From: Baekduia soli
Lineage (GTDB): Bacteria; Actinomycetota; Thermoleophilia; Solirubrobacterales; Solirubrobacteraceae
Assembly: GCF_007970665.1 (NCBI RefSeq)
Contig: NZ_CP042430.1
Coordinates: 2,976,001-3,040,000, forward strand
Direction: 5' to 3'
DNA: 64,000 nucleotides
Positions 1-64,000 of this stretch are shown here, one piece after another. Positions within the stretch are counted from its first letter, which is position 1; each line of letters begins with the position of its first letter. Below the pieces are notes generated by a model that worked only from the letters and a program-made list of their open reading frames with translations, searched no databases and had not been told where the DNA came from. The position numbers and the translations under genes are program-made.

Positions 1-485
1 CCTTCGCGGCGCCCGACCTCTGGCTGGCCCGCCGCGCCCGGCGGCGTGCCGCGACCGCGGCGCTGGAGCTCGCCGACGTCCTGGACCTCCTGCGCGTCGC
101 CGTGGAGGCCGGGCTGCCGATCGACCGTGCGCTGGCCGACGTCGGCGCGCGGCGCGGCGGGGTCGTCGGCGCCGAGATGCGCCGGATGGCCGCCCGCATG
201 CAGCTCGGCGTCGCCCGGGCGCAGGCGCTGGACGAGCTGGGTGCCCGCCTGCCGCTGCCGCCGGTCCTGGCGCTGACCGCGGCCCTGGCGCGCGCCGACC
301 GCCACGGCGCGCCGCCGGGGCGGGCGCTCTCGGCGCTGGCCGAGCAGGCGCGCGCCGACCGCGCCCGGCGGCTTCGCGATCAGGCGGCCGCCGCGGCCCC
401 GAGGATCCAGCTCGCCGTCGCGCTGCTGCTCGTGCCCTCGGTCCTGCTCCTGGTCGCCGCGGGACTGGTCCACGCGCTGCGCTGA
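1..485 (+). CDS. TadC-like type II secretion F-domain protein, 3' part only
   Basis: The frame is already open at base 3 and stops with TGA at 483-485, leaving about 160 residues of a longer protein whose start lies outside the window. A helical cytoplasmic block (ALELADVLDLLRVAVEAGLP, then ALARADRHGAPPGRAL) is followed by a basic stretch (RADRARRLRDQ) and a single hydrophobic helix of about 22 residues at the C terminus. This is the usual end of the T2SSF domain in TadB/TadC platform proteins of Flp/Tad pili, which sit in the inner membrane and couple the TadA ATPase to pilin assembly. Other tad genes would be expected upstream. The family call rests on the helix pattern and GLPIDRAL-type motif, so the exact subtype (TadB or TadC) is inferred. 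Confidence 0.7.
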   Translation, partial: FAAPDLWLARRARRRAATAALELADVLDLLRVAVEAGLPIDRALADVGARRGGVVGAEMRRMAARMQLGVARAQALDELGARLPLPPVLALTAALARADRHGAPPGRALSALAEQARADRARRLRDQAAAAAPRIQLAVALLLVPSVLLLVAAGLVHALR

Positions 486-501
486 GCGCGCGCGCTGTCG
501 C

Positions 502-507
502 TACGGT
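502..507 (+). promoter_or_regulatory. -10 box for pncB (leaderless type)
   Basis: TACGGT ends 8 bases before the ATG at 516. No clear -35 is seen. It belongs to the window-wide series of TAnnnT boxes placed 6-10 bases before a start codon. Confidence 0.5.
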
Positions 508-515
508 CCGACGCG

Positions 516-1603
516 ATGGCTCACGATCGCCTGCGACTGGACCCCGCGACCTTCCAGCTGCCGGTGGGGCGGCTGCGCGCCGGCCACTACACCGACGCCT
601 ACTTCAACTCCACCAAGGAGCTCCTGGAGGCCGAGGGCCGCCACCCGCGGGTGATCATGCAGGTCTTCCAGAAGCAGGACTCCCTGCTGGGCGGCATCGA
701 CGAGGCCGTCGCGGTCCTCAAGGTCGGCGCCGGCTGCGTCGGGCCCGACGGGGTGTGGGCGCCCGGGTTCGACGACCTCGTCGTGCGCGCCCTGCACGAG
801 GGCGACCCCATCGGGCCGCGCGAGACCGTCATGACCATCGAGGGCGACTACGCGCAGTTCGCCCACCTGGAGACCGTCTACCTCGGCTGCCTCGCGCGCC
901 GCTCGCTCGTCATGCGCAACGTGCGCGCCGTCGTCGACGCCGCCCGCGGCAAGCCCATCATGTTCTTTCCCGCGCGCCATGACCACTGGCTCGTGCAGAC
1001 CGGCGACGGCTGGGCCGCGCACATCGCCGGCGCGATCGGCGTCTCGACCGACGCCCAGGCCTCGTGGTGGGGCGGGCGCGGCATCGGCACGGTGCCCCAC
1101 GCGCTGATCGCGGCGTTCGGCGGTGACACCGTCGCCGCGGCCTCGGCCTTCGCGCGCCGCTACGGCACCCAGCTCAACGTGACCGTCCTGGTGGACTTCG
1201 AGAACCACTCGGCCCGCACGGCGGTGGCCGTCGCCGACGCCCTCGGCCCGGCGCTCTGGGGCGTCCGGCTCGACACCTCGGAGTCGCTGGTCGACGAGGC
1301 CCTGGCCGACCTCGGCCCCGATGCGCCGCGCGGGGTCAACGTCGAGCTCGCCCGCCGCGTGCGCGCCGCGCTGGACGACGCCGGGCACGGGCACGTGCGG
1401 ATCGTCGTCTCCGGCGGCTTCGACGCCGACAAGATCGCGCACTTCGAGCGCGAGGGGCCCCGGTCGACGCCTACGGCGTGGGGTCCTCGCTCCTGCGCGG
1501 CCAGAACGACTTCACGGCCGACATCGTGCGCGTCGACGGGCGGCCGTGCGCGAAGGTCGGGCGCGAGGAGCGCCCGAACCCCCGCCTGCAGCGCGTGCTC
1601 TGA
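516..1603 (+). CDS. pncB: Nicotinate phosphoribosyltransferase, frameshifted by one base
   Basis: Enzyme of NAD salvage: nicotinate plus PRPP gives nicotinate mononucleotide. The N-terminal part shows the family pattern of a short beta domain (GHYTDAYFNSTKELLE), the FQKQDSLLGGIDEA segment, the FPARHDHW loop and the barrel strands VNVTVLVDFEN-like and VRIVVSGGFDADKI. The frame that starts at 516 is disturbed at the GGGGCCCC run (1454-1461). After that run the family sequence continues one frame over as DAYGVGSSLLRGQNDF and ends at TGA 1601-1603. Adding one base to the run restores a 362-residue enzyme ending in RPNPRLQRVL. The total length is 2 modulo 3, as one deletion predicts. The gene ends 3 bases before the convergent DUF3352-like gene. 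Either a sequencing error or a very recent mutation is possible; the former is more likely because three other genes show the same kind of lesion. Confidence 0.85.
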
Positions 1604-1606
1604 GCC

Positions 1607-3178
1607 CTACTTGACCTGCACCGCCACCTTGACGTGGCTGACGCCGTCCTCGGTGGCCGAGCCGGCGGCCAGCGGCCCGAAGGCGTCGAGCGTCGGCTTG
1701 GCCTTCGCGAAGCTCGCGTCGCCGCCCGCGACGGCCCCGATCAGCCGCACGACCTTCGCGGTGTCGAGGAACAGCGCGGGCTTGGCGCCGTCGAGCAGGC
1801 CCGCGGCCGTCTTGTAGCCGGCGCTGTCGCCGAGCTTCTGGCCGCCGCCGAGCGCCGCGTCCAGGGCCGCGCGCCCGTAGGCGATGACGAAGCGATCGCC
1901 CTTGGCGGCGATCTCGATGGGCTCGGGGATGCCGCTCGTGCGCACCGACAGGCCCTCGGCGCCGGCCCCGCCCCGCAGTGCGCCCGGCCTGGCGCCCAAC
2001 TTCGTCAGCAGGTCGCGGATCGTGCCGATCGCGCGCTGCGAGGCCGCCGGGTCCTTCGAGGTCACGACGAGCGCTCCGCCGAGGTCGCTCATCGACGTGC
2101 CGCGGACGAAGAGCGCCCCGTCGCCCATCCACGACAGGAAGTCCTGCTGGACGTCGACGCCGAGCTGGCCCTTGAGCTGCTGCAGCAGGGTCGCGGGGTC
2201 GACGCCGCCGGTGGCGCCGGCCTGCCCGAGCTGCTTGAGCTGGCGCTGGAATGCGCCGCCGACGTCGCCGATGCCGACGCTCAGCCACGCGTCGGCGGGC
2301 ACGGAGGCCGCGGCGCCCGCGGCGTCGCCGTGGGCCGTGACGGCCTTGCGGCCCAGCACGGCGGCGTCGACGCGCAGCGCGTCCTGGGCGACCTCGAGCT
2401 TGGCCGCCACCGACCGCACGCCGCTGCCGGCGAGCAGGCTCTTGAGCGAGGCCGACTGGCCGGCCGCCGCCGACCCGGCCGCGCCCAGGGCGAGGTCCAG
2501 CGCGCGCGACGGGTCCACGTAGACGAAGCCGAGGCCGTCGGTGCCGATCTCGTCGCGGGCGTCCTTGAAGTTCTTGGCCTCGGCGAGCGAGCCGCCCTTC
2601 GTGGCGTCGATGGCCGACTTGAAGCCGCGGTCGGTGCCCAGGATGACCTCGCCGTCCAGGACGGTGGCCGCCATGTCCTGCGCGCGGTCGTAGGTGTAGG
2701 AGACCCCGCGGTACTGGGCCTTCGCGGCGCCCTGCTGCTGCTTGGCGACGAACGCCTTGGCCTTGTCGTCGTCCTTGGAGGCGATGACCGCCGCGACGTC
2801 GGCCTTCGCGCCGCCCGAGCCCATGGCCGTGACGGCCAGGCCGGCGCGGTTGCCCAGCCAGGGCTGGATGTCGGTCCTGTAGTGCGAGCCCTTCTTGCTC
2901 AGCGCCTGGTCGAGCGTGGAGACGATCTTGCTGCTCGGGTCGTCCGTCGCGAGGATCCTCTTGGCGACCGACTCGACGTTGGCCTTCAGGTCGCCCTGGG
3001 GCCGGAGCTGGGCCTCGAGGTAGAACGGCGCGGTGGCGGGCAGGGCGCTGGCCGGGTCGGCCCCGGCGTTGCCGCCCGAGGAGGAGGTGGAGCTGCTGCC
3101 GCACCCGGCGACCGGCACGGCGACCGCCGCGATGGTCGCGAGCGCCGCGAGGGAGCGGGGGAGGAGCGAGAACGCCAT
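1607..3178 (-). CDS. DUF3352-like lipoprotein
   Basis: A 523-residue protein with a signal sequence and a lipobox (VAGC at about residues 23-26), so it is probably a lipid-anchored extracytoplasmic protein. After a Ser/Gly linker come long alternating helix/strand segments with ALPATAPFYLEAQL near the mature N terminus and repeated themes such as WLGNRAGLAV and FLSWMGDGALFV. This is the layout of DUF3352 proteins of Actinobacteria, whose function is unknown. A second member without a lipobox is found at 41386-42813. Its start is supported by a TAnnnT box 6 bases upstream. It converges on pncB, with the two stop codons 3 bases apart. No catalytic motif is visible. Confidence 0.75.
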   Translation of the reverse strand: MAFSLLPRSLAALATIAAVAVPVAGCGSSSTSSSGGNAGADPASALPATAPFYLEAQLRPQGDLKANVESVAKRILATDDPSSKIVSTLDQALSKKGSHYRTDIQPWLGNRAGLAVTAMGSGGAKADVAAVIASKDDDKAKAFVAKQQQGAAKAQYRGVSYTYDRAQDMAATVLDGEVILGTDRGFKSAIDATKGGSLAEAKNFKDARDEIGTDGLGFVYVDPSRALDLALGAAGSAAAGQSASLKSLLAGSGVRSVAAKLEVAQDALRVDAAVLGRKAVTAHGDAAGAAASVPADAWLSVGIGDVGGAFQRQLKQLGQAGATGGVDPATLLQQLKGQLGVDVQQDFLSWMGDGALFVRGTSMSDLGGALVVTSKDPAASQRAIGTIRDLLTKLGARPGALRGGAGAEGLSVRTSGIPEPIEIAAKGDRFVIAYGRAALDAALGGGQKLGDSAGYKTAAGLLDGAKPALFLDTAKVVRLIGAVAGGDASFAKAKPTLDAFGPLAAGSATEDGVSHVKVAVQVK

Positions 3179-3184
3179 GCGCGA

Positions 3185-3190
3185 ATCCTA
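3185..3190 (-). promoter_or_regulatory. -10 box for the DUF3352-like lipoprotein gene
   Basis: On the minus strand TAGGAT ends 6 bases before the ATG at 3178. No clear -35 is seen. Confidence 0.5.
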
Positions 3191-3398
3191 GGGCGGTCGG
3201 CACCCGTGGGGGACGGGTGTCGGACCTCCCACGTCCGCCCACCGGGACGCATACCGAGCGGACGGAACGCCCTCGGAACCGCAATCCGCGTTGCAGGGTG
3301 CCGATCCTGCACGCCGCCGTGCGTCCGCGGGCCCGAACTGGACGGATGTCCACCCACCGCCGCAAACCCATTGCCCGCAAGGGATCCCGGCCATGCCG

Positions 3399-3465
3399 TG
3401 GGTGGAGCGGGGTCTGGAGTGGGGGAAAGTGTGCGATTTGGGTTGCATGGTGGGAGACAGTGGGA
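3399..3465 (+). promoter_or_regulatory. Candidate MraZ-box array over the mraZ promoter
   Basis: TGGGN pentamers occur at 3399-3403 (TGGGT), 3420-3424 (TGGGG), 3439-3443 (TGGGT), 3451-3455 (TGGGA) and 3461-3465 (TGGGA). The last two are exactly 10 bases apart (5-base spacer), the arrangement known for MraZ binding in E. coli. The others are spaced 12, 19 and 21 bases, close to helical turns. The two TGGGA copies fall inside the spacer of the candidate promoter 3443-3471, so bound MraZ would block polymerase. Autorepression is inferred. Confidence 0.6.
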
Positions 3466-3471
3466 TAGAAC
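3443..3471 (+). promoter_or_regulatory. Candidate promoter of the division/cell-wall cluster
   Basis: TTGCAT (3443-3448), a 17-base spacer, and TAGAAC (3466-3471) match the sigma-70 hexamers at 4 of 6 positions each. Transcription would begin near 3478, giving a leader of about 75 bases before mraZ. Confidence 0.55.
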
Positions 3472-3483
3472 GCTGCCTGCGGA

Positions 3484-3520
3484 CCGGGGTGGAGAGGTTC
3501 CTCCCACCTCTCCACCCCGG
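3484..3520 (+). repeat. Perfect 14-bp hairpin in the mraZ leader
   Basis: Arms CCGGGGTGGAGAGG (3484-3497) and CCTCTCCACCCCGG (3507-3520) are exact reverse complements around a 9-base loop. The hairpin would begin within about 6 bases of the predicted transcript 5' end and ends 31 bases before the mraZ ATG. No T-run follows, so it is not a standard terminator. Protection of the 5' end or translational control is possible. Confidence 0.7.
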
Positions 3521-3551
3521 CCCCGAACCCTTCTCCGATGCGCCCGTCCTC

Positions 3552-3998
3552 ATGGACACCTCCTTCACCGGCCAGGCCGACTACACGCTCGACGCCAAGA
3601 ACCGCCTCACGGTTCCCGCGCGCTACCGCGGCGCGCTCGAGGGTGGCCTGGTGCTCGCCAAGGACATCGAGCGCTGCGTCGCGATCTGGCCGAGCGCCGG
3701 CTACGACGAGTTCCGACGGGCCGCCCTGCAGGACGTGCACCCGATGAGCCAGCGCGGGCGCAAGATCAACGCCTTCCTCTCCGCCAACTCCAACCCCGCG
3801 TCGCTGGACGGCGCCGGGCGCGTGCCGCTGCAGCCGTTCCTCATGGAGCACGGCGACCTGACGCGCGACGTGACCGTGGTCGGCGTCGGTGACCACCTGC
3901 AGATCTGGAACCGCGAGGCGTGGGCCGCCTACAACGAGCAGCTCGCGGCCGACATCTTCGACATCTCGGCGGCCTTCGACGGGCCGGCCGATGCCTGA
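3552..3998 (+). CDS. mraZ: Transcriptional regulator MraZ
   Basis: A 148-residue MraZ protein, the DNA-binding regulator that opens most bacterial division/cell-wall clusters. It has two AbrB/MazE-like halves, each with the family DxxxR signature: D14-AKN-R18 (LDAKNRLTVPARYR) and D86-GAG-R90 (LDGAGRVPLQPF). The ATG at 3552 gives the normal MraZ N terminus; the frame stays open further upstream but encodes nothing family-like. No good Shine-Dalgarno is seen before it. Its stop overlaps the rsmH start by one base (TGATG). Its likely target is the TGGGN array just upstream, so it probably tunes its own operon. Confidence 0.95.
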   Translation: MDTSFTGQADYTLDAKNRLTVPARYRGALEGGLVLAKDIERCVAIWPSAGYDEFRRAALQDVHPMSQRGRKINAFLSANSNPASLDGAGRVPLQPFLMEHGDLTRDVTVVGVGDHLQIWNREAWAAYNEQLAADIFDISAAFDGPADA

Positions 3999-4966
3999 TG
4001 ATCACTATCCCGTATGACATGACCGCCTCCCACGTCCCGGTGCTGGCCGGCGAGCTCATCGAGGCGCTCGATCCCCGACCGGGGGAGATCGCCGTCGACT
4101 GCACGTTCGGCGCGGGCGGCCACGCCCGCCTCGTGGCCGAGCGCCTGGGGCCGGGCGGCACGCTGATCGCCATCGACCGCGACCCCGTCGCCGAGAGCCA
4201 CTTCGAGGCCTTCGCCGCCGAGGTGCCGTGCCAGACGCGCTTCCTGTCGGCCTCCTTCGCCGACGGCCTGCGCCAGCTCGTCGCCGAGGGCGTCAAGGCC
4301 GACCTGGTCTACGTCGACCTCGGGATCTCCTCCATGCAGGTCGACACCTGGGAGCGGGGCTTCTCCTACAGCTACGACGCGCCCCTGGACATGCGGATGG
4401 ACCCCGAGCAGGAGCTCGACGCGCGCGAGGTCGTCAACACCTGGCCCGAGCGCCGCATCGCCCAGGCCCTGCGCGAGTACGGCGACGAGCGCTACGCCGG
4501 CCCGATCGCGCGCGCCATCGTGGCCGCGCGCGAGTCGCGCGTGATCGAGACCACCAGCGACCTCGTCGAGATCATCTCCGGCGCGATCCCCGCCCGGGCG
4601 CGGTTCGCCGGCGGCCATCCGGCCAAGCGCTCGTTCCAGGCCATCCGCATCGCGGTCAACGACGAGCTGGGCCAGCTGGACACGGCGCTGCCCCTCGCCT
4701 GGGCCGTGCTGCGCGAAAATGGCCGATTTGCAGGGATCTCCTTCCACAGCGGCGAAGACCGTCGCGTGAAGCGCTTCCTCGCCGCCCGCGCTCAGGGGTG
4801 CACCTGCCCCCCGGAGCTGCCGGTGTGCGTGTGCGGCCGGACGCCGGAGGCCGAGCTCGTCAGCCGCCGCGCGATCGCGCCCACCGCGGGCGAGGTCGGC
4901 AGCAACCCCCGTTCGGCGTCCGCGCGGATGCGGGCCGCCCGCAAGCTCAGGGAAGGCACCGAGTGA
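3998..4966 (+). CDS. rsmH: 16S rRNA m4C1402 methyltransferase RsmH (MraW)
   Basis: A 322-residue S-adenosylmethionine-dependent enzyme that N4-methylates C1402 of 16S rRNA in the ribosomal P site. The SAM-binding loop is DCTFGAGGHA near residue 30, followed by the IAIDRDP acidic end of strand 2, VYVDLGISSMQVD, and the diagnostic ISFHSGEDRRVKRF segment (usually FHSLEDR). A Cys-rich C-terminal patch (CTCPPELPVCVCG) is also present. The ATG at 3998 overlaps the mraZ stop; an in-frame ATG at 4019 (TASHVPVL) is an alternative. It is translationally coupled to ftsL through a GTGA overlap. Confidence 0.95.
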   Translation: MITIPYDMTASHVPVLAGELIEALDPRPGEIAVDCTFGAGGHARLVAERLGPGGTLIAIDRDPVAESHFEAFAAEVPCQTRFLSASFADGLRQLVAEGVKADLVYVDLGISSMQVDTWERGFSYSYDAPLDMRMDPEQELDAREVVNTWPERRIAQALREYGDERYAGPIARAIVAARESRVIETTSDLVEIISGAIPARARFAGGHPAKRSFQAIRIAVNDELGQLDTALPLAWAVLRENGRFAGISFHSGEDRRVKRFLAARAQGCTCPPELPVCVCGRTPEAELVSRRAIAPTAGEVGSNPRSASARMRAARKLREGTE

Positions 4967-5862
4967 CCCCTCCAGCCGCCACGGCCCCCGGCCGCGCGAT
5001 CCCACGTACCCCGGGGCGGGGCGGTTCCATCCCGCGCCGCGTCTCGGGCCCCGCACGGCCCAAGGCCGCCCCGGGCGCCGCGCCGCGCCGGGCCCGCAGC
5101 ACCGGCCGTCCGCCGTCCTCCCGCGCCCTGAGCCGGGCGCGCACCCTGGCCGACTCGCGCCTGCTGGACCGCCTCGTCCACGGCCGGCTGTGGATCCCCA
5201 TCGTGGCCGCCGGCCTCATCGGCATCGTCTTCATGCAGGTCACGATGCTCAAGCTCAACGCGGGCATCGGCCGCGCCGTGCAGACCGCCTCGACGCTCGA
5301 GCGCCAGAACGCCTCGATGCGCGCCGACGTCTCGCGCATGGAGGCCGGCGACCGCATCGACAGCGTCGCGCACGACCTCGGCATGGTCGTGCCGGCCGAC
5401 GGCAGCGAGCACTACGTCACCGCCGGGGTCCGCGGCACCGCCGCGCGCGCCGCCCAGCGCATGACGGCGCCCGACAGCTCCGCCGTGTTGCGCACCCAGG
5501 CGGGCCAGAAGGCCTCCGCCGTCGCCCAGGCCTCTGCCGCCGCCCAGGCGACCCAGGCCGCGGCCCCGGTGACCGCCGTCGCGCCCGCCGCCGCGGGCAC
5601 CAGCGCCGCGGCGTCCACCACCGCCACGACAGCCACCACCCCCTCGACCGCGGCCGCGGGCACCGCCGCCGCCGCCGCGGCGCCGGCGGCGACGGGCGCG
5701 GCCTCCGCGCCCGCCGCCCAGCAGCAGGCCCCGGTCCAGCAGCAGGCGCCCGTGCAGCAGCAACAGCAGGCGCCCGTGCAGCAGCAGGCGGTCGCGCCGG
5801 CGCCGGCGGCGACCACCACCTCGGGCGGCGTCTCCGCCCCGGCGGCGACGCCAGGGGCATAG
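4963..5862 (+). CDS. ftsL: FtsL-like septal protein with a long Ala/Gln-rich tail
   Basis: Position between rsmH and ftsI and topology identify an FtsL-type divisome protein. A basic, Pro-rich cytoplasmic region (residues 1-70) leads into one transmembrane helix (about 75-95), then a short coiled-coil region (96-130) that would pair with FtsB/DivIC. Unlike usual FtsL proteins of about 100-130 residues, this one has 299. After residue 160 it continues as an extracytoplasmic low-complexity tail of Ala, Thr, Ser and Pro with tandem QQQAPV units (5737-5790). The start is GTG 4963, overlapping the rsmH stop by four bases (GTGA). The core is clear by context, though FtsL is always weakly conserved. 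Confidence 0.8.
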   Translation: MTPPAATAPGRAIPRTPGRGGSIPRRVSGPARPKAAPGAAPRRARSTGRPPSSRALSRARTLADSRLLDRLVHGRLWIPIVAAGLIGIVFMQVTMLKLNAGIGRAVQTASTLERQNASMRADVSRMEAGDRIDSVAHDLGMVVPADGSEHYVTAGVRGTAARAAQRMTAPDSSAVLRTQAGQKASAVAQASAAAQATQAAAPVTAVAPAAAGTSAAASTTATTATTPSTAAAGTAAAAAAPAATGAASAPAAQQQAPVQQQAPVQQQQQAPVQQQAVAPAPAATTTSGGVSAPAATPGA

Positions 5863-5865
5863 GCC

Positions 5866-7527
5866 GTGGTCCTGGTCGAACGCCGCATCGGCCTGCTGTT
5901 CGCGTTCTTCCTCGGCCTGCTGGCGATCGCCGGCCTGCGCTCCCTGCAGCTCGGCACGCTGAAGGGCGGCATGCTGGCCCGCGCGGCCACCAGCCAGCAG
6001 GTCGTGCAGTCCGTCGTGCCCGCCCACCGCGGCACGATCGTCGACCGCCGCGGCGTCGAGCTCGCCGTCTCCCAGGCCGCCGACGACGTGTCGGCCACGC
6101 CCTACCTCGTCAAGAACCCGGTCAAGGCCGCGGCCCAGCTCGCACCGCTGCTCGGGGTGCCCGAGGACGTCGTGCTGCGCAAGCTCTCGACGAAGGACTC
6201 GGGCTTCGTCTACCTCGCGCGCCACCTCCCCGGCGACCAGGCCGACAAGATCCGCCAGCTCAACCTCGCCGGGATCGACCTCACGCCGGGCCAGCGGCGC
6301 ACCTACCCGCGCGACTACCTCGCCTCGCAGGTCCTGGGCTCGGTGAACCTCGACGGCAAGGGCGCCTCGGGCCTGGAATACGAGCTCGACGCCCGCCTGC
6401 ACGGCAGCGACGGGCAGCGGCGCATCGTGCGCGACGGCGTCGGCGACGACGTCGCCGTGCGCGACGTCAAGCGCGCCACGCCGGGCGCCAAGGTCGAGCT
6501 GTCCCTGGACGCCAACATCCAGGACAAGGTCGAGGAGGTCCTCAAGGGCGTCGGCCAGGCCTACCGCCCCAAGGGCGCCACGGCGATCGTCACCAACCCG
6601 CAGACGGGCGAGATCCTCGCGCTGGCCAACTGGCCGCAGATCAACGCCAACAACCCGTCGGCGGCCCCGGGCTACGCGACGCAGGACCGCGCGGTCGGGT
6701 TCACCTATGAGCCGGGCTCGACGTTCAAGGCCATCACGGTCGCCGGCGCGATCGAGGACGGCAAGGTCACCCCGTCGACCTCGTTCAACCTGCCGCCCCA
6801 GATCCAGGTCGCCGACCGCGTCATCCACAACGCGGAGGCCCGCGGCTGGGCGACGATGACCACGAGCCAGATCCTGGCGCAGTCCGACAACGTCGGTGCG
6901 ATCACGATCGGCGGGCTCCTCGGCGGCCGCCGCTTCGACCAGTGGGTCCGGCAGTTCGGGTTCGGGACGCCGACCGGCACCGACCTGCCCGGCGAGGAGC
7001 GCGGCGTCGTGCTGCCCTTCTCCAAGTACTCCGGCTCCTCCATGGGCAACCTCCCCATCGGCCAGGGCGAGCTCGTCACCCCGATGCAGATCGCGCAGTT
7101 CTACGGCGCGATCGCCAACGGTGGCATCCTGCGCACGCCCCACGTGGTGCGCCGCATCGACGGCAAGCTCGTGACATCGCGCGCCGGGCGCCGCGTGATG
7201 AAGGCCTCGACGGCCGCCTCGCTGCGCAACATGCTGCGCGGCGTGCTGGCGCCCGGCGGCACGGCCAGCGAGGTCCGGATCCCCGGCTACACGCTGGCGG
7301 GCAAGACCGGCACGGCCAACAAGATCGACCCGGTCACCCACGAGTACTCGACGTCGGCCTACGTGGCGTCGTTCGTGGGCTTCGCCCCGGCCGACGACCC
7401 CAAGCTCCTCATCTCGATCATGATCGACGAGCCCAAGGGCGGCATCTACGGCGGCCAGGTCGCGGCGCCCGCCTTCGGCAAGATCGCCAGCTTCGCGCTG
7501 CAGTACGAGAAGATCGCCCCGCGCTAG
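5866..7527 (+). CDS. ftsI: Septal peptidoglycan transpeptidase FtsI/PBP3
   Basis: A 553-residue class B penicillin-binding protein that crosslinks septal peptidoglycan together with FtsW. It has an N-terminal membrane anchor (residues 6-24), a dimerisation domain containing HRGTIVDRRG, and a transpeptidase domain with all three active-site motifs: S285-TFK, S340-DN and K480-TG. There is no C-terminal PASTA repeat; the protein ends soon after the catalytic fold. The start is GTG 5866, three bases after the ftsL stop. It lies in the expected order between ftsL and murE. Confidence 0.95.
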   Translation: MVLVERRIGLLFAFFLGLLAIAGLRSLQLGTLKGGMLARAATSQQVVQSVVPAHRGTIVDRRGVELAVSQAADDVSATPYLVKNPVKAAAQLAPLLGVPEDVVLRKLSTKDSGFVYLARHLPGDQADKIRQLNLAGIDLTPGQRRTYPRDYLASQVLGSVNLDGKGASGLEYELDARLHGSDGQRRIVRDGVGDDVAVRDVKRATPGAKVELSLDANIQDKVEEVLKGVGQAYRPKGATAIVTNPQTGEILALANWPQINANNPSAAPGYATQDRAVGFTYEPGSTFKAITVAGAIEDGKVTPSTSFNLPPQIQVADRVIHNAEARGWATMTTSQILAQSDNVGAITIGGLLGGRRFDQWVRQFGFGTPTGTDLPGEERGVVLPFSKYSGSSMGNLPIGQGELVTPMQIAQFYGAIANGGILRTPHVVRRIDGKLVTSRAGRRVMKASTAASLRNMLRGVLAPGGTASEVRIPGYTLAGKTGTANKIDPVTHEYSTSAYVASFVGFAPADDPKLLISIMIDEPKGGIYGGQVAAPAFGKIASFALQYEKIAPR

Positions 7528-7574
7528 TGGACGGCGCCGCCCCCACCTCGGCGGGGTCGCGCGGCGCGAGGGGC

Positions 7575-7580
7575 TAAGGT
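7575..7580 (+). promoter_or_regulatory. -10 box for murE
   Basis: TAAGGT ends 7 bases before the murE ATG, inside the 60-base gap after ftsI. This is the only sizeable gap in the mraZ-ftsQ run and suggests an internal promoter. Confidence 0.45.
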
Positions 7581-7587
7581 CGCCGCG

Positions 7588-9024
7588 ATGCTCCTGGGCG
7601 ACCTCTTCGAGGACCGCACGCTGCCCGGGGCCGAGGTCCGGTCGCTGCACTACGACGCCCGGGCCGTGGAGCCCGGCGGCGTCTTCTTCTGCGTCCGCGG
7701 GTTCACCCGCGACGGTCACGAGTACGCCGCCGACGCGGTGGCGCGCGGCGCGGTCGCGCTCGTCGTGGACCGCCCGCTGGGGCTCGGGGTCCCCGAGGTC
7801 GTCGTGCCCGACGTGCGCGCCGCGATGGCGCCGGCCGCCGCCCGCCTGGCGGGCGACCCGACCGCCGAGCTGGCGATGGCCGGCATCACCGGCACCAACG
7901 GCAAGACGACGACGGCGTTCATGACGCGCGCCCTGCTGGAGGCCGGCGGGCGGCCCACCGGGCTGCTGGGGACGGTGACCTCCGTCGTGGGAGGCGCACA
8001 GAGCCCGACCGTCCGCACGACGCCCGAGGCCATCGACCTGCAGCCCGCGTTCCGCGCCATGCGCGACGGCGGTGACGAGGCCTGCGTCATGGAGGTCTCC
8101 TCCCACGCCCTGGACCTGCACCGCGCCGACGCCATCCACTGGGACGTCGCCGCGTTCACGAACCTCACGCAGGACCACCTCGACTTCCACGCCGACATGG
8201 AGGACTACTTCCGGGCCAAGCGCCGCCTGTTCGAGGTCGCCGCCGAGCAGTCGGCCGCGCTGGTGGTCTGCGTCGACGACCCGTACGGCGCGCGGCTGGC
8301 CCAGGCGTTCCCGGCGGCCGTGACCGTCGGCGTCGACGTGCCCGAGGCCGCGCTGCGCGCGGTCGACCTGCGGCCGGGGCGCAACGACACGGCCTTCGTC
8401 CTGCACGGCCGGACGCTGCACGCGCCGCTGCCCGGGCGGTTCAACGTGCTCAACGCGCTGGTGGCCGTGGCCGTGGCGCGCGAGCTCGGCGTCGACGACG
8501 CGACGATCGCCGAGGCGCTGCCCCGGGCCGGCAACGTGCCCGGGCGCTTCGAGCCGGTCGATGTCGGGCAGGCCTTCGCGGTCATCGTCGATTACTCGCA
8601 CAAGCCCGACGCGCTGGACAACGTCCTGCGCACCGCCCGCGACATGACCGCCGGGCGCGTCATCGTCGTCGTGGGCGCCGGCGGCGACCGCGACCGCGGC
8701 AAGCGCCCGCTCATGGGCGCGGCGGCCGCGCAGCGCGCCGACGTCGTCGTGCTGACCTCCGACAACCCGCGCTCGGAGGACCCCGAGGCGATCATCGCCG
8801 CGATGGCGGCGGGCGCCGGCCCCGGCGACGCAGGGCGCGTGCACCGGATCCTCGACCGCCGGGAGGCCATCGGCCACGCGATCGGCCTGGCCGGGCCGGG
8901 TGACGTCGTCCTCATCGCCGGCAAGGGCCACGAGACCTACCAGGAGTTCGCCGGCGGCCGCCGGGAGCCGTTCGACGACCGCGAGGTCGCCCGGGAGGCG
9001 CTGCGTGCGCGACTGGACGGCTGA
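7588..9024 (+). CDS. murE: UDP-MurNAc-tripeptide synthetase MurE, meso-DAP type
   Basis: A 478-residue Mur ligase that adds the third residue of the peptidoglycan stem peptide. The ATP-binding motif is [11 protein letters not shown] (about residue 102), and EVSSHALDLHR and NLTQDHLDFH are the conserved central motifs. The substrate-selecting motif reads D392-NPR in SDNPRSEDP, the form found in enzymes that add meso-diaminopimelate rather than lysine. The cell wall therefore should contain meso-DAP. A short gap before the gene carries a TAnnnT box. The stop lies 20 bases inside the beginning of murF. Confidence 0.95.
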   Translation: MLLGDLFEDRTLPGAEVRSLHYDARAVEPGGVFFCVRGFTRDGHEYAADAVARGAVALVVDRPLGLGVPEVVVPDVRAAMAPAAARLAGDPTAELAMAGITGTNGKTTTAFMTRALLEAGGRPTGLLGTVTSVVGGAQSPTVRTTPEAIDLQPAFRAMRDGGDEACVMEVSSHALDLHRADAIHWDVAAFTNLTQDHLDFHADMEDYFRAKRRLFEVAAEQSAALVVCVDDPYGARLAQAFPAAVTVGVDVPEAALRAVDLRPGRNDTAFVLHGRTLHAPLPGRFNVLNALVAVAVARELGVDDATIAEALPRAGNVPGRFEPVDVGQAFAVIVDYSHKPDALDNVLRTARDMTAGRVIVVVGAGGDRDRGKRPLMGAAAAQRADVVVLTSDNPRSEDPEAIIAAMAAGAGPGDAGRVHRILDRREAIGHAIGLAGPGDVVLIAGKGHETYQEFAGGRREPFDDREVAREALRARLDG

Positions 9025-10312
9025 GCGCGTCGCCGAGGCGGCCGGCGCCCGGCTCGTCGAGCCCGGGGTGCGGCGTGACGGCCCGTCGCGGGTGACGATC
9101 GACTCGCGCCAGGCCCGCGTCGGCGACCTGTTCGTCGGGCTGCCCGGCGAGCGCGTCGACGGCGGGCGCTTCGCCGCCGACGTGCTCGGCGCGGGCGCCT
9201 GGGGCGTACTGGTGGGCGAGGGCTGGGCCGGGGTCGAGGACCCCACCGACCCGCCGGGCGCGATCCTCGTCGCGCCCGACCCCCTCCTGGCGCTGCAGCG
9301 CCTGGCGCTGGCCTGGCGGCGCGAGCTGGGCGCCGCGGTCATCGGCGTCACGGGCTCGACGGGCAAGACCTCGACGAAGGACCTCGTGGCCGCGATGGCC
9401 GCCACCGCCCGCAGCGTGGTGGCCACGCCGAAGAACCTCAACACGGAGATCGGGCTGCCGCTGACGATCCTCGGCGGCCCGGTGGGCACGGAGGTCCTCG
9501 TGCTGGAGATGGCGATGCGAGGCGCCGGCCAGATCGCCGAGCTGACGCAGATCGCCGAGCCCGACGTCGGGGTCATCGTCAACGTGGGCCCCGTGCACCT
9601 CGAGCTGTTGGGGTCGATCGAGGCGATCGCCGCGGCCAAGGCCGAGCTCGTCGCGGGCCTGCGGCCCGGCGCCACCGCCGTGCTGCCCGCCGGCGAGCGG
9701 CTGCTGGACCCGTACCGGCGCGACGACGTGACGATCGTCACGTTCGGGCGCGGCGGGGACGTCGAGGAGCTGCCCGCCGGCCTCGAGGTCACGGTGGGCG
9801 GCCGGCCGCTCAGCGCCCACATGCGCTCCAACGCGCTGGCGGCCCTGGCGGCCGTGACGGCCATCGGGGTCCGGCCCGGCGGCCGCGTCGACGTCGAGAT
9901 CAGCGAGCTCCGGGGCCAGCGCGTCGAGCTGCCGGGTGGCGTCGTCGTCGTCAACGACTGCTACAACGCCAACCCCATGTCGATGCGCGCCGCCCTCGAC
10001 GATCTGTCCGCGTCCGCGTCCGGCCGCCGCGTCGCCGTGCTCGGGGACATGCTCGAGCTCGGCCCGGGCGAGGAGGCCTTCCACGCCGAGATCGGCGCCC
10101 ACGCGCGCGCCGCGGGCGTCGACGTCCTGGTGACCGTAGGCCCGCTGGCCGCCGCGATGGGCCCCGCCTTCGGCGGCGAGGTGCACGCGGTGCCCGACGC
10201 GGCCGACGCCGTCGCGCTGCTGCCCTCGCTGCTGCGCGCCGGCGACACCGTGCTCGTCAAGGCCTCGCGCGGCGTCGGCCTGGAGGCCGTCGCCGAGGGG
10301 CTGGCCGGCTGA
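9005..10312 (+). CDS. murF: UDP-MurNAc-tripeptide:D-Ala-D-Ala ligase MurF
   Basis: A 435-residue ATP-dependent ligase that completes the cytoplasmic UDP-MurNAc-pentapeptide. Visible features are an N-terminal substrate domain (VTIDSRQARVGDLFVGLPGER), the ATP loop GVTGSTGKTSTK, the NIGPVHLE-type motif (NVGPVHLELLGS), and VVNDCYNANPMSMRAAL, a strong MurF signature. The GTG at 9005 (VRDWTAERVAEAAG) is the natural N terminus and overlaps murE by 20 bases. The stop overlaps the mraY ATG by one base. No ddl gene for D-Ala-D-Ala synthesis is present in the window. Confidence 0.95.
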   Translation: MRDWTAERVAEAAGARLVEPGVRRDGPSRVTIDSRQARVGDLFVGLPGERVDGGRFAADVLGAGAWGVLVGEGWAGVEDPTDPPGAILVAPDPLLALQRLALAWRRELGAAVIGVTGSTGKTSTKDLVAAMAATARSVVATPKNLNTEIGLPLTILGGPVGTEVLVLEMAMRGAGQIAELTQIAEPDVGVIVNVGPVHLELLGSIEAIAAAKAELVAGLRPGATAVLPAGERLLDPYRRDDVTIVTFGRGGDVEELPAGLEVTVGGRPLSAHMRSNALAALAAVTAIGVRPGGRVDVEISELRGQRVELPGGVVVVNDCYNANPMSMRAALDDLSASASGRRVAVLGDMLELGPGEEAFHAEIGAHARAAGVDVLVTVGPLAAAMGPAFGGEVHAVPDAADAVALLPSLLRAGDTVLVKASRGVGLEAVAEGLAG

Positions 10313-11280
10313 TGGGGGAGGTCCTCATCGCCGGCATGGGCTCGCTGCTCATCTGCATCTTCCTCAGCCCCCGCTTCATCGCGTTCCTGCGGGTGCGCGA
10401 GTTCGGCCAGAACATCCGCGAGGAGGGCCCGGAGGGCCACCACGAGAAGGCCGGCACGCCCACGATGGGCGGCATCATCATCTTCCTCGCGGTCTCCGTC
10501 CCGTTCCTGCTGCTGTCGGACTACGACTGGCGCTCGATCGGGGTCTACCTCGTGGCGATCCTGTCGGCCGTCCTCGGCTTCGCCGACGACTTCACGAAGA
10601 TCATCCGCCGCCGGTCGCTGGGCCTCAGCGGCCGGATGAAGCTCGGCGGGCAGGTCGCCATCTCGCTGCTGCTCTGGTACATCGCCACCCAGAAGGCCCA
10701 GCTGCCCGCGACGCTGCGGCTGCGCACCATCGACGCCACCGTCGACCTCGGCGTCTTCTACCCGCTGTTCATCTACCTCGTGGTCGCCGGCACGACCAAC
10801 GCCGTCAACCTGACCGACGGCCTCGACGGGCTGGCCGCCGGGTGCGCGGCCATCGTGGCGCTGGCCTACATCGGGATCACGTTCATCACGCGCGGCGCCG
10901 ACGACCTGGCGCTGCTGTCGGGCTGCCTGGTCGGGGCCTGCGTCGGCTTCCTGTGGTTCAACGCGTTCCCGGCGACGATCTTCATGGGCGACACCGGCTC
11001 GCTCGGGCTGGGCGGCGCGATCGCCGGGCTGGCCGTGATGACCAAGACCGAAGAGCTGCTCATCCTGCTCGGCGGCATCTTCGTCGTCGAGGCGCTCTCG
11101 GTCCTCATCCAGGTCTTCTCCTTCCAGACCTTCCGCAAGCGCGTGTTCCTCATGGCGCCGATCCACCACCACTTCGAGATCCTCGGGTGGTCGGAGACCA
11201 AGATCATCCTGCGCTTCTGGATCATCGCGGCCGTCTGCGCCGCCTCGGGCTTCACGATCTACCAGCAGTCGATCGCCTGA
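10312..11280 (+). CDS. mraY: Phospho-MurNAc-pentapeptide translocase MraY
   Basis: A 322-residue polytopic membrane enzyme that transfers phospho-MurNAc-pentapeptide to undecaprenyl phosphate, giving lipid I. The sequence shows about ten hydrophobic helices, the early GTPTMGG loop (KAGTPTMGGII), the catalytic aspartate motif FADDFTK, the NAVNLTDGLDGLA signature, FMGDTGSLGLGG and the terminal APIHHHFEILGWSETK loop. All catalytic residues look intact. It overlaps murF by one base and is separated from murD by 7 bases. Confidence 0.97.
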   Translation: MGEVLIAGMGSLLICIFLSPRFIAFLRVREFGQNIREEGPEGHHEKAGTPTMGGIIIFLAVSVPFLLLSDYDWRSIGVYLVAILSAVLGFADDFTKIIRRRSLGLSGRMKLGGQVAISLLLWYIATQKAQLPATLRLRTIDATVDLGVFYPLFIYLVVAGTTNAVNLTDGLDGLAAGCAAIVALAYIGITFITRGADDLALLSGCLVGACVGFLWFNAFPATIFMGDTGSLGLGGAIAGLAVMTKTEELLILLGGIFVVEALSVLIQVFSFQTFRKRVFLMAPIHHHFEILGWSETKIILRFWIIAAVCAASGFTIYQQSIA

Positions 11281-11287
11281 GCCGCCG

Positions 11288-12609
11288 ATGAGGCCCCGTC
11301 CGCCCCTGCCGCCCGGCCCCTGGCTCGTGGTCGGCATGGCCCGCTCGGGGCAGGCCGCCGCGGCGCTGCTGCACGCCCGCGGCGAGCGCGTCGTGGCCAC
11401 CGATCGGGCGCCTGCGGCGCGGCTGGGCGACGTGGCGCTGCCCGAAGGCGTCGTGCTGCACGCCGGGACGGACTCCCCGGCCCTGCTGGAGGGCGTGCGC
11501 GCCGTCGTCAAGTCGCCCGGGGTGCCGGCGCAGGCCCCGGTGATCGCCGCCGCACGGCAGCGCGGCGTGCCCGTGCTCGGCGAGCTCGAGCTGGCCTGGC
11601 GCTGCGTGCCCGACCGCGTCATCGCCGTCACGGGCACCAACGGCAAGACCACGACCGTCGAGCTGCTCGGTCACCTGCACCGCGAGGCCGGCGTGCCCGT
11701 CGCCGTCGTCGGCAACGTCGGCACGGCCTACGCGTCGCTGGCCCTGCACCCGCCCGCCCCGGAGACCGTCGTGGTCTGCGAGGCCTCGTCGTTCCAGCTC
11801 GAGGACACCTCGGCCTTCGCGCCCGAGACCGCCGTGCTGCTCAACCTCGACAGCGACCACCTGGATCGCCACGGCACCCTGGAGGCCTACCACGCCGCCA
11901 AGCTGCGGATCTTCGCCCACCAGGGCAACGATGACGTCGCCGTCGCCCCCGAGGGCCTCGGGATCCCCGATCTCGGCGGGTGCGCACGGCGCGTGTGCTT
12001 CGGCGAGTCGCCCGAGGCCGAGCTGTCGCTGCGCGCCGGGACGCTGTGGTGGGACCGCGAGCCGCTGCTGCGCGCCGACGAGCTGGCCCTCCGCGGCCCG
12101 CACAACGTCCGCAACGCGATGGCGGCCGCCGCGGCCGTGCTGGCCGGGGGCATGGACGCCGATGCGGTCCGCGCCGGGCTGCGCACCTTCGCCGGGGTGC
12201 CGCACCGCCTCGAGGAGGTCGCGCGGCGCGACGGCGTGATCTACGTCAACGACTCCAAGGCGACGAACGTCGCCGCGGCGCTCGTGGCGCTGCGCTCGTT
12301 CACGGTGCCCGTGCACGTCATCCTCGGCGGCCGCGGCAAGGGGAGGCCTACGCGCCGCTGCGCGAGGCCGTCGCGGCGCACGCCGTCGCGGCGTACCTCA
12401 TCGGCGAGGAGGCGCCCGCGCTGCACGCCGCGCTGGAGGGCGCCGTGGCGCTGCACGACTGCGGCGACCTGGCCTCCGCGGTGGACGCCGCGCGGGCCGC
12501 GGCCGTCCCCGGCGAGGTCGTCCTCATGGCCCCGGCGTGCGCCTCGTTCGACCAGTTCGAGAACTTCGAGGCGCGCGGGGAGGCTTTCCGGGAGCTGGCG
12601 CGAATGTAG
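11288..12609 (+). CDS. murD: UDP-MurNAc-L-Ala:D-Glu ligase MurD, frameshifted by one base
   Basis: Adds D-glutamate to UDP-MurNAc-L-Ala. The first frame carries the N-terminal Rossmann-like part, [12 protein letters not shown], and the middle domain up to [17 protein letters not shown] and VILGGRGKG. At the GGGG run (12340-12343) the frame is lost. The expected continuation [20 protein letters not shown] runs one frame over, through [20 protein letters not shown] (the conserved MurD end), to TAG 12607-12609. One added G restores 440 residues. murD is essential and no second copy is visible, so an error in the sequence is more likely than a real lesion. Confidence 0.9.
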
Positions 12610-12615
12610 AGCCTG

Positions 12616-13848
12616 ATGGCCCGCCGCCGCCATCCCCACTCGATCGAGCACAACATCCTCATCACCGCGACCCTGTGCCTCCTGGCCGCAGGCGCCGTGA
12701 TGGTGTTCAGTGCGTCGTCCGCCCGTTCCCTGCTGTCCGGCCAGGGCGACGGCACCACGTTCCTGATCAGGTACGTGGGCTACGGCGCGGTCGGCGTCGT
12801 GCTCATGCAGATCATCGCCCGCCGGGGCCTGGAGATCGTGCCGCGGCTGACGGGGCCGCTGCTCATCGGGTCCTTCGTCGCGCTCGTGCTCGTCAAGCTC
12901 CCGGGCTTCGGCGTGTCGGTCAACGGCGCGCGCCGCTGGCTCGGCGCCGGCCCGCTGGTCTTCCAGCCGTCGGAGGTCATGAAGCTCGCGCTCGTGCTCT
13001 ACGCGGCCAAGCTCCTGGCCGAGCGCCCCAAGGTCCTGCACCGCTGGCAGAACCTGGGGCCGCTGGGCCTCGTGGCCGGCGGCGCGGTGCTGCTCGTCGC
13101 CTCCCAGCCCGACCTGGGCACCGCGCTGGTCATCTGCTTCACGATGGCCGCGATGCTCGTGGCGGCGGGCATGCCGGTGCGCTGGCTGGCGACGGCCGGC
13201 GGCGTGGGCGGCGTCATGGTCCTGCTGTACGCCATGAGCGCCAGCTACCGGCGCGACCGCCTCATGACGTTCCTGGACCCCTGGGCCCACGCCGGCAACG
13301 AGGGCTTCCAGTCCGTGCAGGGGCAGATCGCCATCGGCTCCGGCGGCCTCTTCGGCCGCGGCCTGGGCCAGTCGCTGCAGAAGAACCTCTTCCTGCCCGA
13401 GGCCCACACGGACTTCATCCTGGCCATCATCGGCGAGGAGCTCGGCGTCGTGGGCATCTGCGGCGTGCTGTTCCTCTACGGCCTGGTGGCCTACGCGGGG
13501 CTGCGCGTGGCCCGCAACGCGCGCGGCACCTACGCCAAGCTGCTGGCCGCCGGCGTCACGTCGCTGTTCCTCAGCCAGGCGATGCTCAACGTCTTCACCG
13601 TGCTGGGCCTCGCGCCGCTGACCGGCGTCCCGCTGCCGTTCATCTCCTACGGCTCGACGAACCTCATCGTGCTGCTGCTCGGGATGGGCCTGCTGCTCAA
13701 CGTCGCCGCGGGCGGCAACGTCAAGCTGCAGGCGGTGCCCGATGTGTCAGGGTCCCGGCGCGATGGCTCCCACGATCGTGATCGCCGCCGGAGGGACAGC
13801 CGGGCACGTGGTGCCGGCGCTGGCGGTGGCCGACGCGCTGCGGGCTGA
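12616..13848 (+). CDS. ftsW: Peptidoglycan polymerase FtsW (SEDS family)
   Basis: A 410-residue polytopic SEDS glycosyltransferase that polymerises lipid II at the septum with FtsI. Family motifs include VMVFSASSA in helix 1, NGARRWLGAGPLVFQPSEVMKL, the RLMTFLDPW loop, GQIAIGSGGLFGRGLGQS, LPEAHTDFILAIIGEELG and PLPFISYGSTNL. Hydrophobic helices end near residue 375; the rest is a basic Arg-rich tail. The tail overlaps murG by 86 bases, long compared with the 1-4 base overlaps elsewhere in this cluster. The tail could be natural or caused by a frame error. Reading one frame over near 13740 would give a stop at 13779-13781. Confidence 0.93.
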   Translation: MARRRHPHSIEHNILITATLCLLAAGAVMVFSASSARSLLSGQGDGTTFLIRYVGYGAVGVVLMQIIARRGLEIVPRLTGPLLIGSFVALVLVKLPGFGVSVNGARRWLGAGPLVFQPSEVMKLALVLYAAKLLAERPKVLHRWQNLGPLGLVAGGAVLLVASQPDLGTALVICFTMAAMLVAAGMPVRWLATAGGVGGVMVLLYAMSASYRRDRLMTFLDPWAHAGNEGFQSVQGQIAIGSGGLFGRGLGQSLQKNLFLPEAHTDFILAIIGEELGVVGICGVLFLYGLVAYAGLRVARNARGTYAKLLAAGVTSLFLSQAMLNVFTVLGLAPLTGVPLPFISYGSTNLIVLLLGMGLLLNVAAGGNVKLQAVPDVSGSRRDGSHDRDRRRRDSRARGAGAGGGRRAAG

Positions 13849-14827
13849 GGCCGGCGCGCACGTCGTCTTCGTCGGCGGCGAGCGGGCCGAGCGAACGCTC
13901 GTCCCCGAGGCCGGCTACGAGCTGCGCCCGATCGCCGTCGAGGGCCTGAGCCGCTCCAACCCGCTCAAGGCGGCCCGCGGGCTCCTCCGGGCCGCGGCCG
14001 CGCTGGGCACCGCGCGGCGCATCCTGCGTGACGTGCGCCCCGACGCGGTGCTCGGCGGCGGGGGCTACGTCGCCGGCCCCGTCGGCGCCGCGGCGGTCGC
14101 CGGGCGCATCCCGCTCGTGCTCACGGAGGCCGACAGCCACCTCGGCCTGACCAACCGGCTCCTGGCGCCGTTCGCGCGCCGGGTCTGCCTCGCGTTCCCG
14201 CTGGCCGGGCGGGAGGGTGAGCGCTACCGCGTCACGGGCCGCCCGGTGCCCGCCGTGCAGGCCGACCGGGCCGCGGCCCGCGAGCGCTTCGGCCTGCCCG
14301 CCGAGGCCACGTGCGTCCTGGTCTTCGGCGGCTCGCTCGGCGCGCGGTCCATCAACGAGGCGGCCGTCGCCGCGCTGCGCGACCGGCCCTACCGGGTGCT
14401 GCACGCCTGCGGCGTGCGCGATCACGACGCGCTGCGCGCGCGCCTCGGCGATCCGCCGCCGCCCGGCTACGACCTGCGGTCCTACATCACGCCGTTCGGC
14501 GACGCGCTGGCCGCCGCCGACCTCTGCGTCGCGCGCTCGGGCGGCTCGGTCTTCGAGATCGCCGCCCATGGGCTGCCGGCGATCCTCGTGCCCTACCCGC
14601 ACGCCGCCGCCGACCACCAGACGTCGAACGCGCGCTGGATGACCGACGCCGGGGCCGCCGTGGTGGTGCGCGACGACGAGCTGACGCCCGAGCGACTGGC
14701 CCGGGAGGTCGACGCCCTGCTCGCCGACCGCGGGAGGCTGGCCGCGATGGCCGCCGCCTCGGCCGCGCTCGCCCGGCCCGACGCCGCGCGCGACATCGCC
14801 CGCGAGGTCCTCGGAGCCGTCGCGTGA
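13763..14827 (+). CDS. murG: UDP-GlcNAc transferase MurG
   Basis: A 354-residue peripheral membrane GT28 enzyme that converts lipid I to lipid II. The N-terminal loop GGTAGHVVPALAVADAL, the GGGGYVAGP loop, the middle FGGSLGAR motif and the donor-binding segment ARSGGSVFEIAAHGLPAILVPYP are all in place. The ATG at 13763 (MAPTIVIAAGGTAGH) is preferred over the ATG at 13742, because MurG proteins begin only a few residues before this first strand. The frame overlaps the ftsW tail. The stop overlaps murC by GTGA. Confidence 0.95.
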   Translation: MAPTIVIAAGGTAGHVVPALAVADALRAEAGAHVVFVGGERAERTLVPEAGYELRPIAVEGLSRSNPLKAARGLLRAAAALGTARRILRDVRPDAVLGGGGYVAGPVGAAAVAGRIPLVLTEADSHLGLTNRLLAPFARRVCLAFPLAGREGERYRVTGRPVPAVQADRAAARERFGLPAEATCVLVFGGSLGARSINEAAVAALRDRPYRVLHACGVRDHDALRARLGDPPPPGYDLRSYITPFGDALAAADLCVARSGGSVFEIAAHGLPAILVPYPHAAADHQTSNARWMTDAGAAVVVRDDELTPERLAREVDALLADRGRLAAMAAASAALARPDAARDIAREVLGAVA

Positions 14828-16134
14828 CCCCCGACGAGCGCCCGTGGGCCGGGAAGCGCATCCACCTCATCGGGATCGGGGGCGCCGGGATGAGCGGCTG
14901 GGCGCGGGTGGCCGGCCAGCTCGGCGCGACGGTCAGCGGCTCGGACCGGGCCGAGTCCCCCGCGCTCGACCACCTGCGCGCCCTGGGCGTCGAGGTCCAC
15001 GTGGGCCACGACGCGGCCAACGTGCCCGCCGGCGCCGACGTCTTCCACAGCTCGGCGATCCCGGCCGACAACCCCGAGCGCACAGCGGGGCGGCCGTCGC
15101 TGCCCCGGGCCGAGCTGCTGCGCCGGCTCACCGCGCTCAAGCGCGTCATCGCGGTGGCCGGGGCGCACGGCAAGACGACGACGACCTCCATGGCCGCCCA
15201 CGCGCTGCTGGGCGCCGGCCTGGCGCCGGGCTACCTCATCGGCGGCGCGCTGCGCAGCACCGGCGAGCACGCCGATTGGGGTTCCCACCGCTCCGGCGGC
15301 TGGCTCGTGGTCGAGGCCGACGAGTCCGACCGCTCCATGCTGGCCCTGGACACCGACGTCGCGGTCGTGCTGAACATCGAGCTCGACCACCACGCGACCT
15401 ACGGGTCGCTGGCCGAGGTCGTCGAGGTCTTCGACGCGTTCCGCGCCGCGGCGCCGCAGGTCGTGGCCGCCCCCGAGCTCGCGCGGCCGGGCGACATCGT
15501 CTTCGCGCCGGAGGATCTGGTGCTCGAGCCCGGCGGCTCGCGCTTCGGGTGGCGCGGCCACGAGGTCCGCCTCGTGGTCCCGGGCGCCCACAACGCGCGC
15601 AACGCCGCCGCGGCGCTGGAGGCCTGCCGCCTGACGGGCGCGGACGAGGCCGCCCTGGTGGCCGCGCTGGCCGGCTTCAGCGGCGCGGGGCGGCGCTTCG
15701 AGCGCCTCGGGCACACCCGCTCGGGCGCCGAGGTCGTCGACGACTACGCCCATCACCCGACGGAGGTCGCCGCCACGATCGCGGCGGCCCGCTCCCTGCG
15801 CCCGCGGCGGCTCGTGGCGTGCTTCCAGCCGCACCTGTTCAGCCGCACCCGGGAGCTGTACCGCGAGTTCGGCGCCGCGCTGGCCGCGGCCGACGTCGCG
15901 TGCGTCCTGGACGTCTACCCGGCGCGGGAGCGCGCCGAGGACTTCCCGGGCGTCAGCGGCCTGCTCGTCGCCGAGGCGGCCGCCGACGCCGCGGATGGCC
16001 GCGAGGTCCTGTGGCTGCCGACGCTCGCCGAGGCCGAGCGGGTCCTCGGGCCGCGGCTGCGCGAGGGCGACCTCGTCCTCGTCATGGGCGCGGGCGACGT
16101 CGACGCCCTCGGCCGCGCGCTGGTCGTCGCCTGA
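14824..16134 (+). CDS. murC: UDP-MurNAc:L-alanine ligase MurC
   Basis: A 436-residue Mur ligase that starts the stem peptide. It opens with IHLIGIGGAGMSG, the UDP-binding loop typical of MurC, then has AVAGAHGKTTTTSM (ATP loop), VEADESDRSM, IELDHH, GAHNARNAAAAL and DDYAHHPTEV. The start is GTG 14824, four bases inside the murG stop. In many Actinobacteria murC is followed by murB (UDP-GlcNAc enolpyruvate reductase), but here ftsQ follows directly with a one-base overlap. murB must therefore be elsewhere in the genome. Confidence 0.95.
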   Translation: MTPDERPWAGKRIHLIGIGGAGMSGWARVAGQLGATVSGSDRAESPALDHLRALGVEVHVGHDAANVPAGADVFHSSAIPADNPERTAGRPSLPRAELLRRLTALKRVIAVAGAHGKTTTTSMAAHALLGAGLAPGYLIGGALRSTGEHADWGSHRSGGWLVVEADESDRSMLALDTDVAVVLNIELDHHATYGSLAEVVEVFDAFRAAAPQVVAAPELARPGDIVFAPEDLVLEPGGSRFGWRGHEVRLVVPGAHNARNAAAALEACRLTGADEAALVAALAGFSGAGRRFERLGHTRSGAEVVDDYAHHPTEVAATIAAARSLRPRRLVACFQPHLFSRTRELYREFGAALAAADVACVLDVYPARERAEDFPGVSGLLVAEAAADAADGREVLWLPTLAEAERVLGPRLREGDLVLVMGAGDVDALGRALVVA

Positions 16135-17042
16135 TGCGTCCGCGCGGCGCGGGCAGGGGACCTCGGGCCCACGGCGAACCCAGCACTCGGATGCACCGTG
16201 CCGCCGTCCTCACGCGCCCCCGTGCCCTGCCGCGCCTGCCCCGCCACGGCATCTGGGTCCTGGCCGCGATCGCGCTGATCGTCGCCTTCGGCCTGTGGCT
16301 GCGCGACTCGTCGCTCGTCGCGGTCCAGAAGGTCTCCGTGACCGGCCTGACCGGGCCGGAGACCGCGCGCCTGACCACGCAGCTCGAGGCCGCCGCGCGC
16401 GACATGACCACGCTGCACGTCCGCACCGACCAGCTCGAGGCCGTCGTCCGCCCCTACCCCGTGGTCAAGCGCGTCACGGCGCACGCGAGCTTCCCGCACA
16501 CCCTGCGCATCGAGGTCACCGAGAACGTGCCCGTGGCCTCCGTGCTCGTCGACGGCGTCCGCACGCCGGTCGGCGGCGACGGCCGCCTGCTGCGCGGCGC
16601 CGACCAGCGTGCGCTCCCCGTGGTGCCGATGAGCGTCGTGCCGACGGGCGACCGCGTCGCCGACAAGACCGCGCTGCGCGCCATCGCCGCCCTGGCCTTC
16701 GCCCCGCCGGCGCTGCGCAGCCGGGTCCAGCGGGCCGTCACCACGCCTGCCGGCGGCCTCACGCTGACGCTCGAGCGGGGCCCCGAGCTGCACTTCGGCG
16801 GCGGCGATCGCCTGGCGGCCAAGTGGGCCGCGGCGGCCGCCGTCCTCGCCGACGCCGGCTCGGCCGGCGCCACCTACCTCGACCTGCGCTACCCCGAGCG
16901 CCCGGCCGCCGGCGGCCTCGAGGATCCGGCGACCCAGCGCGACCCGGAGACCGCCAACGCGGCCCTGCCGGGCGCCTCGACCACGACGGGGGCGGCCGCG
17001 ACGGCGACGCCTGCGGGCGCCGCGGCGGGCACCACGCCGTGA
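16134..17042 (+). CDS. ftsQ: Divisome protein FtsQ
   Basis: A 302-residue bitopic protein connecting FtsL/FtsB-type partners in the divisome. It has a basic cytoplasmic N terminus (residues 1-38), one membrane helix (about 40-56), then a POTRA-like domain beginning VQKVSVTGLTGPETARL and the FtsQ core PYPVVKRVTAHASFPHTLRIEVTE, of which the residues before TENVPVA are most typical. It ends in an Ala/Thr-rich tail of about 40 residues. The ATG overlaps the murC stop (TGATG). About 200 bases separate it from the ftsZ start. Confidence 0.9.
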   Translation: MRPRGAGRGPRAHGEPSTRMHRAAVLTRPRALPRLPRHGIWVLAAIALIVAFGLWLRDSSLVAVQKVSVTGLTGPETARLTTQLEAAARDMTTLHVRTDQLEAVVRPYPVVKRVTAHASFPHTLRIEVTENVPVASVLVDGVRTPVGGDGRLLRGADQRALPVVPMSVVPTGDRVADKTALRAIAALAFAPPALRSRVQRAVTTPAGGLTLTLERGPELHFGGGDRLAAKWAAAAAVLADAGSAGATYLDLRYPERPAAGGLEDPATQRDPETANAALPGASTTTGAAATATPAGAAAGTTP

Positions 17043-17142
17043 CGACCTTCGACCTGAGGTCGAGGGTGCGCGGAGGCCGGAGTCTCAAGGGTGACTCCAG
17101 GCTTCTGGGAACTGCAAGCAAGATTGCGCCCTAGACTTCGCA

Positions 17143-17180
17143 TTGACACCCCGGAACGCCGATGCGTACGGTGCATCGGC
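17143..17180 (+). promoter_or_regulatory. Candidate ftsZ promoter with a palindrome around the -10 box
   Basis: A perfect -35 hexamer TTGACA (17143-17148) is followed after 18 bases by TACGGT (17167-17172), the TAnnnT form of an actinobacterial -10. The -10 is framed by an exact 8-bp inverted repeat, GCCGATGC (17158-17165) and GCATCGGC (17173-17180), with a 7-base centre. The palindrome would suit a dimeric regulator able to block initiation. Transcription would begin near 17179, leaving about 70 bases of leader. The stretch 17043-17247 holds no other gene that I can support. Confidence 0.6.
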
Positions 17181-17247
17181 CGGGGGTGGCGCAATCACGC
17201 GCAAACTCTCGAGGCTATCTAGAGGGTCGGACAGGAACTTCAGTCAC

Positions 17248-18324
17248 ATGGAAAGCGGCAGCTACCTCGCGGTCATCAAGGTCGTCGGCGTCGGCGGCGG
17301 CGGGACCAATGCGGTCAATCGCATGGTCGACGCCGGCCTCCGCGGCGTCGAGTTCGTGGCCGCGAACACCGACGCCCAGGCGCTCGCCATGTGCGACGCC
17401 GACATCAAGCTCAACATCGGGCACGAGCTCACCAAGGGACTCGGGGCGGGTGCGAACCCGGACGTCGGGTTCGGCGCCGCGGCCGAGTCGCGCGACGACA
17501 TCAAGGAGGCGCTCAAGGGCGCCGACATGGTCTTCGTCACGGCCGGCGAGGGCGGGGGAACGGGAACCGGCGCGGCGCCCGTGATCGCCGAGATCGCCAA
17601 GAACGAGATCGGCGCGCTGACGGTCGGCGTGGTCACCAAGCCGTTCGAGTTCGAGGGCACGCAGCGGATGCGCCAGGCCGAGGAGGGCGTCCAGCGCCTC
17701 CGCGACGTGGTCGACACGCTCATCGTCATCCCCAACGAGAAGCTGCTCGCGCTCGTCGAGCGCCGCACGACGATCCTCGAGGCGTTCCGCGAGGCCGACA
17801 ACGTGCTGCGCCAGGGCGTGCAGGGGATCACGGACCTCATCACGATCCCCGGCCTGATCAACCTGGACTTCGCCGACGTGCGCACGATCATGGCCGACGC
17901 CGGCTCGGCACTCATGGGCATCGGGCAGTCCGGGGGCGAGACGCGGGCCGCCGACGCGGCCAAGACGGCGATCTCCAGCCCGCTGCTGGAGCAGTCGGTC
18001 GAGGGCGCCACGGGCATCCTGCTCAACATCACGGGCGGCCCGGACATCGGCCTGTTCGAGATCAACGAGGCCGCGGAGATCGTGCAGAGCGCGGCCGACG
18101 CCAACGCGAACATCATCTTCGGCTCGGTCATCGACGAATCGCTGGGCGACGAGGTCCGCGTGACCGTCATCGCCACCGGGTTCGACCACGGGCGCGCCCG
18201 CCCGCGCCAGGCCCGCGAGGAGACGCGCGACAGCGCGCGGCGCCGCGATCGCTCGCCGCGGATCGAGCGGGAGTCGCTCGAGATCCGCGACGACGACATC
18301 GACATCCCGCCCTTCCTGCGCTGA
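17248..18324 (+). CDS. ftsZ: Cell division GTPase FtsZ
   Basis: A 358-residue tubulin homologue that builds the Z ring. It has the glycine-rich start [15 protein letters not shown], the tubulin signature GGGTGTG at residues 102-108, NTDAQAL, the T7-loop region with [11 protein letters not shown], and the conserved C-terminal tail [11 protein letters not shown] that binds FtsA/SepF-type anchors. The linker before the tail is short and Arg-rich. The ATG at 17248 has AGGA about 11 bases upstream and gives the normal N terminus. A longer frame from 17143 would start inside the -35 box. Neither ftsA nor sepF is adjacent. Confidence 0.97.
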
Positions 18325-18325
18325 G

Positions 18326-18346
18326 CGGCGGCCCCGGAGGCCGCCG
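18326..18346 (+). terminator. Hairpin after ftsZ
   Basis: CGGCGGCC (18326-18333) and GGCCGCCG (18339-18346) pair perfectly around a 5-base loop, starting 2 bases after the ftsZ stop. No T-run follows, as is common in GC-rich actinobacteria. Confidence 0.6.
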
Positions 18347-18502
18347 GGGAGCGGGGCGTCGCGGCTCGGATGAGCGGCGACGCGCCCGCGTCCTGCTGCG
18401 GACGGCAGATCCCAAGAACTAGGTATGGCGCCGGCCCGCGGGATTGCCGAAGATACGGGGGAGCACCCGTTCTTCCGTCGCCCTCAGCAAGGACGCCCGC
18501 CG

Positions 18503-18646
18503 ATGCCCCAGCCCCCGCAGATGAACACGGACGAGCTCGCCGAGCTGCTGACGCAGCTCGAGCTGAGCACCGAGGACTCGCGCGACGAGCTCCTCACGGA
18601 CTTCCTCGTCCGGCCGTACCCGACCAAGGTCACCCAGGACAACTGA
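18503..18646 (+). CDS. Small acidic hypothetical protein
   Basis: A 47-residue reading frame with an amphipathic acidic centre (NTDELAELLTQLELSTEDSR) and the end RPYPTKVTQDN. The ATG at 18503 is supported by AAGGA (18489-18493) 9 bases upstream. The frame is open further up to 18425, but that part is Arg/Pro-rich and looks non-coding. I do not recognise the family. It may be transcribed from a promoter in 18347-18502, a stretch in which I see no other gene. Confidence 0.5.
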   Translation: MPQPPQMNTDELAELLTQLELSTEDSRDELLTDFLVRPYPTKVTQDN

Positions 18647-18672
18647 CGCGGGGGCGCGCCCGCGTCGGCGCC

Positions 18673-18888
18673 CTAGACCGCGGCGGGGGCGCCGCGGCGG
18701 GCGAGGTCCAGCGCTTCGAGCGTGCGCAGCACCGGGTCGGGCAGCACGCGCCGGCCGGCGCCGGCGAAGACCTCGTCGACCAGCGCCGCGACGGCGTCCT
18801 GCCGCGTGCGGCTCCGCGCGGCCGCCGCGAGCACGACGGGGCAGTCGTGGCATCGGGGGCAGGTGCGGCAGCAGCGCGAGGGCGGCAT
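18673..18888 (-). CDS. Small Cys-rich hypothetical protein
   Basis: A 71-residue protein with a clustered N-terminal cysteine motif (CCRTCPRCHDCP, residues 6-17) that could bind zinc or another metal, then a helical region (VAALVDEVFAGAGRRVLPD). A TAnnnT box 10 bases before its ATG supports expression. It is divergent from the ferritin gene, with a palindrome between them, so a role linked to metal handling is conceivable but not shown. Family not recognised. Confidence 0.5.
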   Translation of the reverse strand: MPPSRCCRTCPRCHDCPVVLAAAARSRTRQDAVAALVDEVFAGAGRRVLPDPVLRTLEALDLARRGAPAAV

Positions 18889-18898
18889 GGACCACGCG

Positions 18899-18904
18899 AG
18901 CGTA
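18899..18904 (-). promoter_or_regulatory. -10 box for the small Cys-rich protein
   Basis: On the minus strand TACGCT lies 10 bases before the ATG at 18888. Confidence 0.4.
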
Positions 18905-18914
18905 GCACGGATCG

Positions 18915-18926
18915 TAGGGAACCCTA
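18915..18926. promoter_or_regulatory. Palindrome between the divergent Cys-rich and ferritin genes
   Basis: TAGGG-AA-CCCTA is an exact 5-bp inverted repeat in the 83-base divergent region, 45 bases upstream of the ferritin ATG. It loosely recalls the TTAGG half sites of iron-dependent DtxR/IdeR operators, but it is much shorter, so the regulator is unknown. Confidence 0.4.
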
Positions 18927-18959
18927 AGATGGGGCCCGCACGCCCGGCCGCGCGGTCGA

Positions 18960-18965
18960 TATGGT
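18960..18965 (+). promoter_or_regulatory. -10 box for ferritin
   Basis: TATGGT ends 6 bases before the ATG at 18972. Confidence 0.5.
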
Positions 18966-18971
18966 CCGCGC

Positions 18972-19472
18972 ATGCCCTCCGAGCGCTTCGTCGACGCCCT
19001 CAACGCCCAGGTCGCCCGGGAGTTCGCCGCGGCGCACCAGTACACGGCGATCGCGGCGTACTACACGGGGGAGACCTACCCGCAGCTCGCCGCCTTCTTC
19101 TTCGCGCAGGCCGAGGAGGAGCGCGAGCACGCGCTCAAGATGGTCAACTACCTGCTCGACACGAACTCGCCGGTCAACTTCACGGGCATCGACCCGCCGA
19201 GGACCGACTTCGAGGACCACATCGCGCCGATCCGGCTCGCGCTGGACCAGGAGCGCTCGGTGACCGTGAGCATCAGCGAGCTGTTCGAGGTCGCTCGCGA
19301 GACGCGCGACTTCCGCTCGGAGCAGTTCCTGGACTGGTTCCTGGCCGAGCAGACCGAGGAGGAGTCCTCCATGTCGGACCTCTTGGCCGTCGCCGAGCGC
19401 ACCGCCAGCGTGCCGATGCTGCTCGAGGAGTACCTCGCCCGGGAGACCCCGGGCGCGCCGCCCGCCGAGTGA
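18972..19472 (+). CDS. ftnA: Bacterial ferritin (non-haem, FtnA type)
   Basis: A 166-residue four-helix iron-storage subunit that would form a 24-mer cage. The ferroxidase ligands sit at the classical positions: E17, E50, H53, E94, Q127 and E130, within REFAAAHQY, AEEEREHALK, and WFLAEQTEEE. These match E. coli FtnA numbering without gaps. There is no haem-binding Met as in bacterioferritin. The gene stands alone with its own -10 box. The divergent Cys-rich gene and the palindrome between them suggest metal-responsive control, which is inference. Confidence 0.95.
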   Translation: MPSERFVDALNAQVAREFAAAHQYTAIAAYYTGETYPQLAAFFFAQAEEEREHALKMVNYLLDTNSPVNFTGIDPPRTDFEDHIAPIRLALDQERSVTVSISELFEVARETRDFRSEQFLDWFLAEQTEEESSMSDLLAVAERTASVPMLLEEYLARETPGAPPAE

Positions 19473-19492
19473 GGGCGGTCCGCGCGGGGCCG

Positions 19493-19591
19493 TCAGTCGG
19501 CCAGCGCGTCGATCTCCGCGTTGCTCAGGCACCACAGGGGCGTCGCGGGCCTCCCGGCGAGGTGCAGCCGGCCGAGCAGCGAGCGGATCAT
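19493..19591 (-). CDS. Possible 32-residue small protein
   Basis: A short minus-strand frame in the gap between ferritin and gcvT, with Arg/Leu-rich start MIRSLLGRLHLAGR and end WCLSNAEIDALAD. The end looks less random than typical GC-rich shadow peptides, but there is no good promoter or ribosome site. No family recognised. The rest of 19473-19664 holds nothing else I can identify; in particular I see no glycine riboswitch. Confidence 0.2.
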   Translation of the reverse strand: MIRSLLGRLHLAGRPATPLWCLSNAEIDALAD

Positions 19592-19664
19592 GGGCCGTCC
19601 GTACCCACCCGGGGCGCCCCCGTATCGCCCCGGTGTCCGGTGCAGCGCGGTCGGAGACGACTGC

Positions 19665-19670
19665 TAGCCT
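19665..19670 (+). promoter_or_regulatory. -10 box for gcvT
   Basis: TAGCCT ends 6 bases before the GTG at 19677. Confidence 0.5.
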
Positions 19671-19676
19671 CGCCCC

Positions 19677-20753
19677 GTGGCCGCCGCCTCCGCAGACACG
19701 TCCCTCAAGCGCACCCCGCTGCACGACCGCCACGTCGCCGCGGGGGCCCGGATGGTCCCCTTCGCGGGGTGGGAGATGCCCGTCCAGTACACCGGCGTCG
19801 GCCCCGAGCACCTGGCCACGCGCGCCACAGCGGGCATCTTCGACGTCTCGCACATGGGCGAGATCGGCACCTCCGGCCCGGACGCCGCGCGCTTCCTGCA
19901 GCACCTCGTCAGCAACGACGTCGACAAGCTCCAGACCGGCGGAGCGCAGTACTCGGTCCTCTGCCGCGAGGACGGCGGCGTGCTGGACGACCTCTTCACC
20001 TACCGCCTGGGCGCCGACCGCTTCCTGACGGTCTCCAACGCCTCCAACCATGACAGCGACCTGGCCTGGTTCCGCCGCCGGGCCGAGGGCTTCGACGTCG
20101 AGATCGAGGACGCCGCGCCGCGCTACGCGATGCTCGCCGTGCAGGGCCCGCAGGCGCGCGAGATCGTCCAGGCGCTGGCCGACGCCCCGCTGCCCGACCG
20201 CTTCACCTGCCGCCACCGCCTCCTGCGTGGACGCCGGGTGCTCGTCGCCGGCACGGGCTACACGGGCGAGGACGGCGTCGAGCTGCTGTGCGACCCCGAC
20301 GACGCGGTCCTCCTCTGGGACGAGGCGGTGCGCCGCGGCGCGGTGCCCGCCGGCCTGGCCGCGCGCGACACCCTGCGCCTGGAGGTCTGCTACCACCTCT
20401 ACGGCAACGACCTCATGGTCACCCGTGGTCCGATCGAGGCCGGCCTGGGCTGGGCGTGCAAGGAGGACACGGGCTTCATCGGCGCGGAGGCCGTGCGCGC
20501 CGTCCGCGACGCCGGGCCCGCCGAGAAGCTCGTCGCGTTCACGATGCCGTCGGGGATCGCCCGGCAGGGCAACCCGGTCGTGGGCGGGGGCGAGGTGACG
20601 TCGGGGACGATGTCGCCGTCGCTGCAGACCGGCATCGGCATGGCCTACGTGCCCGCGGGGCGCGCGGCCGTGGGCACCGAGCTGCAGATCGACGTGCGGG
20701 GCAAGCTGCGCCCCGCCGTGGTCTCCCGCAAGCCGCTGTACGTAAAGCCTTAG
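19677..20753 (+). CDS. gcvT: Glycine cleavage T protein (aminomethyltransferase)
   Basis: A 358-residue enzyme that moves the methylene group from the lipoylated H protein to tetrahydrofolate, releasing ammonia. The sequence shows the typical opening TPLHDRHVAAGARMVPFAGWEMPVQY (start of the folate-binding domain), FDVSHMGEI, the SNASNHDSD segment (usually NA.N..KD), the GYTGEDGVEL motif, and C-terminal VTSGTMSPSLQTGIGMAYV. The start is GTG 19677. It heads gcvT-gcvH-gcvPA-gcvPB; the fourth component, lipoamide dehydrogenase, is not in the window. Confidence 0.95.
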   Translation: MAAASADTSLKRTPLHDRHVAAGARMVPFAGWEMPVQYTGVGPEHLATRATAGIFDVSHMGEIGTSGPDAARFLQHLVSNDVDKLQTGGAQYSVLCREDGGVLDDLFTYRLGADRFLTVSNASNHDSDLAWFRRRAEGFDVEIEDAAPRYAMLAVQGPQAREIVQALADAPLPDRFTCRHRLLRGRRVLVAGTGYTGEDGVELLCDPDDAVLLWDEAVRRGAVPAGLAARDTLRLEVCYHLYGNDLMVTRGPIEAGLGWACKEDTGFIGAEAVRAVRDAGPAEKLVAFTMPSGIARQGNPVVGGGEVTSGTMSPSLQTGIGMAYVPAGRAAVGTELQIDVRGKLRPAVVSRKPLYVKP

Positions 20754-20756
20754 GGT
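20751..20756 (+). promoter_or_regulatory. -10 box for gcvH, overlapping the gcvT stop codon
   Basis: TAGGGT contains the gcvT TAG stop and ends 7 bases before the gcvH ATG. It may allow separate expression of gcvH. Confidence 0.4.
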
Positions 20757-20763
20757 GCCCGCC

Positions 20764-21150
20764 ATGGCCGACTCCAGCTATCCCGCAGAGCTGCTGTACC
20801 ACCCCGAGCACGACTGGGCCCAGGTCGATGGCGACGTCGCGACGTTCGGCATCACCTGGTTCGCCCAGGACGCCCTCGGCGAGGTCGTGTTCTTCGATCC
20901 GCCCGAGGTGGGCTCGTCGGTGACCGCCGGCGAGTCGTACGCCGAAGTGGAGTCCGTCAAGGCCGTGTCCGACGTGGTCGCGCCGCTCAGCGGCGAGATC
21001 ATCGAGGTCAACCTCGGCCTGGGCGACACCCCCGAGGCGATCAACAACGACCCGTACGGCGACGGCTGGATGGTCAAGGTCCGGCTCTCCGATCCCTCGG
21101 AGAGCGATGGCCTGCTCGACGCCGCCGCCTACGAGGCCACGCTCTCCTAG
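20764..21150 (+). CDS. gcvH: Glycine cleavage H protein
   Basis: A 128-residue lipoyl carrier that shuttles the aminomethyl group between the P and T proteins. The lipoylation lysine is K66 in EVESVKAVSDV. Flanking motifs YHPEHDWAQVDGD, GEVVFFDPPEVGS and NLGLGDTPEAINNDPYGDGWMVKV are typical. The ATG at 20764 is chosen over a GTG at 20755, since it gives the usual N terminus and has a -10 box 7 bases upstream. gcvPA begins 14 bases after the stop. Confidence 0.96.
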   Translation: MADSSYPAELLYHPEHDWAQVDGDVATFGITWFAQDALGEVVFFDPPEVGSSVTAGESYAEVESVKAVSDVVAPLSGEIIEVNLGLGDTPEAINNDPYGDGWMVKVRLSDPSESDGLLDAAAYEATLS

Positions 21151-21164
21151 ACCCCGAGGCTCCC

Positions 21165-22555
<1,391 letters not shown>

Positions 22556-22559
<4 letters not shown>

Positions 22560-22606
22560 TCTGTGACCTGACCACGAACGAGTGCACCATGATCCCGACC
22601 GCATGA
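22556..22606 (+). CDS. Micro-ORF bridging gcvPA and gcvPB
   Basis: Sixteen codons (MICDLTTNECTMIPTA) fill the whole gap between the two P-protein subunits. Its ATG overlaps the gcvPA stop by ATGA, and its TGA overlaps the gcvPB ATG by ATGA. Ribosomes finishing gcvPA could re-initiate and be handed on to gcvPB. It has two Cys and no Gly codons. It may act only through its translation. Confidence 0.4.
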
Positions 22607-24186
22607 GCGCCCTGAGCGACAACCGGCTGCACGCCGACCCGGGCATCGACGGACATCATCCGCACCATGAGATCCCGGTGGGATCGCAGGGCGCGACGCC
22701 GATGCAGCGCGACCGCGCGACGACGATCTTCGAGAAGGGCGCCGCCGGGCGCCGCGCCTTCGTGGCGCCGAAGCTCGACGTGCCCGAGGCCGACGCCGAC
22801 ACCCTGCTGCCCGCGCACCTGCGCCGCAGCGCCCCGGCCCGCCTGCCCGAGGTCTCCGAGCCCGAGCTCGTGCGTCACTACGTCAAGATCTCGCGGCGCA
22901 ACTTCGACCTCGACACGGGCTTCTACCCGCTCGGGTCGTGCACGATGAAGCACAACCCGCGCCTGCACGAGCGGGTCGCGGCGCTGAGCGGTCACAGCCG
23001 CCTGCACCCGATGCAGAGCCCCGAGCACGCCCAGGGCGCGCTCGAGCTCATGTACAACCTGGAGCGCGCGCTGGGCGAGGTGAGCGGGCTGCCGCACGTC
23101 TCGCTGCAGCCGAGCGCGGGCTCGCACGGCGAGCTGGCCGGCGTGCTGCTGACGCGGGCGTTCCACGAGGACCGCGGGCAGCAGCGCCACACGGTCCTGA
23201 CGCCCGACACCTCGCACGGGACCAACCCGGCGACGGTGACGATGGCGGGCTACACGGTGGTCAAGGTCGGCACGAACGTCGACGGCGGCGTCGACCTCGA
23301 CGACCTGCGGGCCAAGGCCGACGAGGACGTCGCCTGCCTCATGCTCACCAACCCGAACACGCTGGGCGTGTTCGACCCCAACATCACCGAGATCGCCCGG
23401 ATCGTCCACGACGTCGGGGCGACGCTGTACTACGACGGCGCCAACCTCAACGCCATCATGGGCAAGGCCCGCCCGGGCGACATGGGCTTCGACATCGTGC
23501 ACTTCAACCTGCACAAGTCGTTCACCCAGCCCCACGGCGGCGGCGGGCCGGGCTCGGGCCCGATCGCGGTCAGCGAGCGCATGCGGCCCTACCTCATGAA
23601 CCCGCGGATCGTGCGCGCGCAGGACGGCTCCTTCGACCTCGACGAGCAGGGCTATGAGAAGTCGATCGGGCGCCTGCGTGGCTTCCAGGGCAACTACGGG
23701 TGCTTCGTGCGCTCCTACGCCTACATCTGCTCGCTGGGCGCCGAGGGGCTGCGCGACGCCTCCGAGACGGCCGTGCTCAACGCCAACTACCTGCTGGCCA
23801 AGCTCCGCGAGCACGGGGTCGCCGACAAGCTGCCGCTCGCGTTCGGCGAGCTGTGCATGCACGAGTTCGTGCTGTCGGGCTCGCCGATGAAGAAGGACCT
23901 GGGGATCAAGACCCTGGACCTGGCCAAGCGCCTGCTCGACCACGGCTACCACCCGCCGACGGTCTACTTCCCGCTCCTGGTGGACGAGGCGCTGCTCGTC
24001 GAGCCCACCGAGACCGAGACCAAGGAGACGCTCGACGGGTTCGCCGCGGCGATCGCGGCGATCCTGGCCGAGGCCGCCGAGGACCCGGCCATCGCCCAGA
24101 ACGCGCCGTACACGACGCCGGTGCGCCGCCTGGACGAGGCGGCCGCGGCCAAGACGCCGCGGATCCGCCAGCCCATCGAGACCTAG
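22603..24186 (+). CDS. gcvPB: Glycine decarboxylase P protein, subunit 2
   Basis: A 527-residue catalytic C-terminal half of glycine decarboxylase. The PLP lysine is K305 in HFNLHKSFTQPHGGGGPG. Other family segments are GFYPLGSCTMKHNP, LQPSAGSHGELAG, DTSHGTNPATV, YDGANLNAIMG and MHEFVLSG. The ATG at 22603 is preferred over the GTG at 22582 because of the ATGA overlap with the micro-ORF. The N-terminal 40 residues are His/Asp-rich and may be disordered. The TAG stop shares bases with the stop of the convergent DUF1360-like gene (CTAG). Confidence 0.95.
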   Translation: MSALSDNRLHADPGIDGHHPHHEIPVGSQGATPMQRDRATTIFEKGAAGRRAFVAPKLDVPEADADTLLPAHLRRSAPARLPEVSEPELVRHYVKISRRNFDLDTGFYPLGSCTMKHNPRLHERVAALSGHSRLHPMQSPEHAQGALELMYNLERALGEVSGLPHVSLQPSAGSHGELAGVLLTRAFHEDRGQQRHTVLTPDTSHGTNPATVTMAGYTVVKVGTNVDGGVDLDDLRAKADEDVACLMLTNPNTLGVFDPNITEIARIVHDVGATLYYDGANLNAIMGKARPGDMGFDIVHFNLHKSFTQPHGGGGPGSGPIAVSERMRPYLMNPRIVRAQDGSFDLDEQGYEKSIGRLRGFQGNYGCFVRSYAYICSLGAEGLRDASETAVLNANYLLAKLREHGVADKLPLAFGELCMHEFVLSGSPMKKDLGIKTLDLAKRLLDHGYHPPTVYFPLLVDEALLVEPTETETKETLDGFAAAIAAILAEAAEDPAIAQNAPYTTPVRRLDEAAAAKTPRIRQPIET

Positions 24187-24710
24187 CGGGCGCTCGAGAA
24201 GCGCTGTGCGCGGTCGTGGTCGCCCGCTTCCGGAGCGGGCGCCCCGGCCGCGCGCTGGTTGAGGTTGGCGCGGCCGCACAGCGCGGTGAAGCCGGTCTGC
24301 AGCCAGTCGTTGACCCCCGCGGTGGCCAGCACGGGGATCACGACGCGCGCCTCGCGCGGGCGCAGCAGCCGCAGGCCGACCAGGCCCATGGCGCTCCACG
24401 TCCCCACGCAGCGGCTGCAGCTCAGCAGCTCGCCGACGGCGTAGCGCATGCCGGTGCCCTTCGGGCGGCGCTCGCCGTCGGCGAGCTCCTCCAGGAACGG
24501 CTCGCGCACCCACGCGTCGACCTTCTCCTTGGCCACGAGCTTGGTCAGCGAGAACGTCGCGAGGCCGAGCGCGGGGAGCTCGGCGTGGCGGACGGGATCG
24601 CCGCCGCGGTCGCGCGCCGCGACCACCAGGGCGCCGAGCAGCGCGCCGTAGCCGGCGCTGAGGGCGGCGTAGTCACTCGGACGGGTCGGGGTCGTGCTGA
24701 TGGGGTCCAT
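24183..24710 (-). CDS. DUF1360-like membrane protein
   Basis: A 175-residue protein with several hydrophobic segments. The motif LSCSRCVGTWSAMGLVGLRLL (Cys-x-x-Cys then a helix) and FSLTKLVAKEKVDAWVREPF are characteristic of DUF1360 proteins, which have no established function. The ATG at 24710 (MDPISTTPTRPSDYAAL) is chosen because the upstream extension runs into the trpS start region. It is divergent from trpS and convergent with gcvPB, with overlapping stop codons. Confidence 0.75.
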   Translation of the reverse strand: MDPISTTPTRPSDYAALSAGYGALLGALVVAARDRGGDPVRHAELPALGLATFSLTKLVAKEKVDAWVREPFLEELADGERRPKGTGMRYAVGELLSCSRCVGTWSAMGLVGLRLLRPREARVVIPVLATAGVNDWLQTGFTALCGRANLNQRAAGAPAPEAGDHDRAQRFSSAR

Positions 24711-24756
24711 GGCGCTCCGGCTACCCGCCACGGGGCCCGGCCCACCCCCGGCTTCA

Positions 24757-24762
24757 TACACT
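24757..24762 (+). promoter_or_regulatory. -10 box for trpS
   Basis: TACACT ends 9 bases before the ATG at 24772. Confidence 0.5.
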
Positions 24763-24771
24763 CCGGCGCCG

Positions 24772-25782
24772 ATGCGCATCTTCAGCGGCATCCAGCCGAC
24801 CGGCCGCAAGCACCTGGGCAACTACATCGGGGCGATCGTCCAGTACGTGGAGGGTCAGCACCGCGCCGCCGAGCACGGCGACGTGGGGATCTTCTGCGTC
24901 GTGGACCTGCACGCGATGACGGTCGCCTACGACCCCGCCGAGATGCGAGCGCGCGTCTACGACACGGCGGCGATCCTGCTGGCGGCGGGCCTGGACCCCG
25001 AGCGCTGCATCTTCTTCCGCCAGAGCGACGTCCCCGAGCACACCGAGCTCGCGTGGCACCTTGGCGCGATCACGTCGCACGGCGACCTCAACCGGATGCA
25101 CCAGTTCAAGGAGAAGTCCGCCCGCCAGCGGGACCTGGTCTCCGCCGACCTCTTCTTCTACCCGGTGCTCATGGCCGCCGATGTGCTCGCCTACCGCGCG
25201 CACGAGGTGCCCGTCGGCGACGACCAGCGCCAGCACGTCGAGCTCATGCGCGACCTCGCCCAGCGCTTCAACGCGCGCTTCGGCGACGAGCTCGTGGTAC
25301 CCGAGCTGCTCGTCCCGGCGACGGGGGCGCGGATCATGGACCTCCAGGCCCCGGACTCCAAGATGTCGACGACGGGCGGCACCGCGGAGGGCACGGTCTA
25401 CGTGCTCGACGACGCCAAGACCGTCGAGAAGAAGTTCAAGCGTGCGGTGACCGACTCCGATGACCCGCCGCGCATCGTCCGCGACCCGGCCAAGCCGGGC
25501 GTCACGAACCTCATCGACATCCTCGCGGCGGCCTCGGGGCGCACGCACGCCGACGTGGAGGCCGAGATGGCCTCCGCCCGTGGCTACGGGGACCTCAAGC
25601 TCGCCACCGCCGCCGCGGTCAACGCGCTCCTGGACCCCGTGCGCGAGCGCTACGCCCAGCTGCGCCCCGACGAGGACGCGCTGGAGGCCGTCCTCGGCGC
25701 CGGGGCGCAGAAGGCGCGGGCGATCGCCTCCGAGACCCTGGTCGACGTGCGGCGCGTGATGGGCGTCGGGCCCCGTCCCTGA
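24772..25782 (+). CDS. trpS: Tryptophanyl-tRNA synthetase
   Basis: A 336-residue class I aminoacyl-tRNA synthetase charging tRNA-Trp. The HIGH-type motif is HLGNY in SGIQPTGRKHLGNYIGAI; the KMSKS-type loop is K197-MSTT. PVGDDQRQHVELMRDLAQRFN and the C-terminal helical region are typical. The ATG at 24772 is supported by family start and -10 box. A frame open to 24694 has no coding character. No leader peptide is seen upstream. Confidence 0.97.
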   Translation: MRIFSGIQPTGRKHLGNYIGAIVQYVEGQHRAAEHGDVGIFCVVDLHAMTVAYDPAEMRARVYDTAAILLAAGLDPERCIFFRQSDVPEHTELAWHLGAITSHGDLNRMHQFKEKSARQRDLVSADLFFYPVLMAADVLAYRAHEVPVGDDQRQHVELMRDLAQRFNARFGDELVVPELLVPATGARIMDLQAPDSKMSTTGGTAEGTVYVLDDAKTVEKKFKRAVTDSDDPPRIVRDPAKPGVTNLIDILAAASGRTHADVEAEMASARGYGDLKLATAAAVNALLDPVRERYAQLRPDEDALEAVLGAGAQKARAIASETLVDVRRVMGVGPRP

Positions 25783-25829
25783 CGTCCGCAAAGAGCGGGG
25801 ATCCGGGGCGCGCCGTCGGGGGCGGTCGC

Positions 25830-25835
25830 TACGGT
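25830..25835 (+). promoter_or_regulatory. -10 box for scpA-scpB
   Basis: TACGGT ends 9 bases before the ATG at 25845. Confidence 0.5.
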
Positions 25836-25844
25836 CTGGCGCAC

Positions 25845-26630
25845 ATGAGCACCCTGGTCGCCGAGCTCGAGCTCGACCTCGAGGTCTTCACGGGTCCGTT
25901 CGACCTGCTGCTGACGCTCGTCCTCAAGGAGGAGGTCGACCTTCTGGAGGTCGACCTGGCCGACGTCGTGCTGTCCTACATCGACGTGCTCGAGTGCCGC
26001 GGCGAGCTCGACCTCGAGGTCGCGACGGAGTTCCTCGTCCTCATCGCCGCGCTGCTCGAGCTCAAGTCGCGGCTCATGCTGCCCCGCGACGACGAGGAGC
26101 TGCTCGACCTCGAGCCCGACATCGCCGCCGAGGAGCTCCTGGCGCGGATGCTCGAGGCCAAGCGCTACCGCGCCGCCGCGCTCCACCTCATCGGGAAGCT
26201 GCACGGCGAGGACGGCGTGCGCTTCCGCAGCGCGCCGCTGCCGCCCGCGCTGCGCCGCACCGACATCGCCGACCTGGACTCCGTGTACGCCCCGGCGCGC
26301 CTGGGGCGGGCGATCGGCGGCCTGCTGGCCATGCCGCCGCGCGTGGACATCCGCCACCTCACGATCCCGCGCGTCAGCGTCGCCGAGCGCCTCGCGCACC
26401 TGCGCCGCCTGCTGCGCGGCGGCGGACGCACGACGTTCGAGGCGGCCGTGGCCGGGGCCGACCGCGTCACGGTGTGCGTGACCCTGTTCGCCCTGCTCGA
26501 ACTCTACAAGCAGGGTGAGGCCACCTGGCACCAGGACCATCCCTTCGGCGAGATCGAGATCCGCCCGGGCGAGGCGCAGGACGCGGCGCTGCCCGTTCCG
26601 GCCGCGGCCGGGGTCGGGGTCCCGGCTTGA
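25845..26630 (+). CDS. scpA: Segregation and condensation protein A
   Basis: A 261-residue kleisin subunit of the SMC-ScpAB condensin, which organises and segregates the chromosome. The N-terminal FTGPFDLLLTLVLKEEVDLLEVDLADV pattern (only its start GPFDLLL is diagnostic), EFLVLIAALLELKSRLMLP and a winged-helix C-terminal region (VTLFALLELYKQGEATWHQ) fit ScpA. It is followed at once by scpB with a TTGA overlap. Confidence 0.95.
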   Translation: MSTLVAELELDLEVFTGPFDLLLTLVLKEEVDLLEVDLADVVLSYIDVLECRGELDLEVATEFLVLIAALLELKSRLMLPRDDEELLDLEPDIAAEELLARMLEAKRYRAAALHLIGKLHGEDGVRFRSAPLPPALRRTDIADLDSVYAPARLGRAIGGLLAMPPRVDIRHLTIPRVSVAERLAHLRRLLRGGGRTTFEAAVAGADRVTVCVTLFALLELYKQGEATWHQDHPFGEIEIRPGEAQDAALPVPAAAGVGVPA

Positions 26631-27298
26631 GCGAGCTGCCGCGGACCGTCGAGGCGCTGCTCTTCCTGTCGGCCGAGCCGGTCACCGAGGCCGAGCTGCT
26701 CGACGCCTGCGAGTGCGAGGAGGAGGACCTCCGCGCCGCGCTGGAGCAGCTGCGCGAGGACTACGCGCCCGGGCGCCGTGGCCTCGAGCTGCGTGAGCTG
26801 GCCGGGGGCTTCACGCTGGCCACCGCCGCCGACACCGAGCCGGCCGCGCGGCGCCTGCTGTCCAAGCCGCGCACCCCGCCGCTGACGCCCGCCCAGGCCG
26901 AGACCCTGGCGATCGTCGCCTACCTGCAGCCCGTCTCGCGCCCGGAGATCACGCGCATCCGCGGCGTCAGCGCCGACTCCGCGGCCGGGACGCTGCTGGA
27001 GCGCGGGCTCATCGAGGAGAGCGGCCGCTCACCGTTCGGCGCCGTGCTGTACCGCACCACGCCGCTGTTCCTCAAGCTCTTCGGCATGGTCTCGCTCGAC
27101 GACCTGCCCGACGTCTCGGAGTGGGACCCCTCGCCCGAGGAGGAGTCCGACCTGCGCGAGCGCCTGCTGCGCGCCGGCGAGGCCAGGGCCGGGTCCACGC
27201 CTGCCACCGAGGACGGCTCGGAGGGGGCCGCGGAGCCGCCCGCCGGCGGTCTCGTCGAGGACCCGGGCGAGGACGTGCCCGAGGACCCCGAGCCCTAG
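26627..27298 (+). CDS. scpB: Segregation and condensation protein B
   Basis: A 223-residue partner of ScpA with two winged-helix domains. Typical segments are VEALLFLSAEPVTEAELLDA at the start, LRELAGGFTLAT, LSKPRTPPLTPAQAETLAIVAY, QPVSRPEITRIRGVSADSA and LFGMVSLDDLPD. An acidic, disordered tail of about 40 residues follows. The TTG start overlaps the scpA stop by four bases. Its TAG stop shares CTAG with the convergent oxidoreductase gene. Confidence 0.95.
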   Translation: MSELPRTVEALLFLSAEPVTEAELLDACECEEEDLRAALEQLREDYAPGRRGLELRELAGGFTLATAADTEPAARRLLSKPRTPPLTPAQAETLAIVAYLQPVSRPEITRIRGVSADSAAGTLLERGLIEESGRSPFGAVLYRTTPLFLKLFGMVSLDDLPDVSEWDPSPEEESDLRERLLRAGEARAGSTPATEDGSEGAAEPPAGGLVEDPGEDVPEDPEP

Positions 27299-27732
27299 GC
27301 CAGGCGGAACGTGGCGCGGCTGGTCTCGAAGGAGACCTCGAGCCACGTGTGGGCGATCTCCGGCGTGAAGCGGAACAGCGCGCCGACCTGGGGGAGGGCG
27401 GCGAACGCGGCCGCCGAGGCCTCCATGTCGTACTTGGCCGCGTAGGCGGTGTAGGCCGCGTCGTCCTCGGCGCGGACGGCCGTCCCCTCGAGGATCACGA
27501 CGTCGTCGCCGCTCTCGGTGTGCACGACCGCGCGCGGGTCGCGCAGCAGGTTGCGTCCCTTGACGGACTCCAGGCCGGTGCCGAACCACAGCCCGCCGTC
27601 CAGCCAGACGCCCCAGAGCGGCATGGCGTGCGGCCGGCCGTCGGCACGGGTCGTCGCCAGCCAGTACGTGCGCGCCCCGCGCAGGCGCTCCTGCACCTGC
27701 TCCCAGGTGATCCCGGTCATTTCCGAATCCAT
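27295..27732 (-). CDS. Pyridoxamine-phosphate-oxidase-fold (PPOX class) protein
   Basis: A 145-residue split-barrel protein with TYWLATTRADGRPHAMPLWGVW at its core (the ATTRADGRPH motif is typical), then WFGTGLESVKGRNLLRDPRAVVH. Members bind FMN or F420 and act as small oxidoreductases; the cofactor cannot be told from this sequence. The ATG at 27732 (MDSEMTGITW) is chosen since a -10 box lies 7 bases upstream. It is divergent from a TetR regulator, with a shared operator, so it is probably that regulator's target. Confidence 0.8.
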   Translation of the reverse strand: MDSEMTGITWEQVQERLRGARTYWLATTRADGRPHAMPLWGVWLDGGLWFGTGLESVKGRNLLRDPRAVVHTESGDDVVILEGTAVRAEDDAAYTAYAAKYDMEASAAAFAALPQVGALFRFTPEIAHTWLEVSFETSRATFRLA

Positions 27733-27741
27733 GTTCGGTAA
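27720..27741. promoter_or_regulatory. Candidate TetR operator
   Basis: TTTCCGAA (27720-27727) and TTCGGTAA (27734-27741) form a 7-of-8 inverted repeat with a 6-base centre, 22 bp in all. It covers the start of the oxidoreductase gene and touches both divergent -10 boxes. Size and place fit a TetR-family site. Confidence 0.6.
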
Positions 27742-27745
27742 TGTA
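27739..27745. promoter_or_regulatory. Back-to-back overlapping -10 boxes
   Basis: TAATGT (27739-27744, plus) lies 10 bases before the TetR ATG. TACATT (27740-27745 read on minus) lies 7 bases before the oxidoreductase ATG. The two boxes share five bases, so both genes cannot be initiated at the same instant. Confidence 0.5.
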
Positions 27746-27754
27746 GCCGTCTCC

Positions 27755-28285
27755 ATGTCCGGCCGTCCACGAGTCCACTCCGACGACGCGCTCCTGGACG
27801 CCGCGGAGCGGGTCGTCGCCCGCGCCGGCGTGCCCGGCGTGACGTTCGCCGCGGTCGCCGCCGAGGCGGGCATCGCCGCCTCGTCCCTGCACCAGCGCTT
27901 CGGCTCCAAGCGCTCGCTGCTGCTCGCGCTCGCCGCGCGCGCGGCGCCGCCGGCCCCGCGGGCCGACCTGCCGGCGCGCGAGGCGCTCGTCGACCTGCTC
28001 TCCGGGCTGGCCGGTCCCATCGCCGAGCGCCAGGCGTTCCTGGGCCACTTCACGATGCTGGCGCTCGACCTGCAGGACCCCGAGTTCGGCGCGCACGCCC
28101 GCCGCTACACGCTGGCGCTGCGCGCGACGATCGAGCGCCTGCTCGCCGCCGCCGGGATCCCCGACCCGGCCGCGCGGGCCCCCGTCGTCCACGCCGCGCA
28201 GCAGGGCGCGCTGCTGCTCTGGGCACTCGACGGGCAGGGCACGGCCGCCGGGCGCGTCCGCGCGGCGGTCGACGCCGTCCTGTGA
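27755..28285 (+). CDS. TetR-family transcriptional regulator
   Basis: A 176-residue regulator with an N-terminal helix-turn-helix (residues about 9-50): SDDALLDAAERVVARAGVPG then FAAVAAEAGIAASSLHQRFGSKRSLLLAL, of which the VAAEAGIAASSLHQRFGSK part is the recognition region. The C-terminal ligand domain is helical and unassigned. An upstream in-frame ATG at 27731 lies inside the operator and is less likely to be the start. It probably represses itself and the divergent PPOX-class gene. Confidence 0.88.
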   Translation: MSGRPRVHSDDALLDAAERVVARAGVPGVTFAAVAAEAGIAASSLHQRFGSKRSLLLALAARAAPPAPRADLPAREALVDLLSGLAGPIAERQAFLGHFTMLALDLQDPEFGAHARRYTLALRATIERLLAAAGIPDPAARAPVVHAAQQGALLLWALDGQGTAAGRVRAAVDAVL

Positions 28286-28289
28286 GGCG

Positions 28290-29696
28290 TCAGCCCTCAC
28301 GCTCGCACAGCAGGGCCGCCAGCGCGTCGTGGCCGCCGACCTGCGCCCAGCCGGCGGCGGTGCCGTCGTGCCCGGCGTCGCGCAGCGCCGGATCGGCGCC
28401 GGCGGCCAGCAGCGCCTCGACGACCTCGCGGCGGCCGCCCTGGGCGGCGAGGTGCAGCGCGGTCACGCCGTCGCCGTGGTCGGGGCCGCCGAACGTGCCG
28501 CGGGCGTCGACGTCGGCGCCCAGCGCGAGGAGGCGCCCGACGGCCGCCACGCGCCCCGACGCCGCCGCCCAGGCCAGCGCCGTGCCGCGATAGACGTCGG
28601 CGTCGACGCGGGCGCCGCGCGCCACGAGGACGTCGAGCGCCTCGACGCGGTCGCTGCGCGCGGCCCACGAGAGCGCCTCGTCGAGGACCTCCTGGGGATC
28701 GTCGGACGGCGCCCACGGCGGGAAGCCGCTGTGGGGGCGGTAGAACCCGCGGTGTGCGCCGGCGGCGGGTGAGACGGTGCCGTCGGCGGCGACGAGCTCG
28801 TCGAGGACGTCCAGGCGCCCCAGGCCGGCGGCCGCGCGGAGGTTGCGCGGCAGGACGCCCTCGGGCTCGAGGACCTCGGTCACCCGGCGGTGGCCCCAGA
28901 ACAGCGCGGCGACGAGCGGCGTGCCGCCCTCGCCGCGGGCGCTGACCTCGGGCCAGGCGCCGGCGTCCAGCAGCCGGCGCGCCAGCCGCGGCTGGTCGCT
29001 GTAGGCCGTCTGGTGCAGCGGCGTCCAGCCGTGAGCGTTGGCATGGTTGGGATCGGAGCCGCGCTCCAGCAGCAGGTCGACGACGCGCTCGTCGCCGGTC
29101 GCGGTGGCCATCCCCAGCAGGTCGTTGCCGTTGGTGCCGCGGGCGGTCACGAGGTCGGGGAAGAGGTCCAGGAGCTCCCGCAGGGCGCCGTCGGCGCGGG
29201 CCTCCACGGCCCGGTAGGCGCGGGCGAACGGCTCACCGCCCTCGCGCAGGTCCTCGACGTGGCGGCGCAGCGCCGACCAGGTCGCAAAGCCGTGGCGCTG
29301 GGCGACGACGGTGCGCGCGCCGGCGCTCGTGAGCGGCGCCCCCGTCCCCTCGAACGGCGCCAGGGCGCCGGGCGTGCCGTCCCGGGCGGAGGCCAGCAGG
29401 CCCTCCGCGCGGCCCTCGTAGGAGCCGAGGTCCTCGTGGTAGGCGTGCTCGAGCGCGGTGCCGTGGGTCTCCACGCGCTGTACGTAGGCGCGCAGCCGCG
29501 GCCACGAGTCGAAGCCCAGCTCGCGGGCCAGGACGTGCTGGGCGCCCGCGACCTTCAGCGGCTTGAGCGGGTTGGCACGGTGGGCCCCGGCGCGCGCGAC
29601 GGCTGCGGGGTCGCCGGCGGCGTGGGCGCGCGCGAGCTCCTTGGCGCGGCGGTGCAGCGCGTCCAGGCCCAGCGGCTCGGGCGCCGGCGTGCCCAC
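28290..29696 (-). CDS. Ankyrin-repeat protein
   Basis: A 468-residue protein. The C-terminal 300 residues hold five or more ankyrin repeats (GWTPLHQTAYSDQPRLARRLLDAGA, with the core TPLH; GVTALHLAAQGGRREVVEALL, with the core TALHLAA). The N-terminal part contains two copies of a shorter motif, ELGFDSWPRLRAYV and RHGFATWSALRRHV, found in a group of bacterial ankyrin proteins. Protein-protein interaction is the only safe function. The start is GTG 29696, 5 bases after the rlmN stop, so it is probably the second gene of an rlmN operon. Confidence 0.8.
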   Translation of the reverse strand: MGTPAPEPLGLDALHRRAKELARAHAAGDPAAVARAGAHRANPLKPLKVAGAQHVLARELGFDSWPRLRAYVQRVETHGTALEHAYHEDLGSYEGRAEGLLASARDGTPGALAPFEGTGAPLTSAGARTVVAQRHGFATWSALRRHVEDLREGGEPFARAYRAVEARADGALRELLDLFPDLVTARGTNGNDLLGMATATGDERVVDLLLERGSDPNHANAHGWTPLHQTAYSDQPRLARRLLDAGAWPEVSARGEGGTPLVAALFWGHRRVTEVLEPEGVLPRNLRAAAGLGRLDVLDELVAADGTVSPAAGAHRGFYRPHSGFPPWAPSDDPQEVLDEALSWAARSDRVEALDVLVARGARVDADVYRGTALAWAAASGRVAAVGRLLALGADVDARGTFGGPDHGDGVTALHLAAQGGRREVVEALLAAGADPALRDAGHDGTAAGWAQVGGHDALAALLCEREG

Positions 29697-29701
29697 GGCG
29701 C

Positions 29702-30688
29702 TCAGGAGGCCAGGGCCTTGGCGGCCAGCTGGCCGCAGGCCGCCTCGATGTCCTGCCCGCGGGTGAGGCGCACCGTCGCGCCGATGCCGTGCTCCTCCAG
29801 CGCGGCGCGGAAGGCCGCGATCGCGTCGCGGCCCGAGCCGTCGTAGGTCCCCGTCGGGTTGTAGGGGATGAGGTTGATCTTGTACTTCTTGGGATCGAGC
29901 ACCCGGGCGAGCTGGACGGCCTGCTCGTAGCGGTCGTTGACGCCGGCGAGCATCACGTACTCGATGAACACCATCCGGCGCTTGCGCTCGTAGAAGCGGT
30001 CGCAGGCGGCGAGCACCTCGCGCAGCGGGTAGCGGTCGTTGACGGGCATGATCGCCGAGCGCAGCTCCTCGTCGGCGGCGTGCAGCGACAGCGCCAGGCG
30101 GATCGGCATGTCGCTCTCGGTCAGGCGATCGATCCCCGGCACCCAGCCCACCGTCGAGATCGCCGTGCGTCGGTGCGTCACGCCGAGGTCGGGCAGGCGC
30201 CGGCAGGCGCCGAGCACGGCGTCGAGGTTCATCATCGGCTCGCCCATGCCCATGAACACGACGTGGTCGACGTCCTCGGTGCGGCGGAAGTGCAGCGCCT
30301 GGTCCAGGATCTCCGAGGCGGTGAGGTTGCGGCCGAACTTCATCGCCCCCGTCGCGCAGAACGTGCACGTCAGCGGGCAGCCCGACTGCGAGGACAGGCA
30401 CAGCGAGCGCCGGCCGTCGCGGTAGCGCATGAGCACGGCCTCGACCGGGCGGCCGTCGTGGGTGGCGAACAGGGCCTTGACCGTGCCGTCGGCGGCGTGG
30501 GCCTCGTTGGTGACCGTCAGCGTGCTGAAGGGCACGCGCGCGGCCAGCTCGTCGCGCAGGGCGACGGGCAGGTTGGTCATGTCGGCGTAGCCGTCCGCGC
30601 CGCCCGCGGTCCACTCCCACACCTGGCGGGCGCGGAACGCGGGCTGGCCGAGCTCGGCGAGCATGCGCTGCAGGAGGTCGAGGTCCAT
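29702..30688 (-). CDS. rlmN: 23S rRNA A2503 / tRNA A37 methyltransferase RlmN
   Basis: A 328-residue radical-SAM enzyme that C2-methylates A2503 of 23S rRNA and A37 of some tRNAs. The iron-sulphur cysteines are C104, C108 and C111 in SGCPLTCTFCATG. VVFMGMGEPMMNLD and STVGWVPGIDRL follow, and the resolving cysteine lies in the C-terminal EAACGQLAAK. N-terminal LGQPAFRARQVWEW is also typical. It is divergent from the rluB-like gene with overlapping -10 boxes. Confidence 0.95.
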   Translation of the reverse strand: MDLDLLQRMLAELGQPAFRARQVWEWTAGGADGYADMTNLPVALRDELAARVPFSTLTVTNEAHAADGTVKALFATHDGRPVEAVLMRYRDGRRSLCLSSQSGCPLTCTFCATGAMKFGRNLTASEILDQALHFRRTEDVDHVVFMGMGEPMMNLDAVLGACRRLPDLGVTHRRTAISTVGWVPGIDRLTESDMPIRLALSLHAADEELRSAIMPVNDRYPLREVLAACDRFYERKRRMVFIEYVMLAGVNDRYEQAVQLARVLDPKKYKINLIPYNPTGTYDGSGRDAIAAFRAALEEHGIGATVRLTRGQDIEAACGQLAAKALAS

Positions 30689-30698
30689 GCCGTCCCAC

Positions 30699-30708
30699 AG
30701 GCTAGTGT
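30699..30708. promoter_or_regulatory. Overlapping divergent -10 boxes for rlmN and the rluB-like gene
   Basis: On the minus strand TAGCCT (30699-30704) lies 10 bases before the rlmN ATG. On the plus strand TAGTGT (30703-30708) lies 9 bases before the ATG at 30718. The whole divergent region is only 29 bases. Confidence 0.5.
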
Positions 30709-30717
30709 CGCCGGGAC

Positions 30718-31440
30718 ATGCGCCTCGCGAAGTTCCTCGCCCACGCCGGTGTCGCCTCCCGCCGCGCCGCGGAGGAGATCGTGCGCGACGGGCGCGTCAC
30801 CGTCGCCCGCGAGGTCGTGGTCGACCCGGCGCGCGACGTCGACGGCGACGAGCCCGTCGCCGTGGACGGCAGGACGGTCCGCCCGCCCGAGGAGCGCGCG
30901 GTCTGGGCCGTCCACAAGCCCGCGGGCGTCGTCTCGACCGCGCGCGACACGCACGGGCGCCCCACGGTGGTCGGCATGGTCCGCAAGGCGGGCACGCGCC
31001 TGTACCCCGTGGGGCGCCTGGACGCCGACACGACCGGGCTGATCCTGCTCACCGACGACGGCGACCTGGCCAACCAGCTCACCCACCCGAAGTTCGAGGT
31101 GACCAAGACCTACCTCGCCGAGGTCGACAACGGCCCGGTGCGCGAGCCGGCGCTGCGGGCGCTGCGGGCCGGCGTCGTGCTCGACGACGGCAGGACGGCG
31201 CCCGCCGGCGTCCGGCAGCTGCGCTCCGGCGTGCTCGAGCTCACCCTGCGCGAGGGGCGCAAGCGCCAGGTCAAGCGGATGTGCGAGCACGTCGGCCACC
31301 CGGTGCGCAAGCTGTCACGCGTGGCGTTCGGGCCGCTGCGCCTCGGCGACCTCGCCGAGGGGGCCGTGCGTCGCCTCAGTCCTGCGGAGGTCCAACGCCT
31401 GCGCGACGCAGCGGCACGACCTGGCCGCGAGCAGGACTGA
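30718..31440 (+). CDS. rRNA pseudouridine synthase (RsuA/RluB family)
   Basis: A 240-residue enzyme. It has an N-terminal S4 RNA-binding domain (MRLAKFLAHAGVASRRAAEE) and a catalytic domain with GRLDADTTGLILLTDDG, whose catalytic aspartate is D102. VTKTYLAEV and EGRKRQVKRMCEHVGHPV follow. This family isomerises uridines in 16S or 23S rRNA; whether it acts like RsuA, RluB, RluE or RluF cannot be decided. It sits opposite rlmN, another rRNA modifier. Its 3' end overlaps the convergent GGDEF gene by 65 bases. Confidence 0.92.
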   Translation: MRLAKFLAHAGVASRRAAEEIVRDGRVTVAREVVVDPARDVDGDEPVAVDGRTVRPPEERAVWAVHKPAGVVSTARDTHGRPTVVGMVRKAGTRLYPVGRLDADTTGLILLTDDGDLANQLTHPKFEVTKTYLAEVDNGPVREPALRALRAGVVLDDGRTAPAGVRQLRSGVLELTLREGRKRQVKRMCEHVGHPVRKLSRVAFGPLRLGDLAEGAVRRLSPAEVQRLRDAAARPGREQD

Positions 31441-32734
31441 CGACCTGATCGCGGCCATGCGCCTTGGCCTGGTTGAGCGCGAGGTCGGCCGCGGCCAGCG
31501 CCACGGCGATCCCGTCGTCGTCCGGGCCGACCATGGCGATGCCGCCCGAGGCGGTGGTGCGTACGTCGTGGGCCCAGGTCCCCACCGGCTCGTCGCGGAC
31601 CGCGGCCACGGCCCGGTCGATGGCCAGCGTCACGCCGTCGGCGTCCGTGTCGGGCAGCAGCACGAGGAAGCCCTCCTCGCCGGCGCGCCCGAGCACGTCG
31701 GCGTCGCGCAGCTGCTCGCGCAGGCGCGTGGCGACGGTGAGCAGGACGGCGTCGGCGGCCAGCGGGCCGTGGCGGTCGCCGATGCGCTTGAGCCCGTCGA
31801 CGTCGACGAGCGCGAGGCCCAGCGGCGCGCCGGGCCCGCGGGTGCGGTGCAGGTGCTCGGCGGCCACGAGCGCCGCGGCGCGCGTGAGGACCCCCGTCAG
31901 GGGGTCGGCGTCGCCGGCGCGCTCGTCGGCACTGCCGAAGGCCCCGAGGCGCTCGAGCCCGATGAGCAGCGTGGCGAGCACGACGCCGGCGCCGAGCAGG
32001 TCCAGGGCGCCGGCGGCATAGGAGCCGAGGCTGTGACGGTCGGAGGCCACGAGCGTCAGCGCCGTCGCGGCGACCGCGCACGTGACGACGAACAGCAGCC
32101 GGCGCTCGAGCTCGCTGCGGCGCCCGCGCCGCGCGACGATGAGCAGCGCGGTGGCGTCGGCGACGAGGACCACCGCGCCGGCCAGCAGGCCGAAGGTCGT
32201 CAGCTCTCCGCCGGAGGTCGCGTCGGGGAGGTGGGCGCCGACGGCCATGACGGCCGCCGCGATGCCCGCCGCGACGGCCGCGACCAGCACGAGCGCGATC
32301 ACGGCCGTGCGGCCGCGGTGCAGCGTCGGGGCGGCCAGGCGACGGCGCATGGCGGGCGGGCCGCCCCACAGGGCGCCGGCCAGGGCGACGGGCAGGACCG
32401 CGTGGCCCGCGGCCCACAGCCACGCCGGAGCCGGGTCGGCGCCGAGCGCGCCGTGGGTCGTGAGGCCGCCGGGCACGGCGATCGCGTGGGCGGCCGCGAG
32501 CAGCCCGGCGAAGAGGTAGGCGCAGGCCAGGCCGAGGCGGGTCGCCGATCCGAAGGCCAGGAAGCGCGTGGTCAGCACGCCGGCGACGACGAGGTCGCAG
32601 GCGACGATCGCCACGAGCGCCGCGGGCACGCTGGAGCGGCCGGGACCGAGATCCTCGCGCACGAACGGGATCGCGACCAGGCACGCGGCGAGCAGGAGGA
32701 GGATGGGTAGGCGGCGCGGGACGGAACGGGCCAT
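31376..32734 (-). CDS. Membrane protein with a degenerate GGDEF domain
   Basis: A 452-residue protein. Residues 1-270 are mostly hydrophobic helices (about seven or eight), a membrane sensor-like region. The C-terminal part is a GGDEF fold: DADPLTGVLTRAAAL, LVDVDGLKRIGDRHGPLAADAVL, then RDADVLGRAGEEGFLVLLPD. Aligned on RxxD, the signature reads GEEGF instead of GG(D/E)EF, so cyclase activity is doubtful. The RxxD inhibitory-site motif (RDAD) is kept. It may be a cyclic-di-GMP receptor or an inactive relative. The C terminus overlaps the convergent rluB-like gene. Confidence 0.8.
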   Translation of the reverse strand: MARSVPRRLPILLLLAACLVAIPFVREDLGPGRSSVPAALVAIVACDLVVAGVLTTRFLAFGSATRLGLACAYLFAGLLAAAHAIAVPGGLTTHGALGADPAPAWLWAAGHAVLPVALAGALWGGPPAMRRRLAAPTLHRGRTAVIALVLVAAVAAGIAAAVMAVGAHLPDATSGGELTTFGLLAGAVVLVADATALLIVARRGRRSELERRLLFVVTCAVAATALTLVASDRHSLGSYAAGALDLLGAGVVLATLLIGLERLGAFGSADERAGDADPLTGVLTRAAALVAAEHLHRTRGPGAPLGLALVDVDGLKRIGDRHGPLAADAVLLTVATRLREQLRDADVLGRAGEEGFLVLLPDTDADGVTLAIDRAVAAVRDEPVGTWAHDVRTTASGGIAMVGPDDDGIAVALAAADLALNQAKAHGRDQVVSPARGQVVPLRRAGVGPPQD

Positions 32735-32821
32735 CAGGACGTGGGTCGGCCGGTCCGACGGCGTCGCGCAGGGGGTGTGGACGAACGGGCGACGCCCGGC
32801 CCTGGCATGATCCGCCGCCGA

Positions 32822-33187
32822 ATGCGGCTCTTCGCCCTCCGAGGCGCGATCACGGTCGACCGGAACACCGCGCAGGCGATCCTGGGTGCGACGGAGTTGC
32901 TCATGCGCGAGATCATGGAGCGCAACGACCTCGTGCCCGAGGACGTGGTGAGCTGCCTGTTCACGCTCACGGAGGACCTCGACGCCGAGTTCCCCGCCGT
33001 GGCGGCGCGGGGCCTGGGGTTCGGGCAGGTTCCGCTCATGTGCGCACGTGAGGTGCCGGTGCCGGGCTCGCTGCCGCGGGTGATCCGGGTGATGATGCAC
33101 TACCACGCCGCCGACGATCACACCGCCCGGCACGTGTACCTCGGCGAGGCCAGGTCGCTGCGCCGCGACCTCGACTCGGCGCAGTGA
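32822..33187 (+). CDS. aroH: Chorismate mutase, AroH type
   Basis: A 121-residue monofunctional chorismate mutase (chorismate to prephenate) of the trimeric Bacillus AroH fold. Key segments are LRGAITVDRNTAQAI, MERNDLVPEDVVSCLFTLTEDLDAEFPA, and IRVMMHYHA followed by RHVYLGEA, whose residues build the active site. The ATG at 32822 gives the usual start; ATG 32807 is an alternative. A CATGAT box lies 10 bases upstream of 32822. It heads the aromatic block and is followed by hisC after about 50 bases. Confidence 0.93.
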   Translation: MRLFALRGAITVDRNTAQAILGATELLMREIMERNDLVPEDVVSCLFTLTEDLDAEFPAVAARGLGFGQVPLMCAREVPVPGSLPRVIRVMMHYHAADDHTARHVYLGEARSLRRDLDSAQ

Positions 33188-33219
33188 CGACCGGGCACGG
33201 GCCGGGGCGCCGCGGGTCG

Positions 33220-33225
33220 TAGACT
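33220..33225 (+). promoter_or_regulatory. -10 box for hisC
   Basis: TAGACT ends 9 bases before the ATG at 33235. Confidence 0.45.
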
Positions 33226-33234
33226 CGCCCGACG

Positions 33235-34335
33235 ATGGCGATCGAGTTCTCCGCGGCCGTCCGCCGCATCCCCGTCTACCCCGCGGCCGCCGCCTACGCG
33301 CTGCCCGAGGACGTCGCGCTCCTGGCCTCCAACGAGTCCCCGGAGCCGCCGATCCCGGCGGTCGTGGCCGCGGTCCAGGCCGTGCTGACCGGCGTCAACC
33401 GCTACCCCGACCCCACCAACAGCAAGCTGCGCGGCGCGCTCAGCGACCGCTACGACGTGCCGGCCTCGCGCATCGCGATCGGCAACGGATCGTGCGACAT
33501 CCTGCTCGCCGCCGGCGAGGCGCTGCTGGAGCCCGGGGCCGAGGTCGTCTACGCCTGGCCGTCGTTCAGCGTCTACCCGCACATCTCGGCGGCGACCGGC
33601 GCCACGGCGATCCAGGTGCCGCTCAACGACCGCCACGAGCACGACCTCGAGGCGATGCTCGCCGAGATCACGGTGGCCACCCGGCTCGTCGTCGTGTGCA
33701 ACCCGAACAACCCGACGTCGACCGCCCTGCCGCTGGCCGACGTCGCGGCCTTCGTCGAGCGGGTGCCGCCGCACGTCTGCCTGCTGCTCGACGAGGCCTA
33801 CTGCGAGTACAACATGCTCGACGACCCCGATGCGTCGATCGCGCTGCTGGCCAGGCACCCCAACCTGGTGCTCCTGCGGACCTTCAGCAAGGTGTACGGG
33901 CTCTGCGGGCTGCGGGTCGGCTACGCGCTGTGCGGAAGCGACGCGTTCGTCACCGCGGTCAACCAGGTCCGCCAGCCCTTCTTCTGCAACGCCGCCGCGC
34001 AGGCCGCCGCGACGGAGGCGCTCAAGCACTCCGACGCCGTCGCCCAGCGGGTCGAGCGGGCGATCATCGCGCGGGTCGAGCTCGAGGACGGCCTGGCGGA
34101 GCTGGGCATCCGCGCGGCCGAGTCGCAGGCCAACTTCGCCTGGTTCGACCTGCCCGTCGACGAGGACGCCGACCCGGCCGAGGCCGAGCGCGACATCGTC
34201 CGCACCCTCGGCGAGCGCGGCGTGCAGGTCCGCGCCGGCACGGCGCTCGGCCGCCCAGGCGCGCTGCGGGTCACCTACGGCACCCCGGAGCAGAACGCGC
34301 GGTTCCTGCGCGAGCTGGGAGATCTGCTCGCCTAG
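33235..34335 (+). CDS. hisC: Class I aminotransferase, HisC-like
   Basis: A 366-residue PLP-dependent enzyme. The PLP lysine is K219 in TFSKVYGLCGLRVGY. LASNESPEPP, NRYPDPTNSKLRGAL, IGNGSCDILL, CNPNNPTS and DEAYCEY all match the histidinol-phosphate aminotransferase subfamily. Because it lies between chorismate mutase and DAHP synthase rather than in a his operon, it may serve as the aromatic aminotransferase that makes phenylalanine and tyrosine. HisC enzymes in some bacteria do both. A strong hairpin ends the unit. Confidence 0.85.
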   Translation: MAIEFSAAVRRIPVYPAAAAYALPEDVALLASNESPEPPIPAVVAAVQAVLTGVNRYPDPTNSKLRGALSDRYDVPASRIAIGNGSCDILLAAGEALLEPGAEVVYAWPSFSVYPHISAATGATAIQVPLNDRHEHDLEAMLAEITVATRLVVVCNPNNPTSTALPLADVAAFVERVPPHVCLLLDEAYCEYNMLDDPDASIALLARHPNLVLLRTFSKVYGLCGLRVGYALCGSDAFVTAVNQVRQPFFCNAAAQAAATEALKHSDAVAQRVERAIIARVELEDGLAELGIRAAESQANFAWFDLPVDEDADPAEAERDIVRTLGERGVQVRAGTALGRPGALRVTYGTPEQNARFLRELGDLLA

Positions 34336-34351
34336 GGCTCGCGCCGGCCGG

Positions 34352-34390
34352 ATGGCGCGTTGGTGGGGCATGACCCCACCCAGGCGCCAT
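34352..34390 (+). terminator. Long hairpin terminator after hisC
   Basis: Outer arms ATGGCGC (34352-34358) and GCGCCAT (34384-34390) and inner arms GGTGGGG (34362-34368) and CCCCACC (34374-34380) form a nested hairpin 16 bases after the hisC stop. It separates the aroH-hisC unit from the leader of the DAHP synthase. Confidence 0.65.
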
Positions 34391-34500
34391 CGAGTCCCCG
34401 GCGGGGCCCGGGCCCCGACGGCCCGCGCGTTCGCGCCCGCGCCGCCGGCGCCCGTCCCCGCACGCCCGCGGCGCGTGTCTGCTTCAATACCTCCCGCCTG

Positions 34501-34605
34501 ATGTCCCGCCCCGTCGACACGCGCGCTCCTCACGCCGGCCCCACGGCCGCCGCGCGCGCTGCCGTGGGCGTGGACCTTGCTGCTTGGTATTGGCGATTTA
34601 GCTAG
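34501..34605 (+). CDS. Aromatic leader peptide (34 codons)
   Basis: A short frame from ATG 34501 to TAG 34603-34605, ending AAWYWRFS. Trp, Tyr, Trp and Phe codons lie at 34585-34593 and 34597-34599, right before the stop. That makes all three aromatic amino acids control codons for a gene that starts their synthesis. The stretch from CTT at 34576 (CTT GCT GCT TGG TAT TGG CGA TTT AGC) uses AT-rich codons such as TAT, TTT and CGA that are rare in the neighbouring genes. The start may be leaderless from an ATACCT box 8 bases upstream (34487-34492); the in-frame GTGs near 34564 and 34570 are alternatives. The last base of the stop begins the downstream RNA stem. Confidence 0.65.
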   Translation: MSRPVDTRAPHAGPTAAARAAVGVDLAAWYWRFS

Positions 34606-34683
34606 GCGCTCGGCCGGCCGTGAGGCCGTGTCCGCACCGGACCCCTCGGGTCGAGCGCCGAAGCCACGCTGGCGCGTGCCAGC
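34605..34683 (+). promoter_or_regulatory. Attenuator-like RNA structures before the DAHP synthase gene
   Basis: An 8-bp stem GGCGCTCG (34605-34612) / CGAGCGCC (34652-34659) encloses two small perfect hairpins (CGGCC-GTGA-GGCCG, 34615-34628; GTCCG-CAC-CGGAC, 34630-34642). A further hairpin GCTGGC-GCGT-GCCAGC (34668-34683) follows. GCGCC (34655-34659) can instead pair with GGCGC (34671-34675), which breaks both the first stem and the last hairpin. A ribosome stalled on the aromatic codons would cover 34605-34612 and favour the alternative. No T-run follows the last hairpin. Confidence 0.55.
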
Positions 34684-34696
34684 ACGCATCGCCACC

Positions 34697-34702
34697 TAGA
34701 CT
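34697..34702 (+). promoter_or_regulatory. Possible second promoter for the DAHP synthase gene
   Basis: TAGACT lies 29 bases before the ATG at 34732. If active, it would bypass the leader peptide. A good ribosome site, AAGGA (34720-34724), lies 7 bases before the ATG, so this gene is translated from a leadered mRNA. Confidence 0.35.
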
Positions 34703-34731
34703 CCAAGACCAAGCACCAGAAGGAACACAAG

Positions 34732-35778
34732 ATGATGATCGTGATGAAGCCGACGGCCACCGACGAGCAGGTGCAGGCCGTCATCGAGCGGATCGAGTCC
34801 GTCGGCGCGCAGGCCCACCCCAGTCGCGGGGAGGAGGTCACCGTGATCGGCGCGATCGGCGACCGCGAGCACGTCGCGCGCCTGGGCCTGGAGGGCCACG
34901 AGGGCGTCGAGAAGGTCGTCCCGATCCTCAAGCCCTACAAGCTGGCCTCGACCCAGCTCAAGGGCGAGGCCCGCACGGTGCTGGAGATCGGCGGCCGGCG
35001 AATCGGCGGCGACCACTTCGCCCTCATCGCCGGCCCCTGCACCGTCGAGACGCGCGACCAGACGCTCGACACCGCCGACGCGATGCTGGCCGCCGGCGCC
35101 ACGATGTTCCGCGGCGGCGCCTACAAGCCGCGCACGTCGCCCTACGCGTTCCAGGGCCTGGGCCAGGAGGGCCTGCGCCTGCTCGCCGAGGCCAAGGAGC
35201 GCACCGGCCTGCCGATCGTCACCGAGCTCATGGACGCCCGTGACATCGAGGCCGTCGCCGAGGTCGCCGACGTCATCCAGATCGGCGCGCGCAACATGCA
35301 GAACTACCCCTTGCTGAGCGAGATCGGCCGCAGCGGGATCCCCGTGCTCATCAAGCGCGGGCTCTCGAGCACGCTCGAGGAGCTCATCATGGCCGCCGAG
35401 TACGTCCTCAAGGAGGGCAACGAGGCCGTCATGCTCTGTGAGCGCGGCATCCGCACCTTCGAGACCGCCTACCGCTTCACGCTGGACCTCACGGCGATCC
35501 CCGTGCTCAAGGAGATGACGCACCTGCCCGTCGTCGTCGACCCCAGCCACGCCGCCGGGCGCCGCGCGCTCGTTGAGCCCCTGTCGCTCGCCGCCGCGGC
35601 CGCGGGGGCCGACGGCATCATCGTCGAGTGCCACCCCGAGCCCGACGAGGCGATCTGCGACGGGCCGCAGCAGCTGCGCGTCGACGGGTTCGCCGAGTAC
35701 GCGGCCAAGGTCGAGCAGGCCGCGATCCTCGGCGGCAAGCTGCCCTTCGGCGCCACCGCCGCGGCCGCCCGGGCGTGA
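34732..35778 (+). CDS. aroF: DAHP synthase, type I-beta with N-terminal regulatory domain
   Basis: A 348-residue 3-deoxy-D-arabino-heptulosonate-7-phosphate synthase (PEP plus erythrose-4-phosphate), the first step of the shikimate pathway. Residues 1-75 form a ferredoxin-like domain (MMIVMKPTATDEQVQAVIER) as in the Thermotoga-type enzyme, where it mediates feedback inhibition. The catalytic barrel has IAGPCTVETRDQ, RGGAYKPRTSPYAFQG, IGARNMQNYPLL, VLIKRGLSST and VVDPSHAAGRR. It is preceded by the aromatic leader and structured region, so both transcript and protein may respond to aromatic amino acids. Its stop overlaps tyrA by GTGA. Confidence 0.95.
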   Translation: MMIVMKPTATDEQVQAVIERIESVGAQAHPSRGEEVTVIGAIGDREHVARLGLEGHEGVEKVVPILKPYKLASTQLKGEARTVLEIGGRRIGGDHFALIAGPCTVETRDQTLDTADAMLAAGATMFRGGAYKPRTSPYAFQGLGQEGLRLLAEAKERTGLPIVTELMDARDIEAVAEVADVIQIGARNMQNYPLLSEIGRSGIPVLIKRGLSSTLEELIMAAEYVLKEGNEAVMLCERGIRTFETAYRFTLDLTAIPVLKEMTHLPVVVDPSHAAGRRALVEPLSLAAAAAGADGIIVECHPEPDEAICDGPQQLRVDGFAEYAAKVEQAAILGGKLPFGATAAAARA

Positions 35779-36868
35779 GCGACGGCGCGGCGGGCGCGGG
35801 CCCGCCGCTGCGCCTCGCCCTGCTCGGCATCGGGCTCATCGGCGGCTCGGTCGGGCTGGCGGCGCGCGAGCGGCTCGGTGCGCACGTCACGGGGTGGGAC
35901 CCCGACCCCGCCGTGCGCGACCGCGCCCTGCAGCGCGGCGTGGTCGACGCGGTCGTCGCCCAGCCCTCCGCGCTGGGCCCGCCGACGTCGCGCTCGTCGC
36001 GTCGCCCGTCGATGCGCTGCGGGTCACCGTCGACGCGGCCTGCGCGGCCTGCGACGGCGCGGTCGTCACCGACGTCGGCTCCACGAAGCGCGCGCTCGTC
36101 GAGCACGCGCCGATCGAGCGCTTCATCGGCGGCCACCCGCTGGCCGGGGCCGAGGTCGCCGGCGTCGAGCACGCCCGCGCCGACCTCTTCGACCAGGCCA
36201 CCTGGTACCTCACGCCGCGCCCCGGCAGCCCGGGCGTGCTGCTCGAGCGCCTGCACCGCTTCGTCGCCGGGCTCGGCGCGGTGCCGACCGTCATCGGCCA
36301 CGCCGAGCACGACCGGCTCATGGCCGCCTTCTCGCACGTCCCTCACGTCATCGCCAACGCCATGGTCGTGCAGGCCACGCGGGCGCTGGGCGGCGAGGCC
36401 ATCCCGGTCGTCGGGCCCAGCTTCCGCGACGCCACCCGCGTAGCGGGCGCCAACCCGCCGCTGTGGGCCGGCATCTACGCGTCCAACCGCGAGGCCGTCC
36501 TCGCCCAGCTCGACGCCACCATCGACGTCCTGGCGCAGGCCCGTGCGCTGCTGGCCCAGCCCGACGGCCGCGACGCGCTGGAGGCCTGGCAGGCACAGGC
36601 CGCCGAGCAGCGCCGCGCGCTGCTGGACGTCGGCATGACCGGCGGCCCGCTGCGCGAGATCCGCGCGGTCGTGCCCAACCGTCCCGGCGTGATCGCCGAT
36701 CTCGCCCTCACCCTCAGCGCCGCGGGGATCAACATCCACGACATGAGCCTCTCGCCCCAGCCCGACTTCCGCAGCGGCGAGGTCGCCCTGTGGGTGGCCG
36801 AGGCCCTCGAGCCGCGCGCCCGCGAGCTCGTCGGCGACGTCCTCGCCCGACCGGAGGACGCCGCATGA
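35775..36868 (+). CDS. tyrA: Prephenate dehydrogenase with ACT domain, frameshifted by one base
   Basis: NAD(P)-dependent enzyme of tyrosine synthesis. The first frame gives the Rossmann start LALLGIGLIGGSVGLAARE and continues to QPSALG. At GGGCCC (35975-35980) the frame breaks and the expected ADVALVASPVDALRVTV follows in another frame. It then runs through DVGSTKRALVEH, FIGGHPLAGAE and FSHVPHVIANAM to an ACT domain (VVPNRPGVIADLALTL) and TGA 36866-36868. One added C restores 364 residues. The start is GTG 35775 in GTGA; the stop overlaps aroA by ATGA. Error in the sequence is the likeliest cause. Confidence 0.88.
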
Positions 36869-38166
36869 GCCGCGCCCGCTTCGACCACGCCCGCCGCCTG
36901 CGCGGGTCCGTCACGCCGCCGTCGGACAAGTCGATCTCGCACCGCGCGGCCATCCTCGGCGCGATGGCGTCCGAGCCCGTCCGGGTGCGCAACTACCTGC
37001 ACGCCGAGGACACCGTCTCGTCGCTGGAGGCGATGCGGGCGCTCGGCGCGCTGGTGACCATCGACGCCGACGAGGTCGTCATCCGCGGGACCGGCCTGCG
37101 CGAGACGGGGGAGGCCGACGGGCCGATCGACGTCGGCAACGCCGGCACGCTGATGCGGCTGCTGCCGGGGTGGCTGGCCGGGCAGGAGGGACGGTCCTAC
37201 ACGCTGGACGGCGACGCGTCGATCCGCCGCCGGCCCGTGGACCGCATCGCCGAGCCGCTGCGGCGCATGGGCGCGGTCATCGACGCCACCGACGGTCGCC
37301 TGCCGCCGTTCACGGTGCACGGCACCCGCCTGACGGCCATCGACTACGAGCTGCCGGTCGCCAGCGCCCAGGTCAAGAGCTGCGTCCTGCTCGCCGGCCT
37401 GATGGCCGAGGGCGCCACGACGGTCGTCGAGCCCGTCCCGTCCCGCGACCACACGGAGCGCATGCTCGCCGGCGCGGGGGTGACCGTGCATCGCGACGGC
37501 GCGCGCATCACGGTGTCGGGCGTCGACGAGCTCACCCCGGAGGACCTCGTCGTGCCCGGCGACCCGTCATCGGCCGCGTTCATGATCGCCGCCGCCGTGC
37601 TCGTCCCCGGCTCGCGGATCACCGTGCGCGCCACGGGAACGAACTGGACCCGCACCGGCTTCCTGCGGATCCTGCAGCGCATGGGCGGCATCGTGGTCGG
37701 CGACCTGGAGGACGCCCCGGGCGACGCCGTCCCCGGCCACGAGCCGCTCGGCGACCTCGAGGTCGCCCACGGCCCGCTCATCGGCACCGTCGTGGAGGCC
37801 GGCGAGGTTCCGCTGGCCATCGACGAGCTGCCGCTCGTGGCGCTGCTGGGCTGCTTCGCCGAGGGCGAGACGGTCGTGCGCGGCGCCCAGGAGCTGCGGC
37901 TGAAGGAGTCCGACCGCATCGCGACGGTCGTCGACGGCCTGCGCGCGCTGGGCGGCGAGCTCGAGGCCACCGACGACGGCTTCGTCGTGACGGGCACCGG
38001 CGGCCTGCGCGGCGGCACGATCGGCTCGCACGGCGACCACCGCCTCGCGATGCTCGGCGCGGTGGCGGGCCTGGCCTCCTCCGACGGGGTCACCGTCGAC
38101 GGGATGGAGGCCGCCGCGGTGTCCTACCCGACGTTCACGGACGACCTGGCGCGCCTGCTGGGCTAG
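36865..38166 (+). CDS. aroA: EPSP synthase
   Basis: A 433-residue 3-phosphoshikimate 1-carboxyvinyltransferase, the sixth shikimate step. Motifs are PSDKSISHRAAILGAM, VGNAGTLMRLLPG, RRPVDRIAEPLRRMGA, LPVASAQVKSCVLLAGL, PGDPSSAAFMIAAA, LRLKESDRI and GDHRLAMLGAVAGL. The NAGTLMR and SAQVKS forms look more like the Bacillus-type than the E. coli-type enzyme, but the class is not certain. It is coupled to tyrA by ATGA. Its 3' end overlaps the convergent MFS gene by 32 bases, so the plus-strand unit ends here. Confidence 0.96.
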   Translation: MSRARFDHARRLRGSVTPPSDKSISHRAAILGAMASEPVRVRNYLHAEDTVSSLEAMRALGALVTIDADEVVIRGTGLRETGEADGPIDVGNAGTLMRLLPGWLAGQEGRSYTLDGDASIRRRPVDRIAEPLRRMGAVIDATDGRLPPFTVHGTRLTAIDYELPVASAQVKSCVLLAGLMAEGATTVVEPVPSRDHTERMLAGAGVTVHRDGARITVSGVDELTPEDLVVPGDPSSAAFMIAAAVLVPGSRITVRATGTNWTRTGFLRILQRMGGIVVGDLEDAPGDAVPGHEPLGDLEVAHGPLIGTVVEAGEVPLAIDELPLVALLGCFAEGETVVRGAQELRLKESDRIATVVDGLRALGGELEATDDGFVVTGTGGLRGGTIGSHGDHRLAMLGAVAGLASSDGVTVDGMEAAAVSYPTFTDDLARLLG

Positions 38167-39411
38167 CCTCGCGCAGCCGCGCCGCGTGCAGCTGGCCGTC
38201 CTCGGCGCGCAGCCCGGGGACGACGTAGAGCAGCGCCAGCGTCACGAACGTCGCCGCCGCGCCGCACACCACGAGCATCGTCCCGGCGCCGGCCAGCGCC
38301 GCGATCGGGCCCGTCAGCGCGAACGACACCGGGGTCAGCCCGACGGACACCAGCCAGTCCATGGAGGACACCCGGCCGCGCATCCGCGGCGGGACCCGCA
38401 CCTGCATCAGCGTGCGCCACACGGGGTTGCCGGCCCCGCTGAGCAGGCCGTAGGCCAGGCCGACGACGACCATCTGCCACACCGCGCCGGCCAGGCCGAA
38501 GCCCACGAGCGACAGCGCCGCCAGCCCCCACGTCCAGTACAGGAAGGTGACCTCGCGCCGGGGCGTGCCGAAGTGGCCGACGGCGAACGTCCCCAGCGCG
38601 GTCCCCGCGCCTCCGGCGGCGAGCACGAGCCCGAAGGCGCCCGCGTCGGAGCCCAGGTCGTGCTTGATGCGGAACGGGACGAGGACCTCCATGGGGCCGA
38701 GGAAGACCAGCAGCGCCAGGGCCGCCGCCACGAGCGTGCCCCACAGCCAGGTCTGGGTCCGCACGAAGGCCGCCGCCTCGCGCAGCTGGACGGCCAGCGG
38801 CTCGTGCGGCTCGGTGCCGGCGCGGGCCGGGCCGCGGCTGCGCATCGCCAGCAGGCAGGCGACGGACACCGCGAACGTCCCGGCGTCGACGAGGAACGCG
38901 CCGCCGTCCCCAACGCCGCGACGATCGCGCCGCCCAGCGCCGGCCCGACGAGCCGCATGGCCAGCGGGCGCAGCGACAGCGACAGCGCGTTGGCCTGCAG
39001 CAGGACGGCCTCCGGGACCAGCTCGGGCAGGATGGAGCCCATCGCCGGGCCCGACAGGCCCTCGCCGACGCCGTAGGCGAACCCGAGCACCATGAGGTGC
39101 CAGATCGCCAGGTCGCCCGTGAGCGCCAGCGCGGCGGCCACGCCGAGGGCGACGAGCCGCACGACGTCGGCCGCGACGAGCAGCCGGCGCTTGTCCATGC
39201 GGTCCGCCAGGACGCCGCCCACGAGCAGGAACAGGAGGATCCCGACCGACCACGCGACCCCGACGAGCGAGAGCGCCGTGGGGCCGTCGGAGCGCTGCAG
39301 CACGGCGAACGCCTGGGCGACCATGAAGATCCCGTCGCCCAGCAGGGACACCAGCGTCCCCGCGAACAGGAGCGCGAAGTCACGCTCGCGCAGGGGACCC
39401 AGGAGGCGCAT
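38135..39411 (-). CDS. MFS transporter, frameshifted by one base
   Basis: A 12-helix-type major facilitator related to the MFS_3 / enterobactin-exporter group. The N-terminal frame starts [20 protein letters not shown] and carries [21 protein letters not shown], the loop 2-3 motif, through to [10 protein letters not shown]. The C-terminal frame resumes at [19 protein letters not shown] and ends AGAPGRP. The break lies in a four-base run (CCCC on plus, 38908-38911). One added G on the coding strand restores 425 residues. Substrate unknown. It lies on the opposite strand between aroA and cmk. Confidence 0.85.
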
Positions 39412-39447
39412 GCGACGGGCGAGGATGCCACACCGCTCGCGGGGCCC

Positions 39448-39453
39448 TACCCT
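39448..39453 (+). promoter_or_regulatory. -10 box for cmk-der
   Basis: TACCCT ends 6 bases before the GTG at 39460. Confidence 0.5.
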
Positions 39454-39459
39454 CGACGC

Positions 39460-40056
39460 GTGCTTGTGGCCATCGACGGACCCGCCGGAGCGGGCAAGTC
39501 CACCGTGGCGCGCGCGGTCGCGCACGCCCTGGGCTTCACCTACCTCGACACCGGGGCCATGTACCGCTGCGCCGCGCTGGCCTCCCTGCGCGGCGCCGGG
39601 ACCGTCGACGCGGCGCGCATCGCCTTCGCCGAGGACCGCGTGCTGCTCGACGGCGAGGACGTCACGACGGCGATCAGGACGCCCGGGGTCACCGAGCGCG
39701 CCTCCGAGGTCGCCGCGCGGCCCGAGGTGCGCGAGGCGCTCATCGCCCGCCAGCGCGAGCTCATCGCCGGAGGCGACTGGGTCGCCGAGGGCCGCGACAT
39801 CGCCACCGTCGTGGCGCCCGACGCCGAGGTCAAGGTCTTCCTGACCGCCTCCCCGCAGGAGCGCGCGCGGCGCCGCGCCGCCGAGCTGGGCGCCGACGCG
39901 GGCGTCGTCGCCCGCGAGCTGGCGCTGCGCGACGAGCGCGACAGCGGCCACGGCCGCACGACCCTGCACCCGGCGCCCGGCGCCACGCCGCTGGACACCA
40001 CCGGCCTGTCGATCGACGAGGTCGTGCAGGCCATCGTCGCCCGGGTGCCGCGATGA
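39460..40056 (+). CDS. cmk: Cytidylate kinase
   Basis: A 198-residue (d)CMP kinase. It has the P-loop [18 protein letters not shown], the LDTGAMYR substrate motif, and [24 protein letters not shown] followed by a helical lid with Arg residues ([11 protein letters not shown]). The enzyme is a little shorter than the E. coli one, mainly in the CMP-binding insert. The start is GTG 39460; the frame is open upstream to 39097, but that part is antisense to the MFS gene. It overlaps der by ATGA, the usual cmk-der arrangement. Confidence 0.94.
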
Positions 40057-41411
40057 GCACCGACGCGCCCATGACCCGCGGCCCGAAGGTCGCGATCCTC
40101 GGCTACCCCAACGTCGGCAAGTCCTCGCTGGTCAACCGGCTCAGCGAGACCCGCGTGGCCGTGGTGCACGAGCGCCCCGGCGTCACGCGCGACCGCCACG
40201 AGGTGCCGTGCGAGTGGAACGGCCGGCGCTTCACGCTCATCGACACCGGCGGCATGGACTTCCTCGACGACGACCCGATGGCCGGGTCGATCCGCGAGCA
40301 GGCCCAGGCCGCGATGGCCGACGCCGACCTCGGCGTCCTGGTCGTCGACGCCCAGGCCGGGGCGCGGCCCGGGGACGCGGAGCTGGCCGACCTGCTGCGC
40401 CGCTGGCACAAGCCGGTCATCGTCGCCGCCAACAAGGTCGACGACGTCAAGGACACGTCCCTGGCGCTGGACTTCCACCGCCTCGGCCTCGGCGACCCGC
40501 TGCCGGTCAGCGCCGCGCAGGGCCTGGGCACGGGCGACCTGCTGGACCGCGTGGTCGAGCTGCTGCCCGAGGGCGACGCCGTCGACGAGGACGACGACAT
40601 CATCCGCCTGGCCCTCATCGGGCGCCCGAACGTCGGCAAGTCCTCGCTGGTCAACCGCTTCATGAACTCCGAGCGCGTGATCGTCAGCGAGGTGGCGGGC
40701 ACCACGCGCGATGCGATCGACCTGCCCCTCGAGGTCGACGGCCGCCGCGTCATCGTCGTCGACACGGCGGGCATGCGCCGGCAGTCCAAGGTCACCGAGT
40801 CGGTCGAGTACTACACCACCCTGCGCTCGCAGCGGGCGGTCGAGCGCGCCGACGTCGCCCTCGTGATCTGCGACGCCCACGACGGCGTCACCGCCCAGGA
40901 CCTGCGCATCGCCGATCTCGCGATGCGCGAGGGGTGCGCCACCGCGCTCGTGCTCAACAAGTGGGACATCGCCGCCATGGAGGAGTCCGACCTCGACCAC
41001 GAGCGGGCCAAGGTCCGCAACAAGCTGCGCCTGCGACCCAAGGTCCTCACCGTGTCGGCCAAGAGCGGGCGCAACGTCGAGCGGCTGCTCAAGGAGGCGA
41101 TCATCCTCGGCGACCGCGTCAGCACGCGCATCCCGACCCCGCAGCTCAACCGCTTCATCAGCGAGGTCGTGCAGGAGCGCCAGCCGCCGGCCAAGCAGGG
41201 CAGCCGGCTGCGCCTGCTCTACATGTCGCAGTTCGAGACGCGCCCGCCGCGGTTCGCCATCCAGATCAACTCGCGCAACCGGGTGACGCGCGACTACGCC
41301 TACTTCATCGAGAATCGGCTGCGTGCTCGCTACGGGATGGACGGGATCCCCCTGATCATCGACTTCAACGAGCGGGGCAGCCGGCGTGAGGGCAAGCACG
41401 CCGAGCGCTAG
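40053..41411 (+). CDS. der: Ribosome-associated GTPase Der (EngA)
   Basis: A 452-residue double GTPase needed for 50S subunit assembly. The two G domains are visible: first [14 protein letters not shown] with DTGG and NKVD, then [14 protein letters not shown] with DTAG and NKWD. A C-terminal KH-like domain follows ([18 protein letters not shown], ending [16 protein letters not shown]). All switch motifs are intact. It overlaps cmk at its start by four bases and the next gene (DUF3352-like) at its end by 26 bases. Confidence 0.97.
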
Positions 41412-42813
41412 CAGGCCGCCGGCGGCGCTCGCGCACCACGCGGTGCGGTGGGGCGTCGCGGCGATCGTGGTGGCGCTGGCGCTGGCGCTCGGCGGCAGCG
41501 ACGGCGGCAGGGGCTCGGGAGGACCGCCGGCCAGCGGCGCCGCCGCGCTGGTGCCCGCCGACGTCCTGGTCTACGTCCACCTCTCGACCGACCCGGGGCG
41601 CCCGGCGACGCGCCGTGCCGCGGCGATGGCCGCGCGCTTCCCCAGCTGGCCGCGGCTGCGCGACTCCGTCGTGCGCCAGCTCGCCGCGCCGGACTGCCGG
41701 ACGGCCGCCGACGCGCTGAAGGGCGCCAACGAGGCCGCCCTGGCGCTCTTCTACATCGGCAAGGGGACCACGGCGAACTCGCTCGTGCTCGTCGACGCGG
41801 GCGGCGAACACGCCGACGGCTCCCAGCGCGGCTGCGGCGCGCTCAGCGTCGCCTACGTCGGGCACTTCCTGGCCATCGGGCAGCCCGAGAGCCTGTCGGT
41901 GGCCCAGGACCTCCAGCGCGGCCGCGGGACGTCGCTGGCGGCCGCGGCGGGGCCGCGCCGGGTCTTCGCCCGGCTGCCCGCCGACCGCGCGGCCGACGGC
42001 TGGGTCTCGGCCGACGGCGTGCGCCGGCTGCTGGCCCCGCAAGGCGGCCTGCTCGGGGTCGCCGGGGTGCTGCTCAACCAGCCGGGGCTGACGGGCGCCG
42101 GCTTCGCGCTCTCGGCCACCCGCGACGGGGCGCGGATCGTCGTGCGCTCGCTGCGCGACCCGGCGCAGGCCAGGAAGGCCGGCGCGGGCTTCCGGCCGTT
42201 CTCGCCGACGCTCCAGGACGCCGCCCCGGCCGGGGCGATGTCCTACCTGGGCGTCAGCAACCTCGCGCCCGCGCTGCGGCGGCTGCTGGCCGCCGCCGGC
42301 TCCGGCTCCAAGCAGCTCGCGCCGCTGGTGCAGGGCATCGACACCGACCTGCTCCGGCTCTTCGCGGGGGAGGCCGCGATCATCCTGACGCCGGCCACGC
42401 CCGCACCCGTCCTGACGCTGCTGGCCCGCACGCAGGACGAGGCCGCCACGCGCCGTGCGCTGGCGCGGCTGCCCGTCGCGCTGCGCCGCGCGTTCCGAAC
42501 CGCGGTCTTCGACGGCAAGGTCGCGGTGTCGACGAGCGCGGCGGGGATCCGCGCCGTCCAGGCGGGCGGCCCGCACCTGTCGGGCACCGACCAATGGTCA
42601 AAGTCGGTCGGAAATCACCCCCAATCGGTCTCCTCGCTACTCTTCCTGGACTTCAGCAGGCTGCTCCAGCTGGGCGAGCAGACGGGACTGGGCGACTCGA
42701 GCGCCTACCAGGCCGCCAAGTCCGACCTCGAGAAGGTCCGCTCCATCGGCGCGGACACGTCCGGCAACGACAGCGAATCGACCGCGGAGATCTCCCTCCT
42801 CATCACCCCATGA
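41386..42813 (+). CDS. DUF3352-like membrane-anchored protein
   Basis: A 475-residue protein with a single N-terminal hydrophobic segment (about residues 20-37, [16 protein letters not shown]) and a large extracytoplasmic domain. [20 protein letters not shown], followed by GEAAIILTP and [14 protein letters not shown]-like strands, resembles the lipoprotein at 1607-3178, so both probably belong to the DUF3352 group. Unlike that copy it has no lipobox Cys and is anchored by a helix. The start is GTG 41386, inside der. The stop overlaps the metK ATG (ATGA). Function unknown. Confidence 0.7.
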
Positions 42814-44039
42814 GCCAGTACGCCGACAACGAATACCTGTTCACCTCTGAGTCTGTGACCGAGGGCCATCCCGACAAGGTCGCCGATCAGATCTCCGATG
42901 GCGTCCTGGATGCCTGCCTGGCCGATGATCCCGGCTCGCGTGTGGCGTGCGAGACGTTGGTCAACACGGGGTTGGTGGTGGTCTCGGGCGAGATCACGAC
43001 CGAGACCTATGTCGACATCCAGGAGGTGGCCCGCGAGACGATCAGAAAGATCGGCTACGTCGACGCCGACCTGGGCTTCAGCGCGGACTCCGCGGCGGTG
43101 CTCAACGCGATCGACAAGCAGTCGCCCGACATCGCCCAGGGCGTCGACCAGGCCGATGAGGCGCGGTCGGAGGGCTCGACCGACGAGCTCGACATCGCCG
43201 GGGCGGGTGACCAGGGGATGATGTTCGGCTACGCCTCCAACGAGACGGCCAACCTCATGCCGGCGCCGATCACGTTGGCCCATCAGCTGGCCGAGCGCCT
43301 GGCGGCGGTGCGCAAGGACGGCACGCTGGACTACCTGCGCCCGGACGGCAAGACGCAGGTGTCGGTGCGCTACGTCGACGGCCGGCCGGTGGCGGTCGAG
43401 AAGCTGCTGATCTCCACCCAGCACGCCGAGCGCGCCACGCGCCGGCAGATCACCGACGACCTGTGGGAGCACGTCGTGCTGCCCGTGCTGCCGGCCGAGC
43501 TCTACGACGCCAACGCGCTGCGCAAGGAGTTCTTGGTCAACCCGACCGGGCGCTTCGTCATCGGCGGACCCGTCGGCGACGCCGGGCTGACCGGGCGCAA
43601 GATCATCGTCGACACCTACGGCGGCTTCGCCCGTCACGGCGGCGGGGCGTTCAGCGGCAAGGACCCGTCCAAGGTCGATCGCTCGGCCGCCTACGCGGCG
43701 CGCTGGGTGGCCAAGAACGTCGTGGCCGCCGGCCTGGCCGACCGCGCCGAGGTCCAGGTGGCCTACGCCATCGGCGTCGCGCACCCGGTCTCGGTGATGG
43801 TCGAGACGTTCGGCACCGAGAAGATCGGCCGCGGCCGGATCGCCGAGCTCGTCGACGCGCACTTCGACCTGCGTCCCGGCGCGTTCCGCGCCGCGCTGGA
43901 CCTGCACCGCCCGATCTACCAGAAGACCGCCGCCTACGGCCACTTCGGCCGTGACGACGACGACTTCACCTGGGAGCGGACCGACAAGGCCGCCGCCCTG
44001 GCCGAGGCCGCCGGCCTCACCGAGCCCGCCACGGCCTAG
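42810..44039 (+). CDS. metK: S-adenosylmethionine synthetase
   Basis: A 409-residue enzyme making S-adenosylmethionine from methionine and ATP. It begins [20 protein letters not shown] and contains [12 protein letters not shown], the [21 protein letters not shown] loop, [20 protein letters not shown] and the [11 protein letters not shown] end. The ATG overlaps the stop of the DUF3352-like gene, so there is no leader in which a SAM riboswitch could lie. The first 400 bases use somewhat more AT-rich codons than the rest. A strong hairpin follows the stop. Confidence 0.97.
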
Positions 44040-44049
44040 CTCCGCCCCC

Positions 44050-44082
44050 GGCGGGAGCGGATCGCTCAGATCCGCTCCCGCC
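44050..44082 (+). terminator. Strong terminator hairpin after metK
   Basis: GGCGGGAGCGGAT (44050-44062) and ATCCGCTCCCGCC (44070-44082) pair perfectly (13 bp) around a 7-base loop, 10 bases after the metK stop. Confidence 0.75.
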
Positions 44083-44204
44083 AGGTGACCGCCGCCTGCG
44101 CTGCGACCGCAGGGCCTGCAGCTCGGCCGCGCTCAGCACGGTGACCACGACGGGCGCCCGCGCCGCCCCGGCTCGCGCCGCCGCCAGGGTCCGCTCCGCT
44201 ACCA

Positions 44205-44446
44205 GCACGAGCGCAGGCATGCCCGCATGGCCAAACGGCGCGGCCGGGTCAGGAGGGCCTCGTCGACTTCGACGCGGTCCTGCGCGGGCGCGCGAGGAGG
44301 GCATCGAGCGGTGCCGCCGACGAGGCCCCGGGGGCCCGGACGCGGTGCTCGCGGCACACGGCGACGTGGTGGAGATCGTGCACCGCCTGACGCCGATCGG
44401 CGTGGCGATGGCCGCCGCCGACGCGGTCGACCCCTACAAGGGCTGA
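44205..44446 (+). pseudogene. rtcB: 3' remnant of an RtcB-type RNA ligase gene
   Basis: The last 35 codons (44342-44446) read DAVLAAHGDVVEIVHRLTP then IGVAMAAADAVDPYKG, which resembles the C terminus of RtcB 3'-phosphate RNA ligases. Upstream, family-like pieces appear in other frames: ADEAPGA just before, and VDFDAVLRGR and ARMAKRRG farther up. Several frame changes would be needed to join them, and the catalytic domain (some 350 residues) is absent. It is therefore a decayed end rather than a gene with one error. The stretch 44083-44204 before it contains nothing I recognise. Confidence 0.5.
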
Positions 44447-44916
44447 GGCGAGCTCGCCGTGCGGTCGTGCGCGCGGCGGGCGCGGTCCACGGCCGCCACG
44501 ACGTCGCCCGGGCTGGCGATGCCGCGGAAGGTGAAGTCCGAGTCGTCGGTGCCGGCCGTGTCGAAGTCGACCTTGCCCACGCGCAGGACGCGGTCGACGA
44601 GCGACTGGTCGGTGTTGACGTTCTGGATGCGGTCGACGCTGGTCTGCTGCACGTGCTTGGACAGGATGCCCGTGCGGATGTGCAGACGCTCGGTGCTGAT
44701 GATGAACGTCGTCGCCATCCGCATGACGAAGCCGACGAGGACGACGACCGCCATGACCACGACGAAGGCCACGATGCCGATCGCGGTCGAGACGGCGAAC
44801 AGCAGGATCGCCCCCACGACCACGGCGAGGACCAGGCCCTTGAGGTAGAAGCTCAGCACGCCGCGCCACGACGGGTGGCCCTCGAAGACGATCTGCTCGC
44901 CGGGGTGCAGGTCCAT
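44434..44916 (-). CDS. Bacterial PH-domain membrane protein
   Basis: A 160-residue protein. HPGEQIVFEGHPSWRGVLSFYL precedes two adjacent hydrophobic helices (about residues 20-65), and then comes a bacterial PH-like (DUF304) domain: FIISTERLHIRTGILSKHVQQTSVDRIQNVNTDQSL, of which the TERLHIRTG and VDRIQNV parts are diagnostic. Such proteins are membrane-bound; the function is unknown. It is convergent with the rtcB remnant and divergent from priA. A -10 box lies 9 bases before the ATG. Confidence 0.85.
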   Translation of the reverse strand: MDLHPGEQIVFEGHPSWRGVLSFYLKGLVLAVVVGAILLFAVSTAIGIVAFVVVMAVVVLVGFVMRMATTFIISTERLHIRTGILSKHVQQTSVDRIQNVNTDQSLVDRVLRVGKVDFDTAGTDDSDFTFRGIASPGDVVAAVDRARRAHDRTASSPQPL

Positions 44917-44925
44917 GATCGGCCC

Positions 44926-44931
44926 AGCCTA
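44926..44931 (-). promoter_or_regulatory. -10 box for the PH-domain protein
   Basis: On the minus strand TAGGCT lies 9 bases before the ATG at 44916. Confidence 0.45.
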
Positions 44932-44973
44932 ACCCGGACCGTCGCGCTCCGACAGGGCCGCCCGGCCGCGGCC

Positions 44974-44979
44974 TATGCT
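44974..44979 (+). promoter_or_regulatory. -10 box for priA
   Basis: TATGCT ends 8 bases before the GTG at 44988. Confidence 0.5.
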
Positions 44980-44987
44980 CGGGGAGC

Positions 44988-47078
44988 GTGTCGCACATCG
45001 TCCAGGTCGAGCCGCTCACGACGGCCCGCGCGCTGCGCGGGCCGTTCGACTACGTGCGCCCCGACGGCACCGACGTCGGCTCGCTCCTGGAGGTCCCGTT
45101 CGGGCGCCAGCGGCTCACCGCGGTCGTCACCGGCGTCGTCGATCACTCCGAGCACCGGCTGGCCGCGCCGCTGCGCGTGCTGCCCGACGCGCTGCCCGCC
45201 GACCTCGTCGACCTCGGGCTGTGGCTGGCGCGGGAGTACGCCTCGACGCCGGCCCGGGCGCTGTCGCTGCTGCTGCCGCCCCGGGGCGCGCGCGAGCGGG
45301 TGCAGCTGTGGGCGCACCGGACCCCCGACGGCGACGCCGCCATCCAGGCCGAGGCCCATCTGGGGGCCACCGAGCTGCGCCTGACGGGCAAGCAGGGCGC
45401 GCTGCTGCAGGCGCTGCCGCGGTTCGCGGGCCCCGACCTCGGCGCGCTGCGCCGCCTGGAGGCCCGCGGCCTGGTCGAGATCGGGCCGCGCGGCCGGCGC
45501 CGCGCGCCGCAGCACACCGCGGTCGGTATCCGCCGGCCCCAGCCCGGCCTGACCGCCGACCAGCAGGACGCGCTGGACGCCATCCTGGCCACCGCCGCGA
45601 CCGACCGGCCCGAGCGCCTGCTGCTGCACGGCGTGACCGGGTCGGGCAAGACCGAGGTCTACCTGCGCGCGGCGGCCGCGACCCTCGAGCGCGGACGGGC
45701 GGTGCTCATCCTCGTGCCCGAGATCGGGCTGACGCCGCAGATGATCGACCGCTTCGTCGGGCGCTTCGGCGACACGGTGGCCGTCCTGCACTCCAAGCTC
45801 GGCGCCGGCGAGCGCTACGACGAGTGGCGCCGGCTGCGGTCGGGCGCCGCGCGGGTGTGCGTGGGGCCGCGCAGCGCGGTGTTCGCGCCGATGGACCGGC
45901 TCGGCCTCGTCGTCGTCGACGAGGAGCACGACGGCTCCTACAAGAACGAGGGCGACCCTCGTTACGACGCCCGCCTCGTCGCCGAGAAGCGCGCGCTGCA
46001 GCACGGCGCGGTCCTCGTGTGCGGCAGCGCGACGCCGCGCCCGGAGTCCGTGCACGCCCTGCGGCGCGTCCGGCTGCCGCGGCGGGTGGACGGGTCGTCG
46101 ATGCCGGCGGTCGAGATCGTCGACCTGCGCCACGCGCCGGGCGCCGTGCACCCCCGGACGCACGAGGCGCTCGTGGACGCGCGCAAGGCCATCGTGCTGC
46201 TCAACCGCCGCGGCTGGTCGAACTTCCTGACGTGCCGGTCCTGCGGCCGGGTGTGGGAGTGCCCGCAGTGCGACGTCGCGCTGGTCCTGCACCGCTCGCA
46301 GGACCGCGTGGCCTGCCACCACTGCGGCCACGCCGAGGCGGTGCCCGGCACCTGCCCGGACTGCGGGTCGATCTCCATCGCCCGCCACGGCGCGGGGACC
46401 GAGCGCCTGGAGCACGACCTGGCGGCGCTCGGGCGGCCCGTGCTGCGCCTGGACGCCGACGTGCGCCACGCCGGGCCGGTGCTCGCCGCGTTCGAGCGGG
46501 CCGACTCGGCGATCCTCGTCGGCACCCAGGTCGTCGCCAAGGGCCACGACTTCCCCGACGTCGACCTCGGCGTCGTCCTCGACGCCGACGCGACGCTGCG
46601 CTTCCCCGACTTCCGCGCCGAGGAGCGCACGTTCGCCCTGGTGACCCAGCTCGCCGGCCGCGCGGGCCGCGGCAACGCGGGCGCGCGGGTGCTCGTGCAG
46701 ACCATCGACCCGACCGCGCCGGCGATCGCCTTCGCCGCCCGCCACGACAGCGACGGCTTCCTGCGCGGCGAGCTCGAGCGCCGCGAGGCGCTGCGCTATC
46801 CGCCGTTCTCGACGCTCATCCGGATCGTCTGCTCGTCGGAGTCCACGGGCGTGGCGCACGCGGCGGCGACGGCGATCCACGCGCGGCTGCCGGGTGCGCT
46901 GGGTCCGGCGCCGCTGTTCCGCCTGCGCGGGCGCGAGCGCAGCCAGGTCGTCCTGAAGGGCCCGGTGGGCCCGGGCCGCCGCGCGGCGGTGGAGCAGGCC
47001 GACGCCGCGGTGCGCGAGGTCAGCGCCGACAAGGCCTACAAGGCCGCGGCGTTCAGCGTGGACGTGGACGCGCAGTGA
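44988..47078 (+). CDS. priA: Primosomal protein N' (PriA helicase)
   Basis: A 696-residue replication-restart helicase. An N-terminal DNA-binding region (ALRGPFDYVRPD) precedes the helicase core with Walker A GVTGSGKTEVY, the LVPEIGLTPQM motif, VGPRSAVFAPM, DEEHDGSYKNE (Walker B) and LAGRAGRGNAG. The zinc region has four Cys pairs (CRSCGRVWECPQC and CHHCGHAEAVPGTCPDC). Many actinobacterial PriA proteins, such as those of mycobacteria, have lost the ATPase motifs; this copy keeps them. The start is GTG 44988 with a -10 box. About 130 bases without a gene precede def. Confidence 0.95.
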   Translation: MSHIVQVEPLTTARALRGPFDYVRPDGTDVGSLLEVPFGRQRLTAVVTGVVDHSEHRLAAPLRVLPDALPADLVDLGLWLAREYASTPARALSLLLPPRGARERVQLWAHRTPDGDAAIQAEAHLGATELRLTGKQGALLQALPRFAGPDLGALRRLEARGLVEIGPRGRRRAPQHTAVGIRRPQPGLTADQQDALDAILATAATDRPERLLLHGVTGSGKTEVYLRAAAATLERGRAVLILVPEIGLTPQMIDRFVGRFGDTVAVLHSKLGAGERYDEWRRLRSGAARVCVGPRSAVFAPMDRLGLVVVDEEHDGSYKNEGDPRYDARLVAEKRALQHGAVLVCGSATPRPESVHALRRVRLPRRVDGSSMPAVEIVDLRHAPGAVHPRTHEALVDARKAIVLLNRRGWSNFLTCRSCGRVWECPQCDVALVLHRSQDRVACHHCGHAEAVPGTCPDCGSISIARHGAGTERLEHDLAALGRPVLRLDADVRHAGPVLAAFERADSAILVGTQVVAKGHDFPDVDLGVVLDADATLRFPDFRAEERTFALVTQLAGRAGRGNAGARVLVQTIDPTAPAIAFAARHDSDGFLRGELERREALRYPPFSTLIRIVCSSESTGVAHAAATAIHARLPGALGPAPLFRLRGRERSQVVLKGPVGPGRRAAVEQADAAVREVSADKAYKAAAFSVDVDAQ

Positions 47079-47194
47079 CGAACCGCCCGGACGTCGAGCA
47101 CTCCCCCTCCGCGTCCTCGATCGGGAACACCCCCCAAGCCTCGCGCCACACCCGTCACGCGGGGCGCACGCGGTGACCCCGGACCGCGCCGAAG

Positions 47195-47200
47195 TACCAT
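47195..47200 (+). promoter_or_regulatory. -10 box for def-fmt
   Basis: TACCAT ends 7 bases before the GTG at 47208. Confidence 0.5.
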
Positions 47201-47207
47201 CCGACCC

Positions 47208-47801
47208 GTGGCCGAGCACCACGAAGACCTCGACGAGGCCCCCGAGCCTCCGATCCTCGATCCCGAGACGCTGGCCCGCCGGCGCGCGGCGCTGGCGCAC
47301 GTGCGCAAGTTCGGCGATCCCGTGCTGCGGGCCCGGGCGCGCGAGGTCGACCGCTTCGACGAGGACCTGCGCACCGAGATCGCCCGCATGGGTCTGCTCA
47401 TGCACGACGCCTACGGGATCGGGCTCGCCGCGACCCAGGTCGGGATCCTGCACCGCGTCCTCGTCTACCGCGTCGAGGGCGACAGCCCGGTCAACGCCCT
47501 GGTCAACCCGGTCGTCGAGTGGTCCAGCAAGGAGCAGGAGTGGGCCGAGGAGGGCTGCCTGAGCCTGCCGGCCGTCCACGTCGACGTCGAGCGCCCGGTC
47601 CACGTCCGGGTCCGGGCCCAGGACGAGCAGGGCGAGGCCATCCTCGTCGAGGCCAGCGGCCTGGAGGCCCGGGTCATCCAGCACGAGCTCGACCACCTCG
47701 ACGGCGTGCTCATCCTCGACCGCACCCCGCGCGACCAGCGCAAGGAGGGCATGCGCGCGCTGCGCGCCGCCCTCGACACGGCCGCCGACGCGGCTTCGTG
47801 A
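47208..47801 (+). CDS. def: Peptide deformylase
   Basis: A 197-residue metalloenzyme that removes formyl groups from nascent proteins. The three conserved motifs are GIGLAATQVGI, EEGCLSLP (metal-binding Cys) and the HExxH motif as QHELDHLDGVL. A charged N-terminal extension of about 35 residues (HEDLDEAPEPPILD) precedes the usual start RKFGDPVLR-like segment. The start is GTG 47208. It overlaps fmt by GTGA; the two enzymes act at opposite ends of the formylation cycle. Confidence 0.95.
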   Translation: MAEHHEDLDEAPEPPILDPETLARRRAALAHVRKFGDPVLRARAREVDRFDEDLRTEIARMGLLMHDAYGIGLAATQVGILHRVLVYRVEGDSPVNALVNPVVEWSSKEQEWAEEGCLSLPAVHVDVERPVHVRVRAQDEQGEAILVEASGLEARVIQHELDHLDGVLILDRTPRDQRKEGMRALRAALDTAADAAS

Positions 47802-48646
47802 CCGCGGTCGTCTACCTCGGCACCTCGGACTTCGCGGCCGCCGTCCTGCGCGGCCTGGCCGCCGGCCCGCACCGCCCCGCGCTCGTGGTCACGCGGCCCG
47901 ACGCCCGCCAGGGCCGCGGCCGCCGCGTCGCGCCGCCGCCCGTCGCGGTCGCCGCCCGCGAGCTGGGCATCGCCGTCGACCAGCCGGCGTCCGTCAACGA
48001 TCCGGAGGCCGTCGCCCGGATCGCGCAGGCCGGCGACGGCGACGGCGTGGCCGTCGTGCTCTGCGCGTTCGGCGCGCTGGTCAAGGAGCCGCTGCTCACC
48101 GACCACGACATCCTCAACGTCCACCCGTCGCTGCTGCCGCGCTGGCGGGGCGCCGCTCCCGTCGAGCGCGCGATCATGGCCGGTGACACGGAGACCGGCG
48201 TGTCGATCATGCGCCTGGTAGCGGCCCTGGACGCGGGTCCCGTGTACGCCACGGGGGTCGTGCCGATCGGCCCGCAGGACGACTACGGGACGGTGGCCGC
48301 GCGCCTGCAGGAGGCCTCCATCGCCCTGCTGACCGACGTGCTGGACCATCCGCGCGAGCCCGTGCCCCAGCCCGAGGACGGCGTGACCTACGCCGAGAAG
48401 CTCAGCGCCCGGGACCGCACGCTGGACCTCACGCGCCCCGCGGAGGAGAACGCCCGCATCGTGCGGGCCCTGCACTCGCACATCGGGGCGCGCATCGCGC
48501 TGCCCGACGGCAGCTTCCTCGGCGTCCACGAGGCCCGGACCGGCGAGGACGGGACGCTGGAGCTCGTGACGGTCCAGCCGGCCGGCGGCCGGCCCATGGC
48601 CTACGCCGACTACCTGCGCGGCCACCCGCCCGCCGGCGCGGGCTGA
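47798..48646 (+). CDS. fmt: Methionyl-tRNA formyltransferase
   Basis: A 282-residue enzyme that formylates initiator Met-tRNA with 10-formyltetrahydrofolate. It begins VVYLGTSDFAAAVLRGL and has the catalytic segment LNVHPSLLPRWRGAAPVERAI, followed by MAGDTETGVSIMRLVAALDAG with the usual catalytic Asp. The C-terminal OB-like domain is short (RIALPDGSFLGVHEA), so the protein is slightly smaller than the usual 310 residues. The start is GTG 47798 in the def stop. Confidence 0.94.
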   Translation: MTAVVYLGTSDFAAAVLRGLAAGPHRPALVVTRPDARQGRGRRVAPPPVAVAARELGIAVDQPASVNDPEAVARIAQAGDGDGVAVVLCAFGALVKEPLLTDHDILNVHPSLLPRWRGAAPVERAIMAGDTETGVSIMRLVAALDAGPVYATGVVPIGPQDDYGTVAARLQEASIALLTDVLDHPREPVPQPEDGVTYAEKLSARDRTLDLTRPAEENARIVRALHSHIGARIALPDGSFLGVHEARTGEDGTLELVTVQPAGGRPMAYADYLRGHPPAGAG

Positions 48647-48692
48647 TCGTCCGGACCCCGGCGCATCGCGCGGCGCCACGCCTCCGAGCCCC

Positions 48693-48698
48693 TACTCT
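48693..48698 (+). promoter_or_regulatory. -10 box for rsmB, which decides its start
   Basis: TACTCT lies 4 bases before GTG 48703 and 7 bases before GTG 48706. The second spacing fits the pattern of the other genes, so GTG 48706 is favoured. Confidence 0.45.
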
Positions 48699-48705
48699 GG
48701 GGGTG

Positions 48706-49887
48706 GTGCCCGCCAGTCCCGCACGCCGAGCTGCCATGGAGGTCGTGCGGCGCGCCATCGAGCAGGGCGCCTACGCCGACCGCGCCCTGCACGGCGCCTC
48801 CGCCGGCCTGGACGCCCGCGACCGCGCGCTCGCCAAGCGCCTGGCCTTCGGCACCGTGCAGCGCCGCGGCACCCTGGACTGGGTCATCGACCGCCACGTC
48901 CAGCGCCGCCTGGACCCGGAGGTGCGCGCCGCCCTGCAGCTCGGCCTCTACCAGCTGCTCTACACGGAGATCCCGCGCCACGCCGCCGTGGCCGAGAGCG
49001 TCGAGCTGGCCAAGCCCAACCCCGGCGCCAAGCTCGTCAACGCCGTGCTGCGCAAGGTCCTGCGCGAGGGCGCCGCGCTCCCCGGCGACGACAACCCCAA
49101 GGACGCGGCCGTCCACCACGCCCATCCCGAGTGGCTTGTGCTGCTGTGGTGGGACTGGCTCGGTGCGGACGAGACGCGCGCGCTGCTGGCCGCCGACAAC
49201 GAGCCCGCCGAGCTGGCGCTGCGCATCAACCCGCTGGCCGGCGTCGAGGTCGACCTGCCCGGCCGCCGCGAGGACGACGCCCTGGTCGTGCAGGGCCCGA
49301 TCGACGTCCTGGCCCACCCGCTGTACCGGGCCGGGGCGATCACCCCGCAGTCGCGCGCCTCGCAGCGCGTCGCCCGGATCCTCGACCCCCAGCCCGGCGA
49401 GCGCATCCTCGACCTCTGCGCCGCGCCCGGCGGCAAGACGACCCACCTGGCCGCGCTCATGGGCGACCGGGGCGAGATCGTCGCCGTCGAGCGCCACGCG
49501 CGCCGCGCCGAGGCACTGCGCGTCCAGGCGCAGCGCATGCACGCCACGAGCGTGAAGATCCACGTGGCCGACGCCCGCGAGGTGACGCCGCAGGCGCTCG
49601 GCGGCACGTTCGACCGCGTCCTGGTCGATCCCCCGTGCAGCGGCCTGGGCACCCTGAGCTCGCACCCCGACCTGCGCTGGCGCGCCTCGCCGGAGGGCAT
49701 CGAGCAGCTGCGCGCCGAGCAGGAGGACATCGTCGCCGCGGCCCGCGGCGCGCTGGCCCCGGGCGGGCGCCTCGTCTTCTCGACGTGCACGCTCTCGCCG
49801 CGCGAGGAGATCGTCGGGGGCGTGGCGGTGCGCACCCTCCCGCATCGAGACGGGACCGACGGCTTCTATATTGCCGTCGATGGCTGA
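48706..49887 (+). CDS. rsmB: 16S rRNA m5C967 methyltransferase RsmB (Sun family)
   Basis: A 393-residue enzyme. It has an N-terminal NusB-like domain (ARRAAMEVVRRAIEQGAYAD through LQLGLYQLLYTEIPRHAAV) and a C-terminal SAM domain with LDLCAAPGGKTTHLAALM, VDPPCSGLGTLSSHPDLRW (the catalytic Cys region) and LVFSTCTLSPREE (second Cys). This is the standard RsmB architecture. The C terminus overlaps the zinc-ribbon gene by 8 bases. It sits between fmt and rpe, as in many bacteria (fmt-rsmB neighbourhood). Confidence 0.94.
   Translation: MPASPARRAAMEVVRRAIEQGAYADRALHGASAGLDARDRALAKRLAFGTVQRRGTLDWVIDRHVQRRLDPEVRAALQLGLYQLLYTEIPRHAAVAESVELAKPNPGAKLVNAVLRKVLREGAALPGDDNPKDAAVHHAHPEWLVLLWWDWLGADETRALLAADNEPAELALRINPLAGVEVDLPGRREDDALVVQGPIDVLAHPLYRAGAITPQSRASQRVARILDPQPGERILDLCAAPGGKTTHLAALMGDRGEIVAVERHARRAEALRVQAQRMHATSVKIHVADAREVTPQALGGTFDRVLVDPPCSGLGTLSSHPDLRWRASPEGIEQLRAEQEDIVAAARGALAPGGRLVFSTCTLSPREEIVGGVAVRTLPHRDGTDGFYIAVDG
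49867..49872 (+). promoter_or_regulatory. -10 box for the zinc-ribbon gene
   Basis: TATATT, the best match to TATAAT in this window, ends 7 bases before the ATG at 49880. It lies within the end of rsmB. Confidence 0.5.
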
Positions 49888-50137
49888 CCGCGGCGGGGGA
49901 GACAGGAAGGGCCTGAGCGAGCCCCGTCCGCTCGGCCTCACGTGCCCCGGCTGCGGCGAGCCCTGGCTGCGCCCGAGCACCCTGCCGGGGCGCTACCGCT
50001 GCGTGAACTGCCTGCACCGCTTCGAGCTGCGCTCCGTGTGCCCCGACTGCGGCGAGCACTCGACGATCGTCCGCATGTCCTCGACGGCGACGACGGTCTG
50101 CAACCACTGCGGCGGCTCGATGCTCGTGGAGGTCTGA
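49880..50137 (+). CDS. Double zinc-ribbon protein
   Basis: An 85-residue protein with four CxxC pairs: CPGC, CVNC, CPDC and CNHC, forming two zinc ribbons after a short basic N terminus. The ATG at 49880 is preferred over the TTG at 49871 because of the -10 box. The stop overlaps the rpe ATG by one base. Similar small ribbons bind nucleic acid or protein, but I cannot assign a role. Confidence 0.75.
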   Translation: MADRGGGDRKGLSEPRPLGLTCPGCGEPWLRPSTLPGRYRCVNCLHRFELRSVCPDCGEHSTIVRMSSTATTVCNHCGGSMLVEV

Positions 50138-50796
50138 TGCCGCCGCCGCGGATCGCCCCGTCCATCCTGGCCGCGGACTTCACGCGGCTCGGGGCGCAGG
50201 TCGCCGAGGTCGTCGACGCCGGGGCCCGCATCATCCACGTCGACATCATGGACGGCCACTTCGTGCCGACGCTGTCCATGGGCCCCCAGGTGCTCTCGGC
50301 GCTGCGCGACCTCGACCTCGGCGTCGAGTTCGACGTCCACCTCATGGTGGAGCGCCCGGAGCGGTTCGTCGCCGACTTCGCGTCGGCCGGGGCCGACGCG
50401 ATCACCGTCCACGCCGAGGCCACGCCGCACGTCCACTACGCCGTGCAGCGGATCCGCGAGCTGGGCTGCCGCGCCGGCGTGGCGGTCTGCCCGTCGACCC
50501 CGCTGGCGATCTACGGCGAGCTCGACGTCGACCGGGCGCTGTGCATGACCGTCAACCCGGGCTGGGGCGGCCAGGCCTTCATCCCCGGCTCACCCGACCG
50601 CATCCGGCGGCTGCGCGCCCTGCTGGGCGACGAGCCCGACCTCGAGGTCGACGGGGGCATCGACGCCTCCACCGCGGGCCCGTCGGCCGCCGCCGGCGCC
50701 ACGCTGTTCGTGGCCGGCAGCGCCGTGTTCGGCGCGCCGGACCCCGCGACCGCCTACGCCGAGATCGCCGCGGCGGCGGGGTGTAGCCAGCCGTAA
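50137..50796 (+). CDS. rpe: Ribulose-phosphate 3-epimerase
   Basis: A 219-residue TIM-barrel enzyme of the pentose phosphate pathway that interconverts ribulose-5-phosphate and xylulose-5-phosphate. Motifs are IAPSILAADFTRLG, HVDIMDGHFVPTLSMGP (metal-binding His and Asp), VEFDVHLMVERPE, MTVNPGWGGQAFIPGS and LEVDGGID. The ATG overlaps the zinc-ribbon stop (TGATG). A hairpin follows 6 bases after the stop. Confidence 0.96.
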   Translation: MPPPRIAPSILAADFTRLGAQVAEVVDAGARIIHVDIMDGHFVPTLSMGPQVLSALRDLDLGVEFDVHLMVERPERFVADFASAGADAITVHAEATPHVHYAVQRIRELGCRAGVAVCPSTPLAIYGELDVDRALCMTVNPGWGGQAFIPGSPDRIRRLRALLGDEPDLEVDGGIDASTAGPSAAAGATLFVAGSAVFGAPDPATAYAEIAAAAGCSQP

Positions 50797-50802
50797 CGAC
50801 TG

Positions 50803-50818
50803 GGCCCCGGACGGGGCC
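50803..50818 (+). terminator. Hairpin after rpe
   Basis: GGCCCC (50803-50808) and GGGGCC (50813-50818) pair around GGAC. It closes the rsmB/zinc-ribbon/rpe unit before the two-component genes. Confidence 0.55.
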
Positions 50819-50835
50819 GATGATGTGAACGAGCC

Positions 50836-51189
50836 GTGAGCACCAAGGTCCTCATCGTCGACGACCACCCGACCTTCCGGTCGACCGCTCGCCTCCTGCT
50901 GGAGAGCGAGGGCTTCGACGTGGTCGGCGAGGCGCCCGACGGCATGAGCGCCATCGTCGCCGCGGGGGAGCTGCACCCCGATCTCGTGCTGCTCGACGTC
51001 AACCTGCCCGACCTCGACGGCTTCGACGTCGCCGCGCGCATCACGAGCGTGCTCGGCGCTCCGGCCGTCGTCCTGACCTCCAGCCGCGACAGCTCGGACT
51101 TCGGCCCGCTCGTGCATCGCAGCGGGGCCCGCGGCTTCATCCCGAAGGGAGAGCTCTCGGGCGCAGCCCTCGCGGAGCTGATCCGGTGA
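50836..51189 (+). CDS. Single-domain response regulator
   Basis: A 117-residue stand-alone receiver. The phospho-acceptor is D54 in LVLLDVNLPDLDG; the acidic pair is DDH near residue 10, the switch Ser/Thr lies in VVLTSSRD and the conserved Lys in FIPKGELSG. There is no output domain. It lies just upstream of a histidine kinase and may compete for, or buffer, phosphate from it. The start is GTG 50836. Confidence 0.88.
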   Translation: MSTKVLIVDDHPTFRSTARLLLESEGFDVVGEAPDGMSAIVAAGELHPDLVLLDVNLPDLDGFDVAARITSVLGAPAVVLTSSRDSSDFGPLVHRSGARGFIPKGELSGAALAELIR

Positions 51190-51199
51190 GGGCGGGCCC

Positions 51200-52954
51200 G
51201 TGAGCTCGTTGCGCGCGGCGCTCTTCGCGCTGTTCGCCGCGGCCCTGGCCCTGGGGGCCGTCATGGTCGCGATGGTCCTGGCCTCCGACCACGAGGACGC
51301 CCAGACCGCGACCGCGATCCTCGGGCCGTTCATCGGCCTGAGCTTCAGCGGCATCGGGATCTTCGCCTGGCTGCGCCGGCCCCACAACCGCTTCGGCGCG
51401 CTCATGACCGCGGTCGGCTTCGCGTGGTTCGTCTCGGGGCTGACGGAGGCCAACGACGCCTGGGTCTACACACTGGGCGTCTACCTCGGCCCGCTGTACC
51501 TCGTCCTCGTCGGCCACATGCTGCTGGCCTTCCCGGCCGGGCGGCTGGAGACCACCCAGGCCCGGACGCTCATCGCGATCGGCTACCTCGACGTCTTCTT
51601 CGTCCAGGTCCCGTTCTTCCTGCTGGGTGGCGACATCGGCGGGCCGGCCAACGCGCCGCGCAACGCCTGGGCGCTGACCGACGCGCCCGACAGCGCGCAG
51701 GTCTTCTCCGCCGTGGCCCGGCTCGTGGGCGCCGCGCTCATCGTGTGGCTCGCGGTACAGCTCTTCGAGAAGCGCCGCGCCGCGTCGCCGCCCCAGCGCC
51801 GCGCGATGGCGCCGGTCCTGTGGACGGGGCTGGCGCTCATGGTCGCGCTGGCCGTCGCGGCCGGCGCCGACATCTTCAGCGACGGCGGCCCGGTCGTCTC
51901 GGGGCCGAGCCTCGGGTCGCTCATCGCGTTCGCGGCGCTGCCGTGGGCGTTCGTCATCGGCCTGCTGCGCACGCGCTACAGCCGCGCCGGCGCCGTCGGC
52001 GACCTCGTCGAGCGCCTCAACGCCCAGGGCATCGAGGGCGAGTCGCTGCGCGACGCGCTCTCCGACGCGCTCGGCGACCGCTCGCTGACGCTCGCGTTCT
52101 GGTCGCGTGGCTCGGAGCGCTACGTCGACGCGCAGGGCCAGCCCGTCGAGCTGCCGCCCACCTCGTCGCGCTCGCGCGCGGTCACCGAGATCGAGCGCGA
52201 GGGCCTCCGGGTCGCTGCGATCGTCCACGACGCCGCGCTGCTGGACGAGCCCGGCCTGGTGCGCGCCGCCGGCGCCGCCGCCGCTCTGGCGCTGGAGAAC
52301 GAGCGCCTGGAGGCCGAGCTCAAGGCGCGCGTCGCCGAGCTGCAGGTGTCGCGGGCCAAGGTCATCGAGGTCGGCATGGCCGAGCGCCGGGCACTGGAGC
52401 GCAACCTCCACGACGGGGCCCAGCAGCGGCTCGTCGCGCTCTCGCTCCAGCTCGGCCTGGCACGCTCCAAGCTGCGCGAGAGCCCGGACGTGGCCGAGCG
52501 CATCCTCGACGGCGCCCGCGTCGAGCTCGCCAACGCGCTGGAGGAGCTGCGCGAGCTGGCCCGCGGCATCCACCCGGCGGTGCTCACCGACCGCGGGCTG
52601 CCTGCCGCGCTGGAGGCGCTGGCCGGCCGCGCACCGGTCCCCGTGGAGATCGAGGGCGTGCCCGACGCACGCCTGCCGATGCCCGTCGAGGCCGTCGCGT
52701 ACTTCGTGGTCTCGGAGTCGCTGGCCAACATGGCCAAGTACGCCGACGCCGAATATGCGACTGTCCGGGTTCTCCGCGAGAATGGATACGCAGTGGTCGA
52801 GATCGAGGACAACGGCATCGGCGGCGCTGACCCGTCGGCCGGCACGGGCCTGCGCGGGCTGGCCGACCGCCTCGCCGCCCTGGACGGGCGGCTGGAGGTC
52901 GACTCCCCCCTGGGGGTCGGCACGACCGTGAGGGCGAGGATCCCTTGCGCGTAG
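51200..52954 (+). CDS. Membrane sensor histidine kinase (HisKA_3 / NarX type)
   Basis: A 584-residue kinase. Residues 1-255 carry about eight hydrophobic helices, followed by a poorly conserved linker (GAF-like position) and a coiled coil. The dimerisation domain has the phospho-acceptor H404 in ERNLHDGAQQRLVALSLQL. The ATP-binding domain ends with SESLANMAKYADA (N box), VEIEDNGIGGADPSAGTGLRGLADR (G1/G2 boxes) and PLGVGTTVRARIP. The start is GTG 51200, 10 bases after the receiver gene. Its stop overlaps the NarL-type regulator by 10 bases. The ligand is unknown. Confidence 0.93.
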   Translation: MSSLRAALFALFAAALALGAVMVAMVLASDHEDAQTATAILGPFIGLSFSGIGIFAWLRRPHNRFGALMTAVGFAWFVSGLTEANDAWVYTLGVYLGPLYLVLVGHMLLAFPAGRLETTQARTLIAIGYLDVFFVQVPFFLLGGDIGGPANAPRNAWALTDAPDSAQVFSAVARLVGAALIVWLAVQLFEKRRAASPPQRRAMAPVLWTGLALMVALAVAAGADIFSDGGPVVSGPSLGSLIAFAALPWAFVIGLLRTRYSRAGAVGDLVERLNAQGIEGESLRDALSDALGDRSLTLAFWSRGSERYVDAQGQPVELPPTSSRSRAVTEIEREGLRVAAIVHDAALLDEPGLVRAAGAAAALALENERLEAELKARVAELQVSRAKVIEVGMAERRALERNLHDGAQQRLVALSLQLGLARSKLRESPDVAERILDGARVELANALEELRELARGIHPAVLTDRGLPAALEALAGRAPVPVEIEGVPDARLPMPVEAVAYFVVSESLANMAKYADAEYATVRVLRENGYAVVEIEDNGIGGADPSAGTGLRGLADRLAALDGRLEVDSPLGVGTTVRARIPCA

Positions 52955-53592
52955 TGCTGGCAGACGACTCGGTGCTGCTGCGGGAGGGGCTCGCGGCGCT
53001 CCTGGAGGGCAAGGACTTCGAGGTGGTGGCCCAGTCGGGCGACGCCGAGGACCTGCTGCGCAAGGTCGGCGCCCACAAGCCCGACGTCGCGATCGTCGAC
53101 GTGCGCATGCCGCCGACCCACACCGACGAGGGCCTGAAGGCCGCGCTGGAGATCCGCTCGCGCTTCCCCGACACCGGGGTGCTCGTGCTCAGCGCCTACG
53201 TCGAGGAGACCTCGGCGCTCGAGCTGCTCTCCGACGACGCCGCGGGGATCGGCTACCTGCTCAAGGACCGCGTCAGCGACGTCGACCGCTTCACGGAGGC
53301 CGTGCGGCGCGTGGGGGAGGGCGGCAGCGCCCTGGACCCCGAGGTCGTCTCGCGCCTGCTCGGCCGCCGGCGTCGGGAGGACCCGCTCGAGGCCCTCTCC
53401 CCGCGCGAGCGCGAGGTGCTCGGCCTCATGGCCGAGGGCCGCTCCAACCACGCGATCGCCGAGGCGCTCGTCGTCACCGAGCGCGCGGTGGAGAAGCACG
53501 TGACGTCGATCTTCACCAAACTCTCGCTGCCGCCGACCGTCGAGGACCACCGCCGCGTCCTCGCCGTCCTGGCCTACGTGCAGTCCGCCTGA
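52945..53592 (+). CDS. NarL/LuxR-type response regulator
   Basis: A 215-residue regulator. The N-terminal receiver has the phospho-acceptor D52 in AIVDVRMPP, and the C-terminal helix-turn-helix reads LSPREREVLGLMAEGRSNHAIAEAL followed by VEKHVTSIFTKL (LuxR/GerE domain). The start is TTG 52945, inside the end of the kinase gene, so the pair is coupled. The ABC exporter directly downstream is the obvious candidate target; a palindrome lies in its promoter region. Confidence 0.95.
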   Translation: MRVVLADDSVLLREGLAALLEGKDFEVVAQSGDAEDLLRKVGAHKPDVAIVDVRMPPTHTDEGLKAALEIRSRFPDTGVLVLSAYVEETSALELLSDDAAGIGYLLKDRVSDVDRFTEAVRRVGEGGSALDPEVVSRLLGRRRREDPLEALSPREREVLGLMAEGRSNHAIAEALVVTERAVEKHVTSIFTKLSLPPTVEDHRRVLAVLAYVQSA

Positions 53593-53632
53593 GCACCGCG
53601 TCGGGGACGCGTCACGGGTCCACCGGTGACAT

Positions 53633-53642
53633 CCCCTAGGGG
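53633..53642. promoter_or_regulatory. Palindromes upstream of the ABC exporter
   Basis: CCCCTAGGGG (53633-53642) is a perfect 10-bp palindrome 57 bases before the exporter ATG. A second inverted repeat, GGGA-AAA-TCCC, follows at 53667-53677 in a locally AT-rich patch that may hold the promoter. Candidate binding sites for the adjacent NarL-type regulator. Confidence 0.4.
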
Positions 53643-53698
53643 TTAAGGGGGAGCTAGCCGTACCCCGGGAAAATCCCCTGGCTGGGAGGCTGCCCGAC

Positions 53699-54397
53699 AT
53701 GACCTCCATCGTCTCTGCGCAGGACCTCGGCCGGGTGTTCGGCGAGGGTGGTGCTGCCGTGACAGCGCTCGACGGCGTCACCGTCGACTTTCCCGCCGGC
53801 GCGTTCACCGCGATCATGGGCCCCTCGGGCTCCGGCAAGTCCACGTTGATGCACCTGCTCGCCGGCCTGGACCGCCCGACCTCGGGCACCGTGACGCTCG
53901 ACGGCATCGAGCTGACCACGCTCAACGACGACGCGCTGACCCAGCTGCGCCGCGACCGCGTCGGCTTCATCTTCCAGGCCTTCAACCTGCTGCCCGTGCT
54001 GACGGCGTTCGAGAACATCGTGTTGCCGCTGTCGATCGCCGGCCGCGACCCCGACGACGCCTGGGTCGAGCAGCTCATCGACCTCGTGGGCCTTCGCGAC
54101 CGCATCACGCACCGGCCCAGCGAGCTCTCCGGCGGCCAGCAGCAGCGCGTGGCCGTCGTCCGGGCGCTGGCCAGCCGGCCCGCGGTCGTGTTCGCGGACG
54201 AGCCGACGGGCAACCTGGACTCGGCGGCCTCCACCGAGATCCTGCAGCTGCTGCGCCGGTCCGTCGACGAGTTCGGCCAGACGATCATCATGGTCACCCA
54301 CGACGAGGAGGCCGCCGGCTACGCCGACCGCCTGCTCGTCCTGCGCGACGGCCAGATCGTCGAGGACCGCGCCCCCACCACGTCCGCCGTCGCCTAG
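53699..54397 (+). CDS. ABC transporter ATPase (LolD/MacB type)
   Basis: A 232-residue ATPase with Walker A GPSGSGKST, Q-loop FQAFNLLP, signature LSGGQQQR, Walker B VVFADEPTGNLD and the H-loop THD. The GNLDS extension and size fit the MacB/LolD/FtsE-like group that pairs with FtsX-fold permeases. A ribosome site GGGAGG lies 10 bases before the ATG. The permease follows after 17 bases. Confidence 0.95.
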   Translation: MTSIVSAQDLGRVFGEGGAAVTALDGVTVDFPAGAFTAIMGPSGSGKSTLMHLLAGLDRPTSGTVTLDGIELTTLNDDALTQLRRDRVGFIFQAFNLLPVLTAFENIVLPLSIAGRDPDDAWVEQLIDLVGLRDRITHRPSELSGGQQQRVAVVRALASRPAVVFADEPTGNLDSAASTEILQLLRRSVDEFGQTIIMVTHDEEAAGYADRLLVLRDGQIVEDRAPTTSAVA

Positions 54398-54414
54398 GCC
54401 CGGAGCCGACCACC

Positions 54415-56958
54415 ATGGCCAAGATCGCCGTCCGCGGGCTGCTCGCCCGCAAGCTCCGCCTTGCCCTGACCGCCCTGGCCGTCGCGCTGGGCGTCACGCT
54501 CATCGCGGGCACCTACATCTTCACCGACACCATCACGAAGTCGTTCGACACGATCTTCACGCAGGGCAACAAGGGCACCGACGTCGCGCTGTCGCCGAAC
54601 AACGACCTCGCCGGCGACAACGACCCGCCACCGATCCCGGCCTCCGTCCTGGCCCGCGTCAAGCAGGTCGACGGCGTCGCCCAGGCCGAGGGTGCCGTGT
54701 TCAGCGCGGGCGGCTCGTTCCGCAAGGCCGACGGCTCCAAGCTCAAGGGCAAGGGCTTCAGCGCGATCGCCGGGGCCCACGACGTCAAGCGCTTCGAGTC
54801 CTTCGCGCCGACCCAGGGCCATCTGCCCGAGACGGCCGACGAGGTCGCCATCCCCAAGGGCACGGCCGACAACGAGCACCTCAGGCTCGGCGACAAGCTC
54901 CAGATCCAGGACGCGGCCCCCAAGAAGCTGTACACCATCTCGGGCATCGTGACGATCGCCGGCGTCGACTCGCTCGGCGGCGGGGTCATCGCGGTCCTGA
55001 CGCTGCCCGAGGCCCAGCGCATGACCGGCAAGGGCACCGCCTTCGACGAGATCGAGGTCGCCGCCAAGCCCGGCGTGACGCCGGCCCAGCTCAAGGCGCG
55101 CATCGCCAAGGTGGTGCCCAAGGGCATCGAGGTGCGCACCGGCCCCGAGCAGGCCGACCAGCAGACCAAGGACATCAAGACGGGCTTCCTGGACTTCCTG
55201 CGCACCGCGCTGCTGGCCTTCGCCGGGATCTCCCTGTTCGTCGGGGCCTTCCTGATCTTCAACACGTTCTCGATCACGGTGGCCCAGCGCACGCGCGAGT
55301 TCGCGCTGCTGCGGGTGCTGGGCGCCAAGCGCAAGCAGGTGCTGCGCTCGGTCCTGGCCGAGGGCCTGGTGATCGGCGTCGTCGGCTCGGCCGTGGGCCT
55401 GGGCCTGGGCATCCTCGTGGCCGGGGGCCTGAAGGCGCTGTTCAAGGCCTTCGGCGCCGACCTGCCGACGACGGGCACGGTCATCGCCTCGCGCACGATC
55501 ATCGTCTCGCTGCTCGTGGGGACGATCGTCACGCTCATCTCGACGCTGGCGCCGGCGTTCCGGGCCACCCGCGTGCCGCCGCTGGCGGCCCTGCGCGAGG
55601 GGCTGGACAGCGGGCACAAGCGCTCGCGCTGGGCCACGCCGCTGGCCGCGCTGCTGACGCTCGGCGGCCTGGCCCTCATGGCGCTCGGGCTGTTCGGCAC
55701 CGCCAAGGCCAGCGCGGCCCTGTCGCTCATGGGCGGTGGCGCGGTGGCGACGTTCCTCGGCGTGGCGCTGCTGAGCCCCCGCCTCGTCGGGCCGATCGCC
55801 GGCTTCGTCGGCATCCCGTTCGAGCGCCTGCGCGGGATCACCGGCCGCATCGCCCGCGAGAACACCGTGCGCTTCCCGGGCCGGACGGCCGTCACCGCCG
55901 GCGCGCTGATGATCGGCGTCGCGCTGGTCACGTTCGCCTCCGTGTTCGCCGCCGGCGCCAAGAGCACGATCCGCGAGGCGGTCGACAACGGCTCGCGCGC
56001 CCAGGCCGTCGTCGAGAACACCGATGGCTTCAGCGCGTTCTCGCCCCAGGCGACCGCGGCTGTCGCCAAGGTCCCCGGCGTCAAGGAGGTCGCGGCGATC
56101 CGCACCGCCCAGGGCCGGATCGACGGCAAGAAGAAGGGCGTCACCGGCGTCGACCAGCGGACGTTCCCCGACCTGTATCACTCGGGCTGGAAGCAGGGCG
56201 GCGACGCCACGATGCGCGCGCTCGGCGACGGCCAGGTCCTCATCAGCAAGAAGTACTCCGAGGACAACGGCGTCAAGGTCGGCGACACCCTGCGGATCGA
56301 GACGGCCAAGGCCCTCACGGTGCCGCTGAAGGTCACCGGGATCCTGAACGACAAGGGCGGCCTGACCGGCGACCTCGTCGTGACCAACAGCCTGCTCGAG
56401 CGCGACTTCGGCGCGCGCAAGGACGCGTTCGTGTTCGTCGGCTACGACGGGTCGCGGCCGGCCACGCAGGTCAAGGCCCAGATCGACCGGCTGCTCGACA
56501 CCCAGTTCCCCGAGGCCGAGGCCAAGACCAACGGCGAGTTCATCAAGCAGCAGGAGGACCAGGTCAACCAGCTGCTGACCCTGATCTACGCGCTGCTGGC
56601 TATGGCGATCATCGTGTCGCTGTTCGGGATCGTCAACACGCTCGTGCTCTCGATCTCCGAGCGCACGCGCGAGCTGGGCCTGCTGCGCGCGATCGGGATG
56701 TCGCGCCGGCAGGTGCGCCGCGTCATCCGCTACGAGGCGATCATCACCGCCGAGATCGGCGCGGTGATCGGGCTCGTGCTCGGGATCGTGCTCTCGATCC
56801 TGGTGACGCGGGCGATCGACGGCTTCAGGCTGGCGATCCCGGTCGGCTCGCTGATCCTGCTGCTCGTGCTCGCCGCGCTGGCCGGCGTCCTGGCGGCGAT
56901 CCTGCCCGCGCGCCGCGCGTCGCGCCTGAACGTGCTCGAGTCGCTGGCCTACGAGTAG
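54415..56958 (+). CDS. ABC transporter permease with two FtsX domains
   Basis: An 847-residue membrane protein. It has an N-terminal helix (LRLALTALAVALGVTLIAGTY), a large extracytoplasmic MacB-like domain, and a first FtsX domain (SLFVGAFLIFNTFSITVAQRTRE and helices after it). A central pair of helices, a second periplasmic domain and a second FtsX domain follow (LFGIVNTLVLSISERTRELGLLRAIGM). This 4+4 helix layout is typical of actinobacterial exporters that work by mechanotransmission on lipids, peptides or antibiotics; the substrate is unknown. It ends before a long terminator. Confidence 0.93.
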   Translation: MAKIAVRGLLARKLRLALTALAVALGVTLIAGTYIFTDTITKSFDTIFTQGNKGTDVALSPNNDLAGDNDPPPIPASVLARVKQVDGVAQAEGAVFSAGGSFRKADGSKLKGKGFSAIAGAHDVKRFESFAPTQGHLPETADEVAIPKGTADNEHLRLGDKLQIQDAAPKKLYTISGIVTIAGVDSLGGGVIAVLTLPEAQRMTGKGTAFDEIEVAAKPGVTPAQLKARIAKVVPKGIEVRTGPEQADQQTKDIKTGFLDFLRTALLAFAGISLFVGAFLIFNTFSITVAQRTREFALLRVLGAKRKQVLRSVLAEGLVIGVVGSAVGLGLGILVAGGLKALFKAFGADLPTTGTVIASRTIIVSLLVGTIVTLISTLAPAFRATRVPPLAALREGLDSGHKRSRWATPLAALLTLGGLALMALGLFGTAKASAALSLMGGGAVATFLGVALLSPRLVGPIAGFVGIPFERLRGITGRIARENTVRFPGRTAVTAGALMIGVALVTFASVFAAGAKSTIREAVDNGSRAQAVVENTDGFSAFSPQATAAVAKVPGVKEVAAIRTAQGRIDGKKKGVTGVDQRTFPDLYHSGWKQGGDATMRALGDGQVLISKKYSEDNGVKVGDTLRIETAKALTVPLKVTGILNDKGGLTGDLVVTNSLLERDFGARKDAFVFVGYDGSRPATQVKAQIDRLLDTQFPEAEAKTNGEFIKQQEDQVNQLLTLIYALLAMAIIVSLFGIVNTLVLSISERTRELGLLRAIGMSRRQVRRVIRYEAIITAEIGAVIGLVLGIVLSILVTRAIDGFRLAIPVGSLILLLVLAALAGVLAAILPARRASRLNVLESLAYE

Positions 56959-56981
56959 GCCGACGACGCGGGCGAAGGACT

Positions 56982-57011
56982 CCGGGGCGGCGGGACATCC
57001 CGCCGCCCCGG
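56982..57011. terminator. Strong bidirectional terminator hairpin
   Basis: CCGGGGCGGCGGGA (56982-56995) and TCCCGCCGCCCCGG (56998-57011) are exact 14-bp complements with only 2 bases between them. It lies between the ABC permease and the convergent glycan genes and would serve both directions. Confidence 0.7.
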
Positions 57012-57018
57012 CCGCGCC

Positions 57019-57166
57019 TCAGGCCGGGTCGACCGGCAGCCCGGTCGCCCGCCAGGCCTCGAAGCCTCCGGCCAGGTCGGTGGCGCCGGCGAAGCCCAGG
57101 CCCTGCAGCGTGGCCGCCTGCAGGAGGTCGTGGATCGTCGTGCGCTCGCCGGCCGTCGAGGGCGCG
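57019..57166 (-). pseudogene. C-terminal remnant of a rhodanese-domain gene
   Basis: Read on the minus strand up to TGA (57019-57021), the frame gives AATLQGLGFAGATDLAGGFE and then AWRATGLPVDPA, a typical rhodanese end (..LGF..V.DLAGGFEAW...GLPV). The catalytic Cys loop and the N-terminal two thirds are missing, since the flippase stop lies just upstream in another frame. It is probably a fragment left after a deletion or rearrangement. Confidence 0.55.
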
Positions 57167-58501
57167 CTACCCGATCGGCGTCGGGGCAGCCGCCGTCTCG
57201 ACCTCGGCGTCGTCGGGCACGGGGTCGGGCCCGAGGCCGGGGCGCCGGTACAGGGTCCACAGCAGCGCGCACAGCAGGCCCGCGCCGCCGGCGTAGCCGA
57301 CCTCGGCCCGGGCGAGCTCGTCGCCGACGATCGGCAGGACCATCCAGACCACGAAGGCCAGCGCGGCGACGATCCACGCCGCGGCGGCCTGGTGGGCGCG
57401 CCCGCGGGCCAGCGCGGCCTGGTTGAGCGTGCCCGCTGCCAGGTGCAGGCCCATGCCGACGGCGATGACGGCCAGGCCCAGGCGGCCGTAGCCCTGGTCG
57501 GAGGGGAACAGGACGTCCATGACCCACGGGCCGATCGCCAGCAGCCCGACCGCGACCGCGCCCGCGAAGGCGACGATGACGAGGATCGTCTGGCGGATGG
57601 CCCGCGCGAACGCCGCGTGGCCCTCCGTGGCCTCCAGGCCGGCGAGGTGGGGCAGCAAGGAGGTCTGCACGGCCTGGAAGAGCTGCAGCGGCGCGCGGGC
57701 GATGAGCAGCGCGCTGAACACGACGCCGGCCTTCCCGGAGTCGGGCACGAGCAGCACAGCGGCGTTGAGCAGCGTCTGCTCGCCGAGCTGGATGAGCGCG
57801 ACGGAGCCCGCGAAGCCCGCGCCCTGGCGCATGTCGCCGCGGGCGCGCGGCACGTCCTGGGCGGCGGCGGCGCCCGCCTCGTGGCGGCCCAGCGCCCACG
57901 GGATGACGCACAGCGAGGCCAGCGGCGCGGCGACGATGCCCAGCGCGACGGCGGTCTCGCCGGTGCTGATGCCCACCGCGACGGCCACGGGGAAGGCGAA
58001 GCGCGAGAGCGACTCGAACAGCACGAGCCCGCCGTAGAGGCCGAACCACTGGTGCCCGGCGAAGTAGCCGCGGGCGAAGTAGCTGGCGGCGTAGGCCAGG
58101 GCGGCGCCGACGAGCACCCAGTACAGCGAGGACTCGCCGTCGAACAGGCCGTCCTGGATCGGGCCGCGCAGCGCCAGGGCCACGACGAGGAACGTCGCGG
58201 CGAAGGCGAGCTGAATGAGGGCGGGGACGCGCAGCGGGTGGCCGCCGGCCGAGCCGCGGGCGCGGCGGTCGGCGATGGTGCGCGAGAGGAGCTGCTCGAC
58301 GGGCCGGTAGATCACCGACATGACGACGAAGAGCACGGCCCACAGCGTCGAGACACGGCCGTAGGCGTCGTCCTCCAGGACGTGGCGGGCGACCGAGAAG
58401 TAGGCGAACGTGAAGAGCCCGGTCGCCGCGATCCCGATGCTCAGGATGCGGGCGCCGCTGCCGAACGAGCGGCTCGCGCCGTCCTGGGAGGCCTCAGCCA
58501 A
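57167..58501 (-). CDS. Polysaccharide flippase-like membrane protein
   Basis: A 444-residue protein with 12 or so hydrophobic helices. ILSIGIAATGLFTFAYFSVARHVLEDDAYGRVSTLW at the start (its core being GLFTFAYFSVARHVL) and VIYRPVEQLLSRTIADRRARG are typical of the PST/Wzx-type flippases that move lipid-linked glycans across the membrane. The start is TTG 58501, overlapping the methyltransferase stop by 8 bases, so it is the last gene of a three-gene minus-strand operon with GT2 and methyltransferase genes. Confidence 0.8.
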   Translation of the reverse strand: MAEASQDGASRSFGSGARILSIGIAATGLFTFAYFSVARHVLEDDAYGRVSTLWAVLFVVMSVIYRPVEQLLSRTIADRRARGSAGGHPLRVPALIQLAFAATFLVVALALRGPIQDGLFDGESSLYWVLVGAALAYAASYFARGYFAGHQWFGLYGGLVLFESLSRFAFPVAVAVGISTGETAVALGIVAAPLASLCVIPWALGRHEAGAAAAQDVPRARGDMRQGAGFAGSVALIQLGEQTLLNAAVLLVPDSGKAGVVFSALLIARAPLQLFQAVQTSLLPHLAGLEATEGHAAFARAIRQTILVIVAFAGAVAVGLLAIGPWVMDVLFPSDQGYGRLGLAVIAVGMGLHLAAGTLNQAALARGRAHQAAAAWIVAALAFVVWMVLPIVGDELARAEVGYAGGAGLLCALLWTLYRRPGLGPDPVPDDAEVETAAAPTPIG

Positions 58502-59123
58502 GCTTGACGAGCAGCATGGTCCACGGGAACGGCGAGCGTGCCTGCACGACGCTGCCGTGGCGGCTCAACAGCTCCACGAACGAGCGCTTGGACCAGTGGT
58601 TGACGTGGCCGGGCGTGTTGCCCAGCTCCTTGAGGTAGGCGCCGCGGGCGAGGTTCAGCCCGCGCCACAGCGGCTCGCGCGGGACGCTGACGAGCAGGTG
58701 CCCGGAGGCGCAGCGGGCCATCTCGGCGACGGTGTGCTCGGGGTCCGGAACGTGCTCGAGGACCTCGATGGCCGTGGCGACCTCGAACTCGCCGTCGGCG
58801 AAGGGCAGGTTCTCGGCCTTCATGACCCGGTACTCGAGGTTGGGGTGCTGGCGGCCCTTCCAGGCCTCGTGCAGCAGCGGGTCGTCGAGGTCGAGGCCGA
58901 CGATCCGCCGGACGCCGGGCTTCTGGGCCCACCGGTGGGTCAGCACGCCCTCGCCGCAGCCGACGTCGAGGATGCTCTCGGGCGCGGCGAGCGTGAACAG
59001 CTCCTCCAGCGTGGCCTCGAAGTTGGCCATGAGACGGCGGACGACGGGATTGGTCGAGCCGTACTTGTCGTACGTGTTGCCGGTGACCGTGCCCTCGCGG
59101 TCGACGGTGACGCCTGAGCTCAT
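58494..59123 (-). CDS. SAM-dependent class I methyltransferase
   Basis: A 209-residue methyltransferase. The SAM loop is ILDVGCGEGVLTHRWA (about residue 50), followed by GLDLDDP, LPFADGEFEVATAIEVLEHVPDP and a C-terminal HVNHWSKRSFVELLSRHG. The pattern is that of Methyltransf_11 enzymes in glycan and lipid clusters. It overlaps GT2 by ATGA and the flippase by 8 bases. The substrate is probably the sugar or lipid made by its neighbours. Confidence 0.85.
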   Translation of the reverse strand: MSSGVTVDREGTVTGNTYDKYGSTNPVVRRLMANFEATLEELFTLAAPESILDVGCGEGVLTHRWAQKPGVRRIVGLDLDDPLLHEAWKGRQHPNLEYRVMKAENLPFADGEFEVATAIEVLEHVPDPEHTVAEMARCASGHLLVSVPREPLWRGLNLARGAYLKELGNTPGHVNHWSKRSFVELLSRHGSVVQARSPFPWTMLLVKLG

Positions 59124-60178
59124 AGCTTGAGTGCCTCGCGGTCTTCGGTGCGGCCGGCGGCCTTGGCCCCGGTGGTGGCGGCGGGATGGTCCGGGCCGGC
59201 GCCGGGCTGGCCCGGCTCGTAGTGGCTCGGCGGGACGCCGAGCTGCAGCTCGATGCGGCGCACGCGCTCGAAGATGCGCTGGGCCATGATGCGCTGGCTG
59301 AGCAGCAGATCGCCGATGACGCCCAGCGCCCCGACCATGACCGCCGCGTTGAAGAGCACCGCGCCGAAGATGAGCGACTGGACGTGGCCCGCGCCCTCGC
59401 CGTCGACGTAGGCCCAGACGAAGCGACCGAAGGGGATGAGCGCCAGGATGAAGAGCAGCAGCGCGGCGGTCGTGAAGACGCGCAGCGGCTCGTACTGCGC
59501 GTAGATGCGCAGGATGGCCACGGCGTTGCGCCGCACGTAGGAGCTCATCGACGGGAACAGGCGCGACTCGCGCGTCTTCGGGTTGGTCCCGATCGCGACG
59601 TGGTCGGTGGCCACCAGCAGCTTGCCGGCCTGGATGATCGTCTCGAGCGTGTAGGTGTACTTGGAGACGACCGCCATCTGGATCGCGGCCTCGCGGTTGT
59701 AGGCGCGGAAGCCCGAGGTCGTGTCGGGCAGGTCGGTCTCCGATGCGCGGCGCACGACCCACGAGCCGAGCTTCTGCAGGCGCTTCTTCAGCGGCGAGAA
59801 GTGCTCGATGGTGTCGGTCTCGCGGTCGCCGACGACCATGTCGGCGCGGCCCTCGAGGATCGGCACGACCAGCTTGGGGATGTCGTGGCCGTTGTACTGG
59901 TTGTCGGCGTCGGTGTTGACGATGACGTCGGCGCCGAGCTTGAGGCAGGCGTCCAGCCCGGCCTGGAAGCCGGCGGCCAAGCCCTTGTTGTTCGTCAGCT
60001 TGACGATGTGGTCGACGCCGTTGGCCCGCGCGACCTCGATCGTGCGGTCCGTGGAGCCGTCGTCGATGACGAGCACCTCGACGGAGTCGAAGCCCTCGAT
60101 CTCGCGGGGGAGGTCGGCCAGCGTCGCCGGCAGCGTCTCCTCCTCGTTGAGGCAGGGGATCTGGATGAAGAGCTTCAT
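59120..60178 (-). CDS. GT2 glycosyltransferase (polyprenyl-phosphate type)
   Basis: A 352-residue enzyme. The GT-A domain starts FIQIPCLNEEETLPATL and has VIDDGSTDRT, NKGLAAGFQAGLD and the metal-binding NTDADNQYNG (DxD region). A pair of C-terminal membrane helices follows (TTAALLLFILALIPFGRFVW and a second near residue 275). This is the form of DPM1/GtrB-like enzymes that load a sugar onto polyprenyl phosphate. The three GT-C genes on the other strand would use such a donor. Confidence 0.88.
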   Translation of the reverse strand: MKLFIQIPCLNEEETLPATLADLPREIEGFDSVEVLVIDDGSTDRTIEVARANGVDHIVKLTNNKGLAAGFQAGLDACLKLGADVIVNTDADNQYNGHDIPKLVVPILEGRADMVVGDRETDTIEHFSPLKKRLQKLGSWVVRRASETDLPDTTSGFRAYNREAAIQMAVVSKYTYTLETIIQAGKLLVATDHVAIGTNPKTRESRLFPSMSSYVRRNAVAILRIYAQYEPLRVFTTAALLLFILALIPFGRFVWAYVDGEGAGHVQSLIFGAVLFNAAVMVGALGVIGDLLLSQRIMAQRIFERVRRIELQLGVPPSHYEPGQPGAGPDHPAATTGAKAAGRTEDREALKL

Positions 60179-60330
60179 GGGAGGGCCTCGGACGGCGCGT
60201 GGGGCGGGGCAGCCTGCCGCGGAGCGACTGATGCGTGCCGTACACTCGCGGTCCGAGTATCTCAGAGGGTACCGTCGGTCGCGGAGCCACCCGCCCGGCG
60301 TGGCCCAGGGGTGCCGGATCCCGACCCAGC
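60179..60330. promoter_or_regulatory. Divergent promoter region of the glycan locus
   Basis: A 152-base stretch between the GT2 operon and the GT-C genes without a gene. TACACT (60239-60244) could be a plus-strand -10; TATCTC and GGTACC lie nearby. The minus-strand start has GGGAGG-like purines only in part. No palindrome stands out. Confidence 0.35.
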
Positions 60331-61830
60331 ATGGAGAGCGCGACGCTCACCCCGCCGCGCCGTGAGCACGGCCTGCTCGCGCGGCTGCGCGCCGCGCCGT
60401 CCCGCGTTTGGGCGCGGGTGGGCTTCGCCGTGCTCTGCATCGGGGCGGCCATCGGGTTCGTGGTGTACCCCACCTACCCCAACTACGACTCGGCCTACAG
60501 CCTCCTGTGGGGCCGCGAGGTGCTCGACGGGCAGCTGCCGAGCTTCGACGCCTACCGCGCGCCGACCGAGCACCCGCTGGCCGTGGCCGCCGGCGCCGTG
60601 CTGTCGCTGCTGGGCGACACCGCCTCCCGCGTGTGGCTGGGCCTGACCATCGTCGCGTTCTGCGCGCTGGTGGCGGGGGTCTACCGGCTCGGGCGCATGG
60701 CGTTCACGCCGTGGGTCGGCGCGATCGCCGGGCTGCTCGTGCTCAGCCGTCTGGACTACCCGTTCCTGGCCGCCCGCGGCTACATCGACATCCCCTATCT
60801 GGCGCTCGTGGCGTGGTCGGCGGCGCTCATCGCCGAGCGCCCGCGGCGCGGCGGGGTCGTCTGGGTCCTGCTGGCCTGCGCGGGGCTGCTGCGGCCCGAG
60901 GCCTGGCTCCTGGGCGGCGCCTACTGGCTCTGGTGCGCCTGCCCGGCCCAGCCCCTGGCGCGCCGCGTGCGGACCGCGGCCTACGTCGCGGTGGCCCCGG
61001 TGCTGTGGGTGCTGACCGACCTCGCCGCGACCGGTGACGCGCTCTTCTCCCTGCGCCATACGAGCTCGCTGGCCGCCGACCTCGAGCGCACGCGGCCCGC
61101 GAGCCAGGCGCCGAGCCTGCTCGTGCACTCCCTGTCGGAGATCCTGAAGTGGCCCGTGCTGGCGGGCGCCCTGCTCGGTCTCGCCCTGGCGCTGCTCTTC
61201 GCCCGGCGCCGCGCGCTCGTGCCGCTGGCGCTCACCGCCTCGGGCGTGCTGACCTACGGCGCGATCGCCGTCGCGGGCCTGTCGGTCATCGACCGCTATC
61301 TCGCGGCCACCGCGCTGGGGCTGCTCGTCTTCGCGGGCTTCGCGGTGGCGGGCTGGAGCCTGCTGCCGGCCCGCCACCGGGCGCGGCGGCCGTGGATCGC
61401 GGCGGCCGTGCTGGTCGCCGTCGGCGGGGCCGGCTTCACCGCGACGCACCTGCATCCGGGCTACATCGACCGTGAGCTGCGCACCCGGCGCGAGCTGCGC
61501 GACGAGCTCGGGCGGCTCATCACGACCCCGGCGTTCACGCTGGCCCGCCGCTGCGGTCCCATCAGCGTCCCCAACCACAAGCTCATCCCCGACACCCGGT
61601 GGCTCCTGCACGCCGACGCCGACGAGGTGCTGGCCCGCAGCGCGCTGCCGGACTTCGGCCGCCGGCAGCACGGGGTGCAGGTCTTCGTGACGGGCCCGGA
61701 CATGCTCAGCAACTCGACGTACGGCCCGTTCGTCTCCACCGTGCACGACGATCCCCGGATCCAGGTGCCCGGACCGGGCGCCGTGCTCATCGACCGGACG
61801 CCGCATTTCGCCGCCTATGCCACCTGCTGA
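60331..61830 (+). CDS. GT-C type membrane glycosyltransferase, paralogue 1
   Basis: A 499-residue protein with about 11 hydrophobic helices. After the first helix comes VYPTYPNYDSAYSLLWGREVL, whose D53 stands where GT-C enzymes (PMT, ArnT and relatives) keep the catalytic Asp. LPSFDAYRAPTEHPLAVAAG follows. A soluble C-terminal part begins near residue 370. The ATG at 60331 is chosen; the frame is open from 60235, but that part has no helix and lies on the promoter. The gene overlaps its tandem paralogue by 14 bases. Confidence 0.8.
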   Translation: MESATLTPPRREHGLLARLRAAPSRVWARVGFAVLCIGAAIGFVVYPTYPNYDSAYSLLWGREVLDGQLPSFDAYRAPTEHPLAVAAGAVLSLLGDTASRVWLGLTIVAFCALVAGVYRLGRMAFTPWVGAIAGLLVLSRLDYPFLAARGYIDIPYLALVAWSAALIAERPRRGGVVWVLLACAGLLRPEAWLLGGAYWLWCACPAQPLARRVRTAAYVAVAPVLWVLTDLAATGDALFSLRHTSSLAADLERTRPASQAPSLLVHSLSEILKWPVLAGALLGLALALLFARRRALVPLALTASGVLTYGAIAVAGLSVIDRYLAATALGLLVFAGFAVAGWSLLPARHRARRPWIAAAVLVAVGGAGFTATHLHPGYIDRELRTRRELRDELGRLITTPAFTLARRCGPISVPNHKLIPDTRWLLHADADEVLARSALPDFGRRQHGVQVFVTGPDMLSNSTYGPFVSTVHDDPRIQVPGPGAVLIDRTPHFAAYATC

Positions 61831-63340
61831 CCTCGCCACCGCGCCCGTCCCCCCCGGCCGTCCGGCCGGTGCGGCCACGTGGCGCTCCCGCCTGGCGGGG
61901 CTGCCGTGGCCGGCGATCGCGCTGCTCGTGCTGGCCACGGCCACGTTCGTCGGGTTCCTGGTCTACCCGACCTATCCGAACTACGACAGCTACTACTCCA
62001 TGCTCTGGGGCCGGGAGATCCTGCACGGCCACCTTCCCAGCTTCGACGTCTACCGCACGCCGACCGAGCACCCGCTGGCCATCGCGTTCGGCGCCGCGCT
62101 GTCGCTGCTGGGGCGCGGCGGCGACCGGGTCATGGTCTTCTGCACCGAGGCGTCGTTCGTGGTGCTGTGCGCCGGGGTCTACCGGCTCGCACGCCGGGCG
62201 TTCACGCCGCTCGTGGGCCTGGCCGCGGCGGGGATCCTCTGCACCCGCTTCGACTTCCCGTTCCTGGCCGCCCGCGCCTACATCGACATCCCGTACCTGG
62301 TCTTCGTCGTGTGGGCCGCGGCCTTCGAGCTCGAGCGCCCGCGCCGCGGCGGCATCGTCTGGGTCCTGCTGGCCTGCGCCGGCCTGCTGCGCCCGGAGGC
62401 CTGGATCCTCATCGGGCTCTACTTCCTGTGGATGGCCTCCGGCGAGCTCGGCGCGGCCTCCGCGGCCCAGCGCGTGCGGCGCTGGACGCGCTACGCGGCG
62501 GTCGCGGCGATCGGCCCGGTCGTCTGGGTCGCGGTGGACTTCATCGTCACCGGCCACCCGTTCTTCTCCCTGCAGCACACGAGCGGCCTGGCGGACGAGC
62601 TCGGGCGGACCAAGGGCCTGTCCGAGGTGCCGTCCGCGATGAAGCGGTTCTTCTACAGCCTGGCCAAGGCCCCGGTCATCTACGCGGCGATCGCCGGCTT
62701 CGTCGTCGCGCTGTGGCTGGCCCCGCGGCGGGTGGTCATGCCGACGGTCCTGTGGCTCATCGGCACCGGCACGTTCGTGCTCGTGGGGATCGCCGGCCTG
62801 TCGGTCATCGATCGCTACCTGCTCGTGCCCACGCTCATGGTCATGGTCTTCGCGGCCGTGTCGCTGGCGGGCTGGACGATGCTGCGCGAGGACCTGATCA
62901 TCCGCAAGGTCTGGGCGGTGGCCGCCGGGCTCATCGTCGTCTACGGCGTCGTCTTCACGGCCACGCGGGTCAACCTGCGCGTCTTCGACAGCGAGCTCAA
63001 GCTGCGCGGCGACTCCCACCACGCGCTCGTGCGGCTGCTCGACCAGCCGCGGGTGCGCGCGGCGCTGCACCGCTGCGGCCCGCTCTCGACGCCGTCGCAC
63101 AAGCTCGTCCCCGACTCGCGCTGGGTCCTCGGCGCCGGCGCGGGCGGGGTCCTCGCGCGCGCCGACCCGGCTGCGCGCACGCGCATCCAGCGCGGGGTGG
63201 CGCTCTACGTGGTCGACCGCGCGGCGCTGCTGCGCCAGGCGCTGGTCGACAAGAGCGACGACGTCTTCAACGACATCCCGATGAGCGGCTTCAGCCGCCT
63301 CGCGTTCAACGACTACTACTCGGTCTATGTCCGCTGTTGA
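61817..63340 (+). CDS. GT-C type membrane glycosyltransferase, paralogue 2
   Basis: A 507-residue polytopic protein closely similar along its whole length to the gene before it: VYPTYPNYDSYYSMLWGREIL with D57, LPSFDVYRTPTEHPLAIAFG, FLAARAYIDIPYL, GGIVWVLLACAGLLRPEAW, GIAGLSVIDRYL and a shared C-terminal CGPLSTPSHKLVPDSRW (CGPISVPNHKLIPDTRW in paralogue 1). The two clearly arose by tandem duplication and may act one after the other on the same glycan. The ATG lies inside the end of paralogue 1; the stop overlaps the next gene. Confidence 0.82.
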   Translation: MPPADLATAPVPPGRPAGAATWRSRLAGLPWPAIALLVLATATFVGFLVYPTYPNYDSYYSMLWGREILHGHLPSFDVYRTPTEHPLAIAFGAALSLLGRGGDRVMVFCTEASFVVLCAGVYRLARRAFTPLVGLAAAGILCTRFDFPFLAARAYIDIPYLVFVVWAAAFELERPRRGGIVWVLLACAGLLRPEAWILIGLYFLWMASGELGAASAAQRVRRWTRYAAVAAIGPVVWVAVDFIVTGHPFFSLQHTSGLADELGRTKGLSEVPSAMKRFFYSLAKAPVIYAAIAGFVVALWLAPRRVVMPTVLWLIGTGTFVLVGIAGLSVIDRYLLVPTLMVMVFAAVSLAGWTMLREDLIIRKVWAVAAGLIVVYGVVFTATRVNLRVFDSELKLRGDSHHALVRLLDQPRVRAALHRCGPLSTPSHKLVPDSRWVLGAGAGGVLARADPAARTRIQRGVALYVVDRAALLRQALVDKSDDVFNDIPMSGFSRLAFNDYYSVYVRC

Positions 63341-64000
63341 TGCCGGCGGCCGGGCCGGCCTGACCACGGCCGACGAGGCGGGCACCGACGCCGAGGCGCC
63401 GGGGGGCGACGACGCGGGCCGGGGCGCGGCGCGCCGGACCCGGCTGGGCTGGGGCCTGGCGGTGCTCGCGCTGCTGGCGGGCAGCCTCGCGCTGCGCGTG
63501 TGGGGCGCCAAGCAGGGTCTGCCCTACGCCTACAACGCCGACGAGAACGCCCACTTCGTGCCGAAGGCCATCGGCCTGTTCGGGCACGGGTGGAATCCGG
63601 ACTACTTCGTCAACCCGCCCGCCTACACCTACGTGCTGCACGTCGTGTTCGCGGTGTGGTTCGGCGGTCGTGCCGGGGTCTCGGAGGTCTTCGCCCGCGA
63701 CCCGACCCAGGTCTTCCTGGTGGCGCGCCTGGTCGCGGCGGCGTTCGGGACGCTCTCGGTGTGGCTCCTGTACCTGGCCGGGGCGCGGCTGTTCGCCGAT
63801 CGCCGCGTGGGGTTCCTGTCGGCCGCGCTGCTGGCCGTGGCGTTCCTGCCGGTCTTCTACTCGCACCTGGCGCTCAACGACGTGCCGACGCTCGCGCCGA
63901 TCTGCCTGTCGCTGTACGGCACGGCGGGCATCGTGCACGGCGGGCGGCTGCGCGACTACGTGCTCGCCGGCGCCGGGCTGGGCCTGGCGTGCGCCACGAA
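63327..64000 (+). CDS. GT-C / PMT-type glycosyltransferase, 5' part
   Basis: An open frame from ATG 63327 to the window end, 224 complete codons. An acidic, Gly-rich N terminus (about 35 residues) leads to a first helix and then YAYNADENAHFVPKAIGLFG, with the D72-E73 pair typical of PMT/ArnT-like GT39 and GT83 enzymes. NPDYFVNPPAYTYVLH and FLPVFYSHLALNDVPTLAPI are also typical of this fold. It overlaps the previous gene by 14 bases. It is more distant from the two paralogues before it than they are from each other. Confidence 0.78.
   Translation, partial: MSAVDAGGRAGLTTADEAGTDAEAPGGDDAGRGAARRTRLGWGLAVLALLAGSLALRVWGAKQGLPYAYNADENAHFVPKAIGLFGHGWNPDYFVNPPAYTYVLHVVFAVWFGGRAGVSEVFARDPTQVFLVARLVAAAFGTLSVWLLYLAGARLFADRRVGFLSAALLAVAFLPVFYSHLALNDVPTLAPICLSLYGTAGIVHGGRLRDYVLAGAGLGLACAT

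What the first reader, a model, noticed from the sequence alone, without database searches (positions are those of the whole stretch)
34501..34605. Leader peptide with all three aromatic amino acids before DAHP synthase
A 34-codon frame ends AAWYWRFS-stop, placing Trp, Tyr, Trp and Phe codons directly before the stop, ahead of the gene for the first aromatic pathway step. The frame starts after a terminator that isolates it from hisC. It becomes AT-rich exactly at the control codons (TAT, TTT and CGA in a very GC-rich setting), which suggests selection. A single peptide able to sense all three products would be neat. Ribosome-mediated attenuation of a DAHP synthase gene is, to my recollection, known in Corynebacterium (aroR-aroF), so the principle has precedent; this W-Y-W-R-F version may not be described.
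Basis: partly seen in the sequence, partly recalled or inferred. Interest (0 to 1): 0.88.

Follow-up and report, generated by a model that had tools for sequence, protein, structure and literature searches.

The report
Aromatic leader peptide controlling DAHP synthase
Just before the gene for the first enzyme of aromatic amino acid synthesis, a whole order of soil bacteria keeps a tiny gene rich in Trp and Tyr codons whose RNA appears to fold back and hide the enzyme gene's ribosome-binding site, so that ribosomes slowed by amino acid shortage would switch the enzyme on.

Summary
Frame 34501-34605 encodes MSRPVDTRAPHAGPTAAARAAVGVDLAAWYWRFS*. I collected 101 distinct orthologous leaders from the same order. 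In the ten codons before the final Arg-Phe there are on average 3.7 aromatic codons in frame, against 0.40 and 0.13 in the other frames, and every leader has Trp and Tyr. The element sits directly upstream of DAHP synthase even where a different, non-orthologous DAHP synthase type occupies the locus.

The classical transcription-attenuation reading is not supported. None of the 101 leader-to-gene regions contains a run of five T, and no terminator is found here. The RNA instead has a near-invariant core, CGAUUUNNYUAG, fused to a covarying hairpin (P1). The control-codon region also pairs with the ribosome-binding site of the DAHP synthase gene (stem P0): the SD is paired to the leader in 63% of predicted folds, against 36-40% with swapped or codon-shuffled leaders.

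Best reading: a near-leaderless leader peptide acting by ribosome-controlled translational attenuation, the control codons doubling as anti-SD. It works like the actinobacterial LEU element, at a different gene and with its own RNA core. It is a new variant of a known kind; the mechanism is inferred, not tested at the bench.

The parts
34480..34488 (+). Candidate extended -10 promoter element TGCTTCAAT; places the transcript start a few bases before the leader ATG ((near-)leaderless mRNA)
   Evidence: An extended -10 (TGNT[AT][CA]AA) lies 0-20 nt upstream of an in-frame leader start in 59 of 101 elements versus 0.06 on average in shuffled sequence; own copy listed. Start site itself inferred.
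34501..34605 (+). Leader peptide ORF MSRPVDTRAPHAGPTAAARAAVGVDLAAWYWRFS, stop TAG 34603-34605
   Evidence: conserved in the order, in-frame aromatic enrichment
34585..34593 (+). Control codons Trp-Tyr-Trp (TGG TAT TGG)
   Evidence: every one of 101 relatives has Trp and Tyr codons at this place
34594..34605 (+). Near-invariant RNA core CGATTTAGCTAG (consensus CGATTTNNYTAG), codons Arg-Phe-Ser-stop
   Evidence: exceptions (NNA/NNG in four loci, CGAACC in L239)
34575..34597 (+). P0 5' arms: CCUU 34575-34578, UGCUUGGU 34581-34588, UGGCGAU 34591-34597 (control-codon region acting as anti-RBS)
   Evidence: Minimum-energy fold of the locus, z -3.5, 0 of 200 shuffles as stable; matched-versus-swapped tests
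34605..34615 (+). P1 5' arm GGCGCUCGGCC, starting at the last base of the stop codon
   Evidence: (covariation)
34616..34627 (+). P2 hairpin (34616-34619 with 34624-34627), variable among relatives
34630..34642 (+). P3 hairpin (34630-34634 with 34638-34642), variable among relatives
34649..34659 (+). P1 3' arm GGUCGAGCGCC
   Evidence: 97.8% of cells paired, 4 pairs with changes on both sides; slid controls 34-49%
34668..34683 (+). P4 hairpin GCUGGC-gcgu-GCCAGC, no T tract; not present in all relatives
34688..34723 (+). P0 3' arms: AUCGCCA 34688-34694, ACCAAGCA 34708-34715, AAGG 34720-34723 (within the Shine-Dalgarno AGAAGGA 34718-34724)
34732..35778 (+). Regulated gene: type I-beta DAHP synthase (3-deoxy-7-phosphoheptulonate synthase)
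   Evidence: NCBIfam NF006421 471 bits and TIGR01361 370 bits, both over cut-off

Best explanation
It is a leader-peptide attenuator that acts on translation of the DAHP synthase gene. A promoter a few bases before the leader ATG makes a transcript that starts with, or almost with, the leader ORF. After the leader is translated and the ribosome leaves, its last codons (Ala/Trp/Tyr/Trp/Arg/Phe) fold back and pair with the ribosome-binding region of the DAHP synthase gene (stem P0), closed over hairpin P1, so little enzyme is made. When charged Trp or Tyr (or Phe) tRNA is short, the ribosome stalls on the control codons. Its footprint then covers the 5' arms of P0 but stops just short of P1, which begins in the stop codon. 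P0 cannot form, the Shine-Dalgarno is free, and DAHP synthase is made. Shown by computation: the conserved leader, its in-frame aromatic codons, the near-invariant core, P1 with covariation, absence of T-tract terminators, linkage to DAHP synthase of either type, promoter position, and P0 pairing above controls. Inferred: stalling, the direction of regulation, the footprint geometry, and that translation rather than transcription is controlled. The reason for the fixed CGAUUU beyond its part in P0 is not explained.
For: In-frame aromatic codons 3.73 per ten versus 0.40/0.13 out of frame, Trp and Tyr in 101 of 101. One element per genome in 144 of 399 genomes of the class, 141 of them in the same order. 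Of 71 loci inspected, 68 have a DAHP synthase in the locus, 41 of type I-beta and 27 of type I-alpha; the two types barely align (28% over 92 aa) and fall in different NCBIfam families, so the element follows the function rather than the gene. Paralogous DAHP synthases at 57-66% identity elsewhere lack it. P1: 97.8% of cells paired, 37 cells changed on both sides, versus 34-49% paired when slid. Own-locus fold pairs SD bases AAGG with leader CCUU and ACCAAGCA with UGCUUGGU, z -3.5. SD paired to the leader in 63% of minimum-energy folds versus 40% with swapped and 36% with codon-shuffled leaders (about eight standard deviations); 11.7 versus 8.3 leader-paired bases in the RBS region. Best 12-nt complementarity is higher for the true leader than for swapped ones, P = 2.5e-5. 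Within the genus, GCUUGG pairs with CCAAGC in four species, and CCUGGU with ACCAGG in the fifth (L101). Predicted SD openness rises from 0.39 (free RNA) to 0.52 with a ribosome on the control codons and 0.43 with one on the stop (P = 1e-6 for free versus stalled). No run of five T in any of 101 intergenic regions. Near-leaderless promoter spacing in 59 of 101 versus 0.06 in shuffles.
Against: P0 is not equally clear everywhere: 37 of 101 predicted folds do not pair the SD with the leader, and its register differs between lineages. The gain in SD openness on stalling is moderate and rests on a simple footprint model. The near-invariance of CGAUUU is stricter than P0 pairing needs, since the partner sequences differ, so part of the mechanism is missing. 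No expression, transcript or ribosome data exist here. Rho-dependent termination was not tested.
Confidence: 0.68

Rival explanations
1. Classical ribosome-mediated transcription attenuation with an intrinsic terminator, as in trp operons and as reported for aroR-aroF of Corynebacterium.
For: Leader peptide with cognate codons upstream of the first pathway gene; a review describes transcription of the aroF operon rising when ribosomes stall on Phe/Tyr codons in C. glutamicum aroR (PMC11802643).
Against: No terminator-like site in 34300-34800; no T run of five in any of 101 leader-to-gene regions and none with six T in eight; P1 is followed by mixed sequence.
Confidence: 0.06
2. Rho-dependent attenuation: the leader and C-rich intergenic RNA expose or hide a Rho loading site depending on where the ribosome stands.
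For: High-GC intergenic RNA without intrinsic terminators; Rho was proposed for mycobacterial cys leaders lacking terminators (PMC1262725).
Against: Does not predict the matched pairing between leader and RBS nor the conserved P1; intergenic regions as short as 78 nt including the stop leave little room.
Confidence: 0.12
3. The RNA core (CGAUUUNNYUAG plus P1) is a binding site for a regulatory protein or a small ligand, with the leader peptide secondary.
For: Conserved nucleotides that are not fully explained by pairing; a protein was suggested for the LEU element (PMC1262725).
Against: In-frame Trp/Tyr codons in all relatives would have no purpose; P2/P3 sequences are not conserved; no Rfam family matches.
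Confidence: 0.1
4. Nascent-peptide arrest: the peptide end W-R-F-x stalls the ribosome in response to a free aromatic compound, as in TnaC.
For: W-R-F-x-stop is strongly conserved.
Against: The conservation is of nucleotides, using the rare codons CGA and TTT; the residue after Phe varies (Ser, Ile, Thr, Arg, Leu, Met), W is replaced in L106/L111/L104 and F in L239.
Confidence: 0.04

Closest known systems
LEU element upstream of actinobacterial leuA (Seliverstov et al. 2005, PMC1262725)
   Same: Leader ORF with a run of cognate codons; base stem formed by pairing of those codons with the Shine-Dalgarno of the first pathway gene; no terminator; high-GC Actinobacteria.
   Different: Other gene and amino acids; LEU has a conserved pseudoknot, none was seen here; here a CGAUUUNNYUAG core and P1 helix starting in the stop codon are conserved. 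That paper reports no conserved RNA structures for phenylalanine or tyrosine operons.
aroR-aroF attenuator of Corynebacterium glutamicum (Neshat et al. 2014, as cited in PMC11802643; leader seen in PMC4046766)
   Same: Leader peptide with aromatic codons in front of a DAHP synthase gene.
   Different: Control run there is Phe-Tyr-Phe and the effect is described as transcription attenuation; here Trp and Tyr are constant, no terminator exists, and the RBS is paired to the leader.
Polycysteine leaderless ORFs upstream of cys operons in mycobacteria (Canestrari et al. 2020, as cited in PMC9031893)
   Same: Leaderless short ORF in Actinobacteria; ribosome speed on cognate codons described as controlling translation of downstream genes.
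   Different: Cysteine, single residue type; different genes. Original paper not held, so details were not compared.
trpL-type classical attenuators of Corynebacterium and Streptomyces (PMC1262725)
   Same: Leader peptide with Trp codons upstream of an aromatic pathway operon.
   Different: Those have antiterminator and terminator with poly-U; absent here.

Membership tests
LEU element | Leader ORF with run of codons for the pathway product | tested here: met
   Aromatic instead of Leu codons
LEU element | Base stem between control codons and downstream Shine-Dalgarno | tested here: met
   63% of folds versus 36-40% in controls, own locus; not clear in all relatives
LEU element | Conserved pseudoknot inside the base stem | tested here: inconclusive
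   Only nested helices P1-P4 seen; the tools used do not predict pseudoknots
LEU element | Located upstream of leuA | tested here: not met
   Gene is DAHP synthase
Classical transcription attenuator (trpL, aroR type) | Leader peptide with cognate control codons | tested here: met
Classical transcription attenuator (trpL, aroR type) | Intrinsic terminator with T tract before the structural gene | tested here: not met
Ribosome-controlled translational attenuator | RBS of the main gene sequestered in a structure that a stalled ribosome would prevent | tested here: met
   By prediction:
Ribosome-controlled translational attenuator | Ribosome stalls on the control codons when the amino acid is short | not testable with these tools
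   Needs ribosome profiling or toeprinting
Known Rfam family (T-box, riboswitch, amino acid leaders) | Match to a curated covariance model | tested here: not met
   12 loci, only two chance matches below threshold
TnaC-like arrest peptide | Peptide sequence conserved with free synonymous change | tested here: not met
   Codons CGA and TTT fixed, following residue variable

The most novel reading that the evidence does not exclude
A movable regulatory cassette specific to the function 'DAHP synthase': a near-leaderless leader ORF whose Trp/Tyr/Phe control codons are also the anti-Shine-Dalgarno, fused to a near-invariant RNA core (CGAUUUNNYUAG plus P1, using codons that are rare in the genome) that does a further job, such as setting ribosome pausing or release at the rare CGA-UUU codons or a tertiary contact. 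It was kept across an order while the enzyme it controls was exchanged for a different DAHP synthase type.
Probability: 0.4. Interest if true: 0.75.

Novelty: new variant of a known kind. Interest (0 to 1): 0.64.

Why it matters
It would be a regulator of entry into aromatic amino acid synthesis in a bacterial order with almost no genetics, and a clear case where the same codons serve as sensor and as the RNA arm that hides the ribosome-binding site. Retention of the element across replacement of the enzyme shows selection on control of the step rather than on the gene. The near-invariant CGAUUUNNYUAG-P1 core is a concrete, testable puzzle, and the covariance model gives an immediate annotation rule, one element per genome.

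Tried and rejected
Rfam search of 12 loci: nothing. Intrinsic terminator: none here or in 101 relatives. The idea that leader TGGCGAT pairs with the single downstream ATCGCCA in all species: seen in the own genus and some others (e.g. L176), not general; the partner changes by lineage. P1 as a terminator: no T tract. Search for the core elsewhere in the own genome: unique. Search across 396 genomes of the phylum: only the same order, no hit with the backward control pattern. Weak covariance-model hits G489 and G603 (L227, L228) are false, without leader or DAHP synthase. Phage collection: no match. Papers on leader peptides in Thermoleophilia: none held.

Full report
What was checked. The window lies in a 5.2 Mb single-contig genome. 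The nearest named relatives by DAHP synthase are Conexibacter and other Solirubrobacterales metagenome-assembled genomes. Frame 34501-34605 is present as stated and ends TGG TAT TGG CGA TTT AGC TAG. The downstream gene 34732-35778 is a DAHP synthase of the B. subtilis-like type I-beta (NF006421, TIGR01361). hisC (33235-34335) lies upstream, and prephenate dehydrogenase and aroA lie downstream.

Conservation. I took the region upstream of DAHP synthase orthologues in about 100 relatives. Nearly all orthologues in the same order carry a short ORF ending with an aromatic-rich run and then W-R-F-x-stop; DAHP synthase paralogues in the same genomes and distant homologues in other phyla do not. Alignment shows that the end is conserved as nucleotides: CGATTT, two free bases, Y, TAG, GCG. 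The pattern used to find it allowed any CGN codon, TTC and any stop, and only CGATTT and TAG occurred in the 58 aligned cases. A covariance-model search later found four loci with NNA or NNG before the stop, and one with CGAACC, so the core is near-invariant rather than absolute. CGA and TTT are rare codons here (4.3% of Arg, 0.9% of Phe).

In-frame aromatic codons. In 101 distinct elements the ten codons before CGA contain 3.73 aromatic codons in frame versus 0.40 and 0.13 in the other frames. All have Trp and Tyr; 46 have an additional Phe. This is the signature of a translated sensor, and shows that Trp plus Tyr, not all three, is the constant set.

Distribution and linkage. A covariance model from 50 sequences finds exactly one element in each of 144 of 399 genomes of the class, 141 of them in three families of the same order. 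In 396 genomes across the phylum it finds 12, all in that order. The search used only sequence and P1, not gene context. Of 71 loci inspected, 68 have a DAHP synthase in the locus: 41 type I-beta and 27 type I-alpha of the E. coli AroFGH kind, two types that barely align and belong to different NCBIfam families. In G025 (L176) the order hisC, leader, type I-alpha enzyme is read directly. The element has therefore stayed while the enzyme was exchanged. Several relatives with small genomes (1.6-2.1 Mb; G018, G029, G045, G052, G058) keep a type I-beta enzyme but have lost the element.

RNA anatomy. P1 starts with the last base of the stop codon (GGCGYYCGGYC) and pairs with GRCCGRGCGCC some 20 to 80 bases on. 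Over 50 sequences 97.8% of cells pair, four pairs change on both sides in 37 cells, and slid registers give 34-49%. P1 encloses variable hairpins P2 and P3. There is no T run of five anywhere between leader and gene in 101 elements, and no terminator-like site in this locus. The hairpin before the leader, 34351-34391, also lacks a T tract.

The long-range stem. In the minimum-energy fold of this locus (-75.5 kcal/mol, z -3.5, no shuffle as stable) the leader pairs with the DAHP synthase ribosome-binding region: CCUU 34575-34578 with the SD bases AAGG 34720-34723, UGCUUGGU 34581-34588 with ACCAAGCA 34708-34715, and UGGCGAU 34591-34597 with AUCGCCA 34688-34694. Relatives do the same with other sequences, for example L090, L103, L113, L219 and L250 with 9 to 12 consecutive or near-consecutive pairs. 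In the own genus the leader GCUUGG with CCAAGC in four species is replaced in L101 by CCUGGU with ACCAGG. Controls: the SD pairs with the leader in 63% of folds with the true leader, 40% with a leader swapped in from another species and 36% with codon-shuffled leaders; leader-paired bases in the 34-nt RBS region are 11.7 against 8.3; 12-nt complementarity exceeds swapped leaders with P = 2.5e-5. The pairing is not visible in all loci, and its register varies.

Promoter. An extended -10 element TGNT[AT][CA]AA lies 0-20 nt upstream of an in-frame leader start codon in 59 of 101 elements, most often with 8-10 nt between hexamer and start, against 0.06 on average in shuffles. The own copy is TGCTTCAAT at 34480-34488. 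The leader is therefore probably read from a (near-)leaderless transcript of its own; this, not a terminator, would separate it from hisC.

Mechanism. With a footprint of about 17 nt upstream to 12 nt downstream of the A-site codon (general knowledge), a ribosome waiting at W29, Y30 or W31 covers about 34568 to 34603. That hides all three P0 5' arms and stops just before P1 at 34605. A ribosome at the stop covers the P1 5' arm instead. Folding with these positions blocked raises mean SD openness from 0.39 to 0.52 for stalled ribosomes and 0.43 for a ribosome at the stop. The model is therefore: shortage of charged Trp or Tyr tRNA, stall, P0 blocked, SD free, DAHP synthase made; ample supply, ribosome leaves, P0 forms, synthesis low. 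Stalling and direction are inferred.

Comparison. The LEU element (PMC1262725) has the same logic: control codons pair with the Shine-Dalgarno of the first pathway gene and no terminator is present. It sits at leuA and contains a pseudoknot, so this is not a member but works like it. aroR of C. glutamicum has a Phe-Tyr-Phe leader at a DAHP synthase gene, described as transcription attenuation. Leaderless polycysteine ORFs in mycobacteria are a precedent for leaderless sensors (original paper not held). No Rfam family matched, and no paper in the library joins Thermoleophilia with leader peptides; that library is partial, so an earlier report cannot be excluded.

Open point. The core CGAUUU is more constant than P0 needs, because its partner differs between lineages. 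A decoding effect of the rare CGA and UUU codons, or a contact not seen in secondary structure, could explain it; neither was tested.

Noticed in passing
35573-36868: The prephenate dehydrogenase frame lacks its N-terminus: the glycine-rich start (GIGLIGGSVG) lies in another frame from about 35775, so the gene appears broken by a frameshift (sequencing error or real).
   Followed up: no
34351-34391: Strong hairpin (GATGGCGC...TGGTGGGG/CCCCACC...GCGCCATC) right after hisC without a T tract; its role is unknown.
   Followed up: partly
L010, L016, L118, L119, L131, L132, L135: Small-genome relatives (1.6-2.1 Mb) keep the type I-beta DAHP synthase but have lost the leader element.
   Followed up: partly
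L021-L027, L152-L171: Second DAHP synthase paralogues (57-66% identical) in several genomes of the order have no such leader.
   Followed up: partly
32741-33187: Frame that by eye resembles an AroH-type chorismate mutase, upstream of hisC; would make the region chorismate mutase-hisC-leader-DAHP synthase-tyrA-aroA.
   Followed up: no
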